Positions 1 to 64,000 of a stretch of 64,000 nucleotides of DNA are shown piece by piece. The notes under the pieces are model-generated. The model did no database searches, had not been told where the DNA came from, and saw only the letters and a program-made list of their open reading frames with translations. The position numbers and the translations under genes are program-made. The DNA is taken from positions 2,237,501-2,301,500 of the forward strand of contig CP047152.1 of assembly GCA_041879295.1 (NCBI GenBank), given 5' to 3'. The DNA comes from Pseudomonas putida (GTDB lineage: Bacteria; Pseudomonadota; Gammaproteobacteria; Pseudomonadales; Pseudomonadaceae). How positions within the stretch are numbered: position 1 is the stretch's first letter; every line of letters begins with the position of its first letter.

Positions 1-22
1 CCCCACAAGGTGCATGGTGTGT

Positions 23-895
23 TCATATTGCCTGTTGCTCGATCAACGCCAGGCACCGCTTCACGATCGGGCTTACATCACCCTTGCGCCGGCTGAGGAT
101 GATGGGGCTGACGGCGCCGCTATCAAGCAGGCCGACATACTCGATATCGGGACGGTGCTGCTGCTGTACCGATGCTGGCACCAGGGTCACACCGACGCCA
201 ACCGCTACCAGGCCGATGGCGGTCTGCAGTTCGTTGGCCCACTGGCTGACACGAATGCTCATGCCGTGGTGGGCGAACAGCGCCAGCACGTGGTCGGCAT
301 AGCTGGGCCGGGGATTGGCCGGGTAGAGGATGAACGCTTCGCCAGCCAGCTGGGCCAGACTGAGCGGGCTGCCCGCCAGGGGGTGGCCCTTGGGCAGCAC
401 GGCCACCAGCGGGTCCTCGCACAGCACCTGCTGGTGAATCACCGGGTCGTCGATGCGAATGCGCCCGAAGCCAATGTCGATACGCCCGCTTTTCAGCGCC
501 TCCACCTGTTGCAGTGTGGTCATCTCGTTCAGGCCCAGTTCCAGCTCGCTGTCCTGGCGAAGTTCGCGGATCAGCTCCGGCAGCACGGTGTACAGGGTAG
601 AGGGCGCAAAACCGATGCCCAGCCACTGGCGCTGGCCCTGGCCGATGCGGCGGGTGTTGTCGCTGATGTTCTGCAACTGCTGCAGCACGGTGCAGGTCTG
701 TTCGTAGAAGAAACGGCCGGCCTCGGTCAGCCGCAGCGGACGTTCGCGTACCACCAGCAGGGTGCCGAGCTGGTCCTCCAGTTGGCTGATCTGCCGGCTC
801 AGTGGTGGCTGGGCGATGTGCAGCAGCTCGGCGGCGCGGGTGAAGTTCAAGGTCTCGGCCAAGACTTTGAAGTAACGCAGGTGGCGCAGCTCCAT
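23..895 (-). CDS. catR: LysR-family regulator CatR of the catBCA operon
   Basis: CatR is the LysR-type activator of the catechol branch of the beta-ketoadipate pathway and responds to cis,cis-muconate. The protein read here is 290 aa, the usual CatR length. It has an N-terminal winged HTH (residues about 1-60, with AAELLHIAQPPLSRQI at 21-36) followed by an effector-binding domain. I start it at the MELRHLRYF methionine (895) because the longer reading from 973 adds 26 residues not expected in the family and runs into the divergent promoter. It is divergent from catB with a 135-bp gap, the standard arrangement for a LysR regulator and its target. The assignment to CatR rather than another LysR rests mainly on the adjacent catBCA genes and on overall resemblance. 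Confidence 0.93.
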   Translation of the reverse strand: MELRHLRYFKVLAETLNFTRAAELLHIAQPPLSRQISQLEDQLGTLLVVRERPLRLTEAGRFFYEQTCTVLQQLQNISDNTRRIGQGQRQWLGIGFAPSTLYTVLPELIRELRQDSELELGLNEMTTLQQVEALKSGRIDIGFGRIRIDDPVIHQQVLCEDPLVAVLPKGHPLAGSPLSLAQLAGEAFILYPANPRPSYADHVLALFAHHGMSIRVSQWANELQTAIGLVAVGVGVTLVPASVQQQHRPDIEYVGLLDSGAVSPIILSRRKGDVSPIVKRCLALIEQQAI

Positions 896-1030
896 CAGAC
901 CTCCAGGGTATGGTGGGAGATTCATTTGATATTGGACGGTCGTCAGGGTCTCGCGCAATCCTTCAACAATCAAGTAAACGCATCACTCGGGCCTGCAACT
1001 GAAAGCCCGACCTGACGGGACCTGGCAACA
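896..1030. promoter_or_regulatory. catR-catB divergent control region
   Basis: This gap separates the start of catR (minus strand) from the start of catB (plus strand). In this gene pair CatR is known to bind between the two genes and activate catB while repressing itself. I see AT-richer sequence around 920-980 but did not define the exact operator or the -35/-10 boxes. Confidence 0.6.
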
Positions 1031-2152
1031 ATGACAAGCGCGCTGATTGAACACATAGAGGCAATTATCGTCGACCTGCCGACCATTCGCCCGCACAAGC
1101 TGGCGATGCACACCATGCAGCAGCAGACCCTGGTGGTATTGCGCCTGCGCTGCAGCGATGGCGTGGAAGGCATCGGCGAAGCCACCACCATCGGTGGTCT
1201 GGCTTATGGCTACGAAAGCCCCGAAGGCATCAAGGCCAATATCGACACGTACCTCGCCCCGGCGCTGATCGGCCTGCCAGCAGACAACATCAATGCCGCC
1301 ATGCTCAAGCTGGACAAGCTGGCCAAGGGCAATACCTTCGCCAAGTCTGGCATCGAAAGCGCCTTGCTCGACGCCCACGGCAAACGCCTGGGTCTGCCGG
1401 TCAGCGAACTGCTGGGGGGCCGCGTGCGTGACAGCCTGGAGGTGGCCTGGACCCTGGCCAGCGGCGACACCGCCCGCGACATCGCCGAAGCACAGCACAT
1501 GCTGGAAATTCGCCGGCACCGCGTGTTCAAGCTGAAAATCGGCGCCAACCCGGTGGCGCAGGACCTCAAGCATGTGATCGCGATCAAGCGCGAGCTGGGT
1601 GACAGCGCCAGCGTGCGGGTCGACGTCAATCAGTACTGGGACGAGTCCCAGGCCATCCGCGCCTGCCAGGTATTGGGCGACAATGGTATCGACCTGATCG
1701 AGCAGCCGATTTCGCGCATCAACCGCGGTGGCCAGGTGCGCCTGAACCAGCGCAGCCCGGCACCGATCATGGCCGATGAGTCGATCGAAAGCGTCGAGGA
1801 CGCCTTCAGCCTGGCCGCCGACGGCGCCGCCAGCATCTTCGCCCTGAAAATCGCCAAGAATGGCGGCCCGCGCGCGGTGCTGCGCACTGCACAGATCGCC
1901 GAAGCTGCCGGCATCGCCTTGTACGGCGGCACCATGCTCGAAGGTTCGATCGGCACCCTGGCGTCGGCCCATGCATTCCTCACCCTGCGCCAGCTCACCT
2001 GGGGTACGGAGCTGTTCGGGCCGCTGCTGCTGACCGAGGAAATTGTCAACGAGCCGCCGCAGTACCGCGACTTCCAGCTGCACATCCCCTATACCCAAGG
2101 CCTTGGCCTGACTTTGGACGAACAGCGCCTGGCGCGTTTCGCCCGTCGCTGA
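1031..2152 (+). CDS. catB: Muconate cycloisomerase CatB
   Basis: CatB converts cis,cis-muconate to muconolactone, the second step of the catechol ortho-cleavage branch, in the cytoplasm. It is an enolase-superfamily enzyme of 373 aa. The family catalytic set is visible: the KLK motif (K167, K169), the Mn ligands D198, E224 and D249, and the second catalytic lysine K273. These numbers match the well-studied P. putida enzyme exactly. It is first in the catBCA transcription unit and is followed after 21 bp by catC. The purine-rich ribosome site is weak (cgggacctgg upstream of ATG). Expression is expected to depend on CatR bound upstream. No anomaly was seen. Confidence 0.97.
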   Translation: MTSALIEHIEAIIVDLPTIRPHKLAMHTMQQQTLVVLRLRCSDGVEGIGEATTIGGLAYGYESPEGIKANIDTYLAPALIGLPADNINAAMLKLDKLAKGNTFAKSGIESALLDAHGKRLGLPVSELLGGRVRDSLEVAWTLASGDTARDIAEAQHMLEIRRHRVFKLKIGANPVAQDLKHVIAIKRELGDSASVRVDVNQYWDESQAIRACQVLGDNGIDLIEQPISRINRGGQVRLNQRSPAPIMADESIESVEDAFSLAADGAASIFALKIAKNGGPRAVLRTAQIAEAAGIALYGGTMLEGSIGTLASAHAFLTLRQLTWGTELFGPLLLTEEIVNEPPQYRDFQLHIPYTQGLGLTLDEQRLARFARR

Positions 2153-2173
2153 TCAGCAAGCAAGGAGATAACC

Positions 2174-2464
2174 ATGTTGTTCCACGTAAAGATGACCGTG
2201 AAGCTGCCGGTCGACATGGACCCGGCCAAGGCCGCCCAGCTCAAGGCTGATGAAAAGGAACTGGCCCAGCGCCTGCAGCGTGAAGGCACCTGGCGCCACC
2301 TGTGGCGCATTGCCGGGCATTACGCCAACTACAGCGTGTTCGATGTGCCCAGCGTCGAGGCGTTGCATGACACATTGATGCAGCTGCCGCTGTTTCCGTA
2401 CATGGACATCGAGGTCGACGGCCTGTGTCGGCATCCCTCGTCTATTCACAGCGACGATCGCTGA
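2174..2464 (+). CDS. catC: Muconolactone delta-isomerase CatC
   Basis: CatC isomerises muconolactone to beta-ketoadipate enol-lactone. It is a small 96-aa protein of the usual length, beginning MLFHVKMTVKLP and preceded by a strong ribosome site (aaggag, 2162-2167). It belongs to the ferredoxin-fold muconolactone isomerase family that forms decamers. It lies between catB and catA with short gaps, so the three are almost certainly cotranscribed under CatR. The order catB-catC-catA is the common one in P. putida. Confidence 0.96.
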   Translation: MLFHVKMTVKLPVDMDPAKAAQLKADEKELAQRLQREGTWRHLWRIAGHYANYSVFDVPSVEALHDTLMQLPLFPYMDIEVDGLCRHPSSIHSDDR

Positions 2465-2507
2465 TTCGCACCTGTATGCCTGACAAGAACAATACGAGGT
2501 AAGCACG

Positions 2508-3443
2508 ATGACCGTGAAAATTTCCCACACTGCCGACATTCAAGCCTTCTTCAACCAGGTGGCTGGCCTGGACCATGCCGAAGGAAAACCGCGCTTCAAG
2601 CAGATCATTCTGCGCGTGCTGCAGGACACCGCTCGGCTGATCGAAGACCTGGAAATCACCGAGGACGAGTTCTGGCACGCCGTCGACTACCTCAACCGCC
2701 TGGGCGGCCGTAATGAGGCGGGCCTGCTGGCTGCTGGCCTGGGCATCGAGCACTTCCTCGACCTGCTGCAGGATGCCAAGGATGCCGAAGCCGGCCTTGG
2801 CGGCGGCACCCCGCGCACCATCGAAGGCCCGTTGTACGTTGCCGGGGCGCCGCTGGCCCAGGGCGAAGTGCGCATGGACGACGGCACTGACCCAGGCGTG
2901 GTGATGTTCCTTCAGGGCCAGGTGTTCGATGCCAACGGCAAGCCGTTGGCCGGTGCCACCGTCGACCTGTGGCACGCCAACACCCAGGGCACCTATTCGT
3001 ACTTCGATTCGACCCAGTCCGAGTTCAACCTGCGCCGGCGTATCATCACCGATGCCGAGGGCCGTTACCGCGCGCGCTCGATCGTGCCATCGGGGTATGG
3101 CTGCGACCCGCAAGGCCCAACCCAGGAATGCCTGGACCTGCTTGGCCGCCACGGCCAGCGCCCGGCGCACGTGCACTTCTTCATCTCGGCTCCAGGGCAC
3201 CGACACCTGACCACGCAGATCAACTTTGCAGGCGACAAGTACCTGTGGGACGACTTTGCCTATGCCACCCGTGACGGGCTGATCGGCGAACTGCGTTTTG
3301 TCGAGGATGCCGCGGCGGCGCGCGACCGCGGCGTGCAAGGCGAGCGCTTTGCCGAGCTGTCGTTCGACTTCCGCTTGCAGGGTGCCCAGTCGCCTGACGC
3401 CGAAGAGCGAAGCCATCGGCCGCGGGCGTTGCAGGAGGGCTGA
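2508..3443 (+). CDS. catA: Catechol 1,2-dioxygenase CatA
   Basis: CatA is the intradiol dioxygenase that opens catechol to cis,cis-muconate, feeding CatB. It is 311 aa, the normal length. An N-terminal helical dimerisation segment (about 1-100) precedes the beta-sandwich catalytic domain. The four ferric ligands can be read as Y163 (in GTYSYFD), Y197 (in PSGYGCD), H221 and H223 (in PAHVHFF), with the family spacing between Y197 and H221. A ribosome site (gaggt) lies just upstream. It is the last gene of the catBCA unit. Confidence 0.97.
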   Translation: MTVKISHTADIQAFFNQVAGLDHAEGKPRFKQIILRVLQDTARLIEDLEITEDEFWHAVDYLNRLGGRNEAGLLAAGLGIEHFLDLLQDAKDAEAGLGGGTPRTIEGPLYVAGAPLAQGEVRMDDGTDPGVVMFLQGQVFDANGKPLAGATVDLWHANTQGTYSYFDSTQSEFNLRRRIITDAEGRYRARSIVPSGYGCDPQGPTQECLDLLGRHGQRPAHVHFFISAPGHRHLTTQINFAGDKYLWDDFAYATRDGLIGELRFVEDAAAARDRGVQGERFAELSFDFRLQGAQSPDAEERSHRPRALQEG

Positions 3444-3558
3444 GCCCGAGGTTGTGTCACTGTGATTTTGCCTGGGGCTTTCCGTGCGGGGAGGTCCCGG
3501 GCTTTTTGCTGCAAGGGCCTGGTGATCTAGAATCGTCCTTTTGCTCAGGCCCCACACC

Positions 3559-4053
3559 ATGCTCCCCCTCGCGCTGCTGCCAACCACCATCGACCAGGCT
3601 CCACTGATCCGCAATCTCTACCAGTTCTATTGCTACGAGTCCTCCGACTGGGAGCAGGAAGACGTCGAGGCGGATGGCCGCTTCTACATCCACGAGCAGC
3701 ACCTGCAACGTTACTGGCAGGACGACGGCTGGGGCGCGTTTCTGGTGCTGGCAGACGGGTTCATCGCCGGCTTCGTGCTGGTCGAGCGCAGCGAACTGCC
3801 TGGCATCGATGCGCAGGAGCTTGCCGACCTGTTCATCTTGAAGAAGTACCGTCGCCAGGGCATCGGCCAGGCGGTGGCGTTGCAGTTGCTGGGGGGCAAG
3901 GGCGACTGGCTGCTGCGCTGCTACGCACAGGATCTGGCCGCCGTGGCTTTCTGCAATGCAGTGCTGGCGAGCCTGCCGCGGCCGGCGCAGGCTATCGCTT
4001 TGGGGGATGAGCCGGACTTGCTCAATTTTCTGGTGACTGGCACCCGCCATTGA
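3559..4053 (+). CDS. GNAT-family N-acetyltransferase
   Basis: This is a 164-aa protein of the GCN5-related acetyltransferase superfamily, which transfers acetyl from acetyl-CoA to an amine. The acetyl-CoA binding motif A is seen as the segment DLFILKKYRRQGIGQAV (R/Q-x-x-G-x-G/A pattern). I choose the ATG at 3559 (MLPLALLPTTIDQ) over a TTG at 3541 in the same frame. The gene follows catA by about 115 bp and is not obviously part of the catechol operon. The substrate cannot be told from the sequence. Confidence 0.8.
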   Translation: MLPLALLPTTIDQAPLIRNLYQFYCYESSDWEQEDVEADGRFYIHEQHLQRYWQDDGWGAFLVLADGFIAGFVLVERSELPGIDAQELADLFILKKYRRQGIGQAVALQLLGGKGDWLLRCYAQDLAAVAFCNAVLASLPRPAQAIALGDEPDLLNFLVTGTRH

Positions 4054-4155
4054 GGGGGCGTGCGCTTTCGTTCGGCCTGATAACGAGAAGCGCCATTTTT
4101 GTGAGTTGCTTCACAAAATTTTCATTGGCAGCATAATGCCATTATCGCTTTCCAA

Positions 4156-4186
4156 GACCCGGCCGCCGCTTGCCGGGGTCCCTTTT
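4156..4186 (+). terminator. GC-rich hairpin with short T-run
   Basis: gacccggc pairs with gccggggtc (one bulged G) and is followed by ccttttc, which looks like a rho-independent terminator. It lies between the GNAT gene and the GGDEF-EAL gene, only 30 bp before the latter. About 50 bp upstream, ttcaca and cataat at 16-bp spacing could be a promoter. A very short leader or small RNA ending here is possible but unproven. Confidence 0.4.
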
Positions 4187-4215
4187 CATGCGTTTCGAAA
4201 GTTCAGGTAAAGTTC

Positions 4216-6312
4216 ATGTCGCTCGCAGCAAACCCCGACATCATGTACCGGCTATTGATCCAGAGCGTGGTGGATTATGCCATCTACCTGCTTACCCCTG
4301 AAGGTATCGTCGCCAACTGGAACCCCGGGGCCCAGCGCGCCAAGGGGTACCATGCCGAAGAAATCGTCGGCCAGCACTACTCTGTGTTCTACACCGATGC
4401 CGAGCGCGCAGCCGGGTTGCCGACATTTAACCTGGAGCAGGCGCGCAGCACCGGACGCTTTGAAGAAACGGGCGCACGCCTGCGCAAGGACGGTACGGCC
4501 TTCCACGCCCATGTGGTCATCGAAGCGGTGTACGACGATGCCGGGCAACTGGTGGGTTTCGCCAAGGTCACCCGCGACATTTCCGAACGCCACCGCCAGG
4601 AGCTCGAACTGCTGCAGGCCAAAGAGCTGGCCGAGCAGTACAGCCAGGAGATGGCCAAGCTGTCGCAGTTCCTCGATTCGGTCATTGCCAACATTCCCGC
4701 GAGCGTCATCGTCCAGGACCTGGAAAGCCAGCGCATCCTGTTGGCCAACCAGCAGGCCGAACGCCTGTTCGGTGGGCCGCAGCGCAGCATGATCGGCCAG
4801 TTGCCCAAGGAATGCCTGGCACCGGCTGCCGGTGACTACCTGGAGCAGCAATTCGTGCGTGGTGCCCGCAGTACCAAGGGGCACGCCGCCGAAACCCGCG
4901 TGGAAACTGCCCGTGGTCCACGCACCCTGCGCAGCCGTACCCTGCTCAGCCAGAGCCGCGAGGGGCAGGCCGATTACGTGTTGTTCGTGGCTGAAGACGC
5001 CACCGAAGAGCTGGCCGCCCATGCGCAGATCCACCACATGGCGCACCATGACGCGCTCACCGGGCTGCCCAACCGCACGCTGTTCCACGAACGGCTACGC
5101 CAGGCCTTGTTGCGCGGCAGCGAAAACGCCAAGCTGACCGCTGCCCTGTGCCTGGATCTGGACAACTTCAAAAACATCAACGACTCCCTTGGCCATGCTT
5201 TCGGTGACAAGCTGCTACGCGAGTTGGGCAAGCGTCTGCGCCGCGAACTGCGTGAGCACGACACCTTGGCCCGCCTGGGTGGCGATGAGTTTGCCGTGGT
5301 GCTGACGGGCCTGGAGGGGCGGGATGCCGCATGTAATACCGCGCAACGCCTGATCAAGGCCATCAGCCCGCCGTTCCAGATCGAAGGGCATCAGTTCGCG
5401 GTGGGGGTGAGTATCGGCATCGCCATCGCGCCTGATGACAATGACCAGGCAGAGCAGCTGTTGGGCTATGCCGACATGGCGCTGTACCAAGCCAAGCGTA
5501 ACGGCCGTAATCGTTATGAATGCTTCGATGTCGAACTGGACGTTGCCGCCCGCCAGCGCCGTCTGATGGAAACCGACCTGCGCACAGCGCTGCACCTGGG
5601 GCAGTTGCAGCTGCACTACCAGCCGGTAGTCGATCATCAGACCAGCAGCGTTACCGGTTATGAGGCGCTGCTGCGCTGGGAACACCCGACCCGTGGCATG
5701 GTCATGCCGATGGATTTCATCCCCATTGCAGAAGAAACCGGGTTGATCCACGAGCTGGGCAACCGTGCGCTGAATCTGGCCTGCCAGGAGGCGGCAAGCT
5801 GGGACGGTGAGCAGACGGTGTCGGTCAACCTGTCGGCGGTGCAGTTCAAGAACGGCGATCTGGTGCATACCGTCGCCCTCGCGCTGGCCGACTCTGGCCT
5901 GCCGCCGCAGCGACTGGAGCTGGAAATTACCGAATCGGTGCTGCTGGGCAACAGCGAGGAAAACGTGCGCACCTTACGCGCCCTGAAAGACCTGGGCGTG
6001 TCCATTTCACTGGATGACTTTGGTACGGGCTACTCATCGCTGGGCTACCTGCGCTCGTTCCCCTTCGACCGGATCAAGATCGACAAGTCGTTCGTGCATG
6101 ACATGTGCGACAGCCGCGAGGCCATGTCGATCATTCGCGCCATTACCGAGCTGTCCAACAGCCTGATGATCAAGACCACGGCCGAAGGCGTGGAGTCGGA
6201 GGAGCAGATGCGCCGGCTCGCGGCGGAAGGCTGTTCGCACTTCCAGGGCTACTTTTACGGGCGGCCGGCACCGGCGAGCGAGCGGTTGAAGCAGGTCATC
6301 ACGCAAGAATAG
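4216..6312 (+). CDS. PAS-PAS-GGDEF-EAL cyclic-di-GMP protein
   Basis: This 698-aa cytoplasmic signalling protein has two PAS sensor domains (about 10-125 and 145-260), a diguanylate cyclase domain and a phosphodiesterase domain. The cyclase signature is intact (GGDEF at about 355-359), and an RxxD inhibitory site (REHD) lies exactly five residues before it. The EAL signature is also intact (YEALLRW, E at about 483), with the DDFGTGYSS loop further on. Both activities are therefore possible. No membrane segment or signal peptide is seen, so the PAS domains probably sense a cytoplasmic ligand or redox cofactor. It is a single gene with its own upstream region. The net direction of c-di-GMP turnover cannot be predicted from sequence. 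Confidence 0.92.
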   Translation: MSLAANPDIMYRLLIQSVVDYAIYLLTPEGIVANWNPGAQRAKGYHAEEIVGQHYSVFYTDAERAAGLPTFNLEQARSTGRFEETGARLRKDGTAFHAHVVIEAVYDDAGQLVGFAKVTRDISERHRQELELLQAKELAEQYSQEMAKLSQFLDSVIANIPASVIVQDLESQRILLANQQAERLFGGPQRSMIGQLPKECLAPAAGDYLEQQFVRGARSTKGHAAETRVETARGPRTLRSRTLLSQSREGQADYVLFVAEDATEELAAHAQIHHMAHHDALTGLPNRTLFHERLRQALLRGSENAKLTAALCLDLDNFKNINDSLGHAFGDKLLRELGKRLRRELREHDTLARLGGDEFAVVLTGLEGRDAACNTAQRLIKAISPPFQIEGHQFAVGVSIGIAIAPDDNDQAEQLLGYADMALYQAKRNGRNRYECFDVELDVAARQRRLMETDLRTALHLGQLQLHYQPVVDHQTSSVTGYEALLRWEHPTRGMVMPMDFIPIAEETGLIHELGNRALNLACQEAASWDGEQTVSVNLSAVQFKNGDLVHTVALALADSGLPPQRLELEITESVLLGNSEENVRTLRALKDLGVSISLDDFGTGYSSLGYLRSFPFDRIKIDKSFVHDMCDSREAMSIIRAITELSNSLMIKTTAEGVESEEQMRRLAAEGCSHFQGYFYGRPAPASERLKQVITQE

Positions 6313-6329
6313 TGACTTGCGCGGCGGCC

Positions 6330-7154
6330 TCAGCTGTTCCAGTCCGGCGCAAACGGCGGGCTGACCACGCGCTGGTCTTTCGGCAGCCCGGCAATGGCTG
6401 CGCGGTCTTCGTCATCCAGCTGCACGGTCAATGCGGCCAGGTTGGCCAGCTGGTTTTCGCGGCTGCTGGCTTTGGGGATCGCCGCCACGCCGTCCTGATC
6501 CAGCAGCCATTTCAGCGCTACCTGGCTGGGCAGCACGCCATGCTTGCGGGCAATCGCCTGGATCACCGGCTGCGCCGCTGCCTGGCCGCGTGCCAGCGGG
6601 GTATAGGCGGTGAGCAACAAATCATGGCTGCGGGCGAAGTCGAGTAGCGGTTGCTGGCTGAGCAGAACATGGTATTCCACCTGAATCGCCGACAACGGCG
6701 CGCCCAGGGTTTCCACCACCTGGCGCAATAACCCCAATGGGAAGTTGGCCACGCCGATGTGGCGCGCCTTGCCTTCGTCACGCAGGGCTACCAGGGTGTC
6801 GATGCTGCGGGCCAGGTCCCAGTCTGTGCCTGGCCAGTGGATGTGGAACAGGTCAACCTGTTCGGTACCCAGCGCGCGCAGGCTGTCTTCCAGCGACTGA
6901 CGCATGGCTTTGGGCTCCAGACGGTCCCACCAGACCTTGGTGGTCAGGTGAATCTGCTCGCGTGGCACGTCGCTGTCGCGCAGTGCCTGGCCAACGGCCG
7001 CTTCGTTTTCGTAGGCGGTGGCGGTGTCGATGTGTCGGTAACCCACGTCCAGTGCCTGGCGCACGGCCTGGGTGCATTCACTGCCGGTCATTGGCCAGGT
7101 GCCCAGGCCGATGGCGGGCAGGTCCAGGCCGGTGCGGGTGGTGAGCCTTTGCAT
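6330..7154 (-). CDS. Aldo/keto reductase
   Basis: This is a 274-aa NAD(P)H-dependent oxidoreductase of the aldo/keto reductase superfamily, resembling the DkgB/2,5-diketo-gluconate reductase type. The catalytic tetrad can be read: D43 and Y48 (HIDTATAYENE), K73 (TTKVWW) and H106 (FHIHWPG). It is convergent with the GGDEF-EAL gene (17 bp apart) and stands alone. The physiological substrate is unknown; small aldehydes and keto sugars are usual for the family. Confidence 0.9.
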   Translation of the reverse strand: MQRLTTRTGLDLPAIGLGTWPMTGSECTQAVRQALDVGYRHIDTATAYENEAAVGQALRDSDVPREQIHLTTKVWWDRLEPKAMRQSLEDSLRALGTEQVDLFHIHWPGTDWDLARSIDTLVALRDEGKARHIGVANFPLGLLRQVVETLGAPLSAIQVEYHVLLSQQPLLDFARSHDLLLTAYTPLARGQAAAQPVIQAIARKHGVLPSQVALKWLLDQDGVAAIPKASSRENQLANLAALTVQLDDEDRAAIAGLPKDQRVVSPPFAPDWNS

Positions 7155-7397
7155 GTAAATTCCTTGTAGGGTGCAGGGGTCGGTCGATGGTCAGCGATCA
7201 ACCGTGCACGGGCCATGCATGCCAGGTGGAAAGTGGTCGATCAGCGAACAGAAATTGCACTTGGCCGGGGCAAGCGGCAAATGAACTTCCTTATTCTGCG
7301 GCATCTCTTCTAGAATCCCAGCTGTTACATCCGCCGGGCAATGCCTGCGCATCCTTCCCCGGGCGCGGCTTGCTGCCGCGCCGTCATCGAGAGAGCC

Positions 7398-8276
7398 ATG
7401 AGTTCCAGCACACCGCTGTCCGGCGTCAACCAACCCCTGCGCGGCATCGCGTTGGTGGTGGTGGCGACGTTCCTGTTCGCCAGCCACGATGCCTTGTCCA
7501 AATTCCTGGGTGGCCTGTACCCGATAGTCATGGTGGTGTGGGCGCGTTATGTGGTGCACACGTTGCTGATGGCCGGCATCTTCCTGCCCAAGTCTGGGCT
7601 CAACGTGTTGCGCACCCGCCGGCCGGTATTGCAGACCTTGCGGGCCCTGAGCCTGCTGAGCACCAGCCTGCTGTTCACGACCGGCTTGCAGTACCTGCCA
7701 CTGGCGGAGGCCACGGCCGTCAACTTCCTTGCCCCGGTGCTGGTCACCGCGCTGTCGGCGCCGCTGCTGAAAGAGCGAGTGACAGTGGGGCAGTGGGTGG
7801 CGGTGGTGATGGGCTTTATTGGCGTGCTGGTAGTGGTGCACCCGGGTGGGGCGATGTTTACCCCGGCCATTCTGTATCCGTTCGGTTCGGCATTGGGCTT
7901 CTGCTTCTATCAGTTGCTGACGCGCATTCTGGCGGCGCATGACAGCCCGACCACCAGCAACTTCTATGCAGGGTTGTGCAACACCTTGGCGATGAGTGCG
8001 CTGGTGCCGTTCTTCTGGGAAGTGCCGCGCTGGGACCATGCTCTGTTGATGCTGGCACTGGGCGGCTTTGGCATGACTGCGCACCTGCTGTTGACCCAGG
8101 CCTTCCGCCATGCAGCGCCAGCGTTGCTGGCGCCGTTCAGTTATTGCCAGATCGTGTTTGCCGGGTTGCTCGGCTTCGTGGTGTACAGCCAGGTGCCGGA
8201 TACCCTGAGCCTGGTGGGGATTTTGGTGATCTGCCTCAGCGGGCTCGGTGCAGCGTGGATGCAGCGCGGCAAATAG
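7398..8276 (+). CDS. EamA/DMT-family membrane exporter
   Basis: This 292-aa inner-membrane protein is made of hydrophobic helices, consistent with the ten-helix drug/metabolite transporter fold built from two EamA repeats. I start it at the ATG at 7398 (MSSSTPLSG), which follows a gagaga ribosome site; the ORF extends upstream only into low-complexity sequence. It lies between the aldo/keto reductase (divergent) and a LysR gene (convergent), so it is probably monocistronic. The substrate is unknown; relatives export amino acids, purines or drugs. Confidence 0.88.
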   Translation: MSSSTPLSGVNQPLRGIALVVVATFLFASHDALSKFLGGLYPIVMVVWARYVVHTLLMAGIFLPKSGLNVLRTRRPVLQTLRALSLLSTSLLFTTGLQYLPLAEATAVNFLAPVLVTALSAPLLKERVTVGQWVAVVMGFIGVLVVVHPGGAMFTPAILYPFGSALGFCFYQLLTRILAAHDSPTTSNFYAGLCNTLAMSALVPFFWEVPRWDHALLMLALGGFGMTAHLLLTQAFRHAAPALLAPFSYCQIVFAGLLGFVVYSQVPDTLSLVGILVICLSGLGAAWMQRGK

Positions 8277-8335
8277 CAGCCGCGTGCTTCAGGCTGTACG
8301 ACCGTTAGGCGCAGCGTTGCGCTGCGAAGAGGGCA

Positions 8336-9241
8336 TCACTGCGTGGCCATGAACTGCAGGATGCGGTCGCGCAGCCAGCGCTCGGCGGGGTCGTTGTCCT
8401 GGGCGCCGCTCCAGACCATCGACAGCTCGGCCTCGGTGATGTCGAACGGCGCCGGGTCGGCGCGCAGGCTGCCGTCGTCGGCGAGGGCACAAGCGGCATA
8501 GTCCGGCACGGTGGCGATCAGCTCGGTGTTGCGCAGCAGGGCACGCAGGCTACCGAACTGCGGCACCGCCAGCACCACCTTGCGGCAACGACCGATGCGG
8601 GCCAGATCGAGGTCGATGTTGCCGCTCATGTCACCGGAGAACGACACCATCACATGCGGGCGGGCGCAGTATTCGTCGAGGGTCAGCGGCCCTGGGCGGT
8701 CGTCGGCGCGCAGCACCCGTACGCCGATGTCGCGTAGTTTGCGGCGTTTGGCGGTGGCCGGCAGGTCGGTGGTATAGCTCACGCCTACCGAGATCTCGCC
8801 GCTGGCCAGCAGGCCGGGCATCAGCAGAAAGTTGGCCCGCCGCACTACCACGCTGATCTCCGGGGCCTCTTCGCGCAGGGCCTGCAGCAGGGCCGGAAAC
8901 AGGCCGAACTCGGCATCGTCAGAAAGCCCCAGGCGGAACACGTTGCAGCTGTTGGCCGGGTCGAACTCGCGCGCGCGACTGATGGCGGCGGAAATCACGT
9001 CCATGGCCGGGCCAAGTTCGGCAAAGATCTGCAGGGCCCGTGGGGTGGGTTCCATGGCCCGGCCGTTGCGAATCAGCAGTGGGTCGTCGAACAGCTCGCG
9101 CAGGCGGGCGAGGGCGGCGCTGACGGTGGATTGGGTGATAAACAGCTTTTCGCCGACGCGGGTCAGGTTGCGTTCGATCATCAGGGCTTCGAACAGCACC
9201 AGCAGGTTCATGTCGACGCGGCGCAGGTCGTTGCGGTTCAT
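8336..9241 (-). CDS. LysR-family transcriptional regulator
   Basis: This 301-aa regulator begins MNRNDLRRVDMNLLVLFEAL, the style of the NodD/LinR-like branch of LysR regulators. Its HTH covers about residues 25-45 (VGEKLFITQSTVSAAL), followed by a substrate-binding domain. It is divergent from katG with a 386-bp gap, so it might act on its own promoter or on katG. That is only positional, since OxyR normally controls katG. The effector is unknown. Confidence 0.88.
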   Translation of the reverse strand: MNRNDLRRVDMNLLVLFEALMIERNLTRVGEKLFITQSTVSAALARLRELFDDPLLIRNGRAMEPTPRALQIFAELGPAMDVISAAISRAREFDPANSCNVFRLGLSDDAEFGLFPALLQALREEAPEISVVVRRANFLLMPGLLASGEISVGVSYTTDLPATAKRRKLRDIGVRVLRADDRPGPLTLDEYCARPHVMVSFSGDMSGNIDLDLARIGRCRKVVLAVPQFGSLRALLRNTELIATVPDYAACALADDGSLRADPAPFDITEAELSMVWSGAQDNDPAERWLRDRILQFMATQ

Positions 9242-11883
<2,642 letters not shown>

Positions 11884-11896
11884 CGTTGCCTGGCGG

Positions 11897-11913
11897 GGGG
11901 CGCTTAGCGCCCC
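11897..11913 (+). terminator. Hairpin after katG
   Basis: The perfect 7-bp stem ggggcgc / gcgcccc with a tta loop lies 14 bp after the katG stop. The T-run that follows is poor (tccttgg), so it may be a weak terminator or an mRNA-stabilising hairpin. Confidence 0.55.
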
Positions 11914-12042
11914 TCCTTGGCCACTGGTTATTCCGCCAATTCCAGGTCGGATAGATACAAAAGTGTCCTCGTCGGTTCTGTTGCAATGCTTCTCAGGCGG
12001 CCGGCCTGAACAGCGTGCTCACAACGACAAGGAACCCCGACC

Positions 12043-13254
12043 ATGCAAATGCCCAAGACCCTGAAAATCCGCAATGGCGACAAGGTACAACCAACCTTCT
12101 CCGCTCAGGAATACGCTGCTCGCCACGCCCGGCTGCGGGCCTATATGGCCGAGCAGGACATCGAGGCGGCAATCTTCACCTCGTATCACAACGTCAACTA
12201 TTACAGCGATTTCCTCTACTGCTCGTTCGGCCGCCCTTATGCGCTGGTGATTACCCAGGACAAGGTAGTCTCGATCAGCGCCAACATCGACGGCGGGCAA
12301 CCCTGGCGGCGCACGGTCGGCACTGACAACATCGTCTACACCGACTGGCAGCGCGACAACTACTTTGTCGCCATCCAGCAGGCGTTGCCGCTGGCCTCGC
12401 GCATTGGCGTGGAGTACGACCACCTGAACCTGCAGAACCACGGCAAATTCGCCGCCTGCTACCCCAAGGCCGAGCTGGTGGACATCGCTGCGCCGTGCAT
12501 GCGTATGCGCATGATCAAGTCGGCCGAGGAGCAGGCGCTTATCCGTCACGGTGCGCAGGTGGCCGACATCGGCGGGGCGGCAGTGGTCGAGGCCCTGCGT
12601 GAGCATGTGCCCGAGTACGAGGTGGCACTGCATGCCACCCAGGCGATGGTGCGCGAAATTGCCAAACGCTTCCCGGACGCCGAGCTGATGGACACCTGGA
12701 CCTGGTTCCAGTCCGGGCTCAATACCGATGGCGCGCACAACCCGGTCACCAGCCGCCGTGTGGGCAAGGGCGAGATCCTCAGCCTCAACTGTTTCCCCAT
12801 GATCGCCGGTTATTACACTGCGCTGGAGCGCACCCTGTTCCTTGACCACTGCCCGGACGAGTACCTGCGCCTGTGGCAGGCCAACGTCGAAGTGCACGAA
12901 GCCGGGCTGCAACTGGTGCGCCCGGGCATGCGCTGCAGCGATATCGCCCGCGAACTGAACGAGATTTTCCTGCGTCACGACCTGCTGCAGTACCGCACCT
13001 TCGGCTATGGCCATTCGTTCGGCACGCTCAGCCATTACTATGGCCGCGAGGCGGGGCTGGAGCTGCGCGAGGACATCGATACCGTGCTGGAGCCGGGCAT
13101 GGTGGTGTCGATCGAGCCGATGATCATGCTGCCTGAAGGGCGACCGGGGGCTGGCGGTTATCGCGAGCATGACATCCTGATCGTCAACGACAGCGGCGCC
13201 GAGAACATCACCAAGTTCCCGTATGGGCCGGAGCACAACATCATTCGCAAATAA
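12043..13254 (+). CDS. Creatinase (creatine amidinohydrolase)
   Basis: Creatinase hydrolyses creatine to sarcosine and urea. At 403 aa this protein has exactly the length of the classical P. putida enzyme, with a small N-terminal domain (about 1-160) and a C-terminal 'pita-bread' domain shared with aminopeptidases but lacking the metal ligands. The catalytic histidine falls at residue 232 (DGAHNP), the same number as in the crystallised enzyme. It is preceded by a good ribosome site (acaaggaa) and followed, after a REP pair, by an MHS-type transporter. Creatininase and sarcosine oxidase genes are not in the window. Confidence 0.93.
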   Translation: MQMPKTLKIRNGDKVQPTFSAQEYAARHARLRAYMAEQDIEAAIFTSYHNVNYYSDFLYCSFGRPYALVITQDKVVSISANIDGGQPWRRTVGTDNIVYTDWQRDNYFVAIQQALPLASRIGVEYDHLNLQNHGKFAACYPKAELVDIAAPCMRMRMIKSAEEQALIRHGAQVADIGGAAVVEALREHVPEYEVALHATQAMVREIAKRFPDAELMDTWTWFQSGLNTDGAHNPVTSRRVGKGEILSLNCFPMIAGYYTALERTLFLDHCPDEYLRLWQANVEVHEAGLQLVRPGMRCSDIARELNEIFLRHDLLQYRTFGYGHSFGTLSHYYGREAGLELREDIDTVLEPGMVVSIEPMIMLPEGRPGAGGYREHDILIVNDSGAENITKFPYGPEHNIIRK

Positions 13255-13265
13255 GCATCGGCGTC

Positions 13266-13343
13266 GGCTGCTTCGCGGGTGAACCCGCTCCTACAAAGAT
13301 TTCACCGTTTTCGTAGGCGCGGGTTCACCCGCGAAGAGGCCGG
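13266..13343. repeat. REP pair (inverted) between creatinase and transporter genes
   Basis: Two copies of the P. putida REP palindrome face each other: ttcgcgggtgaacccgctcc at about 13272-13291, and the reverse form gcgcgggttcacccgcgaag at about 13317-13336. These extragenic elements can protect or terminate mRNA and are known targets of IS110-family elements in this group. Confidence 0.85.
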
Positions 13344-13416
13344 CCCAGACAACAACAAGATCCCCGTATGACCACCAGACCCTGCCTCCAATTAAAAGAA
13401 TCAGAGGGTACACGTC

Positions 13417-14751
13417 ATGTCCAGCACCACCCTTGACCCGTCCGCTATTGCCGGCCCCGCACACAACGCCGAACGCCAGGCGCTGCGCAAGGCCGCCCGG
13501 GCCAGCTTCATGGGCAACTTCGTCGAGTGGTTCGACTACGCCGCCTACGGCTATCTGGCCACCATCATCGCCGCCACCTTCTTCCCGCAAACTGACAAGA
13601 CCACCGGTTTGCTGGCCACCTTTGCGGTATTCGCCCTGTCGTTCCTGGTGCGCCCGCTGGGTGGCATCGTCTGGGGCCATTTTGGCGACCGACACGGTCG
13701 GCGCAACGCGCTGTCATGGTCGATCCTGATCATGTCGGTATCCACCTTCTGCATCGGCTTGTTGCCGGGCTATGCGCAGATCGGGCTGTGGGCGCCGGCC
13801 TTGCTGTTGCTGATCCGCCTGGTACAGGGGTTTTCTGCCTCGGGTGAGTACGCCGGGGCCGCTGCGTTCCTGGCCGAATACGCGCCGCCTGGGCGGCGTG
13901 GCTTGTACACCAGCATCGTGCCGGCCAGCACGGCAGCGGGGTTGTTGTTCGGTGCGGCGTTCGTCGCGGTGCTGCATGAGCTGCTCAGCAGTGAAGCCCT
14001 GCATGAGTGGGGCTGGCGCCTGCCGTTTCTGCTGGCGGCGCCGTTCGGCCTGGTAGGGCGCTATATCCGCATGAGCCTGCAGGACACGCCCAAGTTCCTG
14101 GAGATGGAGCAGCGTCTGGAAACCAAGGCCGGCATGGCCACGACGCCGCTGCGCGAACTGCTGGGCCAGCACCGGCGCAGCCTGGCGATCGGCATAGGTG
14201 TCACCTGCCTGAATGCGGTTGCGTTCTACCTGTTGCTCAGTTACATGCCGACCTACCTGTCCAGTGAAATGGGCATGAGCGAGCGGGATTCGTTCATCGC
14301 CTCGACGGTGTCGCTGGCCACCTATATCGGCTTGATCTTCCTGATGGGACGGTTGTCCGACCAGTTTGGTCGCAAGACCATGCTGGTGGTGGCCTCGCTG
14401 TTGTTCCTGGGGTTGACCGTGCCGTTGTTCCGCCTGCTTGATGGGCAACCGCTGCTGGTGATTCTGGCCATCCAGATCCTTTTCGGTGCGATGCTGGCGA
14501 TGAACGACGGGACCTTGCCGTGCCTGCTGGCCGAAATCTTTCCGACCCGGGTGCGCTTCAGCGGGTTTGCCCTGAGCTTCAATGTGGCCAACTCGCTGTT
14601 TGGCGGGACAGCGCCGTTCATTGCCACCTGGCTGATTCAGGTGACGGGCAGCAAGCTGGCCCCGGCAGGCTACTTGCTGGCGGCAGCACTGGTGGCGCTG
14701 GTGGCCATGCTGATGTGTCGGGAGACGGCGCACGCGGCCCTTGAAGATTAG
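13417..14751 (+). CDS. MHS-family MFS transporter
   Basis: This 444-aa major facilitator protein belongs to the metabolite:H+ symporter family (ProP/KgtP/ShiA-like). The family motif follows the first helix (FMGNFVEWFDYAAYGY), and the MFS loop motif is seen as GHFGDRHGRRNAL. Twelve hydrophobic segments are apparent. Its position directly after creatinase, and before a GATase-type AraC regulator, suggests uptake of creatine or a related quaternary or guanidino compound. This is inference; the family also carries betaine, proline, citrate and shikimate. Confidence 0.88.
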   Translation: MSSTTLDPSAIAGPAHNAERQALRKAARASFMGNFVEWFDYAAYGYLATIIAATFFPQTDKTTGLLATFAVFALSFLVRPLGGIVWGHFGDRHGRRNALSWSILIMSVSTFCIGLLPGYAQIGLWAPALLLLIRLVQGFSASGEYAGAAAFLAEYAPPGRRGLYTSIVPASTAAGLLFGAAFVAVLHELLSSEALHEWGWRLPFLLAAPFGLVGRYIRMSLQDTPKFLEMEQRLETKAGMATTPLRELLGQHRRSLAIGIGVTCLNAVAFYLLLSYMPTYLSSEMGMSERDSFIASTVSLATYIGLIFLMGRLSDQFGRKTMLVVASLLFLGLTVPLFRLLDGQPLLVILAIQILFGAMLAMNDGTLPCLLAEIFPTRVRFSGFALSFNVANSLFGGTAPFIATWLIQVTGSKLAPAGYLLAAALVALVAMLMCRETAHAALED

Positions 14752-14764
14752 TTGACCTGCACTG

Positions 14765-14851
14765 GCCCCTTCGCGGGCAAGCCCGCTCCTACAACGGCCT
14801 GTGTCGGACCACCGATGTGCGTGTAGGAGCGGGCTTGCCCGCGAAGAGGCC
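14765..14851. repeat. REP pair (inverted) between convergent genes
   Basis: Facing REP units ttcgcgggcaagcccgctcc (about 14770-14789) and the reverse form ggagcgggcttgcccgcgaa (about 14826-14845) lie between the 3' ends of the transporter and the AraC-type gene. They probably act as a bidirectional transcription-end structure. Confidence 0.85.
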
Positions 14852-14875
14852 AGCCAAGCCAGTACATGACCCTAT

Positions 14876-15883
14876 TCAATGGAGAGAGGCCTGCCGCCGC
14901 TCCCCTAAAGGCGACAGCCCGAAGAACCGGCTATAACTCTTGGAGAAATGCGCAGGCGAACTGAAGCCGCAAGCCAGCGCTACCTCACGTACTTGCACGT
15001 CACTGCGCAGCAGTAACTCCCGCGCCCTCGACAGCCGAAGCTCCAGGTAATACTGGCTGGGCGTGCGCTGCAGGTACTTGTGGAACAGCCGCTCCAGTTG
15101 GCGCACGGTCACTTCGTTGAGGCTGGCCAGTTCCTCCAACCCCAGCGGTTCCTCCAGATTGGCCTCCATGATCGCCACCACCTGGCTCAGTTTGGGCTGA
15201 GCGCTGCCGAGCAGGGTGCGCAGCGGCACACGCTGGCGCTCACGCTCACCGCGTACGCGGTCGCACAGCAACAGCTCGGCGGCCTTGGCCGCGATGTCCT
15301 GGCCGCCCGTGTCCCGGGCCACCAGTTGCAGCATCATGTCCATGGCCGCCACGCCACCTGAGCAGGTGTAACGGTCGCGGTCCAGTTCGAACAGCTGGCT
15401 GGAGATCACGATACCGGGGAAGTGCGCCTGCAACGTCGGCAGGTCTTCCCAGTGGATGGTGCAGCGGTAACCCTTGAGCAATTCGGCCTTGGCCAGCAGA
15501 TAGCTACCGGTGCAGATACCGCCCAGTGGCAAGCGCTGGCGGGCCAGTTGGCGCAACCAGTCGATCAGAGGGCGGTTGCTACGGCTTCGGTCGATCGGGT
15601 TGGCGCCGACCACCAGCAAGGCATCCAGCGCGGGGGCGTTGGCGATGTTGTAATCGGGCAGCACGCGCATGCCGTTGCTGGCCACCACCGGCGCGTCGTC
15701 TGCGGCGATCAGCACACTGCGATACAGTGGCTTGCGCGCGGCCAGGTTGGCCATGCGCAGGGTCTCCACCGCGGACGCAAGGCCGATGGTGGTGAAATTG
15801 GGCAAAATCAGGAAGCCAAAGGTCTTTGCCGAACAACCCTTTACAATAGACGGCGATAGGTTTGCAGAAGCGGGGTGGACCAT
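14876..15883 (-). CDS. GlxA-type (DJ-1/PfpI + AraC) transcriptional regulator
   Basis: This 335-aa activator has an N-terminal glutamine-amidotransferase-like (DJ-1/PfpI) ligand domain (about 15-190, including the elbow-like GGICTGSYLLAKA) and a C-terminal AraC-type DNA-binding domain with two HTH motifs (about 235-330; VREVALACGFSSPAHFSKSY is the second). The start is placed at MVHPASANL (15883); the ORF extends 66 codons further without family-like sequence. GbdR, CdhR and SouR, which control betaine, carnitine and sarcosine use, belong to this family. Together with creatinase and the MHS gene, this makes a creatine-responsive role plausible but unproven. Confidence 0.88.
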   Translation of the reverse strand: MVHPASANLSPSIVKGCSAKTFGFLILPNFTTIGLASAVETLRMANLAARKPLYRSVLIAADDAPVVASNGMRVLPDYNIANAPALDALLVVGANPIDRSRSNRPLIDWLRQLARQRLPLGGICTGSYLLAKAELLKGYRCTIHWEDLPTLQAHFPGIVISSQLFELDRDRYTCSGGVAAMDMMLQLVARDTGGQDIAAKAAELLLCDRVRGERERQRVPLRTLLGSAQPKLSQVVAIMEANLEEPLGLEELASLNEVTVRQLERLFHKYLQRTPSQYYLELRLSRARELLLRSDVQVREVALACGFSSPAHFSKSYSRFFGLSPLGERRQASLH

Positions 15884-16064
15884 TGCGCTGTTCCTGTGCA
15901 AGCTGAGGCCTGGTTGGTCAGGGGCAGTGAGAAAGCAGAGCCTCGCGTGGTTCTTGTTGTTATGTGTCGTTGCGGGGTCGATCATACACCCCGGATGCAG
16001 CGGCCAGGAATGGCCCCGCCGGCTGGCAGGGCCGACAGTGATTGCACAGAGAAGGTGAGCGTCA

Positions 16065-17393
16065 GTGAACCCCGAATCCATGCTGGCGGGCTTGTCAGGC
16101 TACGCCATGCCCCCCGAAGCGATACAGGTGCTGCCCGATGCCAAGGCTTACCGCGCGTGCCTGTTCGAGCGCATCCGTACGGCGACTCGGCGCATCGTTA
16201 TTGTCGCGCTGTACCTGCAAGAGGACGAGGCTGGCCAGGAAGTGCTGGATGCCTTGTACCAGGCCAAGGCCGCGCGGCCAGGCCTGGAGATCACCATCGT
16301 GGTCGACTGGTTCCGCGCCAGGCGAGGGCTGCTGGGGGGCGGGCGTCAGCCGGGCAATGCTGCCTGGTACCAGGCCCAGCGCCAGTTGCGCGGGCTGGAT
16401 ATCGCCATCCATGGCGTGCCAGTGCAGACCCGCGAACTGTTCGGGGTGTTGCACCTCAAAGGCAGCATCATCGACGATTGCGTGATCTACACCGGTGCCA
16501 GTCTGAACAACGTCTACCTGCATCGTTTCGACCGCTATCGCCTGGACCGCTACCACCTGTTCCAGTCACCGGCACTGGCTGATGCCATGGTCGGCCTGGT
16601 GCATCGTTTGCTGCATCACACTGCCACACCGCGCCTCGACCTGCCGGCGCCACCTTCTACCCGCAGCTTGCGCGGCGACATTCGGCGCTTGCGCGCACGG
16701 CTGCGGCGCATGGCCTATGAGGTACCGGCCAGCGTGACGGGGCAGGGCCTGCAGGTGATCCCGCTGTTGGGTGTGGGCCGTGGCAATCCACTGAACCGGG
16801 CGCTGTGCGCCTTGCTGGCAGTGGCGCGCACGCAGATCATCATCAGTACGCCGTACTTCAACCCGCCGCAGGTCGTGATGCGCGAACTTGACCACGCCCT
16901 GGCGCGAGGGGTTGGGGTGGAACTGATTGTCGGTGACCGCACCGCCAACGACTTCTACATCGCCCCTGGCGAACCGTTCAGTGCCAGTGGTGCATTGCCC
17001 TATCTGTATGAGGATAACCTGCGCGCCTTCGCCCGCCGCCGCCACGCCGCGATTGCCAGTGGCCAGCTGCAAGTACGCATCTGGAACGATCCCGGGCATA
17101 CCTTCCATGCCAAGGGCGTGTGGATCGATCAGCGTTATTCGTTGCTGACCGGCAACAACCTGAACCCGCGCGGGTTCAACCTGGACCTTGAGAACGGCCT
17201 GCTGATCGACGACCCGCAGGGGCAATGGCTGGCGCCACGGGAAGCGGAGTTGAGCGAACTGCGGCGCTTTGCGCCGAAAATCGGTTCGGCAGAGGCGCTG
17301 GGGGCGAAGGCCGAACATCCCAAGCAAGTGCGCAAGTTTCTGCGTCGGTTGCGCTATAGCCGGTTGGAACCGTTGATCAAGCGGGTGCTCTGA
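16065..17393 (+). CDS. pssA: CDP-diacylglycerol-serine O-phosphatidyltransferase PssA
   Basis: PssA joins CDP-diacylglycerol and serine to make phosphatidylserine, the precursor of phosphatidylethanolamine. This 442-aa protein is the phospholipase D-type enzyme of Gram-negative bacteria (E. coli PssA is 451 aa). Both HKD motifs are present: H130-K132-D137 (LHLKGSIIDD) and H348-K350-D355 (FHAKGVWID). The start is a GTG at 16065 after gaaggtgagcg; an ATG five codons later is an alternative. There is no signal peptide, consistent with a peripheral membrane enzyme. It is followed by a hairpin and reads as a single gene. Confidence 0.93.
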   Translation: MNPESMLAGLSGYAMPPEAIQVLPDAKAYRACLFERIRTATRRIVIVALYLQEDEAGQEVLDALYQAKAARPGLEITIVVDWFRARRGLLGGGRQPGNAAWYQAQRQLRGLDIAIHGVPVQTRELFGVLHLKGSIIDDCVIYTGASLNNVYLHRFDRYRLDRYHLFQSPALADAMVGLVHRLLHHTATPRLDLPAPPSTRSLRGDIRRLRARLRRMAYEVPASVTGQGLQVIPLLGVGRGNPLNRALCALLAVARTQIIISTPYFNPPQVVMRELDHALARGVGVELIVGDRTANDFYIAPGEPFSASGALPYLYEDNLRAFARRRHAAIASGQLQVRIWNDPGHTFHAKGVWIDQRYSLLTGNNLNPRGFNLDLENGLLIDDPQGQWLAPREAELSELRRFAPKIGSAEALGAKAEHPKQVRKFLRRLRYSRLEPLIKRVL

Positions 17394-17404
17394 CGTCGCC
17401 TGTA

Positions 17405-17440
17405 CTGGCCCTGTCGCCGGCAAGCCAGCCACAGGGCCAG
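17405..17440 (+). terminator. Inverted repeat after pssA
   Basis: The perfect 10-bp arms ctggccctgt / acagggccag begin 12 bp after the pssA stop with a 16-nt loop that resembles a degenerate REP core. It has no strong T-run. Confidence 0.5.
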
Positions 17441-17603
17441 AGTGGTGCGCACCGTGCATTGATGTCATTATGATATTGCTGCCCACGGCCCTTTTCAGGG
17501 GCTGGATTACAATGTGCAGGCAACCGTGCAAGGCCCCTCTGAACGTGATCACGATCGCATACAGTCGGGCCTTTTCCCGTTAACCAGACAGGCCAATGCG
17601 TAT

Positions 17604-18770
17604 ATGGCGTTAGATCCACCCACGATGCTGACTATTTCAGTCGCTTTGGCCGCTGCGGCCGCCTTGTACCTGGCGATTGAATGGCGCAGTGTGCGCGAAA
17701 CCTCGTTGCTTTACTGGAGTGCGGGTTTCGCCACGATTACGGTTGGTAGCACCCTGGCATTGTTGCGCGGGGCCGGCTTGCTGTTCATCGGTATCTGGTT
17801 CGCCAATGGCTTGCTGGTGATGGCCCACGTGTTTTTCCTGATCGGCGTGCTGCGCTTCACCCAGGAGCGCTTGTCACGTGCCTGGCTGATGATCGTGGTG
17901 GTCTGGTTCGCCTTGCTGCTGCTGCCCGTGGGCCCGCAATGGTCGAAGGTGATGTTGATGGTCAACTCGTTGTTGGTGGCCTCGCTGACGCTCAAGGCCA
18001 GTTTCCTGCTGCGGCCACATGGCAAATCGCTGAGTGTCGGCGCCGTGCAACTGCGCTACGTGTTGCTGATCCATGGGCTGTTCTATGTGGCCAAGGCGGC
18101 CATCGCGATCACGCCAGGCACGCTGATTGACCTGGCGACCTTTGGCGGGCTGATCATTCAGGTTTCGCTGGTGGAAGGCGCGATGGCGATCATGCTGATT
18201 GCCTTGTCGATGACCGGCACCGTACGTTACCGGCGTGAAGAGCGCATTGCCCGGCTGGCAGCCCGTGACCCGCTGACTGCGCTGTACAACCGGCGTGCGC
18301 TGGAGGTGCGGGCGGGGCATTTCTTCAAGGACGTGAGCCCGGCGCAGCCTGGGGCATTGCTATTGATCGACATCGACAACTTCAAACTGGTCAACGACCT
18401 GCATGGGCATATAGCCGGTGACCGATTGCTGATTGCCTTGAGCGAGATGATTCGTACGGCGCTGCCCGAGCGCTCGCTGGCGGCGCGTTTGGGCGGGGAT
18501 GAGTTCGTCATCTTGCTGGGTGGCGCGAGCAGTGAACGGGTCATGGAACTGGGAAGTGGGCTGCGTGAGCAGTTCCAGCATTACGCCGACAAGACCGTGC
18601 CTACGCCCCAGGCGGTTACCTTGAGCATTGGTGCCAACCTGTTCGATCAGCCGCCGACGAGCCTGGCGGCGTTGATCGAGCAGGGGGATGTGGCGTTGTA
18701 CCAATCCAAACGTGGGGGGCGCGACAGCATTCGGTTTTTCGAGCGGGCGATGGCTGAACTTCGCCAGTGA
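17604..18770 (+). CDS. Membrane-anchored diguanylate cyclase
   Basis: This 388-aa protein has six or seven hydrophobic segments in the first half (about 10-210) and a C-terminal GGDEF domain (about 225-385). The active-site GGDEF is intact at 297-301, but the RxxD inhibitory site is absent (PERS lies in that position). It should make c-di-GMP from GTP at the inner membrane without I-site feedback. I start at the ATG at 17604 (MALDPP) because the upstream extension is not membrane-like. It is convergent with the ppnN gene. The signal sensed is unknown. Confidence 0.9.
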   Translation: MALDPPTMLTISVALAAAAALYLAIEWRSVRETSLLYWSAGFATITVGSTLALLRGAGLLFIGIWFANGLLVMAHVFFLIGVLRFTQERLSRAWLMIVVVWFALLLLPVGPQWSKVMLMVNSLLVASLTLKASFLLRPHGKSLSVGAVQLRYVLLIHGLFYVAKAAIAITPGTLIDLATFGGLIIQVSLVEGAMAIMLIALSMTGTVRYRREERIARLAARDPLTALYNRRALEVRAGHFFKDVSPAQPGALLLIDIDNFKLVNDLHGHIAGDRLLIALSEMIRTALPERSLAARLGGDEFVILLGGASSERVMELGSGLREQFQHYADKTVPTPQAVTLSIGANLFDQPPTSLAALIEQGDVALYQSKRGGRDSIRFFERAMAELRQ

Positions 18771-18853
18771 GCGAGTCACCTGGGTGGCTGAGCTTTCATG
18801 AAACCCATGTGGGTGATCCGTACAGGCGCTCCTGTCACCCGGCCCCCGCGTTT

Positions 18854-18873
18854 GACGGGCATCCATGCCCGTC
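18854..18873. terminator. Hairpin between convergent genes
   Basis: The perfect 9-bp stem gacgggcat / atgcccgtc with a 2-nt loop lies between the 3' ends of the diguanylate cyclase and ppnN genes. It is probably a bidirectional terminator, although T-runs are short. Confidence 0.5.
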
Positions 18874-18891
18874 GTCAGCAAAGCGGAGTGG

Positions 18892-20265
18892 TCAGGTCGC
18901 CACCTGATAGCACGGCACATACTCCGCGCCACCGGGCAGCTTCATCCGGTGCTGGTCGACGAATGCCTGCAGCAGCCGGCCCAGTGGGTCCAGTACGGCG
19001 CTGTCGCCGTGGATCTGATACGGCCCGTGTTCTTCGATCAGGCGGATGCCTTTGTCCTTGACGTTGCCTGCGACAATGCCGGAAAACGCCCGACGCAGGT
19101 TGGCCGCCAGTTCATGGGGCGGCAGCTCGCGGCGCAAGTCCAGTTCAGCCATGGCCTGGTGGGTCGGGTCGAACGGTCGCTGGAAGCTCTCCTCGATCTT
19201 CAGCAGCCAGTTGAAGTGGAAGGCATCGTTGCGTTCGCGGCGGAACTGCTTGACCGCTTTGAGGCCGTCGACCATGTGCCGGGCGACTTCCGCCGGGTCG
19301 TCGATGATGATTTCGTACAGGCGATGGGCGGCCTCACCCAGGGTGGCGCCGACGAAAGCGTGCAACTGTTGCAGATAAGGCTCGGCGCTGCGCGGGCCGG
19401 TGAGCACTACCGGGAACGGCAGGTCGTGGTTGTCCGGGTGCATGAGGATGCCCAGCAGGTACAGGAACTCCTCCGCTGTGCCGGCACCGCCCGGGAAGAT
19501 GATGATGCCGTGGCCGACACGCACGAAGGCCTCCAGGCGCTTCTCGATGTCTGGCAGGATCACCAGTTCGTTGACGATTGGGTTGGGCGCCTCGGCGGCG
19601 ATGATGCCGGGCTCGGTCAGGCCAAGGTAGCGGCTGCCATGCATGCGTTGCTTGGCATGGGCGATGGTGGCGCCCTTCATCGGGCCTTTCATCACGCCCG
19701 GGCCGCAGCCGGTGCAGACATCCAGCTTGCGCAGGCCCAGTTCGTGGCCGACCTTCTTGGTGTACTGGTATTCTTCGGTGCTGATCGAGTGGCCGCCCCA
19801 ACACACCACCATCTTCGGCTCCACGCCCGGGCGCAAGGTGCGCGCGTTGCGCAGCAGGTGGAAAACGTAATCGGTGATGCCCTGGGAGCTTTCCAGGTCG
19901 ATGCGCTGGCTGGCCAGCTCGCTTTCGGTGTAGACGATGTCGCGCAAGGCGCTGAACAGCATTTCACGGGTGCTGGCGATCATTTCGCCATCGACGAAGG
20001 CGTCGGCCGGGGCATTGAGCAGCTCCAGGCGCACGCCGCGGTCCTGTTGGTGGATACGCACCTCGAAGTCCTTGTAGGCCTCAAGGATGGTCTTGGCATT
20101 GTCGACATGGGCGCCGGTGTTGAGGATTGCCAGGGCGCACTGGCGGAACAGCGTGTAAAGGCTACCGGTACCGACTTCACTCAGTTGTTGCACTTCACGT
20201 TGTGACAGCGTTTCCAGGCTGCCTTTGGGGCTGACGGATGCATTGATGACATGGCGTTGAGGCAT
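18892..20265 (-). CDS. ppnN: Nucleotide 5'-monophosphate nucleosidase PpnN (LOG family)
   Basis: PpnN (YgdH) cleaves purine and pyrimidine nucleoside monophosphates to base and ribose 5-phosphate and is controlled by (p)ppGpp in E. coli. The 457-aa length and three-part layout match: an N-terminal domain (about 1-140), the central Rossmann LOG domain (about 145-330), and a C-terminal domain. The LOG signature PGGAGTAEE is present, with the upstream GCGPGVMKG nucleotide-binding loop. It is monocistronic and followed upstream by a REP/IS110 region. The catalytic glutamate of the PGGxGTxxE motif is intact. Confidence 0.92.
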   Translation of the reverse strand: MPQRHVINASVSPKGSLETLSQREVQQLSEVGTGSLYTLFRQCALAILNTGAHVDNAKTILEAYKDFEVRIHQQDRGVRLELLNAPADAFVDGEMIASTREMLFSALRDIVYTESELASQRIDLESSQGITDYVFHLLRNARTLRPGVEPKMVVCWGGHSISTEEYQYTKKVGHELGLRKLDVCTGCGPGVMKGPMKGATIAHAKQRMHGSRYLGLTEPGIIAAEAPNPIVNELVILPDIEKRLEAFVRVGHGIIIFPGGAGTAEEFLYLLGILMHPDNHDLPFPVVLTGPRSAEPYLQQLHAFVGATLGEAAHRLYEIIIDDPAEVARHMVDGLKAVKQFRRERNDAFHFNWLLKIEESFQRPFDPTHQAMAELDLRRELPPHELAANLRRAFSGIVAGNVKDKGIRLIEEHGPYQIHGDSAVLDPLGRLLQAFVDQHRMKLPGGAEYVPCYQVAT

Positions 20266-20366
20266 CTAAGTCTTTCCTGTGCGGGTAAAACATCCTTCTT
20301 TGACACCACCATACCGAGAAATGTGGGCGGCAACGAGGGGGGCGTGGAAAAACCTTGAGACCGAGC

Positions 20367-20399
20367 TGCCTGCTTCGCGGGTAAACCCGCTCCTACAGG
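20367..20399 (+). repeat. REP element, left boundary of the IS110 insertion
   Basis: The REP unit gcttcgcgggtaaacccgctcctacagg ends at the left edge of an IS110-family element. Its last 13 bases, ccgctcctacagg (20387-20399), recur at 21706-21718 on the other side. Confidence 0.8.
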
Positions 20400-21718
20400 G
20401 GCCTTGCCGTCTTCAGGGCAGCACCCACCTGTAATCGATGGACTCGCCCCCGCCGAGGCATCACAGTGCCACGGTGGTGTTCGAAGAAGCCAACGGCAGC
20501 GAGGGCGAGACCATGAAAAAGCATAGTTCGAAACACGATTCCCTGTCTTCCACTGATGTGGAGCTTTGCACAACCATCTGCGTAGACCTGGCCAAACAGG
20601 TCTTCCAATTAGCAGGCGAGGACGCTACTGGTCGGGTGATCTACGAAGATCGCATCAAATCCCGCCAAGCGTTCCATGATTTCCTGCTCAAGCTGCCAAC
20701 GACCGTGGCCGTTTTGATGGAATGCGGTCCAGGTGCACAAGCTTGGGCCAGACTGCTGCAGGCCAAAGGTAATCCGGTTCGCATCCTGCCGGCGCAACGT
20801 GTCGCCGAACATCGCAGCGGTGCAAAGAACGATCGTAACGACTGCTATGCCATTTTGCGTGCCGGTCGCGATACGAGCATCGCTTCGATACCGATCAAGA
20901 GCACCACAGCACTGGCTATTTAAGCGCTGCACCGTATCCGGCGCGGTAACATCAAGCGACATACCGCGCTGGGTAATCAGATCCGTGGTTTGCTACTTGA
21001 GCATGGCGTATCCATGCCCCAGGGTGATGCCGCGATCAATAAGCATGTGCCTCAGGCGCTTGAGGATGCTTCCTTGCCTCTGCCCGACTTGTTGCGCGAG
21101 TTGCTCGATGAGTTGCTGATGGACTGGTTGTCTTTAGGTGAACGCATAACGGTGCTGAGCCGGCGGCTCGAAGCGACTGCCCAGGAGGATAAAGTCGCTC
21201 AGCGACTGATCACCATTCGCGGCGTCGGCCCTATCATTGCCACGGCGATCGTGGCGAAACAGACCGACCCCAGCCGCTTCGCCAGTGGCCGAATGTATTC
21301 CGCCTTCTTCGGTATCGTGCCCGATCAGCACAGCAGCGGAAACAAAATCAGATTGGGCAAGATGAGCAAGCGCGGTGACGGCTACATACGCAGCCTGCTG
21401 ATCCAGGGCGCCCATTCTGTTTTGAGTCAGTTAAGGCCTGATTCCGATCAGCCAGATGATCGCCGCCTCTTGCGCTGGCTATCCCGCCTTGGGCGCAAGG
21501 AGGCGGCGATCAGGCTGGCTAATCGAAATCTGCGGATTATCTGGACGCTGTTACAGAGCGATCAGGTTTACCAACGCAAACCGAACGAAAAACCGGAGGC
21601 GGCTATGAGCCTCTGACCAACCGGGTAATGCCATCGGGGCGCTAGGCGCTCCAACCCCTGCTAGTGAACATTGACCCTAGGTAAGACCGTCGCAGACCGA
21701 TGCCTCCGCTCCTACAGG
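20387..21718 (+). mobile_element. IS110/IS1111-family insertion in a REP element
   Basis: An element of about 1.3 kb lies between two copies of the REP tail ccgctcctacagg (20387-20399 and 21706-21718). Subterminal inverted repeats are visible: gccgaggcatc near 20452-20463, and its complement gatgcctccgc at about 21699-21709 (10 of 11 match). This form, without a classical target duplication but with part of the REP on both sides, fits the known site-specific insertion of P. putida IS110-family elements into REPs. The exact ends cannot be fixed by eye. Confidence 0.75.
20513..21616 (+). pseudogene. IS110-family transposase with in-frame stop
   Basis: The reading frame is continuous from the ATG at 20513 to the stop at 21616, except for a TAA at 20921-20923. 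The two parts are in the same frame: an N-terminal DEDD RuvC-like domain (CVDLAKQVF, MECGPGAQ, NDRNDCYAIL) and the C-terminal transposase_20 domain (RGVGPIIATAIVAK, AFFGIVPDQHSSG). The codon after LAI would normally be glutamine, so a single CAA-to-TAA change explains the stop. Unless the stop is suppressed, the element cannot move by its own enzyme. Confidence 0.85.
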
Positions 21719-21868
21719 CCTGATAGTGGCCTCAATGTAAACGGCACACTGCGAGCTCACCACGATGTTGGCCAGAAGCAAAAAGCTTCCTCGAATAGGC
21801 CTGATACATAGATGCAACCGGGTTCCTATGTTCAAAAAGCAGCTAGACAGTGTGGGCGAGTCCATACA

Positions 21869-21896
21869 TAGGAGCGGGTTTACCCGCGAAGCAGCC
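21869..21896 (-). repeat. REP element, inverted partner
   Basis: Taggagcgggtttacccgcg onward is a REP unit in the opposite orientation to the one at 20367. The pair probably formed an inverted REP doublet about 150 bp apart before the IS110-family element inserted. Confidence 0.75.
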
Positions 21897-21910
21897 GACT
21901 CGGTCTCCAG

Positions 21911-22972
21911 TCAGCCCAACAGCTTCTGCACCCCCAGGGTAATCGCCAGCCCCCCGCCAACCAGCCACAGGTTAAGGATCGCCCCGGTGGCCAGCGCCCG
22001 TGGCCCGGCCTGGCGAATCTGGCTGAAGCGCGTTTCCATTCCCAGTGCGGTCATGGCCATGGTCAAGGCAAAGGTGTCCAGGCTGTTAACTGCCTGGGTC
22101 ACGCTGCCAGGCAGCACGTGTAGCGAATTCACCAGGACCAGTGCCAGGAAGCCGAAAGCGAACCAGGGCATGGCAATGCGCCCGTTGCCCTGCGCCTGGC
22201 CAGCCTTGCGCGAACGGCTGATCCACAGGCCCACCACCAGCAGTACAGGTACCAGCAGCATGACCCGGGTCATCTTGACGATGGTGGCGACGTGCGTGGC
22301 TTCGGGGCTGACATTGCTGGCCGCGCCTACCACCTGAGCCACTTCGTGGACAGTGCCGCCCAGCAACAGCCCGGCGCCCATGGTATCCAGATGCAGCCAG
22401 CCGGCATTGATCGCCAGTGGGTAAAGGAACATGGACAAGGTACCGAACAGCACCACGCTTCCGACTGCCATGGCGCTTTTATGGGGGGCGCTGCGCAGCG
22501 CCGATTCGAATGCCAGCACGGCGGCAGCGCCGCAGATGGCGCTGCCGGCGGCGGTCAGCAAGGCGGTATCGCGGTCGAGCTTGAACACTTTCATGCCACA
22601 CCACAGGCCGATCAGCAGGGTACTGGTGACGACCAGCACCGACACGACAAGCCCCGACCAGCCGACTTCGGCAATTTCCTGCAGGCTTACCCGCAAACCA
22701 AAGAACGCCACGGCAATGCGCAACAGGCCGCGAGCGGAAAAATTGATACCTGCTGCCCAGCTTGCCGGTACGCCGTCACGCAGCGCGTTGCCATACAAGG
22801 CACCTGCGACAATACCCACGATCAGCGGGCTGATGCCCAGGTTGGCGATAGCGGGCATGGCCGCCAGTTGCGTGACTGCGACCGCGAACAGCGCGACGAA
22901 CAGGATGCCATTGAGCCGCCCTCGGGTGGAGAGGGTAGGGGCAAAGGCGGGGTTGGACGGAACCGTGGCCAT
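21911..22972 (-). CDS. YeiH-family putative sulfate exporter
   Basis: This 353-aa inner-membrane protein has about ten hydrophobic segments and belongs to the YeiH/UPF0324 family (conserved_hypothetical_698). The start at 22972 (MATVPSNPAF) follows a strong ggagga ribosome site; a methionine 10 codons upstream is less well placed. It is divergent from a LysR gene with a 112-bp gap, the same pairing as yeiH-yeiE in other bacteria. The transported substrate is not firmly known for the family, although sulfite/sulfate or taurine-related roles have been suggested. Confidence 0.88.
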   Translation of the reverse strand: MATVPSNPAFAPTLSTRGRLNGILFVALFAVAVTQLAAMPAIANLGISPLIVGIVAGALYGNALRDGVPASWAAGINFSARGLLRIAVAFFGLRVSLQEIAEVGWSGLVVSVLVVTSTLLIGLWCGMKVFKLDRDTALLTAAGSAICGAAAVLAFESALRSAPHKSAMAVGSVVLFGTLSMFLYPLAINAGWLHLDTMGAGLLLGGTVHEVAQVVGAASNVSPEATHVATIVKMTRVMLLVPVLLVVGLWISRSRKAGQAQGNGRIAMPWFAFGFLALVLVNSLHVLPGSVTQAVNSLDTFALTMAMTALGMETRFSQIRQAGPRALATGAILNLWLVGGGLAITLGVQKLLG

Positions 22973-23084
22973 GTGAGTCCTCCGGAAAAGGTGTTTCGAC
23001 AAGGCCTACGTTAATCTGGTTATAAGCTTATAAAAAATCGTAATTTAGGATGGCAAATATCCGTTTAGCTGATATTTTTGAATC

Positions 23085-23972
23085 ATGACCCCAGAACAGC
23101 TGATAACATTCGCCACGGTTGCCGAGCACGGCAACATCAGCCATGCGGCTCAAGCCCTGCACCTGTCGCAGCCGGCAGTGTCCGGCCAGCTCAAGCTCTT
23201 GCAAGAGGCGTTTGGCGAACCCCTTTACCAACGCGCCGGCCGCGGTGTGCGGCTGACTGCGGCCGGTGAGCAGTTGCTGGCGCATGCCGAGCGCCTGCGC
23301 GAAACATTCCGCCAGGCCCAGGCGCTGCGCGAGGCCATGCGCGGGCTGGAGCGCGGCACCTTGCGCATCGGCGCCAGTACCACGCCCGCCAGTTACCTGC
23401 TGCCTTACCTGATCGCCGACTTTCACAGGCGTTATCCGGATGTGCTGGTCAGCACCTCGCATGGCAATACGGCGGAGATCGTCGCCGCCTTGGACAGTGT
23501 CGATATCGCCCTGATCGAGGGGCCGCCCGGGCAGGAGTTGCCGTTGGGTACGCAAGTCACGCCGTGGCGCGAGGACGAGATCGTGGCGATTGTGCCCCGT
23601 GGGCACCCCTTGGCAGGCAGTGACCAGCAGATGCTTGCGGCGCTCGGCGATTACCCGTTGGTACTGCGTGAAAGCGGCTCGGGCGTGCGACAGATTGTCG
23701 AGCGGGCGTTTGCCCGTGAAGGCGTGGCGATGCGTGTGGCGCTGGAGATTGCTGGCGTTGAGGGGGTAAAAGAGGCGGTCCGGGCCGGGATGGGCGTTGG
23801 CTTTGTTTCGGCGATGTCCATTCGTCACGAAGATGGCGTGCTGCACCGGCTGCAGGTTGCGCCGCAGGCATTGGTGCGGCGCTTTTCCATTCTGTTGCCG
23901 CATGCGGCTACGCCTTCGCGGGCTGCCTCGCGGTTTCTTGAATTGTGTGTTGCCATGCAGGAGGTGGGTTGA
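23085..23972 (+). CDS. LysR-family regulator next to yeiH-like gene
   Basis: This 295-aa LysR regulator has an N-terminal HTH (about 18-38, ISHAAQALHLSQPAVSGQL) and a C-terminal sensor domain beginning near residue 90 (GTLRIGASTTPASYLLPYL). The sensor domain resembles the CysL/CbbR/YeiE branch. It starts at the ATG at 23085 after AT-rich divergent sequence. It very likely controls the divergent yeiH-like gene. The effector is not visible from sequence. Confidence 0.88.
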   Translation: MTPEQLITFATVAEHGNISHAAQALHLSQPAVSGQLKLLQEAFGEPLYQRAGRGVRLTAAGEQLLAHAERLRETFRQAQALREAMRGLERGTLRIGASTTPASYLLPYLIADFHRRYPDVLVSTSHGNTAEIVAALDSVDIALIEGPPGQELPLGTQVTPWREDEIVAIVPRGHPLAGSDQQMLAALGDYPLVLRESGSGVRQIVERAFAREGVAMRVALEIAGVEGVKEAVRAGMGVGFVSAMSIRHEDGVLHRLQVAPQALVRRFSILLPHAATPSRAASRFLELCVAMQEVG

Positions 23973-23973
23973 T

Positions 23974-24017
23974 TGTACTGGTCTCTCTGCGGGTGTGCCT
24001 GTGAAGAGACCAGTACA
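23974..24017. terminator. 13-bp perfect inverted repeat between convergent genes
   Basis: Tgtactggtctct (23974-23986) is the exact complement of agagaccagtaca (24005-24017) with an 18-nt loop that resembles a degenerate REP core. It lies between the 3' ends of the LysR gene and pncB and suits a bidirectional terminator. Confidence 0.6.
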
Positions 24018-24024
24018 GACACCC

Positions 24025-24366
24025 TCAATTCAACTGAAAGACGTGTTTCAGATAGGCAACGAAATTCTCATCCCGGCACTGTGTCTTGCCCGGGCTGTCG
24101 GAAATCTTCGCAACCGGCGCCCCGTTGCAGTCGGTCATCTTGATCACGATGTTCATCGGTTCCACCCCCGGTATGTCGCAGGTCAGCCGGGTGCCAATGC
24201 CGAAGCTCACATTGATCCGATTATGCAACGCCCGGTATAGCCCCAGTGCCTTGGCAAAATCCAACCCGTCGGAAAAGATCAGGGTTTTGCCTTTCGGGTC
24301 GATCCCCAGCCGTTCATAGTGGGCAATGGCCTTTTCCGCCCAGGCCAGCGGGTCGCCCGAATCGTG
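24025..24366 (-). pseudogene. pncB: 3' fragment of nicotinate phosphoribosyltransferase PncB
   Basis: Read from 24366 down to the TGA at 24025-24027, this frame gives the C-terminal third of PncB ([20 protein letters not shown], then [33 protein letters not shown], and the end [11 protein letters not shown]). PncB makes nicotinate mononucleotide in the NAD salvage pathway. The catalytic family needs about 400 aa; only about 113 remain. Upstream of the conserved HDSGD the frame continues for only a few unrelated codons (DGIGITF). The break coincides with a drop in GC content and the start of accessory genes. The 5' part should lie beyond the right end of the window. Confidence 0.85.
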
Positions 24367-24696
24367 AAAGGTGATCCCAATACCGTCCTATAAAGTGTAG
24401 GGTATAGAGTAAGCACTTGATTTATATTTGATATTTTTGGGGCTAGATTTAGGAGATGATTGCTATCCAAACCCAAATGTGGGGGCTATCCTGCGTTGTG
24501 AATAGCTTGCCGGGATCTTTGCCAAGCATCTCAAGACTCAGGTGGCGCAATTTCTCACAAGTGCACGTGGGAATTTGCTGAGCTAATGCATGCACGTCCA
24601 AGCCATCGGCGACGCCTTACAGGTTCTCAGTGGTTACGCCGGTCTTTACGGCGAGTCTGTTATGCGCCTCAATCGGGCGCAGGTACCAAATTTTGA
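24367..24696. other. Island left-end sequence without a gene
   Basis: These 330 bp follow the pncB break. An AT-rich stretch (24380-24450) may contain the attachment core. I see no convincing coding frame, tRNA or repeat here. Confidence 0.4.
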
Positions 24697-25161
24697 TCAG
24701 ATGGGTGGCTTAGTCAGAAAGCGCTGCACAGTCGTTTTTGACACACCCAATTCCTGGGCTATCTCAGCGTTCGACATGCCGGCTTCCTTCAAAAGGGGGG
24801 CCCGTTGGAGTGCTTTCTGTATGTCGCGGGTAGCAGGTCTACCAATTGGTCGCTCGGGCTGTGCAGCGATGTTCTCGATGACACCATCCTGTTTGAGAGC
24901 GCTGAGCTTGGACGAGATACGCTTGAGCGCGACGTCGACAGGTTCACCGGAGTGAGCAGAGTGGGCGAGCAGGAGAAGGAGAGCGGGGTCGACTTCGAGC
25001 ATTGAGGCTACTTTAGAAAGCGTGTCTATCGTCACGTTAGCCTTCCCGCCCTCGATGCGGCTTCTTCCCCTCCGACCGATCATGGTCAGATCGTCCTGAG
25101 TCATTTTCCGGCTTTGTCTCAGTGCTCTGACAACCGCCGCCATGGCCTCGCTAAGAGACAT
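24697..25161 (-). CDS. XRE-family HTH regulator with second C-terminal HTH
   Basis: This 154-aa protein starts at the ATG at 25161 (MSLSEAMAAVV), which has an aggtgaa ribosome site on the minus strand. Residues about 5-65 form an XRE/Cro HTH (KMTQDDLTMIGRRGRSRIE). A second, resolvase-like HTH lies at about 120-150 (MSNAEIAQELGVSKTTVQRF). Two DNA-binding modules in one small protein suggest an island regulator or a partner of the recombination machinery. It is the first gene inside the island and diverges from the next gene over 309 bp. Confidence 0.8.
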   Translation of the reverse strand: MSLSEAMAAVVRALRQSRKMTQDDLTMIGRRGRSRIEGGKANVTIDTLSKVASMLEVDPALLLLLAHSAHSGEPVDVALKRISSKLSALKQDGVIENIAAQPERPIGRPATRDIQKALQRAPLLKEAGMSNAEIAQELGVSKTTVQRFLTKPPI

Positions 25162-25470
25162 GTTCTTCACCTGTAAAAGACAGGATGAAGCCACATTGCG
25201 CCGATCCATAACACGCCATATAATGACCGTTAAGGATCGAAAGCATCTATTCCCTATGCGCAAAAATCATGCGGGGGAGTCCTGCGCCCATAATTCAGGC
25301 GGTTTCAATATATGCCGTAAATTGACAAAAGTTGGGGTGGAGGCACAGATCCCTTCAGCCCATATGGTGGCAGTTTGGCAAGTCTGAATATGTGTTCGGC
25401 GGCACTTCGCTGCAAGGCGCTGGCTTTCGGCCAAGCCCTCATGTGCGAGTAAAAATGAAAGGATCGAAAA
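25162..25470. other. Gap between divergent island genes
   Basis: This gap presumably contains promoters for the XRE gene and the downstream plus-strand genes. No repeat or RNA is recognised. A short minus-strand frame here has no support. Confidence 0.3.
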
Positions 25471-25893
25471 ATGTTTGTCACCCATGAGTCATGGAGTTCG
25501 AATGCATCTGCGCTGTTAGGTGAGGGCCACACGTGCATGAGGATTGTGGAATGGCAAAGCTACCATCACTTCTATCAGGTTGTGGTAGAAGAATTGGAGA
25601 ATGGGAAATTGGCATCGCGTCAGTATTTTTTAAGCGATGTGAATGTGCTTGAAGACGTTCTTGAAAAGCAGTGCGAAAATTTTAAGGTGACTGAGGTTTT
25701 GCTGATAAGTCCTGCCTGGATGAACGGAAGTGGTGGTTGGGCTATGAATAAGATCTTAAGTTTGATCGTTGGCCGGGGGGAGGAGGGCGGCAAAGTTTCG
25801 ATGCACAAGGTTGCAGAGGGTGTTGTTTATACATCACCGGCAGGTGGGAAAATTGATACGCTCGAAGAGGAAGGTTTTAATGTTCTTATTTAA
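25471..25893 (+). CDS. Hypothetical protein
   Basis: I do not recognise this 140-aa soluble protein. It begins MFVTHESWSSNASALLGEG after a ggatcg-type weak ribosome site, and shows mixed alpha/beta character with no membrane segment. A glycine-rich loop (IVGRGEEGGK) lies near residue 105. It precedes a HAD-like gene on the same strand with about 150 bp between them. Codon use is more AT-rich than in the core genes, as elsewhere in the island. Confidence 0.55.
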   Translation: MFVTHESWSSNASALLGEGHTCMRIVEWQSYHHFYQVVVEELENGKLASRQYFLSDVNVLEDVLEKQCENFKVTEVLLISPAWMNGSGGWAMNKILSLIVGRGEEGGKVSMHKVAEGVVYTSPAGGKIDTLEEEGFNVLI

Positions 25894-26043
25894 GTCCTCT
25901 ATAAAGTGGCTGGGTTCTGTGGATTAATCTCTAGCGTTAAACAGAAGCCACGCTCCGCAAGCTCGCGTGAATTTTCGAGGTTTTTAGGCAGAGTGTTGTC
26001 ACGAGGAGACGTGTGTGAGTATGGCCGTAGCCGGGGGCGTATC

Positions 26044-26595
26044 ATGATAAATTCTTTACGACCTCGCGTCATTCGACCAGACGACGTGATCTTGTTTTTG
26101 GATTTCGATGGCGTGCTTCATCCTGATGCAGCTTTCCGAACTAGGCATGGGATTGAGCTTAGAGCTGAGGGTAAACTCATGATGCATGCGCCGATCTTAT
26201 ATGGAATTTTGCAGGGCTTCCCGACTGTCAAAATCTGTTTATCTACGTCATGGGTGCGAATGCTCGGGTATCAAAGAGCTCGTGCAGCTTTGCCAGTGAA
26301 TCTTCAAGATCGCACAGTTTCGGCGACTTGGCACTCCCGGATGCGGGCTACGGCTAGGGAAGGGTATGACCTTTTTACTCGCTATGAGCAGATTTGTGGT
26401 GCGGTGACTCGTGCAGGGATAACGCAATGGATAGCGATCGATGACGATCCAGATTTCAGCTGGCCGGAGTATGACGATAGGCTCGTGAGGTGTGACCCAA
26501 ATCTCGGGCTTGGTAGTAAGCAGACTCAACTCCAACTGAGAGCCAAGCTGCAACGTCTTTTTCGGATGAGAGGTTATGATGAGGCTCAGCGGTGA
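26044..26595 (+). CDS. HAD-like hydrolase domain protein
   Basis: This 183-aa protein carries the haloacid dehalogenase motifs in order: motif I FLDFDGVLHPD (nucleophile D near residue 20), motif II LSTSW (about 64), and an acidic motif IV IAIDDDPDF (about 127). This suggests a phosphatase of the 'HAD domain in Swiss army knife RNA repair' type or a similar small family common on islands. I begin at the ATG at 26044; the frame remains open for 46 codons upstream. It overlaps the next gene by 20 bp, which suggests translational coupling. Confidence 0.7.
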   Translation: MINSLRPRVIRPDDVILFLDFDGVLHPDAAFRTRHGIELRAEGKLMMHAPILYGILQGFPTVKICLSTSWVRMLGYQRARAALPVNLQDRTVSATWHSRMRATAREGYDLFTRYEQICGAVTRAGITQWIAIDDDPDFSWPEYDDRLVRCDPNLGLGSKQTQLQLRAKLQRLFRMRGYDEAQR

Positions 26596-26893
26596 GTCAG
26601 AACCAAGCGCGGTTCCCGATGCGCTCTGCGATGTCTGCGGAGAATCGACGCGTGTAGGAGGCGAGTTTCAGTTCGCTACCTTGCAGGCATCCTGGAGAGA
26701 GGGATCAGAACACAGTGGTGAGGACTACGAGCTGCATCTTTGTGAGAGATGCTTTTTCACTCAAGTAGCAGGTATGAAACGCATGAGATGGCTCGGGTGC
26801 ATGTTCGAAGACGCCGGTGATTCGCTTCTGCAGAATGAGTCGTACGGGCGGGTATGGAAGGCGAGCAGAGATGACGCAAAGGATGAAGAGTAA
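26576..26893 (+). CDS. Small cysteine-pair (zinc-ribbon-like) protein, copy 1
   Basis: This 105-aa protein has two CxxC pairs (CDVCGESTRVG near residue 18 and LCERCFF near residue 55), spaced like a zinc ribbon. The function is unknown. Close paralogues are found at 44371-44733 and, as a 3' fragment, at 49471-49563 (shared ASW, G-S-E/A-H, YELHLCERCFF, MKR-RWL). It overlaps the HAD-like gene, so the two may work together. The start ATG overlaps the end of the upstream gene. Confidence 0.65.
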   Translation: MMRLSGESEPSAVPDALCDVCGESTRVGGEFQFATLQASWREGSEHSGEDYELHLCERCFFTQVAGMKRMRWLGCMFEDAGDSLLQNESYGRVWKASRDDAKDEE

Positions 26894-26936
26894 GTGTTGT
26901 CGTCTGTCTTAATCAATAGGCTATGAGAGGTGCTAC

Positions 26937-27278
26937 ATGGCTAAGAAGCGAGCTCCGTTGTCTACTTGTCATGCTGGCCAGGATGTGGCTGCCGCTTTGC
27001 CGACTAGTGTTGTCAACGCTATGCGGAGAGATTTCGGGGTGCCGGTTACAGCATATATTTCGGCGGCTGCTTATGGGCTAGGGGATCTCTATCTGGAGGG
27101 AGTGGTCTTCGCCGATCAAGGAGGACGTTTCGATGACGGTGACACCATACGCACATCAATCATCATGCATAGTTCGACTGTTGACGGTTTCCTGCTTGTA
27201 CAGACGTTGAGCAGCATTTATGTGGTTTGCGATTGGCTCGGTGGAAGATTTTCTGACACTAAGATTTCTAATCACTGA
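26937..27278 (+). CDS. Hypothetical protein
   Basis: This 113-aa protein (MAKKRAPLSTCHAGQDVAAA) follows the zinc-ribbon-like gene by 43 bp, with a gaggtgctac ribosome site. Residues about 55-110 have a beta-rich pattern (TIRTSIIMHSS, GFLLVQTLSSIYVVCDWLG). I do not recognise a family. Its position suggests it belongs to the same operon as the HAD-like and Cys-pair genes. Confidence 0.5.
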   Translation: MAKKRAPLSTCHAGQDVAAALPTSVVNAMRRDFGVPVTAYISAAAYGLGDLYLEGVVFADQGGRFDDGDTIRTSIIMHSSTVDGFLLVQTLSSIYVVCDWLGGRFSDTKISNH

Positions 27279-27530
27279 TCCATTTGAGGCGCGGTTGCGT
27301 GGCCTTGCGGTTCGGTAGTAGTGAATCAAGCCGAACTGCGTTCTGCTTTGGCCCTACTCGCTTCCATCCTCATTGCGCGCTCCGCTTGCAGCCCGCTTCG
27401 CGGAAAATGCGATCCTATTGTGGAGGGCGGCATGGTTCCGGTTTTGTGATTCTCATGCAACGGTTGAGATCAAGCCCCTAGTCCGTTTCATCCAGGTAAA
27501 AGCAGCATTTAATTGCTGCTTCCATCAGCG

Positions 27531-27851
27531 CTACAAAGCGGCGAGGAGGGTGCGGAGGAAGGTTTGCCGCCGGTGAATGTTGCTGATGATCAGGTAGTCA
27601 CGCTCGCCGTCTTGGCTGAGATGACCTGCATCCACGAGGCCTAGAATGTACCCCTCCGCTTTGCCTCTGGCTTCGCGGAGGTCATGCTCACTGTTGCTTC
27701 TGTGGATGTCGTCTACCAGACGTTTCCAACAAGCGGCCTGGCGCTTACCGACCGCATCACTTAAAAATGTCGGCGCGTATAGCAGGGCGTCGTAATAACT
27801 TGGGGCAGTTTGCGTGTTCAAACGAAGGCTCCAGAGGGATATCCTGAACAC
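27531..27851 (-). CDS. Hypothetical helical protein, paralogue 1
   Basis: This protein of up to 106 aa has a conserved core KRLVDDIHRSN onward to GHLSQDGERDY. About 70 residues match the protein at 43957-44250 closely (YY-LL-APTFLSD, GKRQA, W, KRLVDDIHRS, DLREARGKAEGYI). The exact start is unclear; the matching part begins around 27800. The function is unknown. Both copies lie near a Cys-pair gene, which points to duplication of a module inside the island. Confidence 0.5.
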   Translation of the reverse strand: MFRISLWSLRLNTQTAPSYYDALLYAPTFLSDAVGKRQAACWKRLVDDIHRSNSEHDLREARGKAEGYILGLVDAGHLSQDGERDYLIISNIHRRQTFLRTLLAAL

Positions 27852-28150
27852 ATTCTATCATGCGGTCATTCAATTGCCTGTAACTTCCCTGTTGGCTGCT
27901 GACCATTTTGTGCGAAATTTATGTCGCTGATGGTCGTTGGCTATCAGAGGGCTTGGGTTTAGGGTGAATTATGGTTTGGATATAATTAATGCGAATCTAT
28001 AATTCTGTCAATTTATGTATATTGTCGTGTTTTATTGGTTTGTTGACGGTGCAGAAAAAATTTGCTTCCAGTGATTTGGTGGTCTAGCTTTCAAGCTAAT
28101 GAGTTTGATTGTATCAGTCTCTGATTTTTTGGAAATCATTGGAGGGGTAC
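27852..28150. other. AT-rich gap
   Basis: This gap is about 300 bp, markedly AT-rich at 27950-28080. It probably contains the promoter of the following gene. I see no RNA gene or repeat. Confidence 0.35.
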
Positions 28151-29494
28151 ATGTGTGAAAATAAAGATAGTGCAGAGTTTTCACGTATCGCTCACTATTT
28201 CCGAGAGGTCGAGTTCTATAGCGATTCGTCCCCATCCTTCATGCCGGAGTATTTCTCGACTAACTGCTACGTCTCTGATGCGTTTTGGCCTGCTAATTTT
28301 CTGCTCAGAATTGGAATTCGCTTCCACCACCTCTGGCCCACCTTCGGCATCAGGAACGGCATTGAAACCATCCAGGGAACGCAGCCTGCCGTATGTTTCG
28401 CTGGGCTCAGTGTGGCTGACCTGATCGCTGTGAGGGACGGGTTGCCGGCAAAAAATGAACACGTGACCCAGTATGCGATCACTTTCCCAGCGAGTTCAGT
28501 GCTAAACGGAGGGGTAGCGCAGGTAATACAAACTGGCGATTTACGTGCTGTGCTGGAGGAGGAGAGCGGCTCAAAGGTTGTCACGTCGGAAGATATGCTT
28601 CGCAACCAGTTTCGATGCACAAATGTCCAGTTCGATTTGTTCAGCGACCATGTAAGCCAACCAGAGTGGCGATGGCCCTACACTGGGGATTACCAGCATG
28701 CGATTACGAAAATCAAGGAAGAGGGGCTTGAGGCTAATCCAATACCCGGATTAGATCTGACCGAGGAAAAATGGTCGGGAATCGGTATAGTGGTAGCTAA
28801 TCAGGCCGAAGCTCTTAGGCTCCAATACGACATCCTCACCCTGATCGATCGCGGGCTTGTTGCTCCAAGCCATTTTGACCACATTCTGGTCTGCAAGCGT
28901 TTGCCTGCGAGCTTGAGCAGTCTCAGCAATTCAGGCGCTCAGCAAGCGATCCAAGATGCTTGCTACGACTTTAAGTCATGCTTGGCCATTTCAGACGATG
29001 AAACCGCCGCAGCTCTGCAAGACTTTTCATCACGCGTAGCACAGTTAGAGCTGCTCTATCCGATTAGTGCAGCGAAAGAGACAGGTGGTTGCTGGGTGTC
29101 TTTTGATGACAACACTCGTCCATATGTACGAGCGCTGTTAAAGGCTGGAAGAATTAAGGTCAACAGGCTGGGGCGCTATCTGGGTAGTCTGGATGAGCTA
29201 GACGCTAGCCGAGATCTTCGGGAGCGTCAGGGGCTTGTTAAAAATCTCTGCAAGCAACTGCAGGAAGTGCATGGGGTAATGTGCTCCTACTATAGCGTAC
29301 CTGACTCCTGGTCGGTTGATGATCACCCTTTCTATTGCGGAAAACCTTGGAGAGGGTTGTATCGAATAACGGATGAGCCGGACGGTGTAGACGAAGAGGA
29401 GGATGAGGACGAGTGGGATGATGAAGACGAAGAAGACGAAGATAATGAGAGTGGGGTTGATGGGGAGGAAGAAGATGGTGAAGCCTGGCGTTAG
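28151..29494 (+). CDS. Hypothetical 447-aa protein with acidic C-terminal tail
   Basis: The ATG at 28151 follows an excellent ggagggg ribosome site, so I prefer it to one 42 bp upstream. The first 200 residues include FRCTNVQFDLFSDH and EWRW, a pattern that reminds me of some abortive-infection proteins, but I cannot assign a family. The last 45 residues are almost entirely acidic (runs such as DEEEDEDEWDDEDEEDED), typical of a disordered DNA-mimic-like or chaperone-binding tail. No membrane segment is present. The gene stands alone, facing the HEPN/RES gene. Confidence 0.6.
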   Translation: MCENKDSAEFSRIAHYFREVEFYSDSSPSFMPEYFSTNCYVSDAFWPANFLLRIGIRFHHLWPTFGIRNGIETIQGTQPAVCFAGLSVADLIAVRDGLPAKNEHVTQYAITFPASSVLNGGVAQVIQTGDLRAVLEEESGSKVVTSEDMLRNQFRCTNVQFDLFSDHVSQPEWRWPYTGDYQHAITKIKEEGLEANPIPGLDLTEEKWSGIGIVVANQAEALRLQYDILTLIDRGLVAPSHFDHILVCKRLPASLSSLSNSGAQQAIQDACYDFKSCLAISDDETAAALQDFSSRVAQLELLYPISAAKETGGCWVSFDDNTRPYVRALLKAGRIKVNRLGRYLGSLDELDASRDLRERQGLVKNLCKQLQEVHGVMCSYYSVPDSWSVDDHPFYCGKPWRGLYRITDEPDGVDEEEDEDEWDDEDEEDEDNESGVDGEEEDGEAWR

Positions 29495-29749
29495 CTTCTC
29501 CAGTTTCAGTATTTACCATTACCTCGACCTTAAGTGTCGCGCTTCCATGTTGAAAGCATGCGATCATGGTCTCGCCAAGTGCTAAATAACACTCCGACGG
29601 CGGGTGCTGACGGATGCAGAGTTTTCACAAGCTCGCGGATAGTGGGGCGATCGCCTGGGCCCGTGATGATCGAAAGGCGTAGTGCATCAGTTGCGCACGG
29701 CTGTCGTGAACCGAAACCAGGTTCACCTGGTCTCGGCCCTGCAGGCTGC

Positions 29750-30979
29750 TCAACTGCTGAGCTTGGTCGTGAGATACTCAACACGGGAAATTTCAAAGAC
29801 CGACACACCATCCTTTGACGCGATGAGATCGAACTGAGGTACCCATTCAGGTATCTGCAGTGCTTCAAGGGGACTTCGGTCGAAAAGCACATAGTTAACA
29901 CCGCCCTCTCGCTGAACTGAGCGGAACGAGATGCCATCAAACCTCTGCTTGTCATAGTACCGGATGAATTCAGCAAGCGCTTGGGTCACAACATAATCCG
30001 TGTCATTAGCGCGCACAGGCCGGGCGATCAAGTCGTGGAGATACTCAAGCAATAGCCGACGATCAGTTCGCTTCTGGTAACCAGGCTCAAACCAGCTCAT
30101 TGATTGGTGCTCAAGCGAAGTGAGCGCGGTGAAATCAAAGAATTCCAACGGTCGGGTGGAGACGAATTCTGCCACCACCACTTTATCCCCAATCGAGGGC
30201 CGTACCTCCGCAATCCCCGTCTGTGCGTCGGCGGCGACGTAAAGCAGTGGTACGCCTGAAGGGCTCATCCTGTTATTGGCAGCGCGATCCTTTGGGGGCG
30301 CTCCTAGCTCCTTCGCGGGATCATTTTGAAATGCCAGGAGCTGATTATGAGTGGAGGCAATTCGAGCTCGATAAAAGCGAGTAGCTTCCGGGGCAACCTT
30401 GACGACAGCAGTCACATCAGGGGTTTCGCGCCTACTTGCTCGCATCGCTTCAAAAATCAGGGACTCGAAAAACATGCTGGCATTGGTATTAAAAAACCTG
30501 CGGCCATGCACCAGTTCAGTCGCTATACGCGTCCAATCACCCTCGACCCACCAGCGCTCGTGCTCCTCAGATTCAAACGGGCTTGATACCCGGCAATACT
30601 CCTGCCCGTTGAAGTAAAAGTCTTCCTCATCAGCATCTGTATCAATGAGCCGTTCGGCCACCGCATTACATACGGCTTCCGATTCGCACCGGATGGCAAT
30701 ACCAATTATCCGACTGAGGCCCATCTCGTAACCTGGGTGAAGTCCGTGGTCGATGGCAAAATGATCCGAAAGGTGCCTTTTGATCGTCGATGCAATTTTG
30801 CTGGAGGTGAGCGCCTCGAGCACTGAGCGGCCGCAGCAGGAGCAGAGCTGCTCCTGCGAACGTCTTGAGGCCTGTTTCTTGAGCCAAGTGTCGCCAATGC
30901 AGGTCACACAAACAAACATGGGTTCCTCAGCATCTTCTTTGGCGAGGATCTCATGCAAAATATTATCCAGTAAGGCCAT
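29750..30979 (-). CDS. HEPN/RES N-terminal plus RES-domain protein, copy 1
   Basis: This 409-aa protein starts at the ATG at 30979 (MALLDNILHEIL) after aagga. Residues about 22-60 hold a four-cysteine N-terminal domain (CVTCIGD and CSCCGR) of the HEPN/RES-associated type. The C-terminal RES domain shows its three key residues: Arg in YRARI, Glu in GIAEVRP, Ser in ISFRS. RES toxins degrade NAD+ in known toxin-antitoxin pairs; whether the long HEPN/RES proteins do so is inferred. No antitoxin of the Xre type is adjacent. A relative lies at 33761, and the two flank the RiPP-like cluster. Confidence 0.75.
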   Translation of the reverse strand: MALLDNILHEILAKEDAEEPMFVCVTCIGDTWLKKQASRRSQEQLCSCCGRSVLEALTSSKIASTIKRHLSDHFAIDHGLHPGYEMGLSRIIGIAIRCESEAVCNAVAERLIDTDADEEDFYFNGQEYCRVSSPFESEEHERWWVEGDWTRIATELVHGRRFFNTNASMFFESLIFEAMRASRRETPDVTAVVKVAPEATRFYRARIASTHNQLLAFQNDPAKELGAPPKDRAANNRMSPSGVPLLYVAADAQTGIAEVRPSIGDKVVVAEFVSTRPLEFFDFTALTSLEHQSMSWFEPGYQKRTDRRLLLEYLHDLIARPVRANDTDYVVTQALAEFIRYYDKQRFDGISFRSVQREGGVNYVLFDRSPLEALQIPEWVPQFDLIASKDGVSVFEISRVEYLTTKLSS

Positions 30980-31530
30980 CGAATTGCTTCCTTGTAGCGT
31001 TTGAGCAAGGCCAAATCGTATCACCGTCAATTAACTGCGGCACAATCTCCGAAGATCTACGCTTGCCGGCGCTGCATCAGCTATTGCTCCTCAATCTCAA
31101 TGAACAAGGGCTGCTTCCCTGTTGATGACAATCGCCACCAACTGAGCTCTAGCGTTCGATTCAACCGGAGAGTGTCGCCGTAGCTGCCAACAACGTCACC
31201 GTCGTGGCTGCGAGGCCAAGTAAACGGGGGGGAGGGTGAGCAAGGCATGAGCAAACCATTACATTCGACATGTGGTTCGCTATCTCGAATCTGCGCTAGT
31301 TGAGCATGACAGGGCCGTCAATCTGAGGCCGCGTGCGTTCGATCAGCCAGGCAACTGCGTTGTGCGCCATTTCTGTGAAAGCACGAGGATTACTTGAGCA
31401 CGATGCGCGATAAGTCGACGCTACATACTCGTGTCTGGGGCCTTGCCTTCCGTTTACCCCAATGCTGGCCAAATGGTATTGTCGGCGGGATCTCGTCTAT
31501 CGCGACTTGCCCGGCAAAGGAGACGCCAGC
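30980..31530. other. Gap upstream of the graspetide-like precursor
   Basis: This 551-bp gap holds no supported gene. It contains agcgttcgattcaaccgga (31151-31169), which recurs with one mismatch at 45099-45117, and both copies are followed by weakly similar sequence, as if from a decayed shared element. The gap must also hold the promoters for the RES gene and the precursor gene. Confidence 0.4.
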
Positions 31531-32022
31531 TTGGGAGCTTTACAAAATTCGCCATTCCTCTCTCGATTTGCGACGCCAAGAACAGGGGAGGACACCATAC
31601 CTGGCTTCTATTCTCCTGACCTCCAGATGTGGGCGGTTCAGGCTCCGAATGGTGAAGTCCCAATCATCGCTGACGGTGCCCTGAACGAGCTGATGACCAA
31701 GACGAAGGTCAACGCCGAACAAGATGATGAGGCGTGCTGGCAGATTGAGTTGTTGACCAAAACCTATCAGAAGGTCGAAAGCGATGACGATGATCCCAGT
31801 CCCTATCGTGGACAGTCGGCAGATCTGGGTGATTTGCGTAGTTTCGATTCCAGTAACCACCTGCTGCAGCTCGTGACCAAAACTGATGCGGTCACTGAGA
31901 GAGACGATCGGTGTAATGCCAACCACATCCTCGAACTGATCACGAAAACCAACGTCGAGCTGGAGCGCGATGACAATGGTGATCCTACGTTCGGCTTGGA
32001 CACACGTTACTATTCAGACTAA
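31531..32022 (+). CDS. Predicted graspetide (omega-ester RiPP) precursor with four core repeats
   Basis: I start at TTG 31531 because AAAGGAG (31516-31522) sits eight bases before it, giving MGALQNSPFLSRF (163 aa); an ATG at 31462 in frame is the alternative. The leader has PFLSRF, like the PFxxRF recognition motif of graspetide leaders. The C-terminal half repeats L-x-TKT-x4-E-x-DD four times, with Thr at residues 56, 76, 116 and 138. Thr, Lys and paired acidic residues at fixed spacing are exactly what an ATP-grasp macrocyclase links by esters or amides. The ATP-grasp gene begins 14 bp downstream. No cleavage protease is seen nearby. Confidence 0.78.
   Translation: MGALQNSPFLSRFATPRTGEDTIPGFYSPDLQMWAVQAPNGEVPIIADGALNELMTKTKVNAEQDDEACWQIELLTKTYQKVESDDDDPSPYRGQSADLGDLRSFDSSNHLLQLVTKTDAVTERDDRCNANHILELITKTNVELERDDNGDPTFGLDTRYYSD
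31696..31974 (+). repeat. Four core motifs TKTxxxxExDD in the precursor
   Basis: The motif occurs at codons beginning 31696 (TKTKVNAEQDD), 31756 (TKTYQKVESDD), 31876 (TKTDAVTERDD) and 31942 (TKTNVELERDD). Spacing inside each motif is identical; spacing between motifs is 20, 40 and 22 codons. DNA sequences differ, so selection rather than recent duplication keeps the pattern. Confidence 0.8.
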
Positions 32023-32036
32023 CCTGGAAGCGCAAC

Positions 32037-32996
32037 ATGTTGCTGTTGGTGACAAATCGCCGTGACATCACGATGGACTACGTGGTTGCTGAGCTTCGCC
32101 GGCGCGGCCAGCCTTTTTTCCGCCTCAATACCGAGGAATTGCCCGAAGCACTGTGCTCGATGGCAGGATTTCCTCGGGACGCTTGGTCTATTTCGCTGGA
32201 CGGGGTAGTTGTTCGTGGTTCGCAGATAACTGGGGCCTATTTCCGCAGACCAGGAGCCCCTGTTTTAGCTGACACGGTCACAGATCCTGGCGAGCGGGCC
32301 TACGCCGAAGCAGAGTGGAGCAGCTTTCTCAAAAGCCTGTATTCCAGATTAGAGGGGCGGTGGCTGAACTCACCCTCAAAGATTTTTATGGCTGAGGACA
32401 AGCCGATGCAACTCCTCCTTGCGCAGGAGATTGGCTTCCAGGTACCTCAGGCTTTTGTCACGAATGACATTTCCTCTGCACAAGCTATCAATGCACTCGG
32501 CAAGGCGATTGGTAAGCCCCTTCGGCAGGCGGTATTGGGGGGTGAAACGGAGCGAGTAATCTTCACCACGCGACTCGCTGAGATTGAGGATGATCAGGCT
32601 GAATCAATCAGGCTGACCCCATTCATTGTGCAGTCAGAAATCCTGAAACAATACGATGTTCGAGTGACTGTTGTGGGCGAGGGTGTTTTCGCAACGGCGA
32701 TCTGGTCGCAAGATAACGAGGAAACGGAAACTGACTGGCGAAAGGGTAGCCGGCCTGATCTTCGCCACGAGAAGATCGTACTTGAGCCTCGTGTTCAGCG
32801 CCAATGCGTGAAGCTCGTTAAACGTCTTGGTCTTCGGTACGGCGCCATCGACCTGGTATGCGATCGAGCGGGGAAATTGTGGTTTTTGGAGATCAACCCG
32901 AACGGGCAGTGGGCGTGGATCGAGAATCTAACAGGCTACCCAATTGCTTCAGCGATCGTAGATGAGCTGACGGTGAACAGTATTGCTCAAACTTAA
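32037..32996 (+). CDS. ATP-grasp ligase (graspetide macrocyclase-like)
   Basis: This 319-aa protein is of the MvdC/MvdD-type ATP-grasp family, which uses ATP to activate acidic side chains and join them to Thr, Ser or Lys in a RiPP precursor. Diagnostic segments are YFRRPG (about 62), SPSKIFMAEDKPMQL (lysine-bearing start of the ATP-grasp core, about 112), and the terminal Mg/ATP-binding LEINPNGQW (about 285). The first residues MLLLVTNRRDITMDYV fit the pre-ATP-grasp fold. It follows the precursor by 14 bp and overlaps the next gene by 14 bp, so all three are one operon. It differs from RimK or glutathione-synthetase types by the RRP and NPNGQW motifs. Confidence 0.82.
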   Translation: MLLLVTNRRDITMDYVVAELRRRGQPFFRLNTEELPEALCSMAGFPRDAWSISLDGVVVRGSQITGAYFRRPGAPVLADTVTDPGERAYAEAEWSSFLKSLYSRLEGRWLNSPSKIFMAEDKPMQLLLAQEIGFQVPQAFVTNDISSAQAINALGKAIGKPLRQAVLGGETERVIFTTRLAEIEDDQAESIRLTPFIVQSEILKQYDVRVTVVGEGVFATAIWSQDNEETETDWRKGSRPDLRHEKIVLEPRVQRQCVKLVKRLGLRYGAIDLVCDRAGKLWFLEINPNGQWAWIENLTGYPIASAIVDELTVNSIAQT

Positions 32997-33663
32997 AGAA
33001 CGGCTCCGCTGGCTGTGGCCGACGGTCATCCCTCTGGCACCTACTGAACTGGCCGCGGATGCAGAGTGGAAGCAGCAGATTGCTGCATCAGTGCGTGAAG
33101 GGGATTGGACGACCGACAGCGATGTGGTGCTGGACGAATCTAGGCGACTTTTCGATGCGGAGGTTGACCGCCGCAAGAGTGCTGACGCCAAGGCAGGAAT
33201 TTACCTCGCAGCCATCACGGCGCTGATACCCGTATTAGTCTCGTTGTTGCCGGCGCTGTGGAGTGACAAAGCGAGCAAATGGCTAGGCTGTGCGGGGCTC
33301 ATGCTGTTCGGGTTGGCAGTTGCCTTCTTGTTGAGCGCAGGGGCCTGGGCGTTCAGAACGTTGAAAGTTGCAGGTTTCGCCCAGCTCGGCCCTGGGGAGC
33401 TAGCCACCACCTGGAAAGAAAACTCGCCTAGAGCGGGTTTAGCCAAACAACTCGCCCGCGCTGTCCTACATAACTATTCGTTGGTCAACGAGAAGGTTAC
33501 CGGCATCAAGATGACACATGAGTACCTGCTACGGGCCTTCCTGACCTTTACAATTCTCATGGTGCTTCAAGTGGTATGGCCGGTTGGCGCCTGGGTGGTT
33601 GAGGAAAGCGTCAGACTGATGGACACTCCGGCCCCGGTTCCTTTAATCATGTGCTATTCGTGA
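32983..33663 (+). CDS. Membrane protein coupled to the ATP-grasp gene
   Basis: This 226-aa protein probably starts at TTG 32983, inside the end of the ATP-grasp gene. It has a charged N-terminal region (about 1-70) and three predicted membrane helices (about 72-95, 100-125, 185-208). The segment RRKSADAKAGIYLAA before the first helix resembles the 'ADxKAG' entry seen in some small membrane effectors of conflict systems. In this operon it could export or confer immunity to the modified peptide, or act as a membrane effector. I cannot decide from sequence. Confidence 0.65.
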   Translation: MLKLKERLRWLWPTVIPLAPTELAADAEWKQQIAASVREGDWTTDSDVVLDESRRLFDAEVDRRKSADAKAGIYLAAITALIPVLVSLLPALWSDKASKWLGCAGLMLFGLAVAFLLSAGAWAFRTLKVAGFAQLGPGELATTWKENSPRAGLAKQLARAVLHNYSLVNEKVTGIKMTHEYLLRAFLTFTILMVLQVVWPVGAWVVEESVRLMDTPAPVPLIMCYS

Positions 33664-33760
33664 TCATAGTCCTGAAGGATGGTCGCTAAAGGTGATATGT
33701 AACCCCTGTGTCCCGAAGATTTTTGATCCTGCATTGTTTTGAGAATGAGGAGGCCGGCGT

Positions 33761-34993
33761 ATGGGTGGCGTCAAGAGGATGATGGAAGAGGACATGGATC
33801 GGGGCTTCTCGCGAGTTGAGGACACGTTCGTATGCTTACGCTGCGTCGAGGATGAAGCTTTAAAAGCTTTCGTCAGGAAAAACTCGGTGCGAGGAAACTG
33901 TAGCTATTGCGATCAAAGCCGACGTGTCACTGACATGAACGACGTCATTGAGCATGTCGTTACCAGCTTCTCATTAGAGTGGGGCGACGCTGCTAACGAG
34001 GGACTCGCCTACGAAACCCGGGAAGGAGGATGGCAGGGGCGGGTTTACAGTACGTGGGAGCTTCTATACAACTACGGCCCCGAGTGCTCGGAAGAGGTGT
34101 TGAATACTCTCGCTGGATCCATATACGATGTGGCGTGGTGCGAGCGGGATCCCTATTCATTACCAATAGATCGAACTCTGGTTTACGGTTGGCAGAGCTT
34201 CAGTAACTTCATCATTCATACCGCACGATTTGTATTTTACAAAGCTGTGAACACCTCGTATGCGGCTGACCAGCACGATGAGATGAACCCGGTCGACATT
34301 CTTGAAACGCTGGGGAGCGTTGCCAAAAAGCTCGATCTGATAGGAACAGTACCAGCAGGACAGCCGATCTTCCGCGTTCGTATCGTCGATCCTGAAACTC
34401 AACTCACCCGATCGAGTGAGCTTGGGCCCCCACCGGCGGCTCATGCCAACATGCCGAACCGGATGAGCCCCGTTGGCATCCCCATGTTTTACGGTGCGTT
34501 CGATCAAGAAACCGCTATTCGTGAAACCTACGATCCAGGATGTGAAACCCTGAAGAAGGCTGCGACTGGAGAGTTTGTGCCTATCAGAGATCTACGGATT
34601 GTTGACCTATCCCGCTCGTTTTTTGTACCGAGTCTGTTCGATCCTGCACTGCAGACACTCAGGCCATACTTCCGCTTCATGCGAGACTTCATTGAGGATT
34701 TCACCAAACCGATTGAGCGAAGCGATCGTGCCCATGCTGAATACGTTCCGACTCAGGTCGTCACCGAGTATTTTCGGCACGTTTACCGCACCGATGATGA
34801 TCATCAAATTGATGGGATCATCTACCCGAGCTCCAAGACTGGAGCCAAGGCGATTGTCATTTTTGCAGATGCCTCGGGATGTATCGATGTTGACGATCCA
34901 CCCAATGATCGCGCGCTTTTGCGGCTGAACAGGGCATTCGACGTTGACCTGTCCGGGATCGCCGCGGCCTATGATGACGATGAAATTTTCTGA
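33761..34993 (+). CDS. HEPN/RES N-terminal plus RES-domain protein, copy 2
   Basis: This 410-aa protein starts at ATG 33761 after a gaggagg ribosome site. An N-terminal four-cysteine region (CLRCVED and CSYCDQ, about 24-50) precedes a long helical part and a C-terminal RES domain with Arg in FRVRI, the segment NRMSPVGIPMFYGAF, Glu in TAIRE and Ser in YPSS. The organisation equals that of the gene at 29750-30979, but identity is modest, so they are not a recent duplication. NAD+ breakdown is the likely activity by family. It lies 97 bp after the membrane protein gene of the RiPP-like cluster. Confidence 0.75.
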   Translation: MGGVKRMMEEDMDRGFSRVEDTFVCLRCVEDEALKAFVRKNSVRGNCSYCDQSRRVTDMNDVIEHVVTSFSLEWGDAANEGLAYETREGGWQGRVYSTWELLYNYGPECSEEVLNTLAGSIYDVAWCERDPYSLPIDRTLVYGWQSFSNFIIHTARFVFYKAVNTSYAADQHDEMNPVDILETLGSVAKKLDLIGTVPAGQPIFRVRIVDPETQLTRSSELGPPPAAHANMPNRMSPVGIPMFYGAFDQETAIRETYDPGCETLKKAATGEFVPIRDLRIVDLSRSFFVPSLFDPALQTLRPYFRFMRDFIEDFTKPIERSDRAHAEYVPTQVVTEYFRHVYRTDDDHQIDGIIYPSSKTGAKAIVIFADASGCIDVDDPPNDRALLRLNRAFDVDLSGIAAAYDDDEIF

Positions 34994-35212
34994 CTAGCTC
35001 CTCAGTCCCGGTTTTTTCCAAGGCATCTGCCCCTCGGTCTGGGGCAGAGTGCCTATGCCGCCTAATCCTAAACGTTAGCGAAGGTAGCTGGCCTGGCCGG
35101 CGGACAGAGACAAACCGACTGAAAACTAGACCAGCCTCAGCGCAGCTATACGCTTATGCAGGCGTAGAATAAAACCATCTCCAGTCTCCAATTTGTTGCC
35201 GGCAAAGAGAAC

Positions 35213-36196
35213 TCAGTTGAAGGCCTTGATGCCTCGCGGCAATAGGAATTCTGCAACAAAGTGCTGAATGAACAGTCCTCGCTGGACTTCAATAGGTAAG
35301 CCTTCTTCAAATTCGAAGTCGCGCAGTTCCTGAGAGTAATTAGGCAGTAGCGTCAGGCACCGATTTAAGAGCTCTCTTTTGTCTAGGGCACGAAATGGGT
35401 TTGATACGATGAAGCCGAAGCTGTCCGACAAGCTCCAGTGATTGGAAATGTTCGATTTCGATGAGTAGTCCTTGTGCCGGTGATACAGATTGGTCAGGTA
35501 TACCGCGTCGACCCGCGAGTAGGCGGCCTGTGGTGTGAACGACTCTTGTGTGAACAAGCCTTCAGCGCCAATCAGGTAGTGATACCACTTTTGCATATCC
35601 TGAGGTGTATCGCAGCAGACAGCGAGTATGTTCACTGCGTCGTCGGTAGGAGTTGAGCTGAATTTTTGATGGGCGCTTTCTAGGTAGTCCTTCATTTTGT
35701 TATCCATGTTTTGCTGGACAACAAGGGGCTTACCATCCTCGGGCGTCTCGAAAATTGGCGCAAGTTGATCGCGCAGCGTTAGAAAATCGGGATGGCGTCC
35801 GAGAAAGCTAATTTTGAATGCATCCTGTCCATCGATAGCTTGCGCTTTAGTGTAGTCAGCGCATTTGACTTCAATATTGTATGTCACGCCCTCCACGCCA
35901 AATGAACAGTCTACATCCTTAGGAGGATTGAGGGCTGGCTCATACTTAAAGGTATCGGGATATGCAGCAGCAAAGTGTCCGCAAACCGTAAGTTCACACG
36001 CCGTCTGAAGATACTGCTTCTCGGAGAACGACTGTGGATTCGGTCTCAATTTGGACTCGCGAAGGTTCCTAAGCTTTTTAGTAGAAAGGAACGGCGTCAG
36101 TTTTTCCAAAAGTTGGTGCAGATCGTTCTGATACGCGACGGATGCTTCAGAGTCGTTGAAGTATGCATTATGAGGCGAAGATTGCTGGTCGTTCAT
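35213..36196 (-). CDS. Hypothetical protein with PD-(D/E)XK-like motif
   Basis: This 327-aa protein contains KDVDCSFGVEGV followed by YNIEVKCADY (about 93-112), which fits the D...ExK core of PD-(D/E)XK nucleases. The remainder is mixed and unassigned. It is the downstream gene of a minus-strand set with an XRE-ImmA protein and a 206-aa protein, with 83 bp between. Together this looks like a defence or toxin module. Nuclease activity is inferred from the motif only. Confidence 0.55.
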   Translation of the reverse strand: MNDQQSSPHNAYFNDSEASVAYQNDLHQLLEKLTPFLSTKKLRNLRESKLRPNPQSFSEKQYLQTACELTVCGHFAAAYPDTFKYEPALNPPKDVDCSFGVEGVTYNIEVKCADYTKAQAIDGQDAFKISFLGRHPDFLTLRDQLAPIFETPEDGKPLVVQQNMDNKMKDYLESAHQKFSSTPTDDAVNILAVCCDTPQDMQKWYHYLIGAEGLFTQESFTPQAAYSRVDAVYLTNLYHRHKDYSSKSNISNHWSLSDSFGFIVSNPFRALDKRELLNRCLTLLPNYSQELRDFEFEEGLPIEVQRGLFIQHFVAEFLLPRGIKAFN

Positions 36197-36279
36197 GGGG
36201 CTCTGCCGGTAAAAGGTCTATTCTAGGCGCGCTGCTAGATGATCAAGTAAATTTGCGCTCAGGTGGAGATGGCTCCGAA

Positions 36280-37398
36280 TCACCCTTGTGATTCGCCAGT
36301 CCTTATCAGCCTTAAAGGGGGCATAGGTACCTTAAGCATGAATTGGGCCTCGACCATCTGACTCGTCAGCCCCGCCCCTGCAAGAACCCGGCTCCATGTC
36401 GAGAAATCCAGTAGATCGATTGCGCGCTGAACAAGCAGAGGAGACTCCATAGGAATGAGCTCATCGAACTCTTCATGCTTGGTAAACCCTTTCCGCGCGA
36501 GGTAGGTAAATCCGCTCTTGGCTTGATCTGCGGTAAGCAGATCCAAAGCCCGGGCGCGATAAATTAGCGCCTTGAAGCTGACCTTCCAGCGAAGCTTCAG
36601 CTCTTTCAATGCTGGCCAGTTCAGATACTTGCCCCGCATTGCCGGAAACTCCGCGGCGAAGCTCGCCCTCGGCATAAGGAGGGCGCTGGCAAACTGGTTG
36701 GCTTGCTCTTCTGTTTCACGGCAACCAGTCTCTATACCTTGGTGCATAACCAGATGACCGAGCTCGTGAGCCAGATCGAAGCGCTGCCGTCCAGGGTTTA
36801 CTTTTGAGGTGTTGCGGACGATCAATGGACGTTTGTTGAATAGCGAGAATGCGTCAATGCGATCGTCTGCGTCAGCCAGGTTAACGACGAGCACACCTAT
36901 TTTTTCCGCCAGCTTGGTAACGCTCGAGAGTGGGCCTAGGCCAATGCCTTGCTCTCTTCTGAAACGCTCGGCAACCTGCTCAATTTTCCCGGCACCGGTA
37001 ACCGGTTCCTCAATCACGTGAAAATCAACCGCGGGGAACGCTACCTCTTTGTCCAACTCATCAACGAGAAGCTCAAACATTTCTACCTGAGCTGCGATGG
37101 TTTTCTTCAGCGTCTGTGTCGAGGTGCGCACACTGCGGAAGTTACATTGCTCAAGCTCAACACCACTCTTGCGGGGGGCAAAGAAAAAGCTTTCTTTGAC
37201 GTTCAGGATTTCGCAGAGCTGCTTCAACTGTCCTGGGTTGGGAATTGAGTTGATCTCGAGCTTGTGTGCGTATTGCCTAGTCACTCCAAGGAGCTCGCCG
37301 ATTTCAGCAAGGGAGCGCCCCGAGGCGCACCTCGCGAGGCGGAGCTTGTCGGGTGAGAACTCATCACCCAGAGGCAGGAGGCCTGTTGTGTCATTCAT
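36280..37398 (-). CDS. XRE-HTH plus ImmA/IrrE metallopeptidase
   Basis: This 372-aa protein has an N-terminal XRE HTH (about 15-68, SLAEIGELLGVTRQYAHKLE) and an ImmA/IrrE-type zinc peptidase domain (DUF955) with HELGHLVMH at about 215. The active-site HExxH is intact, with the later glutamate in the ETEEQANQFASALLMP segment. Such fusions act as regulators that cleave a repressor in mobile elements and occur as antitoxin/toxin partners in defence systems (RosmerTA-like). It overlaps the upstream 206-aa gene by 8 bp, which implies translational coupling. Confidence 0.85.
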   Translation of the reverse strand: MNDTTGLLPLGDEFSPDKLRLARCASGRSLAEIGELLGVTRQYAHKLEINSIPNPGQLKQLCEILNVKESFFFAPRKSGVELEQCNFRSVRTSTQTLKKTIAAQVEMFELLVDELDKEVAFPAVDFHVIEEPVTGAGKIEQVAERFRREQGIGLGPLSSVTKLAEKIGVLVVNLADADDRIDAFSLFNKRPLIVRNTSKVNPGRQRFDLAHELGHLVMHQGIETGCRETEEQANQFASALLMPRASFAAEFPAMRGKYLNWPALKELKLRWKVSFKALIYRARALDLLTADQAKSGFTYLARKGFTKHEEFDELIPMESPLLVQRAIDLLDFSTWSRVLAGAGLTSQMVEAQFMLKVPMPPLRLIRTGESQG

Positions 37399-38011
37399 CT
37401 TTCAGGTCAGCGTCTTTCGTTTCTTTCTGCCCAGCGTCCTTGTCGCGACGAACTGGTAGAGAATCATCAATTTCAACAACAGGGGAGAGCTCAGTGGTGC
37501 GGACAGAAACCAGAGGTTCGTAATTGTGTGTCCACTTGCTGATGACATTGCGGTTGGTGTCGAAGCCCAAGACAGATACGGTCAGCGTTGGGCCATCTGG
37601 GTTCCTATCGCTGTCAACATACAACCGCCAGGTAACGTTCCCGTCAGTGGCCGGCCCAAGCAAACTGTCGTGGTAAAGCTCTACGACGTTCTTCTCCAAG
37701 CGATAACCTTTCTTACGTGTGTCCGGGTCATCCGTCACCACCTGCATCAAAATCCCATCAATGCTGATCGTGTAATCCAACGTGTTGTTGACGAGCTTGA
37801 ACCAAGGGAGGTCACCCTGACGATGTAAACGCTTAAACCGACCATGGATGCGACCGTAAGGAAAAATCCCTTTCGTCCAGTTGGTGTCATCTTCAGTGGA
37901 TGTAGCCTCAAGAGCTTTGTAAGCAGCATCCAAAAGGTTGTTGCAGACGACATCAAGATGGGCGCGGCTGAGCTTCGGCTCGAGCTCACTTGGATGCTGA
38001 TATTCAGGCAT
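37391..38011 (-). CDS. Hypothetical partner of the XRE-ImmA gene
   Basis: This 206-aa soluble protein (MPEYQHPSELEPKLSRAHLD) has no family I recognise. Residues about 85-160 show a beta-rich pattern (YTISIDGILMQVV, VTWRLYVDSD, TLTVSVLGFD). The last 40 residues are charged and lysine/aspartate-rich. It is the first gene of the operon and overlaps the XRE-ImmA gene by 8 bp, so it may be the target or toxin controlled by that peptidase. Function unknown. Confidence 0.6.
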   Translation of the reverse strand: MPEYQHPSELEPKLSRAHLDVVCNNLLDAAYKALEATSTEDDTNWTKGIFPYGRIHGRFKRLHRQGDLPWFKLVNNTLDYTISIDGILMQVVTDDPDTRKKGYRLEKNVVELYHDSLLGPATDGNVTWRLYVDSDRNPDGPTLTVSVLGFDTNRNVISKWTHNYEPLVSVRTTELSPVVEIDDSLPVRRDKDAGQKETKDADLKDE

Positions 38012-38195
38012 GCATTTCTCCGAAAAGCGTGCAAATAATCTGTAGTGTCAACCAGGATTTTTGTGCATAATTCTAAGAATGTCAACCTTTGGCGTTCCGG
38101 GGATTGAGTGTTCAGTTGCCATGCCGCATTGGGGCGCGCTACGGCCGCTCAGGCGCATATGAGCTTGGCGAATCTTGGGGTGATTGGGGGTTTTT

Positions 38196-39242
38196 ATGAA
38201 CGTGTTCATCAGCTCTGTCGTGCGTAATTTTGAGAGCTATCGTGCCGCTGCCAAGAAGGCTGCCTTACTGCTCGGGCATGTGCCAGTCATGTGTGAGGAC
38301 TTTGGTGCTCGGCCGTATTCCTCTCAGGAAGCCTGCATGACTGAAGTAGAGCAGGCGGATGTGGTGGTGCTTGTCTTGGGTGCTGATTTCGGATTCAAAA
38401 CTGAATCTGGGGAGTCGGTGACGCAGCAGGAGTTCCGGCGCGCTCGAGCCACTGGCAAACCGATCCTGGCATTCCTGCATGACGTTGCGGTGGAAGGGCC
38501 ACAGCAGGAGTTTCGATGGGAAGTATCGGATTACGTCGACGGACTCTTCCGTGCTACATTTACCAATGAGCACGAGCTATCTGATTGTGTCGTCCGGGCT
38601 CTGAATCAGCTAAGTACGAGCCGCAGTGCCGGCAGTGAGGCGGAGTTTGCGCAGAGGCTGCAGATTCGCAACGCAAACGGACGATGGGGCGGCAGAGATC
38701 ACGAAACCCGACTTGAGCTGGCTTTCCTGCCTCAGCCGGCTAATCCGGGTAGCTTGCGCTCCATCCACTCTGAACACGAATCCTATTTCTTAAAGTTTTG
38801 CCAAGCTGGACTAAGCACCCTCAAATCTGGCTATGAGGATTTCGATAGGGATGAACTCACAGGAATTGACGCTCCTGGTCTGGTCTGGCGGCATCACGAC
38901 AGTGGCCTGTCTTGGTTGTCGATGACTCTCACAAACCCAGCGCGTTCGTCTAACCACTTCGACGGGTACTACGTATCGCCAACCCAAGTGAGGCGCTTGG
39001 CGGAAGCTGCGCATGTCATCCTTTGCCAAGGCCGAGGAGGGTGGTTTCAGCTGTCTCTGCATGGCGTGTCATACAAAGTTTTTGCAGAGCCGCCTGCGGT
39101 TGCGACAGGGCATTTCACTATGTCGCACCGCTCAGAGCAGGAGCTGCAGGAGCGTCGGCTGCTCATTCCGGCGACTCCTGCAGCTTATGGGCGATGGCTA
39201 GACGACGTGATGTTTAAGTTCAAGCGTAAGCTTTCGTCCTAG
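38196..39242 (+). CDS. DUF4062-domain protein
   Basis: This 348-aa protein starts at the ATG at 38196, just after a G-run ribosome site. Residues 1-135 match the DUF4062 pattern (MNVFISSVVRNFESYR, EVEQADVVVLVLGADFG, ESVTQQEFRRA), a TIR/Rossmann-like domain found in conflict proteins and often fused to NTPases or other effectors. The remaining 200 residues are unassigned and contain no NTPase motif. It is a lone plus-strand gene, divergent from the XRE-ImmA operon. NAD-related chemistry is possible but not shown. Confidence 0.7.
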   Translation: MNVFISSVVRNFESYRAAAKKAALLLGHVPVMCEDFGARPYSSQEACMTEVEQADVVVLVLGADFGFKTESGESVTQQEFRRARATGKPILAFLHDVAVEGPQQEFRWEVSDYVDGLFRATFTNEHELSDCVVRALNQLSTSRSAGSEAEFAQRLQIRNANGRWGGRDHETRLELAFLPQPANPGSLRSIHSEHESYFLKFCQAGLSTLKSGYEDFDRDELTGIDAPGLVWRHHDSGLSWLSMTLTNPARSSNHFDGYYVSPTQVRRLAEAAHVILCQGRGGWFQLSLHGVSYKVFAEPPAVATGHFTMSHRSEQELQERRLLIPATPAAYGRWLDDVMFKFKRKLSS

Positions 39243-39286
39243 CACTCATCCGCGCTTGGCGTTGGTCTGTCAAGCGCAGTTCGCGC

Positions 39287-39667
39287 CTAGCCGGGCGAAA
39301 CGTGCAATGCCATCCCGTGTTCCGCCACCTCCTCGAGCTTGAAAAACCGGCCAGCCACTTTCAGGGCGGGGAAGACAATACATGCGGCGTAGGGCTCACT
39401 GTATTGGGTAGTTAGTCCTTGAACGTCGAACACGATTTGACCTGGTGGGAACCCCAGGTTTTGGGCTTGCTCAAGGTTATGAAGTGCACCCTCCTGTTCC
39501 CCATTAGCCTCAGCGACTTCAATGACCTTCTGGCGGAGCGTGGCCACGTCGCTGTCAGTCACTTCTGTGAAAAACTGCTGCCTGCGATGCTTTCCGTAGC
39601 CAAAGCCTGCGGAGTTTGCAGAGCCAATCCGATTTAACGCAATGCATGCAACAGTAACAAGCTCCAT
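39287..39667 (-). CDS. Hypothetical protein
   Basis: This protein of about 126 aa, if started at MELVTVACIALNRIG (39667, behind aggaaag), could extend upstream to 39742. A central helix-rich part (DSDVATLRQKVIEVAEANGE) and a beta-rich C-terminal half (IVFDVQGLTTQYSEPYAACIVFPALKV) are visible. I do not recognise it. It is convergent with the DUF4062 gene. Confidence 0.5.
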   Translation of the reverse strand: MELVTVACIALNRIGSANSAGFGYGKHRRQQFFTEVTDSDVATLRQKVIEVAEANGEQEGALHNLEQAQNLGFPPGQIVFDVQGLTTQYSEPYAACIVFPALKVAGRFFKLEEVAEHGMALHVSPG

Positions 39668-39857
39668 CTCTTTCCTCATACGGTTTGCCGGTGCAGCTTT
39701 TACACATAGATCAGAAAGTCGAGTCACGCCAAGATTGCTCAATTGCCTGCCGGCACCCTAGATGCATCGTCATCCTCAATCCGTATCAGCGTCGTGTTTT
39801 GGATTCACGAATCTTAAGGGTCTACCGCTCGAGGAAGAATTTTCTAAACGGTTCTAT

Positions 39858-41030
39858 TCACAGTGCTGCGTGAGGATTGCGCTCCCTCCAGATAACGGCA
39901 TCGAGTTCAGCCAGATTTTTAGCGGGATAGGTTTTGGCCCGACTCAGCGCGATGCGGAGCAATCGCGCCGATCGGATGTAGTTGGCTCCCTGGCTTGCAC
40001 CTCTCACCCTGTCAGCGCCTGTTGCTAGCAGCCAATCGCGGATTGGGGAATTGAGGACGAAGTAACGTTTTGGGAAAAATTGGCAGAGCATCTCAGAGAA
40101 TAGAGCTCCACGTGTGCTGACCCCAGCGCTGGCAAGATGATCAATTTCTACCCTGACAACCCTATCCCGCGATATCTCTTTGGCATTGAGCACTTTTACT
40201 AAGCTTATGGCCAGCTGCTGGAAATTACTGCTCCTTCCCTGACGCTCCCAGCCGGCACCTTGGAAACGATTTTGATGGTCATAACACCAGAGACTGTTGA
40301 GCTGGGCATAGAATTTTGCATCGTCGCTCGCCTTCCAATTTTTTTTATCTGCTGCTGCCCTGAACGCTGCCTCCAGTTCGGAGCGGAATTTGGCGAACTG
40401 CCGCATTTGCCCTCGTCGTCGAGCCAGCACTTGGTCGAGCCTTGAAAGGGATTTGGGATTAGGTAGCTCTAGCTCGAACACCGCCCCATCGTCATCCCCA
40501 TCCTGCCGCCCCGGTCGCTTAGGTTTACTTGGCTGCTTTGCTTCCTGATAGCCCGCAAGCCAGTTCGAATCGAGTGTCGCGCAATTGTTTGCGAGATTCT
40601 CAATCCATTTCTCAGCCGCTCGGAACGTTGTCTTCGAAATACGCGAATATCCGTTGGCCTCGTGGTTGGATGAAAACGCAGCTTTGGAGAGATTGGATGA
40701 GCCAACGAGTGCATAGCATGATCCATTCACCTCCTGCCAAAAAACCGCCTTCGGGTGAAAGCCCACAATACCTTCTGCAACGAGGAACTCCTCGTGCCAT
40801 TTTTCAGGAAGCCATTTGAGCACCTGCTTGCAAGCCGCTATCCGAGTGATGCCAAAGTCCTTGCCGACGATGAAAGTAAAGGTCTCGCACTGCCTCCCTA
40901 AATCTTCTTCGATGTCCCAATGGGTGAGGTAGGCGCTGACTATGTACAGATGGGTTGAGTTGCGGAAAGCGCGACGGTAGATGTCCGCAAGCTCTGTTTT
41001 CGAGCGCTGAGGGAGCAGCAGTAAATCCAT
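39858..41030 (-). CDS. Phospholipase D-like nuclease-family protein
   Basis: This 390-aa protein has an N-terminal PLD-like domain (about 1-150): FIVGKDFGITR, then GFHPKAVFW (the H-x-K of the HKD motif, H near 92), and VGSSNLSKAAF. Only one HKD motif is seen, as in PLD nucleases that work as dimers. A basic linker (about 165-180) precedes a C-terminal helical domain of unknown role with homology to none I can name. It could be an anti-phage or restriction effector. No ribosome site is obvious before 41030, so the start is uncertain. Confidence 0.7.
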   Translation of the reverse strand: MDLLLLPQRSKTELADIYRRAFRNSTHLYIVSAYLTHWDIEEDLGRQCETFTFIVGKDFGITRIAACKQVLKWLPEKWHEEFLVAEGIVGFHPKAVFWQEVNGSCYALVGSSNLSKAAFSSNHEANGYSRISKTTFRAAEKWIENLANNCATLDSNWLAGYQEAKQPSKPKRPGRQDGDDDGAVFELELPNPKSLSRLDQVLARRRGQMRQFAKFRSELEAAFRAAADKKNWKASDDAKFYAQLNSLWCYDHQNRFQGAGWERQGRSSNFQQLAISLVKVLNAKEISRDRVVRVEIDHLASAGVSTRGALFSEMLCQFFPKRYFVLNSPIRDWLLATGADRVRGASQGANYIRSARLLRIALSRAKTYPAKNLAELDAVIWRERNPHAAL

Positions 41031-41497
41031 TCGGTGGCATCCATGCAGAGAAAAGTAGCGGCAGAATTAGCCCAGATGACTTGGAAGTGGTGCCACTCCC
41101 AGCGAAGTCTAGTGCTAGTAAATGGTACAGCTGCACAGGCAGCAAAATTGCCGTCCAGGGATGCTGTCATATGGCTATCAATGCTTGCGTATGCCCCCAG
41201 CTTTTGCAAGCTTTCGAGCCCGCTACGTTAAGGGTGAGCAGAAAAGGGCGGCTGTCACGTGCGTGGCACATTGTGCGCGTTGCTGGCAATGATTCCAGCA
41301 CGTCCAAACTGGTTTTGAGTGACTGACTCCCGACTTGACGTGGTCTCGAATTTTTCTCACTATTGAGCCCACGCCATTGACGGTGGCGTTCGGCCCTAGC
41401 TAGGTAAAGCCCCTGCACCGTCGTTTCATCCTCCTCCTTTGTCACCTTGATTGGTCAACAAATACTAGGGCTTAGAGTTGATCGTGAGAGGCTAGGC
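41031..41497. other. Gap left of the IS256-family element
   Basis: These 467 bp have no supported gene. The right end contains the 8-bp target duplication copy ggctaggc (41490-41497). The promoter and ribosome site of the gene at 42886 originally lay here, now moved about 1.4 kb away by the insertion. Confidence 0.4.
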
Positions 41498-42876
41498 GAT
41501 CGTGTCCCAGGAAGTGGTGTAACTCATCATGGCTCTGGCCACTGAGTTTGCCGTTTAGTTGATCACGGCCGACAGCTTGGCCTGTGGATTATCGCTGACT
41601 GCCTCAAAGGCCTCCAACTGCATGTAACGCCGTTGCAGGCACCACTCGTCGTTCTGCTCCAGCAGCATCGCGCCTACCAGACGCGTAATGGCCGGATCGT
41701 TGGGGAAAATCCCCACGACATCGGTGCGGCGTTTGATTTCAGCGTTGAGCCGCTCAAGCGGGTTGGTGCTGTGCAACTGCTGTCGATGAGCCTTGGGAAA
41801 CGCCATGTGCGCCAGCACTTCATCCTCGCAACCATCCATGAGCGCCGCGATCTTGGGGTATTTTTCGCGTAGCTGATCAGCCACCAAACGCCATTGCTGA
41901 TGGCATTCGGCACGGCTGTCCTGGGCGAAGACCGTGCGCAGCAGCGCCGCTACCATGGTGCGCTGGCCCTTGCCGACATGGGCCATGGCGTTGCGCATGA
42001 AGTGCACGCGACAGCGCTGCCAGGTCGCATTGAAGACCTTGGACACAGCTGCTTTCAGGCCTTCGTGGGCGTGGGAGATGACCAGCTTCACGCCCCGCAA
42101 GCCACGTCGCATGAGGCTGCGCAGGAAGTCTGTCCAGAACGGCTCGGCCTCCGATGGCCCAACCCGCATGCCCAGGACTTCGCGGCCACCGTCAGTGTTC
42201 ACGGCCACGGCGATTATTACGGCGACCGAGACGATGCGCCCGGCCTCCCGCACCTTGACGTAGGTGGCATCGATCCAGAGGTAGGGCCAGTCACCTTCAA
42301 GTGGCCGATCAAGAAACGCATGAACGCGTTCATCAATCTCGCCTGCCAGCCGTGACACCTGGCTTTTGGAAATGCCGGTCATGCCCATGGCCTTCACCAG
42401 CTCATCTACTGAACGCGTTGAAACGCCTTGAATGTAGGCCTCCTGGATGACCGCCGCCATGGCCTTCTCGGCGGTGCGTCGAGGTTCGAGGAAGCCCGGA
42501 AAGTAGCTGCCTTGGCGCAACTTGGGTATCTTCAGGTCGACGTCGCCGGCACGGGTTTGCCACAGGCGGTCACGGTAGCCATTGCGGCTGTTTGTCCGGT
42601 CTGGGCTTTTGACATCGAAGCCGGCACCGCACAGGCCTTCGACATCGAACTCCATCATGCGCTGGGCAACGAACTGGATCATTTGCTTGAGCAGATCAGT
42701 GTCTGCCCCTTTCTCAACCAACTCGGTCAATGCGATAGTGGGCTTGGTCATCGTGGTTTCTCTGGTGAAGGTTAAGTCCGCAAACTCAACGTTAGCCAAG
42801 AACCACGATGACCATCCTCTTTCGCCCGCAGGGCGCCTTCGGCTGGTTCAGTTACACCACTTCCCGGGACACGATC
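41498..42876 (-). mobile_element. IS256-family insertion sequence with 8-bp target duplication
   Basis: The terminal inverted repeats are gatcgtgtcccaggaagtgg onward (41498-41524) and its complement at 42850-42876, 27 bp with one mismatch. The target duplication ggctaggc is exact on both sides (41490-41497 and 42877-42884). Total length is 1379 bp, normal for the family. It carries one transposase gene on the minus strand. Confidence 0.92.
41555..42751 (-). CDS. IS256-family transposase with altered catalytic Asp
   Basis: This 398-aa mutator-type transposase starts at [11 protein letters not shown]. The first catalytic Asp is seen in [11 protein letters not shown]. The second normally lies in VISDAHEGL but here the codon is CAC, giving [11 protein letters not shown], a D-to-H change. 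The final Glu region ([15 protein letters not shown]) is intact. The sequence is otherwise full length with no frameshift. Because the second Asp is essential in DDE enzymes, the protein is probably inactive. The element still has perfect ends and a clean duplication, so the mutation may be recent or mobilisation may occur in trans. Confidence 0.88.
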
Positions 42877-42885
42877 GGCTAGGCA

Positions 42886-43152
42886 ATGAAAACTACTCAT
42901 ACCCCATCGCTTGCTGCGTTCAAATCCGACGCAGTGGCGCTGCGCAATGATTTCCGAAACGGTTGTCCTGAAGCGATTGAGAGAATTGCTGCTGCTGGAA
43001 TGCGTGGCCCAGGTGCCAAGCTCGCCACCTGGCTCCGTGTGATTGCTAACGAGTACGGTCTGAAATACGAAGATATCGTTTCCGTTGACCGGATGATCTC
43101 GACGTATGCCCAGCACAGCTACTCAGCGGGGCGCTGGGTAGAGCCCTATTAG
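42886..43152 (+). CDS. Hypothetical protein directly behind the IS256 element
   Basis: This 88-aa protein begins MKTTHTPSLAAFKSDAVALR only nine bases after the end of the IS256-family element. The target duplication supplies ggctaggc before the ATG, but the gagagg motif that preceded it in the original sequence is now on the far side of the element. Translation may therefore be reduced. It is mostly helical with no recognised family. Confidence 0.45.
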   Translation: MKTTHTPSLAAFKSDAVALRNDFRNGCPEAIERIAAAGMRGPGAKLATWLRVIANEYGLKYEDIVSVDRMISTYAQHSYSAGRWVEPY

Positions 43153-43176
43153 GGAGCGTTCCGTCGAGCTCGCTTT

Positions 43177-43710
43177 TTGCTGCAGTTTGACGCGCTTGTG
43201 GAGTGCCTTCGTGACCAGGTTCCGTTAGCTGTAGCTGCCGACAAGAGGGGAGTAGACTTCAGTGGGTTTCATTTCAGTCTGTTGTTGTTCAGCAGGATCG
43301 ATCGTGTAGTTGATCGGCTGAGCCTCCCCGATTTCAGTGGTCTGCAGGCTCCTGGAAGCTTGGTGCATTATCACTGGCTGCAAGATGTCACGAAGCTGAG
43401 CCGCTCAAATTTCAGCAACGCTAAATTCTACACGATCACTGCCGACCCACTGGTTCAACCTGGTGCTTACGGCTGGGAGGCAGACTTCAGCTATGCAGAC
43501 CTTAGAGGTGCAGACTTTCGTGGGGCTTACCTGAGACGAGCTCGATTTGTAGGCGCTAAGGTGGATGGTGCTGACTTCCGCAATGCGAACATTAACGAGT
43601 GCATGTTCACAGGGGCTCAGGGAGTCTATGTGGGCGGAAACGTTAAGAATCGAAATTGGGATGTAGGCCCGAGAGGGCCTGTTTTTGATCCCTTTGAAAG
43701 CGACGATTAA
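43177..43710 (+). CDS. Pentapeptide-repeat protein
   Basis: This protein of up to 177 aa probably starts at a TTG (43177). Residues about 105-150 contain consecutive pentapeptide repeats of the A(D/N)LxX type (ADFSYADLRGADFRGAYLRR, then GAKVDGADFRNANINE), which fold into a right-handed beta helix. The roughly 100-residue N-terminal part is less regular but has scattered similar units (LSRSNFSNAKF). Family members include gyrase-protecting DNA mimics, but many have no known role. It follows the 88-aa gene by 24 bp. Confidence 0.7.
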   Translation: MLQFDALVECLRDQVPLAVAADKRGVDFSGFHFSLLLFSRIDRVVDRLSLPDFSGLQAPGSLVHYHWLQDVTKLSRSNFSNAKFYTITADPLVQPGAYGWEADFSYADLRGADFRGAYLRRARFVGAKVDGADFRNANINECMFTGAQGVYVGGNVKNRNWDVGPRGPVFDPFESDD

Positions 43711-43956
43711 ACCCAACAATGAAGGCTTTTCCATTATGAGAGCTGTTTTTCATGCTGGTCTTAATCATAAGTTTAGACGGATCTACCCGATAGCATGGAC
43801 ATCTGATGCGATACCGATGCTATTGGGGTAATTGCATGGATGTTAAAACACCAGAATCCGCAGAGCTTATACGGGAAGCTTTCGTTTCTTGTCAGGGGGC
43901 TTGATGCCTTGGATCCAGGCGCCTCAGGAATGCGTCGGAATTGCGATGGTCATGAG

Positions 43957-44250
43957 TCAGGTGTAAGTCGAAAGCAGTGTTCGCAAGAAGTCTTGCCGAC
44001 GGTGCACGCTACTGAGGATTTTGTAGTCGCGTTCTCCGTCTTGGCAGAGATGACCCGCTTCGACTAGGCCGATAATGTAACCCTCAGCCTTCCCCCGAGC
44101 CTCGCGCAGGTCTTGCTCTGTCGAGCTTCTGTGGATGTCGTCAACCAGACGTTTCCAGCGCTCGGCTTGGCGTTTGCCGGCAGGGTCGGAGGAGAAAGTA
44201 GGAGCGTGAAGCAGTGACTCGTAATAACCGGGCGCAGCTAGCGTGCTCAA
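43957..44250 (-). CDS. Hypothetical helical protein, paralogue 2
   Basis: This 97-aa protein (MSTLAAPGYYESLLHAPTFS) is very similar to the one at 27531-27851 over about 90 residues: KRLVDDIHRSS, EQDLREARGKAEGYIIGLVE, GERDYKIL. It is probably a helical small regulator or adaptor; no family is recognised. It diverges from the second Cys-pair gene. The presence of two copies of each partner points to duplication of a module within the island. Confidence 0.6.
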   Translation of the reverse strand: MSTLAAPGYYESLLHAPTFSSDPAGKRQAERWKRLVDDIHRSSTEQDLREARGKAEGYIIGLVEAGHLCQDGERDYKILSSVHRRQDFLRTLLSTYT

Positions 44251-44370
44251 GCGGGATGCTCCAGAGATTGAACTTGAGGCAAGGGTATCATGCGTACACT
44301 CAATCGCCTGTTACTGGCCCGTCAGGGGCAGGCTGCTCGCATCTAGGCGCTGCAAGCTGAGCATTGAGTT

Positions 44371-44733
44371 GTGGCGTCTGGCAGGGCACATGCTGGCAGT
44401 TTGCGGAGGTGTGGTAGGAAGGTCACGCAAGCAGGTGAACATGACATAGCCATCGACGTGGTTTGCGATGTTTGCGGTGTGTCTACATGGGATGGCGCAG
44501 GTGAGCCTCAGTACGGAACGATGCATGCGTCATGGGGCAATGGCTCAGCGCACTGCGGCCAAGAGTACGAGCTTCACCTCTGCGAACGCTGTTTTTTCTC
44601 TCAAATAGCTGAGATGAAGAGGGCGCGTTGGCTTGCTGTGATGTTCGATCAGGAAGGCGACACGATTTTAGGTGATGACGCCTACGGTCGGATCAGAACA
44701 CCTACCCCAGATGGTGGTTGCGAGAATACCTGA
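44371..44733 (+). CDS. Small cysteine-pair (zinc-ribbon-like) protein, copy 2
   Basis: The conserved part begins near DVVCDVCGVSTWDG and continues through YELHLCERCFFSQIA to the end. It has the same two CxxC pairs as copy 1 (26576-26893). The start is uncertain: GTG at 44371 gives 120 aa, but copy 1 suggests a start nearer 44440. The 3' end of this gene is the left copy of a 180-bp direct repeat. Function unknown. Confidence 0.6.
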   Translation: MASGRAHAGSLRRCGRKVTQAGEHDIAIDVVCDVCGVSTWDGAGEPQYGTMHASWGNGSAHCGQEYELHLCERCFFSQIAEMKRARWLAVMFDQEGDTILGDDAYGRIRTPTPDGGCENT

Positions 44734-44819
44734 CCGTTTGCCCGATCGTTTTAGGTCAAACTATGGAAAACCAATAATTATTGTTCAGACATAATTCTCG
44801 TAATTCTGAGCCCGTTGCC
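44641..44819 (+). repeat. Direct repeat A (180 bp), left of the SUKH/HNH operon
   Basis: This runs from atgttcgatcaggaaggcga to gagcccgttgcc. It is about 85-88% identical, by eye, to 49471-49650, in the same orientation. It spans the 3' end of the Cys-pair gene and about 85 bp of noncoding sequence (shared ccgtttgcccgatc and ataattctcgtaattctga). Confidence 0.8.
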
Positions 44820-45328
44820 ATGCTAGGTATCAGTTTTTGGGTATTTCACGGCTGCATGTCGCTATTGCTATGTGCTAGCTGAAAATTTGACCTTTTCATT
44901 GTCTGAGAGGTGCCGCACGTAATCGCTCGGGCTCTTACTTTTCGATGATGCCCCAGATGATATCGCGCTTGCCGCGGGGCAGCTTCTTGACGACATTCTT
45001 GCGGGTTCTGCGGATCCCTGTATCGGTGCCATGGATACGATGTGCGAGCAGAAGCACCAGGAGTGCATGCTACATCGTCATGCGATCACCTGGGTCTTAG
45101 CGTTCGATTCAATCGGACTGTATGGCTTTAGCACTCCACGGAGGTCGACCGTGGTTGTGGCTTGTGTGATGTGGCACCTGCTTGCAGGAGCGACCGTGCA
45201 GAAGGTCGTCTGCCGCGAGCTACTAGTTCCCTAATTCAAGCCTGTAGAGGCTCAGCCGATAAAAGCTGCAGACCACAGCAGTAAGGCTGTCACTGCTGTG
45301 AAAATTTCTGACTCTCGAGGAATTTCCT
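44820..45328. other. Gap before the SUKH gene
   Basis: These 509 bp hold no supported gene. They include the second copy of agcgttcgattcaatcgga (45099-45117) seen near 31151. The promoter of the SUKH-HNH-coiled-coil operon should lie at the right end. A reverse frame of 66 aa is not convincing. Confidence 0.4.
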
Positions 45329-45823
45329 ATGGCCCACGCATGGCACCTGTTCGAGGCGTCGTTGCAAGCGCACAACCCAGCAATTTTGGCCGACCTGAAT
45401 CCACCTGCGACGAGTAAAGATCTTCAACGATTGCAAAGTGAGCTGGGCGTCAGCTTGCCTGAAGATTTCCTCGATGCCCTGCGTGGGCACGATGGTCAGA
45501 TGGGAAACAGCGAGCCGCTGCTAGGTGCTTATCAATGGCTCTCCAGTGCGCGGGTCTTGGATGCCTGGGCCTTCTGGAAAAAACAGTCCGAAAGTTCAGG
45601 GTTCGATAACAGCGGGGCTGAAGCAGACCCGGGTGTGCAGGACGATTGGTGGAACATTGGATGGATTCCATTCGCTACCAATGGGAGTGGCGACTATCTG
45701 TGCCTCGATCTTAGGCCTACTGCTGGAGGCAAATTCGGGCAGGTGATTTCGGTATGGCACGATGACGGCGCGCGCTGTGTAGTCAGTGAAAGCTTCTCGG
45801 CCTGGTTCGCTCAGTTTTTCTGA
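45329..45823 (+). CDS. SMI1/KNR4 (SUKH) family protein
   Basis: This 164-aa protein has the SUKH pattern: the N-terminal PPATSKDLQRLQSELGVSLP motif, then DFLDALRGHDG, and the DDWWNIGWIPFATNGSGDYLCLDL core, ending in FSAWFAQFF. SUKH proteins are the commonest immunity proteins of contact-dependent and polymorphic toxins. The start follows gaggaat. It precedes an HNH/membrane protein gene by 41 bp. In toxin loci the immunity gene usually follows its toxin, so either the order is atypical or this is a remnant or a different system. Confidence 0.85.
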   Translation: MAHAWHLFEASLQAHNPAILADLNPPATSKDLQRLQSELGVSLPEDFLDALRGHDGQMGNSEPLLGAYQWLSSARVLDAWAFWKKQSESSGFDNSGAEADPGVQDDWWNIGWIPFATNGSGDYLCLDLRPTAGGKFGQVISVWHDDGARCVVSESFSAWFAQFF

Positions 45824-45864
45824 AAGACTCTCTGCTCACCCACTACGTTATTCAAGGAATAGGT

Positions 45865-47418
45865 ATGGAACCGACCCTTACCGAATTGAAGGAACAGAGA
45901 CTCCAGAAGTTGTTCAGCGATTGTCAGCAACAGGTCATTGCTCAAATCATTGGGCCATTCGGCCTGTCTACCGCTATGTTCGATGATCGCAATGGCGGCA
46001 ATGTTACCACCGTACATAACTTCGAAAACGCCAGTGCCGATTATGTGGCGGAAAAAGACCAGAACACCTACGCCGCTTCCCGCGAGCGGTACGACCGCAG
46101 CAAGCTCAAGGACATCAAGCAGAGTGTCAAGGATAGGTTGAAGGCAGCAGGAGTAGACGGTTATACCGGTAAGCAGGTCGATCCTGTAAATCTTGAGGCC
46201 GATCATGTGACGGCCTTGAAGAAAATTTATGGCGATCGCAAGAACCATCTGGCTTACAACACAGGTGAGGGCTTGGATCGTCTTAGCGATGTGGCCAACA
46301 ACACCGAAAACCTGGTCGCCACGCATCGGGATGTGAACAACCCCAAGCGAGCTAAAGACATCCTTGAGTTTGCTGATGAGGTAGTCGATGGCAAGACCCA
46401 GGCCGAACGTCTGGAGCTCGATTCGGAGCGGATGAGGGCGGCAAAGGAACGTTCTGAGGATTTCCTTGAGCGCACTGCGAACCGTGCGATCAGAGTCAAG
46501 CAAACCGGTGAACTCCTCAAGACAGGCGCAAACCAAGCAGCCCAGATGGGGATGCGCCAAGCTTTGGGTGTGCTGCTCAATGAGTTAGTGAGTGGGTTGT
46601 TCAATGAGATCAAAGCTCTGATCAAGCATGGGGTAGAGCAAGGAAAAACCTTGTTCGAAGAAATCCGCCAGCGCTTGGCTAGCGTGGCAGTGCGGGTGCT
46701 AAAGAAAATTCCCGATGCAGTCTCCCAGATGTTCCAAGGGGGCATCAGCGGCTTTATGAGCAATTTGCTGACCTTTGTGCTCAACGAATTTCTGTCCACC
46801 GCCAAGCGCTTCGTCACTGTCATTCGTGAGGGTCTGATCGGTTTATTCAAGGCCTTCAAGATGATCCTCTTTCCACCCGCGCATCTGACGCCCGATCAAG
46901 CGCTGCAGGAGGGTTTGAAGCTCCTGAGTACGGTGGTGATCTCATCGGTGGGCATCCTGCTTCAGGAGACTGTGAAAACGTTCATCTCAAGCATGGCGTT
47001 TCTGCTACCTGTGGCAGATATCTTATCGTCGGCGTTGATAGGAACCTTGAGCGGTTTGTTGTCGGCGTTTCTTGCCTATCAAATCGACTGCATGTTCGAT
47101 CGCTATCGTCATGGCTACGACGAGAGATTCTTGGATGAACTTATCGCTGACTCTCGGCGCCGGGAGGAGTTCGCGCAAGGCTTGGTTGAGCTGTCTGAGA
47201 GCTCACTGCGCAATGTGAGCGCTTTCAACCGGTCGATCATGCTCTACCAAGATATCGGACAGACGTTAGCGGATTCGGGGCGAATGGCGGATTCGACCTT
47301 GGCCAGCCTCGAGCAAACTGTATCCCAGACACGCGAACAGGTGGCTAAAAGCGTGGCGATGATCGAGTACATCGAATCGAGCCAACGAGACATCGAAGAT
47401 TTTCTGGAATCGCTTTGA
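45865..47418 (+). CDS. HNH-like nuclease domain plus membrane-helix protein
   Basis: This 517-aa protein starts at the ATG at 45865 after aaggaataggt. Around residues 110-165 is an HNH-like pattern: EADHVTALKK (H114), NNTENLVATH and NNPKRAKD. The middle (about 205-330) is amphipathic, and residues about 340-415 hold two to three hydrophobic segments (LLSTVVISSVGILLQ; SALIGTLSGLLSAFLAY). The C-terminal 90 residues are helical. It may be a membrane-tethered or membrane-disrupting nuclease effector. The next gene starts one base after its stop, so they are coupled. I know no named system with this pair. Confidence 0.65.
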   Translation: MEPTLTELKEQRLQKLFSDCQQQVIAQIIGPFGLSTAMFDDRNGGNVTTVHNFENASADYVAEKDQNTYAASRERYDRSKLKDIKQSVKDRLKAAGVDGYTGKQVDPVNLEADHVTALKKIYGDRKNHLAYNTGEGLDRLSDVANNTENLVATHRDVNNPKRAKDILEFADEVVDGKTQAERLELDSERMRAAKERSEDFLERTANRAIRVKQTGELLKTGANQAAQMGMRQALGVLLNELVSGLFNEIKALIKHGVEQGKTLFEEIRQRLASVAVRVLKKIPDAVSQMFQGGISGFMSNLLTFVLNEFLSTAKRFVTVIREGLIGLFKAFKMILFPPAHLTPDQALQEGLKLLSTVVISSVGILLQETVKTFISSMAFLLPVADILSSALIGTLSGLLSAFLAYQIDCMFDRYRHGYDERFLDELIADSRRREEFAQGLVELSESSLRNVSAFNRSIMLYQDIGQTLADSGRMADSTLASLEQTVSQTREQVAKSVAMIEYIESSQRDIEDFLESL

Positions 47419-47419
47419 T

Positions 47420-49324
47420 ATGGAAATGAACAACCGCACTGCGACGCGACAAGACCTCCAGATTGTCGAAGCATTTTCTTCGGTTAGCGTGCCGGAGCAG
47501 ATTATCCGCCAGAGCAACATCAGGGAGCTGGTGCAGGGAATGACCGATGCCCAAGCGTCGGTTCAATCAACCACCAGTAAATTGGAGCGTGCGCGGCGAG
47601 AGCAAAAGGAAGGTAATTTCCTCGGCAACTGGTGGAATGATAGGGACGATGCGGTTCAGGATGCGCAACTGGACTTGAACAAGTCAATTGGCAGCCTGAC
47701 GCAGAAGTCCTCACAGCTTTTGATCGTTAATACAGCGATCTCCAAGATCCTGCATGATCAGCAAGGTGTTCTGTTGCAGCAGCAGAATATCTTGAAAGGT
47801 CAGACCGATACGCTGCAGACGCAAAACAGCAAGATTCTCAGTCAGCAAAGGCTACTAGAGCAGCAGCAACGAGAAATTAATGCTGCCAACGAAGGACTGA
47901 TGCAAGCGAAAGGGATCTCCCAGGAGCAGGCGAAAAAGCTTGTGGGGTGTGTGGTGCGGGTGAGTGATGCCGAGAAGGCCATTCACCAGGCAAACCAAGA
48001 CTTGAGTCAAAGTGTCGATCTTCGGTTGAGAGAGTCTGCTCAGGATTATCTAGCGTGCTTGCGTCAAGGGTTAGAGGAGCGGGATGAGCGTTGGTCGATT
48101 GCAGAGCGGCAGGTGCACCAGGCGCTCGATGCACAGAACAGGCAGATGCAGCATGACCAAGCTGCGTTGCATGAGCAGCTCGTGGTTCTTGAAGAAAGCC
48201 TGGAGCTGAAGCTGCAAGCTAACGAGCAAGCGTTCAAATCGAGCGCGACCGCTCAGCGGCAGATCATCCAGCAAATGGAGGAGCGCTTCACGCTAGAGGT
48301 CGATAGCGTTCAGCGGGCTTTCGTGGAGTCTGCCCAACGAAGCGAGTTGGCTCTCGAAAAGACGCATGAGGCTTTCGAGTCGCAGAATGCCCAACTGAAG
48401 CATCAGCAGACTGCCATACGGGAGCAGCTCGGTGCCCTTGAAGGGAATCTTGATCAGCAAGTGCAAGCCGGTGTGCAGGCGCGTGAGGCATTCGAAGCGC
48501 AGAATGAGCAACTGCGGAACCAGCAAACGGCTTTGCGTGAGCAGCTCGGCATTGTTGAAGAGACTCTTGAGCAGCAGCTGCAAGCAAGCGTGCAGGCGCG
48601 TCAAGCATTCGAGGTGAAAAACGCGCAGCTGCAAGATGAGCAGACTGCTATGCGTGACCAGCTCGGTACCCTAGAAGAGAATCTTGAGCTGCAGGTGCAA
48701 GCAAGCGTGCAGTTGCAGGATGAGCAGGCTGCTATGCGTAAGCAGCTCGGTGTCCTTGAAGAGAATTTTGAGCAGCAGCTGGAAGCCAGCGTACAGGCGC
48801 GAGAGGGATTCGAGGCGCATTACGCGCAACTGCAAAGTGAACAAACTGCTTTGCGTGAGCAGATTGATGTTCTTGTGGAAAGTCTGGAGAAAAAGCTGCA
48901 AGCCAGTGTGCAAATGTTAGATTCGGGCATGACTGCTCAGCAGGAGTCCATCCACCAAATGGAGGAGCGCTTCTCGCTGCAGGTCGAAAGCGTTCAGCGT
49001 GCTGTCGTGGCATCTGCCAAGCAAAGCATGTTGGCGATACTGAACACTCGTAAGATGATGACAGGCACGTTCGAGGCAACCCGTCAGGCGGTTAAGCAAG
49101 CGTTGCAAACCCAAGGAACAGATTTCAAGCTGTCTCTCGAGCATGTCGTGACGGATCTCGAGGCAGCCCGGCAAGAGTTGATGACCCAACAATCGCAACT
49201 GACCGACCTCCAGCAGGCACTCAAGGAGAGCCAAAAAAGACAGATGATTGGTCTAATTTCTGTCGGATTGCTGGCTCTCGGTGCACTGGTTTGGCAAGCC
49301 ATCTTGTATTGGGCGCAAACCTGA
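47420..49324 (+). CDS. Long coiled-coil protein with C-terminal membrane anchor
   Basis: This 634-aa protein is dominated by glutamine- and glutamate-rich heptads (about 80-600), so it should form a long coiled coil. The final 25 residues (MIGLISVGLLALGALVW) are a single membrane helix, a tail anchor, so most of the protein faces the cytoplasm. It contains a tandem 39-residue repeat (about 318-500). On both sides of the repeat are related blocks with IxQMEERFxLxVxSVQRA. It probably works with the HNH/membrane protein encoded one base upstream. Confidence 0.7.
   Translation: MEMNNRTATRQDLQIVEAFSSVSVPEQIIRQSNIRELVQGMTDAQASVQSTTSKLERARREQKEGNFLGNWWNDRDDAVQDAQLDLNKSIGSLTQKSSQLLIVNTAISKILHDQQGVLLQQQNILKGQTDTLQTQNSKILSQQRLLEQQQREINAANEGLMQAKGISQEQAKKLVGCVVRVSDAEKAIHQANQDLSQSVDLRLRESAQDYLACLRQGLEERDERWSIAERQVHQALDAQNRQMQHDQAALHEQLVVLEESLELKLQANEQAFKSSATAQRQIIQQMEERFTLEVDSVQRAFVESAQRSELALEKTHEAFESQNAQLKHQQTAIREQLGALEGNLDQQVQAGVQAREAFEAQNEQLRNQQTALREQLGIVEETLEQQLQASVQARQAFEVKNAQLQDEQTAMRDQLGTLEENLELQVQASVQLQDEQAAMRKQLGVLEENFEQQLEASVQAREGFEAHYAQLQSEQTALREQIDVLVESLEKKLQASVQMLDSGMTAQQESIHQMEERFSLQVESVQRAVVASAKQSMLAILNTRKMMTGTFEATRQAVKQALQTQGTDFKLSLEHVVTDLEAARQELMTQQSQLTDLQQALKESQKRQMIGLISVGLLALGALVWQAILYWAQT
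48370..48930 (+). repeat. Tandem 117-bp repeats encoding the coiled coil
   Basis: Units of 39 codons beginning EAFESQNAQL, EAFEAQNEQL, QAFEVKNAQL, a shortened 30-codon unit (LQDEQAAMRK), and EGFEAHYAQL follow one another. Each contains QTAxREQLGxLExxLxxQ. Copy-number variation is likely at this site. Confidence 0.8.
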
Positions 49325-49470
49325 CAGCGGGCGTAGCGTAATTAAAGTGGAGGGCGTGCTGTATTCGCTAGCGAGCTGTCGAACAGGGCACTGCTCGCAG
49401 TCCACCCGATTAGACTCACCAACTCCATTTTCTTGGCATCGCTGAGGCTTCAAGGCTTCCTATCGGAGCG

Positions 49471-49563
49471 ATGTTCGATGAGGAGGGGGATGCGACTTTA
49501 GGTAATGACGCCTATGGTCGGATCAGAACACCTACCTCAGATGGTGGTTGCGAGGATACCTGA
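49471..49563 (+). pseudogene. 3' fragment of a third cysteine-pair gene
   Basis: The frame MFDEEGDATLGNDAYGRIRT matches the C-terminal 30 residues of copy 2 (MFDQEGDTILGDDAYGRIRT) and ends at the same stop. The cysteine-bearing first two thirds are missing. It is part of direct repeat B. Confidence 0.8.
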
Positions 49564-49650
49564 CCGTTTGCCCGATCTCCTTTTAGGTCAAATTATGGAG
49601 AACAAATAATCATTGCTTAGAGATAATTCTCGTAATTCTGAACTCGTTGT
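49471..49650 (+). repeat. Direct repeat B (180 bp), right of the SUKH/HNH operon
   Basis: This is the partner of 44641-44819 in the same orientation. Together they flank the segment 44820-49470 that holds the SUKH, HNH-membrane and coiled-coil genes. Repeat B ends where the first umuC remnant begins. Confidence 0.8.
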
Positions 49651-49708
49651 CGTGCCTGCTCCCAGCACCGGTCTGCCGAGAAGCTCCGTGCTCCCTAGTC
49701 ACTTTGCA
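49651..49708 (+). pseudogene. umuC/rulB-like remnant, part 1
   Basis: The frame ending ...AEKLRAP*SLC reads like the EKLR-x-x-GSLCKRLRV region of the Y-family polymerase UmuC/RulB, with a TAG in place of a sense codon. The frame continues across the IS66 target site into part 2 (54003). The preceding 5' part of umuC was not found in the window. Confidence 0.6.
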
Positions 49709-49739
49709 GTAAGCGTCCGGCGAACTCACCTTGCGTAAG

Positions 49740-51275
49740 TCAGGCCGGCACCCACTGATGCGGCAGCAACTGTCCGATCTCACTGGCCCGTTGGGTCGGC
49801 AGCCGCGTCAGCACATCTTTGAGATAGGCATACGGATCATGCCCATTCATGCGCGCCGACTGGATCAAACTCATGATTGCCGCAGCCCGCTTACCGCTGC
49901 GCAGGGATCCCGCAAATAACCAGTTCGAGCGCCCGAGTGCCCATGGCCGTATCTGGTTTTCGACCTGGTTGTTGTCGATGGGCACAGCCCCATCTTCTAG
50001 GTAGCGCGTCAGCGCTACCCAGCGTTTCAGGCTGTAATCGAGGGCTTTGGCCGTGGCTGATCCATTGGGCACCAGGTCTCGCTGCGCCAACATCCAGTCA
50101 TGCAGTTTTTTGAGGATCGGCACCGCCAGTTCTTGTCGTATTCGCCAGCGCTCTTCATCACTCATGTCCCGCGCCTGACGTTCGACCTCGTACAAGCCGC
50201 TGATCGAGTGCAGGGCCTGTTCAGCCAGCTGACTTTTGTTCGCCACGTGCAAATCAAAGAACTTGCGCCGGGCGTGGGCCATGCAGCCGATTTCAATGAT
50301 GCCTTGTTCGAAACCGGCTTTGTAGCCAGCGAAGTCGTCGCAGACCAGCTTGCCGTTCCAGTCACCCAGGAAGTTGCGCGCATGTTCGCCAGCACGGCTT
50401 GGGCTGAAGTCGTAAACCACCGCTTTGAGCCCTGAAAACGGCGTCGTGCTGTACGCCCAGATATAGGCCCGATGGGTTTTCTTCTCGCCTGGCGCAAGCA
50501 TTTGCACCGGTGTTTCATCAGCGTGGATCACGCCCTGGTTCAGCACGGCTTCACGCAGTGCATCGACCAGTGGCTGAAGCCGCACGCCGGTTTGTCCGAC
50601 CCACTGCGCCAGGGTCGAGCGAGCAATTGCCAGCCCGGCGCGGCCAAAAATTTTCTCCTGCCGGTACAGCGGCAAGTGATCGGCAAACTTGGCCACCATC
50701 ACGTGGGCCAACAAACCTGCGGTCGGGATACCTTTGTCGATAACCTGGGCTGGCACCGGGGCCTGGATCAGGGTTTCGCACTGGCGACAGGCCCATTTGC
50801 CCCGCACATGTTGCTCGACGGTAAACACGCCCGGCGTGTAATCCAGCTTCTCGCTGACGTCTTCGCCGATGCGTTGAAGTTGGCAGCCACAGACGCACTG
50901 GGTGTTTTCGGGTTCGTGACGAATCACCGTGCGTGGAAACTGCGGCGGCAAAGGCGCACGTTTCGGGGATTGCCGTGGTTCGGCCTGTGGCGCATCTGGG
51001 AGAAGCTGTTTTAGCTCGGCCTCGATAGCTTCAAGGTCTATGTCGAGCAGGTCATCCAGCAAGCTGCTTTGCGCCGGGCTGATTTGCTCGCTGCGCTTGG
51101 CAAACTTGTGCCGTTTGAGCAGGGCGATTTCGAACTTGAACTGTTCGATGAGGATTTCATCGTTCTGAATCTTCCTGCTCATCGCCTCGACCTGAGATTG
51201 CAATTGCAACGCCTGTGCCGCCAAGGCACGAAGCTGTTCCGGGGTCATCTGGTCGAGGTTGGGCGAGAAAGTCAT
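49740..51275 (-). CDS. tnpC: IS66-family transposase TnpC
   Basis: This 511-aa DDE transposase starts at MTFSPNLDQMT (51275). An N-terminal leucine-zipper-like and zinc-finger region precedes the core. Catalytic residues are seen in VIHADETPVQ (D), LVCDDFAGYK (D) and NNQVENQIRPWALGRSNW (E). It is full length with no frameshift, so it is probably active. It is the last of the three IS66 genes. The intron in the right terminal repeat lies upstream of all three genes and could affect their transcription or end recognition. Confidence 0.93.
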   Translation of the reverse strand: MTFSPNLDQMTPEQLRALAAQALQLQSQVEAMSRKIQNDEILIEQFKFEIALLKRHKFAKRSEQISPAQSSLLDDLLDIDLEAIEAELKQLLPDAPQAEPRQSPKRAPLPPQFPRTVIRHEPENTQCVCGCQLQRIGEDVSEKLDYTPGVFTVEQHVRGKWACRQCETLIQAPVPAQVIDKGIPTAGLLAHVMVAKFADHLPLYRQEKIFGRAGLAIARSTLAQWVGQTGVRLQPLVDALREAVLNQGVIHADETPVQMLAPGEKKTHRAYIWAYSTTPFSGLKAVVYDFSPSRAGEHARNFLGDWNGKLVCDDFAGYKAGFEQGIIEIGCMAHARRKFFDLHVANKSQLAEQALHSISGLYEVERQARDMSDEERWRIRQELAVPILKKLHDWMLAQRDLVPNGSATAKALDYSLKRWVALTRYLEDGAVPIDNNQVENQIRPWALGRSNWLFAGSLRSGKRAAAIMSLIQSARMNGHDPYAYLKDVLTRLPTQRASEIGQLLPHQWVPA

Positions 51276-51338
51276 GCCGCCGATTGTGCCAGAGCAGGCT
51301 CGGGGCGACGACAAGTAGACCGGCCAAATGGCCGGCGT

Positions 51339-51674
51339 TTACAGCATGCTAATCACACCGCCTGCACCGACGCGCTGCCACGGCAGGCCCAGCACCAACG
51401 CCTGGAGTTGTTCGCTGTCGAGTTCGACCTCGCAGCCGTGGCGAATGCCGGGCCAGTGGAACTTGCCTTGGTTCAGTCGACGCGCTGCCAGCCAGACACC
51501 GACGCCATCGTGCACCAGCACTTTCATCCGGTTAGCCCGGCGATTGGCGAACAGATAAGCGCAGTGCGGCTTCGCCGCACCGAACACCGCAATCACCCGA
51601 GCTAATGCTGTCTCGGTGCCAGCGCGCATGTCCATCGGCTCGGTGGCCAGCCAGATGGCATCGATGCGGATCAT
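51339..51674 (-). CDS. tnpB: IS66-family accessory protein TnpB
   Basis: This 111-aa 'IS66 Orf2' protein starts at MIRIDAIWLATEPMDMRAG; a frame extension to 51728 is not used by the family. The conserved AYLFANRRANRMKVLVHDG segment is present. It is required for efficient IS66 transposition, but the biochemical role is unclear. It overlaps tnpA by 4 bp (ATGA), giving translational coupling. Confidence 0.93.
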   Translation of the reverse strand: MIRIDAIWLATEPMDMRAGTETALARVIAVFGAAKPHCAYLFANRRANRMKVLVHDGVGVWLAARRLNQGKFHWPGIRHGCEVELDSEQLQALVLGLPWQRVGAGGVISML

Positions 51675-51991
51675 TGAGCGAAAGCCCGAATAAATTGCGC
51701 ACAACCCTCGGGATCCGAGGCTGGCCATTTCACCGTGATCACTTGCCCGGCCACGGGCAACTCGATGATCACTGACGCTTCGACTGGCCGTTTAGGTGCG
51801 GCTTTTAGCGGGACGAAAGCTGGTAGTGAAGCCGCTGCGGGCTGATCTCGATAGAGCGGCAGCCATTTGCGGATGACGTTGGCATTGATGCCGTGGTTGA
51901 TGGCGACACTGGACACGGTTGCGCCAGGTTGCAGGCATTCCTGAACGACCTGGGCTTTGAACGGTTTCGGATAAGAGCTTCGTTGGCGCAT
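51671..51991 (-). CDS. tnpA: IS66-family accessory protein TnpA
   Basis: This 106-aa HTH protein begins MRQRSSYPKPFKAQVVQECL and resembles IS3-type OrfA, with an N-terminal HTH (about 10-50: VSSVAINHGINANVIRKWL). It is the first gene of the IS66 operon, transcribed from the right end of the element. Its start lies about 100 bp from the group II intron boundary at 52091. Confidence 0.9.
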   Translation of the reverse strand: MRQRSSYPKPFKAQVVQECLQPGATVSSVAINHGINANVIRKWLPLYRDQPAAASLPAFVPLKAAPKRPVEASVIIELPVAGQVITVKWPASDPEGCAQFIRAFAQ

Positions 51992-52090
51992 GGAAATCCT
52001 GGCGATAAGGGTGATCGCGTCCGCTTAAAAATACGCGGACACCATCGCCCTTAATGCTGGAGTTCGGAAGGTGAGTTCGCCGGACGCTTA

Positions 52091-54000
52091 GAGCGCCAGT
52101 TAAAGCTGGCGGAGGATAGTCGATGAAAGTTCGATACTGGTAAGAAATGGCGAATCAACCAGGCCCCGAGTCATGCACGCTGCACCGTGAGGTGCAGGGT
52201 GAAGCGTTGACAGGGGAAACCGATGGGCCAGCCATTGAGCCGCGTAATCAGGAATTCGGGATGCCGATGCTGTTAAGCGAAGCAGAAGGCAACACGGAGC
52301 ATGGCGTTATACGCCAGTCATGCTCTGATCCCGCGCGGTCGGAGACCCTGTGCACGTCGGGAAGTCCTCCACACAGAAACTGGGAGATCTCAGCGGCGCC
52401 CGGTGCGCAACCACCGGGCGGAGCAGGAAAGGCCAAAAGCTGTAACCCTGCTGTCTACGCCGCCGAGAAGTCGGATACGTCCGTAGTACCTGAGAAGCCA
52501 TCGAACAAAGGGCCTGGCCCTGCGGAGATAGTGGAGGAAAGGGACGTAGCCAAGGGAAACACCAACAAGCCTCCCGCGCCCCGGACACTGAGCCGGATCA
52601 GTTGCGCGTCGATGGGACTTGAAGGTGTACGTGAAGCAGCCCGAAGGAACAAGGGCATGCAGTTCACGGCTTTGCTGCACCACATCACACCGCAGTTACT
52701 GGCGCAGAGTTTCTATGCCCTGCGCCGCGATGCAGCGGTAGGCGTGGACGGCTTGTCGTGGCGGGAATACGAGGAAGGTCTTCTCCAGCGGGTAACTGAT
52801 TTGCACGCAAGGCTCCACGGTGGAGCCTATCGGGCAACGCCATCGCGACGGGTCTACATTCCCAAAGCCGATGGCAGGCAGCGTCCGCTGGGCATTGCTT
52901 CTCTGGAGGACAAGATCGGACAGCAGGCAGTCGTTACCGTTCTGAATGCGATTTATGAAGAGGACTTTCTGGGTTTCTCGTATGGGTTTCGGCCGGGACG
53001 TAGCCAGCACGATGCGCTGGATGCGCTGACGGTCGCGCTCAAGGGTCAGAAGGTGAACTGGATATTGGATGCGGATATCACGTCGTTCTTCGATGAGATC
53101 GACCATGAATGGATGCTGATGTTTCTGGGTCACCGGATTGCAGACCGGCGCCTGCTTGGGCTTATCTGCAAATGGCTTCAGGCGGGTGTTATGGAAGATG
53201 GCCGTAGGGTTGCTGCGACCAAGGGGACGCCTCAAGGCGCAGTGATATCGCCATTGCTGGCGAATATCTATCTTCACTACGTGCTGGATCTGTGGGCAAG
53301 GCAGTGGCGCCAGCGGCATGCCCGTGGCGATGTAATTATTGTGCGTTATGCGGACGACAGCGTGGTGGGTTTCAGGACGAAAGTGCAGGCTCAGCAATTT
53401 CTGGTGCAGTTGCAGGAACGCTTGGCCAGGTTCGGTTTATCACTCAACGCATCGAAGACACGGCTGATTGAGTTTGGTCGTTTTGCTGCGAGAAATCGTA
53501 GGAAGCGAGGCTTGGGTAAACCGGAAACGTTTGACTTTCTGGGCTTCACACATTGTTGCAGCACCAACAGAAGCGGTGGTTTTCAAGTACTGCGACTGAC
53601 GGTCAAGAAGCGAATGCGTGCAACGCTACTGGCCATTCGGGATGAGCTGAAACGTCGACGTCATGAACCCATCCGGGTTCAAGGGCAATGGCTCACTCGG
53701 GTGGTGAGTGGTTACCTCAATTACCACGCGGTGCCGGGAAACCTGATACGTCTTGGTGGTTTTCGTTCGGCGGTCTGCCGCCTCTGGCGGCAAGCCCTCA
53801 AACGTCGCAGCCAGCGTAATAGACTTCAATGGTCACGCTATGGACGCCTTGCTGATCTCTACATACCTAGGCCCAGAAATGCACATCCTTATCCCGAGGA
53901 TCGCTTCGCGTCACATACCCGAGGCAGGAGCCGTATGCGGTAGTTCCGCACGTACGGATCTGTGCGGGGGGCGGCAGGTAACTGCCGTCCCTACCGCGAC
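52091..54000 (+). mobile_element. Group II intron inserted in the IS66 right terminal repeat
   Basis: The insertion starts gagcgcc and ends ctaccgcgac (AY ending), the only limits that restore a perfect IS66 end and target duplication. The catalytic domain V is visible at 53928-53960: gagccgta-gcgg / ccgc-tacggatc with a tagt loop. A domain VI hairpin (ggcggcag / ctgccgtc) follows. The encoded reverse transcriptase/maturase lies inside. The intron is on the plus strand, opposite to the IS66 genes. The first bases GAGCG differ from the usual GUGYG. Confidence 0.85.
52531..53943 (+). CDS. ltrA: Group II intron reverse transcriptase/maturase
   Basis: I start at GTG 52531 (gcggag upstream), giving 470 aa, the usual length; the frame is open to 52147 but that part is structural intron RNA (domains I-III). 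The RT core includes RPLGIASLEDKI, YGFRPGRS, DITSFFDEIDH, GTPQGAVISPLLANIYL and YADD (273-276). A maturase X domain follows (about 380-455). No HNH endonuclease domain is seen, so insertion probably uses nicked or single-stranded target. No frameshift is present, so it is likely active in splicing and retrohoming. Confidence 0.93.
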   Translation: MEERDVAKGNTNKPPAPRTLSRISCASMGLEGVREAARRNKGMQFTALLHHITPQLLAQSFYALRRDAAVGVDGLSWREYEEGLLQRVTDLHARLHGGAYRATPSRRVYIPKADGRQRPLGIASLEDKIGQQAVVTVLNAIYEEDFLGFSYGFRPGRSQHDALDALTVALKGQKVNWILDADITSFFDEIDHEWMLMFLGHRIADRRLLGLICKWLQAGVMEDGRRVAATKGTPQGAVISPLLANIYLHYVLDLWARQWRQRHARGDVIIVRYADDSVVGFRTKVQAQQFLVQLQERLARFGLSLNASKTRLIEFGRFAARNRRKRGLGKPETFDFLGFTHCCSTNRSGGFQVLRLTVKKRMRATLLAIRDELKRRRHEPIRVQGQWLTRVVSGYLNYHAVPGNLIRLGGFRSAVCRLWRQALKRRSQRNRLQWSRYGRLADLYIPRPRNAHPYPEDRFASHTRGRSRMR

Positions 54001-54002
54001 CA

Positions 54003-54122
54003 CTTTGCAAACGGTTACGGGTGAGCATTCGCACGGGCATGTTCAATCCGGATGAAATGAAGTACGCAAATGGCGTCTTGGTCGAGCTGCCATATCCAAC
54101 GGACGATATGCGTTGCGTAACA
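54003..54122 (+). pseudogene. umuC/rulB-like remnant, part 2
   Basis: The frame LCKRLRVSIRTGMFNPDEMK then YANGVLVELPYPTDDMR is clearly UmuC/RulB (little-finger region of the Y-family polymerase). It continues part 1 across the IS66 duplication. Similarity ends after gacgatatgcgttgcgtaac (54102-54121), where the cargo with the 1286-aa gene begins. The matching right side is at 60554. Confidence 0.85.
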
Positions 54123-54283
54123 GATTCGTCGTTGCTCAGTGCTGGTAAAGGCCCGCTCTGTAAGAGCTCATCAAGCGTTGCCGCCTGCCTGGCAGTTTTA
54201 TTGCGGCGTGGGGTAGAGCGCCTCTTCGCGGACGAGTCCGGCTCGTCACGGCGACGGTTGTTGCACGAGAAAGGAGAAAATCG

Positions 54284-57200
54284 TTGAAGTGGATCAATGC
54301 GCTTGAACTGGGGCAGTGGGCCGACACCCTCCAAGGCAGGGATAAGGTGCCCGAGTTGGTGGCTGGGCTGATATGGGCCACTTCCACAAGGGTGCACCGG
54401 CTTCGGTTTCTGCATGGTGATATGGGACAGGTTCGGGGCTTCGATGGATACCTTAACGCCGAGGCAAATTCGCCATTTGTACCTGATGGAAAGTCGATCT
54501 GGGAGTTTGGCACGAATGGCGCCGGCAAGGCCAAGGCTGAGGACGATTACACCAAGCGCACTGAAGAGATAGATGCAGCCGTTCGGGCTGAGTGCACATT
54601 GGTCATCGTCTCACCGAGGACGTGGGATACGCCGAAGGTCAAAGTTGAAGATTGGCTTGACGAGAAAAACGAGCTCAATGAGTGGAAGCGTGTCGTCTAT
54701 CTCGATGGGCCGCTACTGGAAGATTGGCTCGCTCAGAGCCCAGCAGTAGCTTCGCGCTGGGCGCGAAGCGTTTTCAGGCGCCCCCCTCAACACGGCGTGC
54801 TCAGCACCGATGAATTTTGGGAGTTGTTCTCCTCTCGCTTCGAACCTGCCTTGGTGGAAGACGTACTGCTCGCCGGACGCGAGTCTCAGGCAGATGATTT
54901 GCTGCGAACCCTGACACAAGGTAGTGGGCGACTGGCGTTTGCTGCGGACACTACCGATGAAGTAATCGCCTTCGCGGTCGCAGCGATCCGCAAGGCGCCG
55001 GAAGTCGTGCGCAAACCATTAGAAGCTCGCACCCTGATTGTCGAAACGGAGGAAGCGGCTCGGTACCTCGTGAGTACCTGTAACCTGATTTACCTGCCCA
55101 GGCTCGGCGCCCGCAAATGCGTTGGATTACTGAAGACCTCTGGCCCAACGGTCATAAGTGCAGGAGCCGACGACAGGAAGAACGATCATGTGGAGCTGAT
55201 CCGACCGACCAGTTCCCAGCTCGGTAAAGCATTTACCGGCATGGGCATGTCTGAAATTGAGGGGTATGAAGTTGCCCGCACCTGTGGCCGAAGTTTGGCG
55301 GTCTTGGCTCGGCAGAAACCAAGTGGAACTGCCGAGTTACCCACTTGGGTTGCAAACGCTGATGCGTTGATCCCTGTCATGTTGGCGGGCGCGTGGGTCA
55401 GTGATGTAGACCAAGATCAGCACGTTCTCAGCTCGCTTAGCCAGAAGCCTTATGACGATACCGAGGACGATCTGCTTGAGTTCTTGGTCATGCAGGATTC
55501 GCCCCTCGAACGCATCGAGAACCTGTGGGCAACCAGAGCCCCAGTCGATGCGTTTCTGCACCTAGCTCATCGGGTTGGGCGCCGACATCTGGAGCAATTC
55601 AAAGCGGCACTGGTTGCCGTTTTCGAGACGGCTGTAAGCGCACACAAGCCACCGACCGCTGACGAACCTTTCGTGCAGAATAGCAGGCGCGAACAGGACA
55701 ACTCGCATAGCGAACAGCTCAGGAACGGGTTAATGACGACTCTGCTCCATATGGCTGTGCTGCATAAACACGCAAACTTCAAAGTGGCAGGTGGGGATCC
55801 GCAGACCTTTGTTGATGATTTGGTCAGGTCGATTCCCGGGCTATCGGACAACGTCACACTGCTCGCGAGCTTGAGCCAAAATCTGTCGCTGCTTGCTGAG
55901 GCTTCCCCAAAGTCTTTTCTAGAGGCCCTTGAGCGTCAGCTTGAGGGCGCCTCGCCGAGTATTTTGCCAATCTTCGACGAGCACCCAGGCATGCTCACGC
56001 CTGTGACTTATCATTGTGGATTGCTCTGGGCGCTGGAAGTGATTGCCTGGGATGCCCGTTATTTTGAACAGGCCGTGTTGTGCCTCGCTAAGCTTGCGGC
56101 GATCGACCCGGGTGGCAAGCTTAGCAATCGCCCGATCAACAGCCTGCGAGCGATCTTTTTGTCCTGGGCTCCTTCTACGTCGGTAACGACGAAGCGTCGA
56201 TTGGCCGTGTTGCAGTCTGTCGTGAATGCGCTGCCAAGCATCGCTTGGGCGCTCCTTGCCAGCTTGCTTCCCCGTTCACACGACACCAGTTCGCCCACCG
56301 AAAAGCCAAAGTTCCGGGAATATGAGCAGGATCATGGTGAAACCCTGACTTTTGGTCTGGTGTGGGAGAGTGAGGCCAAGATCATTGCTTTGGCTGTTGA
56401 GGCAGCAGGCATGATTCCGGAGCGTTGGATCTCACTGATTAATTCGTTGCAGAGGTTCCAGCCCGATCCATTCAAATCCGTGGTCGAGCGACTCGGTGAG
56501 GTACTGAGCTCTGCCGATGCTGATGTGCGTGCGCAGATTTGGAAAGCCTTGAACGTGCAGATCAAGCATCACCAGAAGTATGCCAAAACCGAATGGGCGA
56601 TGGAGAAGGGGCGAATCGAGTCCTTGCTGCCGCTGATCGACCGGTATGCGCCCGAAGCGCTGGTGGAAAAGTACACCTGGTTGTTTGATGAGTGGGTGCC
56701 GCCTGTGGAGGGTATTGATGAGGACGGTGCGGACATTGGGCAGCTCACTGAAAATGCCCGATCGCAAGCAGTGGTGGATGTGTATGAAGCCTTGGGCATT
56801 CAGGGCATCCTGCAGATGGCGTGCCGAGCCAAAAGTTCTCACTTCGTTTTGAGCTCTGCGCTCCGCCTAGAGCTATCTTACGAGGAGCGCTTAGCGCTGC
56901 TCACCAGCCTGCTCAGCAGCGACCTGCAAGACTTGGAATTCGCAGCCGGTATGGTCATGGCAGATGGAATCATCCGCTTTGAGGAAAGATGGAAACAGGA
57001 CGCTCGGTCGATGCTCTTGGACAGTGGTCTGGGTATTGATCGTGTCGCAAGGGTTCTCGAACGCATCTTGGAGAACGAGCAGACGTGGTCGTACGTTGAC
57101 TCCTTTGGTGAGGCGATAGCGCAAGCCTACTGGACTGTAAAAGCCCCATATCCTCTTGAAGTAAGCGTGACTGAGCTGCTCCAGGCAATAAGCAAATACC

Positions 57201-58144
57201 GACATGTTGAACGTCCCGTTGCAGCGTTGAGCGCTGCTTCGCGTCGACTGGCAGATGTCTCCTCCGAGCTCGTTATAGAGCTGTTGATGGAAGGCGTTGC
57301 GGAGCAAAACGCCAAACCAGGAGCGCAGCTTGCAACCAGCTTCTTTGATGTAGAAAAGGTTATCAGGGAGTTGGCTCAGCGAAAGGATACGACGCTTGGA
57401 CAAATTGCGAACCTGGAGTTTGCTTACCTGCCAGTGCTTCGCGATGAGCCTGAGGCCCTGCATAAAGTTCTGCTTGAAGATCCGGGCTTCTTCATGAGCC
57501 TGGTCAGTTTGGTATTTAGGGCCAAGGGAGCAGAGCGAGCAGAGGTAGCCGCTCTGGAAAGGAATCAAGCCACCAATGCGTATCAGTTGCTAAAAAGCCT
57601 GAAGACCTTGCCGGGGCAGAATAATCAGGACGTCGATCAGGAAACGTTGATGGCCTGGTGCGTTGAGCTTCGGTGTTTGGCGGCGCAAGCGAATCGTCAG
57701 GAGATTACCGATCAGCTCATTGGGCAGGTATTGGCGCATGCGCCTTCGAGTCCTACGGATGGAGCCTGGCCACACGAAGCGGTTCGTCATGTCATCGAGG
57801 CGCTCGCGTCTCCGCAGCTTGAAACGGGCGTTTGCATCGAAAGATTCAACATGCGCGGCGTGTTCTGCAAAGCGTTCGGAGAAGGGGGCGACCAAGAGCG
57901 AGATTTGGCTCAGCAAGCTCAACAGTGGGCCCAGGCGTCAGTCGATTTTGTTCGTACTCACGCAATGCTCGAACAAATTGCTGAGTCGTGGCTAAAGGAC
58001 GCTGAACGCGCAGATGGCCAAGCAGAACGCGCTGCGTTACTGATCATAGGGAGGTGTAACCACCTTCCAGATCTGATTGTGATCGTTATTGCGGTACCGA
58101 TGTACTATTTCAAGGTAGTCCTACTGCCCGTATTTCCAGTATGA
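54284..58144 (+). CDS. Giant (1286 aa) conflict-type protein with nuclease-like N-terminus
   Basis: The start is TTG 54284, eight bases behind aaaggag. Residues about 45-100 carry VRGFDGYL, FVPDGKSIWEFGT and KAEDDYTKRT, a D...E...K arrangement I associate with restriction-endonuclease-like domains in defence proteins. The next segment (CTLVIVSPRTWD) is Rossmann-like. About 1000 residues of helical repeats follow with no Walker motifs, as in sensors or scaffolds. The last 30 residues (LIVIVIAVPMYYFKVVLL) look like out-of-frame sequence, so the natural end may be lost. It lies upstream of the ATPase + HNH pair, in the same insertion. Family unknown to me. Confidence 0.65.
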   Translation: MKWINALELGQWADTLQGRDKVPELVAGLIWATSTRVHRLRFLHGDMGQVRGFDGYLNAEANSPFVPDGKSIWEFGTNGAGKAKAEDDYTKRTEEIDAAVRAECTLVIVSPRTWDTPKVKVEDWLDEKNELNEWKRVVYLDGPLLEDWLAQSPAVASRWARSVFRRPPQHGVLSTDEFWELFSSRFEPALVEDVLLAGRESQADDLLRTLTQGSGRLAFAADTTDEVIAFAVAAIRKAPEVVRKPLEARTLIVETEEAARYLVSTCNLIYLPRLGARKCVGLLKTSGPTVISAGADDRKNDHVELIRPTSSQLGKAFTGMGMSEIEGYEVARTCGRSLAVLARQKPSGTAELPTWVANADALIPVMLAGAWVSDVDQDQHVLSSLSQKPYDDTEDDLLEFLVMQDSPLERIENLWATRAPVDAFLHLAHRVGRRHLEQFKAALVAVFETAVSAHKPPTADEPFVQNSRREQDNSHSEQLRNGLMTTLLHMAVLHKHANFKVAGGDPQTFVDDLVRSIPGLSDNVTLLASLSQNLSLLAEASPKSFLEALERQLEGASPSILPIFDEHPGMLTPVTYHCGLLWALEVIAWDARYFEQAVLCLAKLAAIDPGGKLSNRPINSLRAIFLSWAPSTSVTTKRRLAVLQSVVNALPSIAWALLASLLPRSHDTSSPTEKPKFREYEQDHGETLTFGLVWESEAKIIALAVEAAGMIPERWISLINSLQRFQPDPFKSVVERLGEVLSSADADVRAQIWKALNVQIKHHQKYAKTEWAMEKGRIESLLPLIDRYAPEALVEKYTWLFDEWVPPVEGIDEDGADIGQLTENARSQAVVDVYEALGIQGILQMACRAKSSHFVLSSALRLELSYEERLALLTSLLSSDLQDLEFAAGMVMADGIIRFEERWKQDARSMLLDSGLGIDRVARVLERILENEQTWSYVDSFGEAIAQAYWTVKAPYPLEVSVTELLQAISKYRHVERPVAALSAASRRLADVSSELVIELLMEGVAEQNAKPGAQLATSFFDVEKVIRELAQRKDTTLGQIANLEFAYLPVLRDEPEALHKVLLEDPGFFMSLVSLVFRAKGAERAEVAALERNQATNAYQLLKSLKTLPGQNNQDVDQETLMAWCVELRCLAAQANRQEITDQLIGQVLAHAPSSPTDGAWPHEAVRHVIEALASPQLETGVCIERFNMRGVFCKAFGEGGDQERDLAQQAQQWAQASVDFVRTHAMLEQIAESWLKDAERADGQAERAALLIIGRCNHLPDLIVIVIAVPMYYFKVVLLPVFPV

Positions 58145-58286
58145 AAAGCAATGGCTGCCTAGGCCGTCGCAGATCGGAAAATGGAACGCGAAGTCGCCAC
58201 AGTATGGATTTCTGGTCTGCGGAATCGTACTCTCGGTTATCAATTCGCACGTCGTTCGTGCCGGGCCTCTGCAGGGAGCATCATCG

Positions 58287-59696
58287 TTGGAAATCCATAG
58301 TGTCAAAGCAGACCGTGTTTGGCTTGATCTGGAAGCTAAAGTCGACGGTGGTAATAATCGTGTTGACCTCCTGACTGGCCCTAACGGTTCTGGAAAGTCA
58401 GAGATTCTGAGTTTTCTTGCCAACGCTTTTAAATCGAGAAAACACAATGGGGCGATCGAATACAGGCGCCAATTTGGTAGCCAACCCTACCACTTTAAAT
58501 CGGAAGACTCTCATGAGCCCGCGAGAGTTATTGCACAGACTTACAGCCCGTTTACCCGCTTTCCATCTCCGCTAACTCACGAGTCTTCTCTTACTAAAGT
58601 CTACTCGGAAGGTGCGGAGTCAAGTTCATTGTACGTGTGTGCTGGTCTCCATAAATCTACGCGAGTGGTCAGTTCAAGTTTGTCCAAGAATACGCTTGAG
58701 CAGGCTATTTATCGTCTCAGCGAATCACTTGAGAGCGTAGGATCAATACTCCGCGTGATGGAAAATCTGAAGCTCTCAGATAGGTTTGATTTCACTTATG
58801 AGCCTAGGCCTGGCCTGGTCGATCTAGCAGATGCTGTACGTGGCGGATATGTGGTGGACTATTTTGAGGGAAAAAAAGAAGAGTCTATTCGTCGTAAGTA
58901 TCCTCGCTCGGGCTTACTAATGGAGCTTCGAAAAGAAAGCCCTCAGGAGCTCGGAAGTTTGGTCGCCGAGGCATTTTATTTGCTAGGGGACGAGGTGCTA
59001 GAGTTTGGCCAGCTTAAACGTGGGATTGGTTCTATCGGTCGTAGGGATCGATATGAGTATGCGGCCTTCCAATCACTGTCGTTGTTGAGGCGTTTGGATC
59101 TCCTCACGCTAAGACGGTGTGAACTCACAAGCCTTTCAGGCGAGATTTTCGATGTTGCAAATGCAAGTTCCGGCCAGCAGCAAATGCTTTGCTCGGTTAT
59201 AGGTCTCGCAACAGCTCTTAGAGATGACAGCCTTGTGCTAATCGACGAACCGGAGCTAAGCCTTCACCCGCGTTGGCAGCAACAATATCTGGATAATCTT
59301 TTTGCAACCTTAGAACCCTTTAAGGGGTGCCACGTTTTGGTGGCCACCCACTCGCCATTAATCGTACAGCGTGGCCACGCTTTGGGTGCTGGAGTTGTTC
59401 AGGTGAAAAAAGAGTCGGCTTCAGAGCGTTTAGCTCAAGATGGTGAGTCGGTAGAAGCGACGCTGCAGAACGTATTTGATACCCCAGTAACTGGAAGTGT
59501 TCACCTTGCCAACGAGATTTTCGCATTAATTACGGAGGCTGAGACTGAAGGTGGCCCTGTAAGGCAAAAGTCTCTCGTCGAACTGAAGCGATTGGAACGT
59601 CTCTATTCTGATGGCGAATACCGTGATGAAAAAACCTTGCAGCTTCTTCGGGACGCCATTGATTTGATTAATATGGATATTCAGTACAATGCGTGA
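58287..59696 (+). CDS. AAA/ABC-type ATPase, Septu PtuA-like
   Basis: This 469-aa protein starts at TTG 58287 behind aggga. Motifs are: Walker A GPNGSGKS (about 31), an ABC-type signature SSGQQQML (about 291), Walker B LVLIDEPELSLHPRW (about 313), and the H-loop VATHSPLIV (about 349). The insert between Walker A and signature is about 250 residues, as in OLD/RecF-like ATPases. It overlaps an HNH gene by 8 bp. ATPase plus HNH in this order defines the Septu (PtuA-PtuB) anti-phage arrangement, or the similar retron-associated pair; no reverse transcriptase or msr is adjacent here. Confidence 0.82.
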   Translation: MEIHSVKADRVWLDLEAKVDGGNNRVDLLTGPNGSGKSEILSFLANAFKSRKHNGAIEYRRQFGSQPYHFKSEDSHEPARVIAQTYSPFTRFPSPLTHESSLTKVYSEGAESSSLYVCAGLHKSTRVVSSSLSKNTLEQAIYRLSESLESVGSILRVMENLKLSDRFDFTYEPRPGLVDLADAVRGGYVVDYFEGKKEESIRRKYPRSGLLMELRKESPQELGSLVAEAFYLLGDEVLEFGQLKRGIGSIGRRDRYEYAAFQSLSLLRRLDLLTLRRCELTSLSGEIFDVANASSGQQQMLCSVIGLATALRDDSLVLIDEPELSLHPRWQQQYLDNLFATLEPFKGCHVLVATHSPLIVQRGHALGAGVVQVKKESASERLAQDGESVEATLQNVFDTPVTGSVHLANEIFALITEAETEGGPVRQKSLVELKRLERLYSDGEYRDEKTLQLLRDAIDLINMDIQYNA

Positions 59697-60411
59697 AATT
59701 AGGAGAAAAGCTGAGGTTTATAGTGGTTTCCGAAGGCTGACACAGGCGCAGCACGATCAGCTAAAATCCGATGGCGCAGCAAACGTCGGCCTATGGAAGG
59801 AGACGACTGGTGATGTAGGTGCCTGGGTTGTTCAATTCAAAAGTGAAGTGAAGCAACACTACTATCACCGTCAATCCATGAAGTGTTGCTACTGCAGCAA
59901 GGAGCTGGACGCTCATAAAGGCTCTTACGATGCCGAACACATACTGGATAAAAACGGTCATCCGCAGTTCATGTTTTACTGTGAAAATATTGCGGCGGTT
60001 TGTAAAACTTGTAATGGGTCTAAGAGTGATAAGCCTGTCCTTGAACCAGGCGTCTCGGTTGCTAGTTTTCCTGGGGATACAGGACATTACATGCTGGTAC
60101 ATCCGCATCACGATGAGTGGGGAGACTACCTCGAGTTTGATGTGATAGGCCGAATAGTGGCTAAACCCCACAGCCCAAAAGGAGGCAATACCATCAGAAT
60201 TTGTGGGATAAATTTCCTAAATGCCGCTCGCCTCGCTGGTCATTTTCTCCCTGGTGACAGTGAGGTGGCTGAGAAAAATTTGGAAAGTTTTTTTCGGTTA
60301 ACGATGAAGGCTTATAAACTCAAAAGAATTGAGGTGCTCAAAGCCATGGCCGAACAATTCGACCTAGCACAAGCTAAAGCGATCATCGACGTCTTGGAGC
60401 GTGAAGTCTAA
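59689..60411 (+). CDS. HNH endonuclease, Septu PtuB-like
   Basis: This 240-aa protein has a zinc-dependent HNH motif: CCYCSKEL (about 66), YDAEHILDK (about 83) and CKTCNGSKSDKP (about 105), with the catalytic His in AEHI and the closing Asn in CNGSKS. The N-terminal region (MREIRRKAEVYSGFRRL) is basic. It overlaps the ATPase gene, so the two subunits are coupled. In known Septu systems the nuclease cuts nucleic acid under ATPase control. It ends the cargo before the umuC remnant part 3. Confidence 0.82.
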   Translation: MREIRRKAEVYSGFRRLTQAQHDQLKSDGAANVGLWKETTGDVGAWVVQFKSEVKQHYYHRQSMKCCYCSKELDAHKGSYDAEHILDKNGHPQFMFYCENIAAVCKTCNGSKSDKPVLEPGVSVASFPGDTGHYMLVHPHHDEWGDYLEFDVIGRIVAKPHSPKGGNTIRICGINFLNAARLAGHFLPGDSEVAEKNLESFFRLTMKAYKLKRIEVLKAMAEQFDLAQAKAIIDVLEREV

Positions 60412-60553
60412 AGCCTTAAGTCGGATTTGTTGATCGTAATCTCAGATTAGTTCGCTGACTTTTGTTCTCGTTTTCGGCAACTATTGCCACGAGTCCCCAC
60501 ACGCTAAGAAGAATGGAGACGAACATGGCCGAACCACCAAACGAAACCCAAGG

Positions 60554-60872
60554 GACGACACTCGCTTGCTGACAAATGCGGCGCAGGAGGGCGTGGAGCT
60601 GGTGCACCGGGAGCTTTTTCGCTACAGAAAAGCAGAGGTGCTGCTGCTCGACTCACCCAACCGAAAGAAATCACGGGTGACCTACTGCTGCTCAGCCATT
60701 GGCGAGTGAGAAGTTGATTGGTGTGGTGGATGCGGTGAACGGCAGGTGGGGTAGGGGGACGATGCGGCTGGCAAGCGTGCCGGTCGATCCAAGCTGGGGT
60801 ATGCGCCGGGAGATGATGAGTCAGAGCTTTACCACTCAAGTTGATGAGCTCTGGACTGTTTACTGTAAATAA
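60554..60872 (+). pseudogene. umuC/rulB-like remnant, part 3 (3' end)
   Basis: The frame DDTRLLTNAAQEGVELVHR, then ELFRYRKAEVLLLD, then after a frameshift and a stop, LASEKLIGVVDAVNGRWG, MRLASVPVDPSWGMRR and the end VDELWTVYCK with a TAA at 60870-60872, is the C-terminal part of UmuC/RulB. It continues exactly where part 2 stops (TDDMR / DDTR). The two junction sequences gacgatatgcgt (54102) and gacgacactcgc (60554) are similar, like a duplicated insertion site. Confidence 0.85.
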
Positions 60873-61009
60873 CGCTGTTCCAACCTTTGAGCGCGAAGCT
60901 GTCAGAAATAGGGTACATGCGGCTGCGTCACATCGCATATCCCCCGAAGGGGCTAAGAGCCATACTGTAGAGCGCGACATTGAATGATTAACGACGCAGA
61001 GGCAACCAA

Positions 61010-61219
61010 ATGAAGCGAACACTGCTGGGAATAGCGGAAGCAGGTGAGCTTCTACTGAAGCAAGCGCTGGAGGCCATCAGAGCCTACAACGAGGCAATGG
61101 CCCAAGGCCGACCCGAAGCTGAGCTCGAGCGCCTTCGGATCGATGCGGATCACCTGTTCCAAACGGTGGTCGATTATCAACTGTACAAAGCCGGTACGCT
61201 AGGTGAGTCGGTACATTAG
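61010..61219 (+). CDS. Small hypothetical protein
   Basis: This 69-aa, highly helical protein (MKRTLLGIAEAGELLLKQAL) starts at an ATG with an agaggc ribosome site. It resembles the small helical proteins often found singly on Pseudomonas islands; I cannot assign a function. It lies between the umuC remnant and the convergent ParB-like operon. Confidence 0.55.
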   Translation: MKRTLLGIAEAGELLLKQALEAIRAYNEAMAQGRPEAELERLRIDADHLFQTVVDYQLYKAGTLGESVH

Positions 61220-61315
61220 AGAGACATGCGGCCGATAGGCCACTGGATCGTAACAGTACGGATTTCTCGGCTGTCTTCAATCCTACAAAGATAAAAAAGC
61301 TGAATCGTATGGCCC

Positions 61316-62221
61316 TTACTCCCGCTCTAGATTTCTCGCATCTGCTGTGACTGCATCCATAATCCCCATTAATTCCCGAGCTAAGTCAGGCTCGAAACGT
61401 TGTAAGTATGCCGAAATTGAGTCGTTGCGTAAAATTCTAGTCAAATAACCTTTTGCTACAACAAGAACCAACATGGTTTCTCCCAAAGTATCTTCAACAA
61501 GCCGGTAATCGTGATAGAGTCTCTCCATTTCTCTTTCCATTTTCACGATATTTTCAGGAGATACACCTTCGACTGAGGTCTTAGTCTCCAATAAGTCCTC
61601 AGGTCTTGTTGCGGTCAATACCATCTGCGCGTAACGTCCGGTATAGCAGTTTGCAGAAATCATCATTTCTGCAGCTTCGATCTGCCGCATTGGCTTCATT
61701 TTTCTAAGTGCATGGAAGACCGGCTGACTAACCATTCTTGTTTTTAATAGTTCGATGGCCTCTTTCGCTATTCCTTTCAGTAGGTTTTGCCTCAGCTGGA
61801 TCCGGTCAAGGCTAATATTGAGGACTTCAGCGATTCGCTCGGCAGAAACTCCTCTCTCGATAGCCTGAGTTATCATCTTGCTTTCTTGAATGGGAGTTAG
61901 TCGACTTATTTGTCTGTTATACGTGAATCCCTCGTCATCGGTCGAAAGCATACAAAGTGCATGTCGAGCGCTTAGCTGCTTTAACGCTGCTAGTCGCAGG
62001 TGTCCGTCAAGTACTAAATATCTCGATGGTTGCTCATTCAAGTCAATTGGCTCATGATGTATAGCTATTGGCTCAATGATTCCAAGCTCTCGTACGGATG
62101 CTAGTATCGTTAAATACTTAGGCGAGCTGAGAGTTGATGCTGGGATAATTCGTGATGGCAGCAATTGGGATGTTGCCAAAGTTAATAACCTGCTATCAAA
62201 CGCGCTTTTAACCTCGTTCAT
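61316..62221 (-). CDS. ParB/RepB-like protein of the recombination module
   Basis: This 301-aa protein has an N-terminal ParB/Srx-type nuclease-like fold with YLVLDGHLRLAALKQL (about 67) and a central HTH (about 130-150: VSAERIAEVLNISLDRIQLR). The C-terminal half resembles the plasmid-partition RepB domain. It overlaps the preceding gene by 4 bp and is third in an operon recombinase - ParB - ParB/RepB. In such islands, these proteins are thought to help recombinase-driven excision or maintenance. DNA binding is likely; the exact role is unknown. Confidence 0.8.
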   Translation of the reverse strand: MNEVKSAFDSRLLTLATSQLLPSRIIPASTLSSPKYLTILASVRELGIIEPIAIHHEPIDLNEQPSRYLVLDGHLRLAALKQLSARHALCMLSTDDEGFTYNRQISRLTPIQESKMITQAIERGVSAERIAEVLNISLDRIQLRQNLLKGIAKEAIELLKTRMVSQPVFHALRKMKPMRQIEAAEMMISANCYTGRYAQMVLTATRPEDLLETKTSVEGVSPENIVKMEREMERLYHDYRLVEDTLGETMLVLVVAKGYLTRILRNDSISAYLQRFEPDLARELMGIMDAVTADARNLERE

Positions 62222-63114
62222 ATTTCTCCCTTGACGCGATCGGCTAAAACCTGTGGCATGTCCTCAATGCCTTCACTCTTCAACAGGGAGCAAAAATACT
62301 CATCAGAGAGAAGTCTTCTTAATGCTGTGACGATAAATAATAGACGTTGTTCGCCGATGTCCGCTTTCTTTACCATCAATCTTTGTCTGCGTACCTCAGA
62401 TTGATACGCATTAAGAAGCTGGCGGGAGGTAGTGATCTTTACAGGTGTTTTCTGATGTTTGAAGCATTTCCCGCCAGCGCGACGATTGTCGATTAAGCGG
62501 CGGACTTTCATTAATTGCTCGCCTCTCAGCAACCCATTTTCATATGCCTCGAGCATGGCTGCTTGAGTTACAGTATCATCTGAGCGTGCGACTGTTATAG
62601 CAATTTTAATTGGTAGCCAGCCTTTTTCTACAGCGCTGATTAATCGCTCTTCACCTTGCCTTAGTAAAATTAGTATTCCGCCAACATAGTTATAGTCTAG
62701 GCACGTCTTCTGTGATATTTGTTTGGTGGTGTATCCGCGATCATGTAACGAATTTATTGCTTCTAGCAGGTCGCGGTTCGAGTGCTTTCGCCGCGCGAGA
62801 TTTTCTACTAGACTGATCAGATATCTGTCCACTTCACTAGCGGTTATCACCACGCAAGGGATTTTTCTCTCTCCTAACACCTTAAAGGCTTCAAATCTAC
62901 CTTGACCACACACTAGGTCGAAGCCTGCGTTAGTGCGGGCTACAGTTACAGGTCTTTTTAATCCTATATTTGCTATATTTTCAACTAATCTGGCGAAAAC
63001 TTTCTTATTGCGCTGCCTTGGGTTAATAACCTTGATGAGCTCTAAGGGGATTTGTTCAATAGACGAAGCTCGGGCGACATGTAGTGTCAGCGGAGCTTCC
63101 TGAGGCGCGTTCAT
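62218..63114 (-). CDS. ParB-domain protein of the recombination module
   Basis: This 298-aa protein contains IPLELIKVINPRQRNKK (ParB N-terminal pattern, about 20), LVCGQGRFEAFKVLGERKIP (about 68, similar to the GERR box) and an HTH region (about 120-150: YTTKQISQKTCLDYNYVGGI). It starts within the stop codon of the upstream recombinase (TAATG), so the genes are tightly coupled. Together with the next gene it forms a pair of related but diverged ParB-type proteins. Confidence 0.82.
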   Translation of the reverse strand: MNAPQEAPLTLHVARASSIEQIPLELIKVINPRQRNKKVFARLVENIANIGLKRPVTVARTNAGFDLVCGQGRFEAFKVLGERKIPCVVITASEVDRYLISLVENLARRKHSNRDLLEAINSLHDRGYTTKQISQKTCLDYNYVGGILILLRQGEERLISAVEKGWLPIKIAITVARSDDTVTQAAMLEAYENGLLRGEQLMKVRRLIDNRRAGGKCFKHQKTPVKITTSRQLLNAYQSEVRRQRLMVKKADIGEQRLLFIVTALRRLLSDEYFCSLLKSEGIEDMPQVLADRVKGEI

Positions 63115-64000
63115 TACGCGGCGCTCGTCAGGTGGAATCGCTTGCTCAGCGTGGACAAGATTTCCAAACTTTCGAAGCGATACAGTTCCAGTTCTCGGGG
63201 GTTTGCGTCGCCGAGCCGCAAATTAGGCGCTACCAGATCAATCATAGGAAACAGATAGTAATCAAGAACTTCTTCTTCCCCTGGGAGCATGCGTACGGCG
63301 ACAGTGATGTCCGGGAAAAGACTGAAGTCGAATCTTACTTGCCAGCGTCGACGATTCGCTCCTATTTGCTGGCAACGGCAGAGTACAATGGAAATTGTAA
63401 ACTCATCATTAACAAGTACTAGTTGAGAGCTCGGATCTATGGTTATTCGTCCTCCTACAGCCTCAATTTTCTGCTGCGTATCAGTGAGTATCTCAGGATA
63501 ACGTTCTCGTAGATGACGATTGGCTTCAATGAAACTATAGTCCCTACCCGGCTCATATCCGATGAGACGATAGCTGTCAATCAGACTGCCAAACCGCTTT
63601 CGGTAACAGCTGCTTGATGGTATGTCCTCCTGTTCGTCAATGATAAGGCCTGAGAGACACCCTCGCTCTTGAAATAAATCTTTTAGACTCGTCAGCATTT
63701 CTTCGTTTGACCATAAGCGAGTACGAGCCTGAATTATTGCCTGGGCAGCAATAAATAGCGAGCGGTCAACTATTGCTGGAAATGCTGCGTCCGCTCTTAT
63801 CCATTCAGCCGCGGGGTTGGCGATGCGAGGCATCTTTAGTTTTGCTGAGGTATGGTTCCAAACGTTGTTACCGATATACTTTTCATTCACAAGAATTTGA
63901 TGTACAACACCGCGCGTCCATGGCCTGTTTAGGTCAGTAAGTAGCCCGCGCCTGTTTAATGAATCGGCAATTTCTTTTTCTGTCAGAGCCTTTTTAATAA
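63114..64000 (-). CDS. Serine recombinase, C-terminal part (runs off the window)
   Basis: The frame is open to the window edge. It reads IKKALTEKEIADSLNRRG, then RPWTRGVVHQILVNEKYIG, the 'recombinase' domain of large serine recombinases, followed by about 240 residues of C-terminal DNA-binding region. The catalytic serine domain should lie to the right of 64000. There is no stop in the visible part. It is the first gene of the recombinase-ParB-ParB operon and the best candidate for the enzyme that inserted the island into pncB. Confidence 0.85.
   Translation of the reverse strand, partial: IKKALTEKEIADSLNRRGLLTDLNRPWTRGVVHQILVNEKYIGNNVWNHTSAKLKMPRIANPAAEWIRADAAFPAIVDRSLFIAAQAIIQARTRLWSNEEMLTSLKDLFQERGCLSGLIIDEQEDIPSSSCYRKRFGSLIDSYRLIGYEPGRDYSFIEANRHLRERYPEILTDTQQKIEAVGGRITIDPSSQLVLVNDEFTISIVLCRCQQIGANRRRWQVRFDFSLFPDITVAVRMLPGEEEVLDYYLFPMIDLVAPNLRLGDANPRELELYRFESLEILSTLSKRFHLTSAA

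Follow-up and report, generated by a model that had tools for sequence, protein, structure and literature searches.

Graspetides have, to our knowledge, mainly been studied as isolable products, and we know of no function for most of their groups. The plesiocin motif is TTxxxxEE, with a spacing of i to i+5 from the inner Thr to Glu. In the plesiocin and thuringinin groups, as their main-text descriptions have it, a precursor with repeated Thr...Glu/Asp units accompanies an ATP-grasp synthetase (PMC8939145, PMC13097080); several such units within one precursor are described in the former source, while the latter presents plesiocin as a repeat-bearing graspetide and potent serine protease inhibitor. 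The main text of PMC13097080 also describes groups 34 and 35 as often having long precursors that bear repeating motifs, and the additional proteins of group 34 as DUFs or proteins without known models.

The window examined here (the whole 64,000-nucleotide stretch of DNA that was analysed) contains, on the forward strand, genes for a precursor, a synthetase and a membrane protein. The trio shares the precursor, the ATP-grasp synthetase and the repeated units with the plesiocin and thuringinin groups, and the inner Thr to Glu spacing (i to i+5) with plesiocin. It differs from these groups in its unit, TxTx4ExDD, usually with Lys between the Thr residues, in its long and variable linkers, and in the PycTM-like third gene present at every complete locus; an exporter-protease was not found. 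Actinobacterial TgmA/TgmB (SAV_5884) is similar in that TIGR04187 is the best model for the trio synthetase (243.5 bits, E 3e-72), and in the pre-core stretch YDPxLQ...DGxP, which viral contig L086 also encodes, in an ORF located upstream of its ligase gene. However, the synthetase score lies below the model cut-off of 350 bits, the methyltransferase-type third gene is absent, and the core differs. Groups 34 and 35 are, by their main-text description, similar in that their precursors are often long and repeat-bearing and, for group 34, in having extra proteins. The trio family may already be among the catalogued graspetide groups, and because PMC13097080 lists these two, the label "new" given by the initial annotation is uncertain. 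The main text of PMC13097080 contains no "Pseudomonas", "phage" or "TxTxxxx", and that of PMC8939145 neither "TKT" nor "Pseudomonas".

The third protein has a different set of apparent relatives, namely PycTM of Pycsar and the CBASS-type 2TM effectors, with which it has in common a remote sequence relation, a defence-gene neighbourhood and an (A/S)DxKA stretch ahead of the first membrane helix. Unlike in Pycsar, the proposed signal is a modified peptide, and no pyrimidine cyclase was found among the families common to 30 trio loci.

Results

The precursor gene (31531..32022, 163 aa) is likely to begin with TTG at 31531. In an alignment of the window with 10 of the 13 Pseudomonas loci found via the precursor, this column is TTG, GTG or ATG in all 11 sequences and lies downstream of an AGGAG-like box, in agreement with the TTG start suggested initially. 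The in-frame ATG at 31462, which had been taken as the start of the feature, was rejected on this alignment and because a conserved element, ATGGTATTGTC (31453..31483), straddles it. Within this element, which contains TTTACC and TATTGT separated by 18 nt, the blocks TTACC, ATGGTA and TC are unchanged across 11 aligned sequences. It is possibly a promoter, known by conservation only, since a consensus scan found no promoter-like sites over it.

The leader carries PFLSRF (31552..31569) where it was initially noted, and this agrees with Phhx(1,2)h, the leader motif given in the main text of PMC8939145. It is followed by a conserved pre-core region, PGFYSPDLQMWAVQAPNGEVPII (31600..31668), in which W34, G41, P44 and I46 are almost unchanged in an alignment of 30 sequences that drew on 29 of the 69 precursor homologues. 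Strands are predicted at residues 26-28, 33-38 and 41-44, and the mean pLDDT of the predicted structure is 84, 89 and 78 for successive blocks of ten residues from 21 to 50.

The four reported TKTx4ExDD units are all present: TKTKVNAEQDD (31696..31728), TKTYQKVESDD (31756..31788), TKTDAVTERDD (31876..31908) and TKTNVELERDD (31942..31974). Chance is excluded as their origin: when the residues of the precursor were shuffled 20000 times, not a single unit arose. Their spacing is constant despite differing DNA, and no DNA-level repeat family was found behind them; the units are therefore maintained at the protein level, and a tandem DNA repeat artefact was rejected. Strict units number 283 among 83 precursors, a set that omits the L067 precursor and may hold one protein from two sources, and at least one is present in 82 of these. 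Homologues thus retain both TKT and ExDD, the loss of which had been named as evidence against the assignment. The Lys position is occupied by another residue in 5 of 113 units, so Lys is not essential, and esters formed by the two Thr, rather than amides, are the likelier common feature.

Precursor dN/dS is 0.04-0.07 in the five of eight comparisons where dS could be estimated (0.98-2.16, near saturation), as low as that of the synthetase. The precursor, including its core, is under strong purifying selection. Such values are easier to reconcile with a conserved internal partner than with an arms-race toxin. An orphan pseudogene was rejected on the same ratios, with the near-saturated dS and the three inestimable comparisons in mind.

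The synthetase gene (32037..32996, 319 aa) starts 14 bp after the precursor stop and encodes the RRP and LEINPNGQW motifs, as first described. Besides TIGR04187, its product matches TIGR04185 (E 5e-51), TIGR04184 (E 2e-42) and the MvdC and MvdD models; all three TIGR matches fall below the curated cut-offs, these models being narrower than the family. It resembles the sequences of solved structures 5ig8 (E 9e-37), 7m4s, 5ig9, 9bou, 7mgv and 7drm. Residues R70-R71, K160, D207, R209, D233-W234-R235, D272, E285 and N287 are unchanged in an alignment of 10 sequences. The locus combines an MvdC/MvdD/TgmB-type ATP-grasp synthetase, an adjacent precursor with a Phhx(1,2)h-type leader, and Ser/Thr/Lys donors at fixed spacing from Asp/Glu acceptors. 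Judged from sequence, the two proteins are almost certainly an enzyme-substrate pair, and the reading as a graspetide (omega-ester RiPP) cluster holds on the ligase models, the solved structures and the homologues with TKT and ExDD.

The membrane protein gene (32983..33663, 226 aa) begins 14 bp before the synthetase gene ends, consistent with the overlap first reported. Its product has three hydrophobic segments (71-89, 101-119 and about 183-203). At E<=0.1 the PADLOC PycTM model recognises 21 of the 23 family members, the lowest E being 8.8e-8 (2e-4 for the window protein by itself), and the "2TM effector" model matches 2 of the 23. Alignment of the family with PF18967 proteins by hhalign gave E 2.1e-5 over 138 columns at a probability of 77%, using 15 of 21 PF18967 loci after long or frame-doubtful ORFs were dropped; the score of 43.8 compares with 22.2 for the reversed profile and a maximum of 16.2 in 40 column shuffles. 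Direct searches were negative: PF18967 matched neither the window protein nor 10 relatives at E<=1, nor anything in its own genome at E<=0.001, and a search with the family profile at E<=10 retrieved no PF18967 locus out of 21. Fold searches with the membrane protein gave nothing exceeding the level expected of helical bundles. The protein is best regarded as a putative, remote relative of PycTM, the Pycsar membrane effector. This relation and the mobile, defence-gene setting below were absent from the initial annotation, and literature searches returned no mention of this PycTM or defence link. The gene evolves fastest of the trio, with dN/dS of 0.10-0.12 versus 0.05-0.08 for the synthetase in three comparisons.

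All three genes occur in the same order in 20 of 23 loci found by the precursor alone, including Bacteroidota, a distribution extending far beyond Pseudomonas; the other three (L019-L021) carry no more of it than a short, single-unit precursor. In a wider set the trio is present at 32 of 35 loci, or 31 of 34 distinct ones, as L069 and L016 represent one contig. Pairwise distances of the three proteins correlate (r 0.91, 0.967 and 0.935; reached in none of 2000 permutations), most closely for the membrane protein and synthetase (0.967), although vertical descent alone would also yield such correlations. Among ORFs of at least 90 aa at the 30 trio loci, flanks included, no fourth family is common to all. 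For the three next most widespread families (15, 10 and 9 loci), the examples are ORFs that lie over the trio on the opposite strand; the most widespread family separate from it occurs in 6. No exporter, transporter or leader-protease family is common to these loci.

Across 398 Pseudomonas genomes, the ligase was found in 12, the membrane gene in 13 and both in 10, of which eight are intact, G361 being broken by an IS3-like insert and G096 fragmentary. G270 has the ligase only, G094 a divergent pair, and G169 and G264 broken remnants. G274 has a lone membrane gene, and a synthetase search there found none. By eye, the C-terminal tail usual in this family is missing from the G274 gene, which may be inactive. 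A further ligase search matched 9 of 398 genomes. The TKT trio is present in G689 (the same contig as L016), G541 and the window's own genome; within 1.5 kb flanks, G676 has a PycTM-like gene with no TKT precursor seen, and G518, G465, G739, G679 and G764 showed neither.

The trio is also present on phage and plasmid records. Phage carriage comprises L062 (a fecal phage record marked unverified, without a strict TKT unit), L063 and viral contigs L079-L082. Among 17 viral loci, four have the trio, L088 only the PycTM-like gene, and in 12 neither this gene nor a TKT precursor was seen; the profile behind the flank and viral-locus checks already included L061, and the L074 and L088 matches lean on that divergent member. 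Four of five plasmid records examined, from 84, carry the trio, the exception being H17 (Herpetosiphon).

Both in the window and in other genomes, the trio sits among defence genes. GC content is 50-55% over 24 to 50 kb of the window versus 62-65% over the first 20 kb, and the neighbours include RmrA/RmrT, PDC-M40 and PtuA-like genes, as well as RES-domain genes and RosmerTA. At 12 other loci, taking from each the 12 flanking ORFs of 110-899 aa that lie closest, 144 proteins match 176 PADLOC families at E<=1e-15, versus 132 proteins and 8 families in control stretches of the same genomes, which were not island-matched. When 10 neighbours were chosen for comparison with PADLOC, three matched nothing at E<=1e-20. 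Proximity to defence genes is a general feature of accessory islands.

Discussion

The enzyme and precursor families, the conserved operon, the remote PycTM relation and the island and phage settings, all read from sequence, are the basis of the model proposed here. A PycTM-like protein beside a cross-linked peptide suggests defence under the control of a modified peptide rather than a nucleotide. We consider there to be an even chance that the trio is a mobile intracellular conflict module, most likely anti-phage and of the abortive-infection type, in which a graspetide controls a membrane-damaging effector. A broader claim, possible but with the balance against it, is that this represents a class of immunity in which an enzymatically cross-linked encoded peptide replaces the cyclic nucleotide over a PycTM-type effector, exchanged as a module among several phyla, plasmids and temperate phages. 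If true, modified peptides would be added to the known controlling signals of suicide effectors, and this compact, mobile and conserved graspetide and PycTM-like operon would offer a concrete, testable role within the cell.

In the proposed mechanism, the ATP-grasp enzyme would recognize the PFLSRF leader, and probably also the folded pre-core region, and would form ester, perhaps amide, links inside each TxTx4ExDD unit, so that the product would resemble two to four small cross-linked knots strung like beads. The peptide probably remains inside the producing cell, given that no exporter or leader-protease gene is common to the loci, and may control the PycTM-like protein encoded beside it which, once released or triggered, would breach the inner membrane. 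We favour activation, with the modified peptide as ligand in the role of the Pycsar cyclic pyrimidine; nearly as likely is the reverse, in which the peptide would keep the effector closed until its own synthesis or integrity is upset by infection.

An order of precursor, enzyme and small membrane protein is usual in bacteriocin-like clusters, and small membrane proteins adjoining RiPP genes are often immunity proteins. The trio could, on this pattern, encode a secreted antimicrobial or protease-inhibitor graspetide, its membrane protein giving producer immunity or dedicated export and host proteins performing leader removal and further export. The main text of PMC8939145 proposes peptide transport for uncharacterised membrane proteins of thuringinin clusters, and plesiocin inhibits serine proteases according to that of PMC13097080. 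We nevertheless regard secretion as unlikely in view of the lack of a transporter or protease family common to the loci, the resemblance to PycTM-type effectors, and a precursor dN/dS as low as that of the enzyme. The membrane protein might instead be a scaffold or partner required by the synthetase, the peptide having another internal function. Partner-dependent graspetide synthetases are described in PMC13097080, and the distances of the membrane protein follow those of the enzyme most closely; but the partners described there differ in kind (a divergent peptidyl-prolyl isomerase and a 2OG oxygenase), and the fastest-evolving gene of the trio is unlike a catalytic partner, which makes this very improbable.

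The trio could also be a toxin-antitoxin-like maintenance unit rather than a defence system: the modified peptide would neutralise a resident poison, the membrane protein, and a cell that lost the module from a plasmid, phage or island would die. This reading would account for the compact, overlapping genes, the plasmid and phage carriage, and the neighbouring RosmerTA and RES proteins. It appears decidedly unlikely, as G274 keeps a membrane gene, though possibly an inactive one, in a genome without the synthetase. This lone gene fits activation of the effector by the peptide better than an antidote, and also fits decay.

Operon structure and distribution

The plus-strand region at 31531-33663 reads as a three-gene operon. 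The precursor gene (31531-32022; 163 aa, TTG start) is followed, 14 bp past its stop, by the ATP-grasp synthetase gene (32037-32996), the end of which overlaps the membrane-protein gene (32983-33663) by 14 bp, in agreement with the layout given in the initial annotation. The true precursor start is likely the TTG at 31531, because that column holds TTG, GTG or ATG in 11/11 sequences of an alignment that joins the window to 10 of the 13 Pseudomonas loci from the precursor-family scan, with an AGGAG-like box upstream, and because a conserved promoter-like element (TTTACC, 18 nt, TATTGT) spans the alternative ATG at 31462; a consensus promoter scan did not score this element as a promoter. The TTG start, as first proposed, is thereby supported.

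The trio is a real, conserved and mobile graspetide operon. With the precursor family as sole query, a scan of 84,980 species (one genome each) returned 23 loci, 20 of which carry the three genes in order (Pseudomonas, Stutzerimonas, Billgrantia, Pseudoalteromonas, a Methylotenera MAG, Pedobacter and Flavobacterium); the three incomplete loci are short precursors with one unit. An enzyme-based search added trios from a Leptospira phage, an unverified fecal phage scaffold and viral contigs L079-L082 (L082 repeats the Leptospira phage precursor, and a further locus, L096, repeats L080), as well as from plasmids of P. aeruginosa, Croceicoccus, Agrobacterium and Sinorhizobium. A single script applied to 35 loci found 32 complete, or 31/34 distinct, given that L069 lies on the same contig as L016. 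The distance matrices of the three proteins are strongly correlated, as joint inheritance would give. No fourth family was common to all of 30 trio loci (ORFs of at least 90 aa, examined flanks); since these loci were picked for the trio, they are informative only in lacking a further shared gene. Within the genus Pseudomonas the trio is sporadic, being intact in 8/398 genomes. In the Leptospira phage KF114876 (L063, 5679-7580) and the related viral contig L081, the full trio has the leader PLIFDY and a last unit ending in DE. An IS3-like OrfA/OrfB insert (L059, 7959-9148; named by eye) interrupts the synthetase gene of one Pseudomonas genome, G361, in which the precursor and membrane genes are still present.

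Precursor and synthetase

One protein search yielded 69 precursor homologues, with Pseudomonas, Stutzerimonas, Halomonas and Vreelandella among the genera named. Together with precursors from other loci these make a set of 83, containing 283 strict TKTx4ExDD units (four units in 54 precursors, three in 15, two in 9, one in 4 and none in 1), which bears out the TKT/ExDD core for which conservation in homologues had been the proposed check. Under a looser pattern, applied to 32 distinct trio-locus precursors including that of the window, Lys lies between the two Thr/Ser residues in 108/113 units; the remaining five (from L062, L065 and L066) carry Cys, Arg, Ser, Leu or Gly, so the chemistry common to the family would require only TxT, Glu and two acidic residues. 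Lys is thus not universal in the units, and ester bonds from the two Thr are a likelier shared feature than amides. Across the 24 unit-defining codons, each comparison with one of eight relatives gives 0 or 1 altered residue and 8 to 14 silently changed codons. For the entire precursor, the five comparisons that allowed an estimate of dS give a dN/dS of 0.04-0.07. A conserved stretch, PGYYS...MWVV...G..PII, precedes the core and is predicted by AlphaFold2 to form strands; the core itself is modelled with low confidence and without structure.

The enzyme is matched by three models of graspetide synthetases (TIGR04187, TIGR04185 and TIGR04184), in each case under the curated cut-off, and by six solved sequences (best 5ig8, E 9e-37). 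Residues invariant in an alignment of ten synthetases include R70-R71, K160, D207, R209, D233-W234-R235, D272, E285 and N287. Alignments with two of the six solved relatives show R70-R71, R209, the DWR stretch, D272 and the terminal ExNPxGxW motif as shared, and Glu in place of D207.

Membrane protein and defense neighborhood

The membrane protein contains three hydrophobic stretches, the first preceded by a charged helix with ADxKA. The PADLOC PycTM model matches 21/23 members of the family with E<=0.1 (best E 8.8e-8); the "2TM effector" model matches 2/23. Profile-profile comparison with 15 proteins of PF18967 (PycTM) loci aligned 138 columns (E 2.1e-5, probability 77), with a score of 43.8 versus 22.2 for the reversed target and <=16.2 for 40 column shuffles. 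Some homologues bear a precomputed PF18967 annotation. In the current Pfam copy, PF18967 is unmatched by the window protein and 10 relatives; it has no match in the protein's own genome, and the family's own profile recovered none of 21 PF18967 loci. The protein therefore appears to be a remote relative of PycTM. In Pycsar, according to PMC11224242, PycTM forms a pore through the membrane in response to cyclic-pyrimidine signalling. The membrane proteins of L062 (8957-10105) and L079 (6936-7847) extend C-terminally past the common core.

GC content is 62-65% over the first 20 kb of the window and 50-55% from about 24 kb on, and the drop near 24000 is a probable island boundary. The trio is flanked by RES-domain proteins on the left (29753-31030, minus strand) and right (33761-34990, plus strand; N-terminal HEPN/RES domain). 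Inside the island, 2.6 kb from the trio, is an RmrA- and RmrT-like pair (36283-38011, minus strand; RosmerTA). The island also holds a candidate defense pair, PDC-M40B and PDC-M40C (45865-49321, plus strand). A further island gene encodes a PtuA-like ATPase (58287-59693, plus strand; Septu-type or related) and has a 240-aa gene directly downstream. In 12 other genomes, 144 proteins from trio flanks match 176 PADLOC families at E<=1e-15, versus 8 for 132 proteins from arbitrary, rather than island-matched, stretches of those genomes; these are family matches, and one protein can match many. Named neighbors include Gabija components (GajB at L010 and L022, GajA at L016, both at L014), PDC-S39 at L003 and PDC-S73 at L022; 3/10 tested neighbors had no PADLOC match.

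Proposed mechanism and relation to known graspetides

In graspetide chemistry, as outlined in PMC13097080, ATP phosphorylates an acidic side-chain, which Thr (or Lys) attacks; given its family, the window synthetase would be expected to do the same. The inner Thr-Glu pair of the core unit is spaced i to i+5, similar to that of plesiocin, whose motif is TTxxxxEE, and nested rings in each core unit are therefore likely. We infer that the modified peptide acts inside the cell, in signalling or gating, because no export or cleavage gene is common to the loci, the whole precursor is conserved, and its partner resembles a membrane effector and occurs amid defense genes and on phages. The modified peptide may either activate or restrain the membrane protein. 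Activation is favored, since one genome retains a membrane gene on its own, but this gene lacks the usual tail (by eye) and may be dead.

Among graspetide-associated families, the PMC8939145 survey includes cluster 40, an uncharacterized membrane protein with an unclear role; the word Pseudomonas is absent from its main text. PMC13097080 extends 24 graspetide groups by 19, with long repeat precursors in groups 34 and 35, to one of which the present precursor family could belong. The cluster first proposed as putatively new is a real conserved operon, and its family may already be catalogued. In the searched library, outside which most subscription papers lie, no paper was found linking a graspetide or RiPP ATP-grasp enzyme to PycTM, Pycsar or anti-phage defense. 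PMC12715929, by its title, concerns lanthipeptide clusters near defense systems. If borne out, which is plausible and would be easy to test, the graspetide-PycTM-defense pairing could make the operon new in kind.

Three further graspetide-type loci (L061, L074 and L088) have a weakly PycTM-like gene downstream (E 4e-6 to 6e-8; the profile that matched L074 and L088 already included L061). Their synthetases are divergent, and their precursors differ from those of the trio or were not found. These loci would fit a wider use of graspetide synthetases with PycTM-like genes. At L061 (5624-7978), two short precursor-like ORFs end in ETTDDN and ETTDDE, one with a PFITRF leader.
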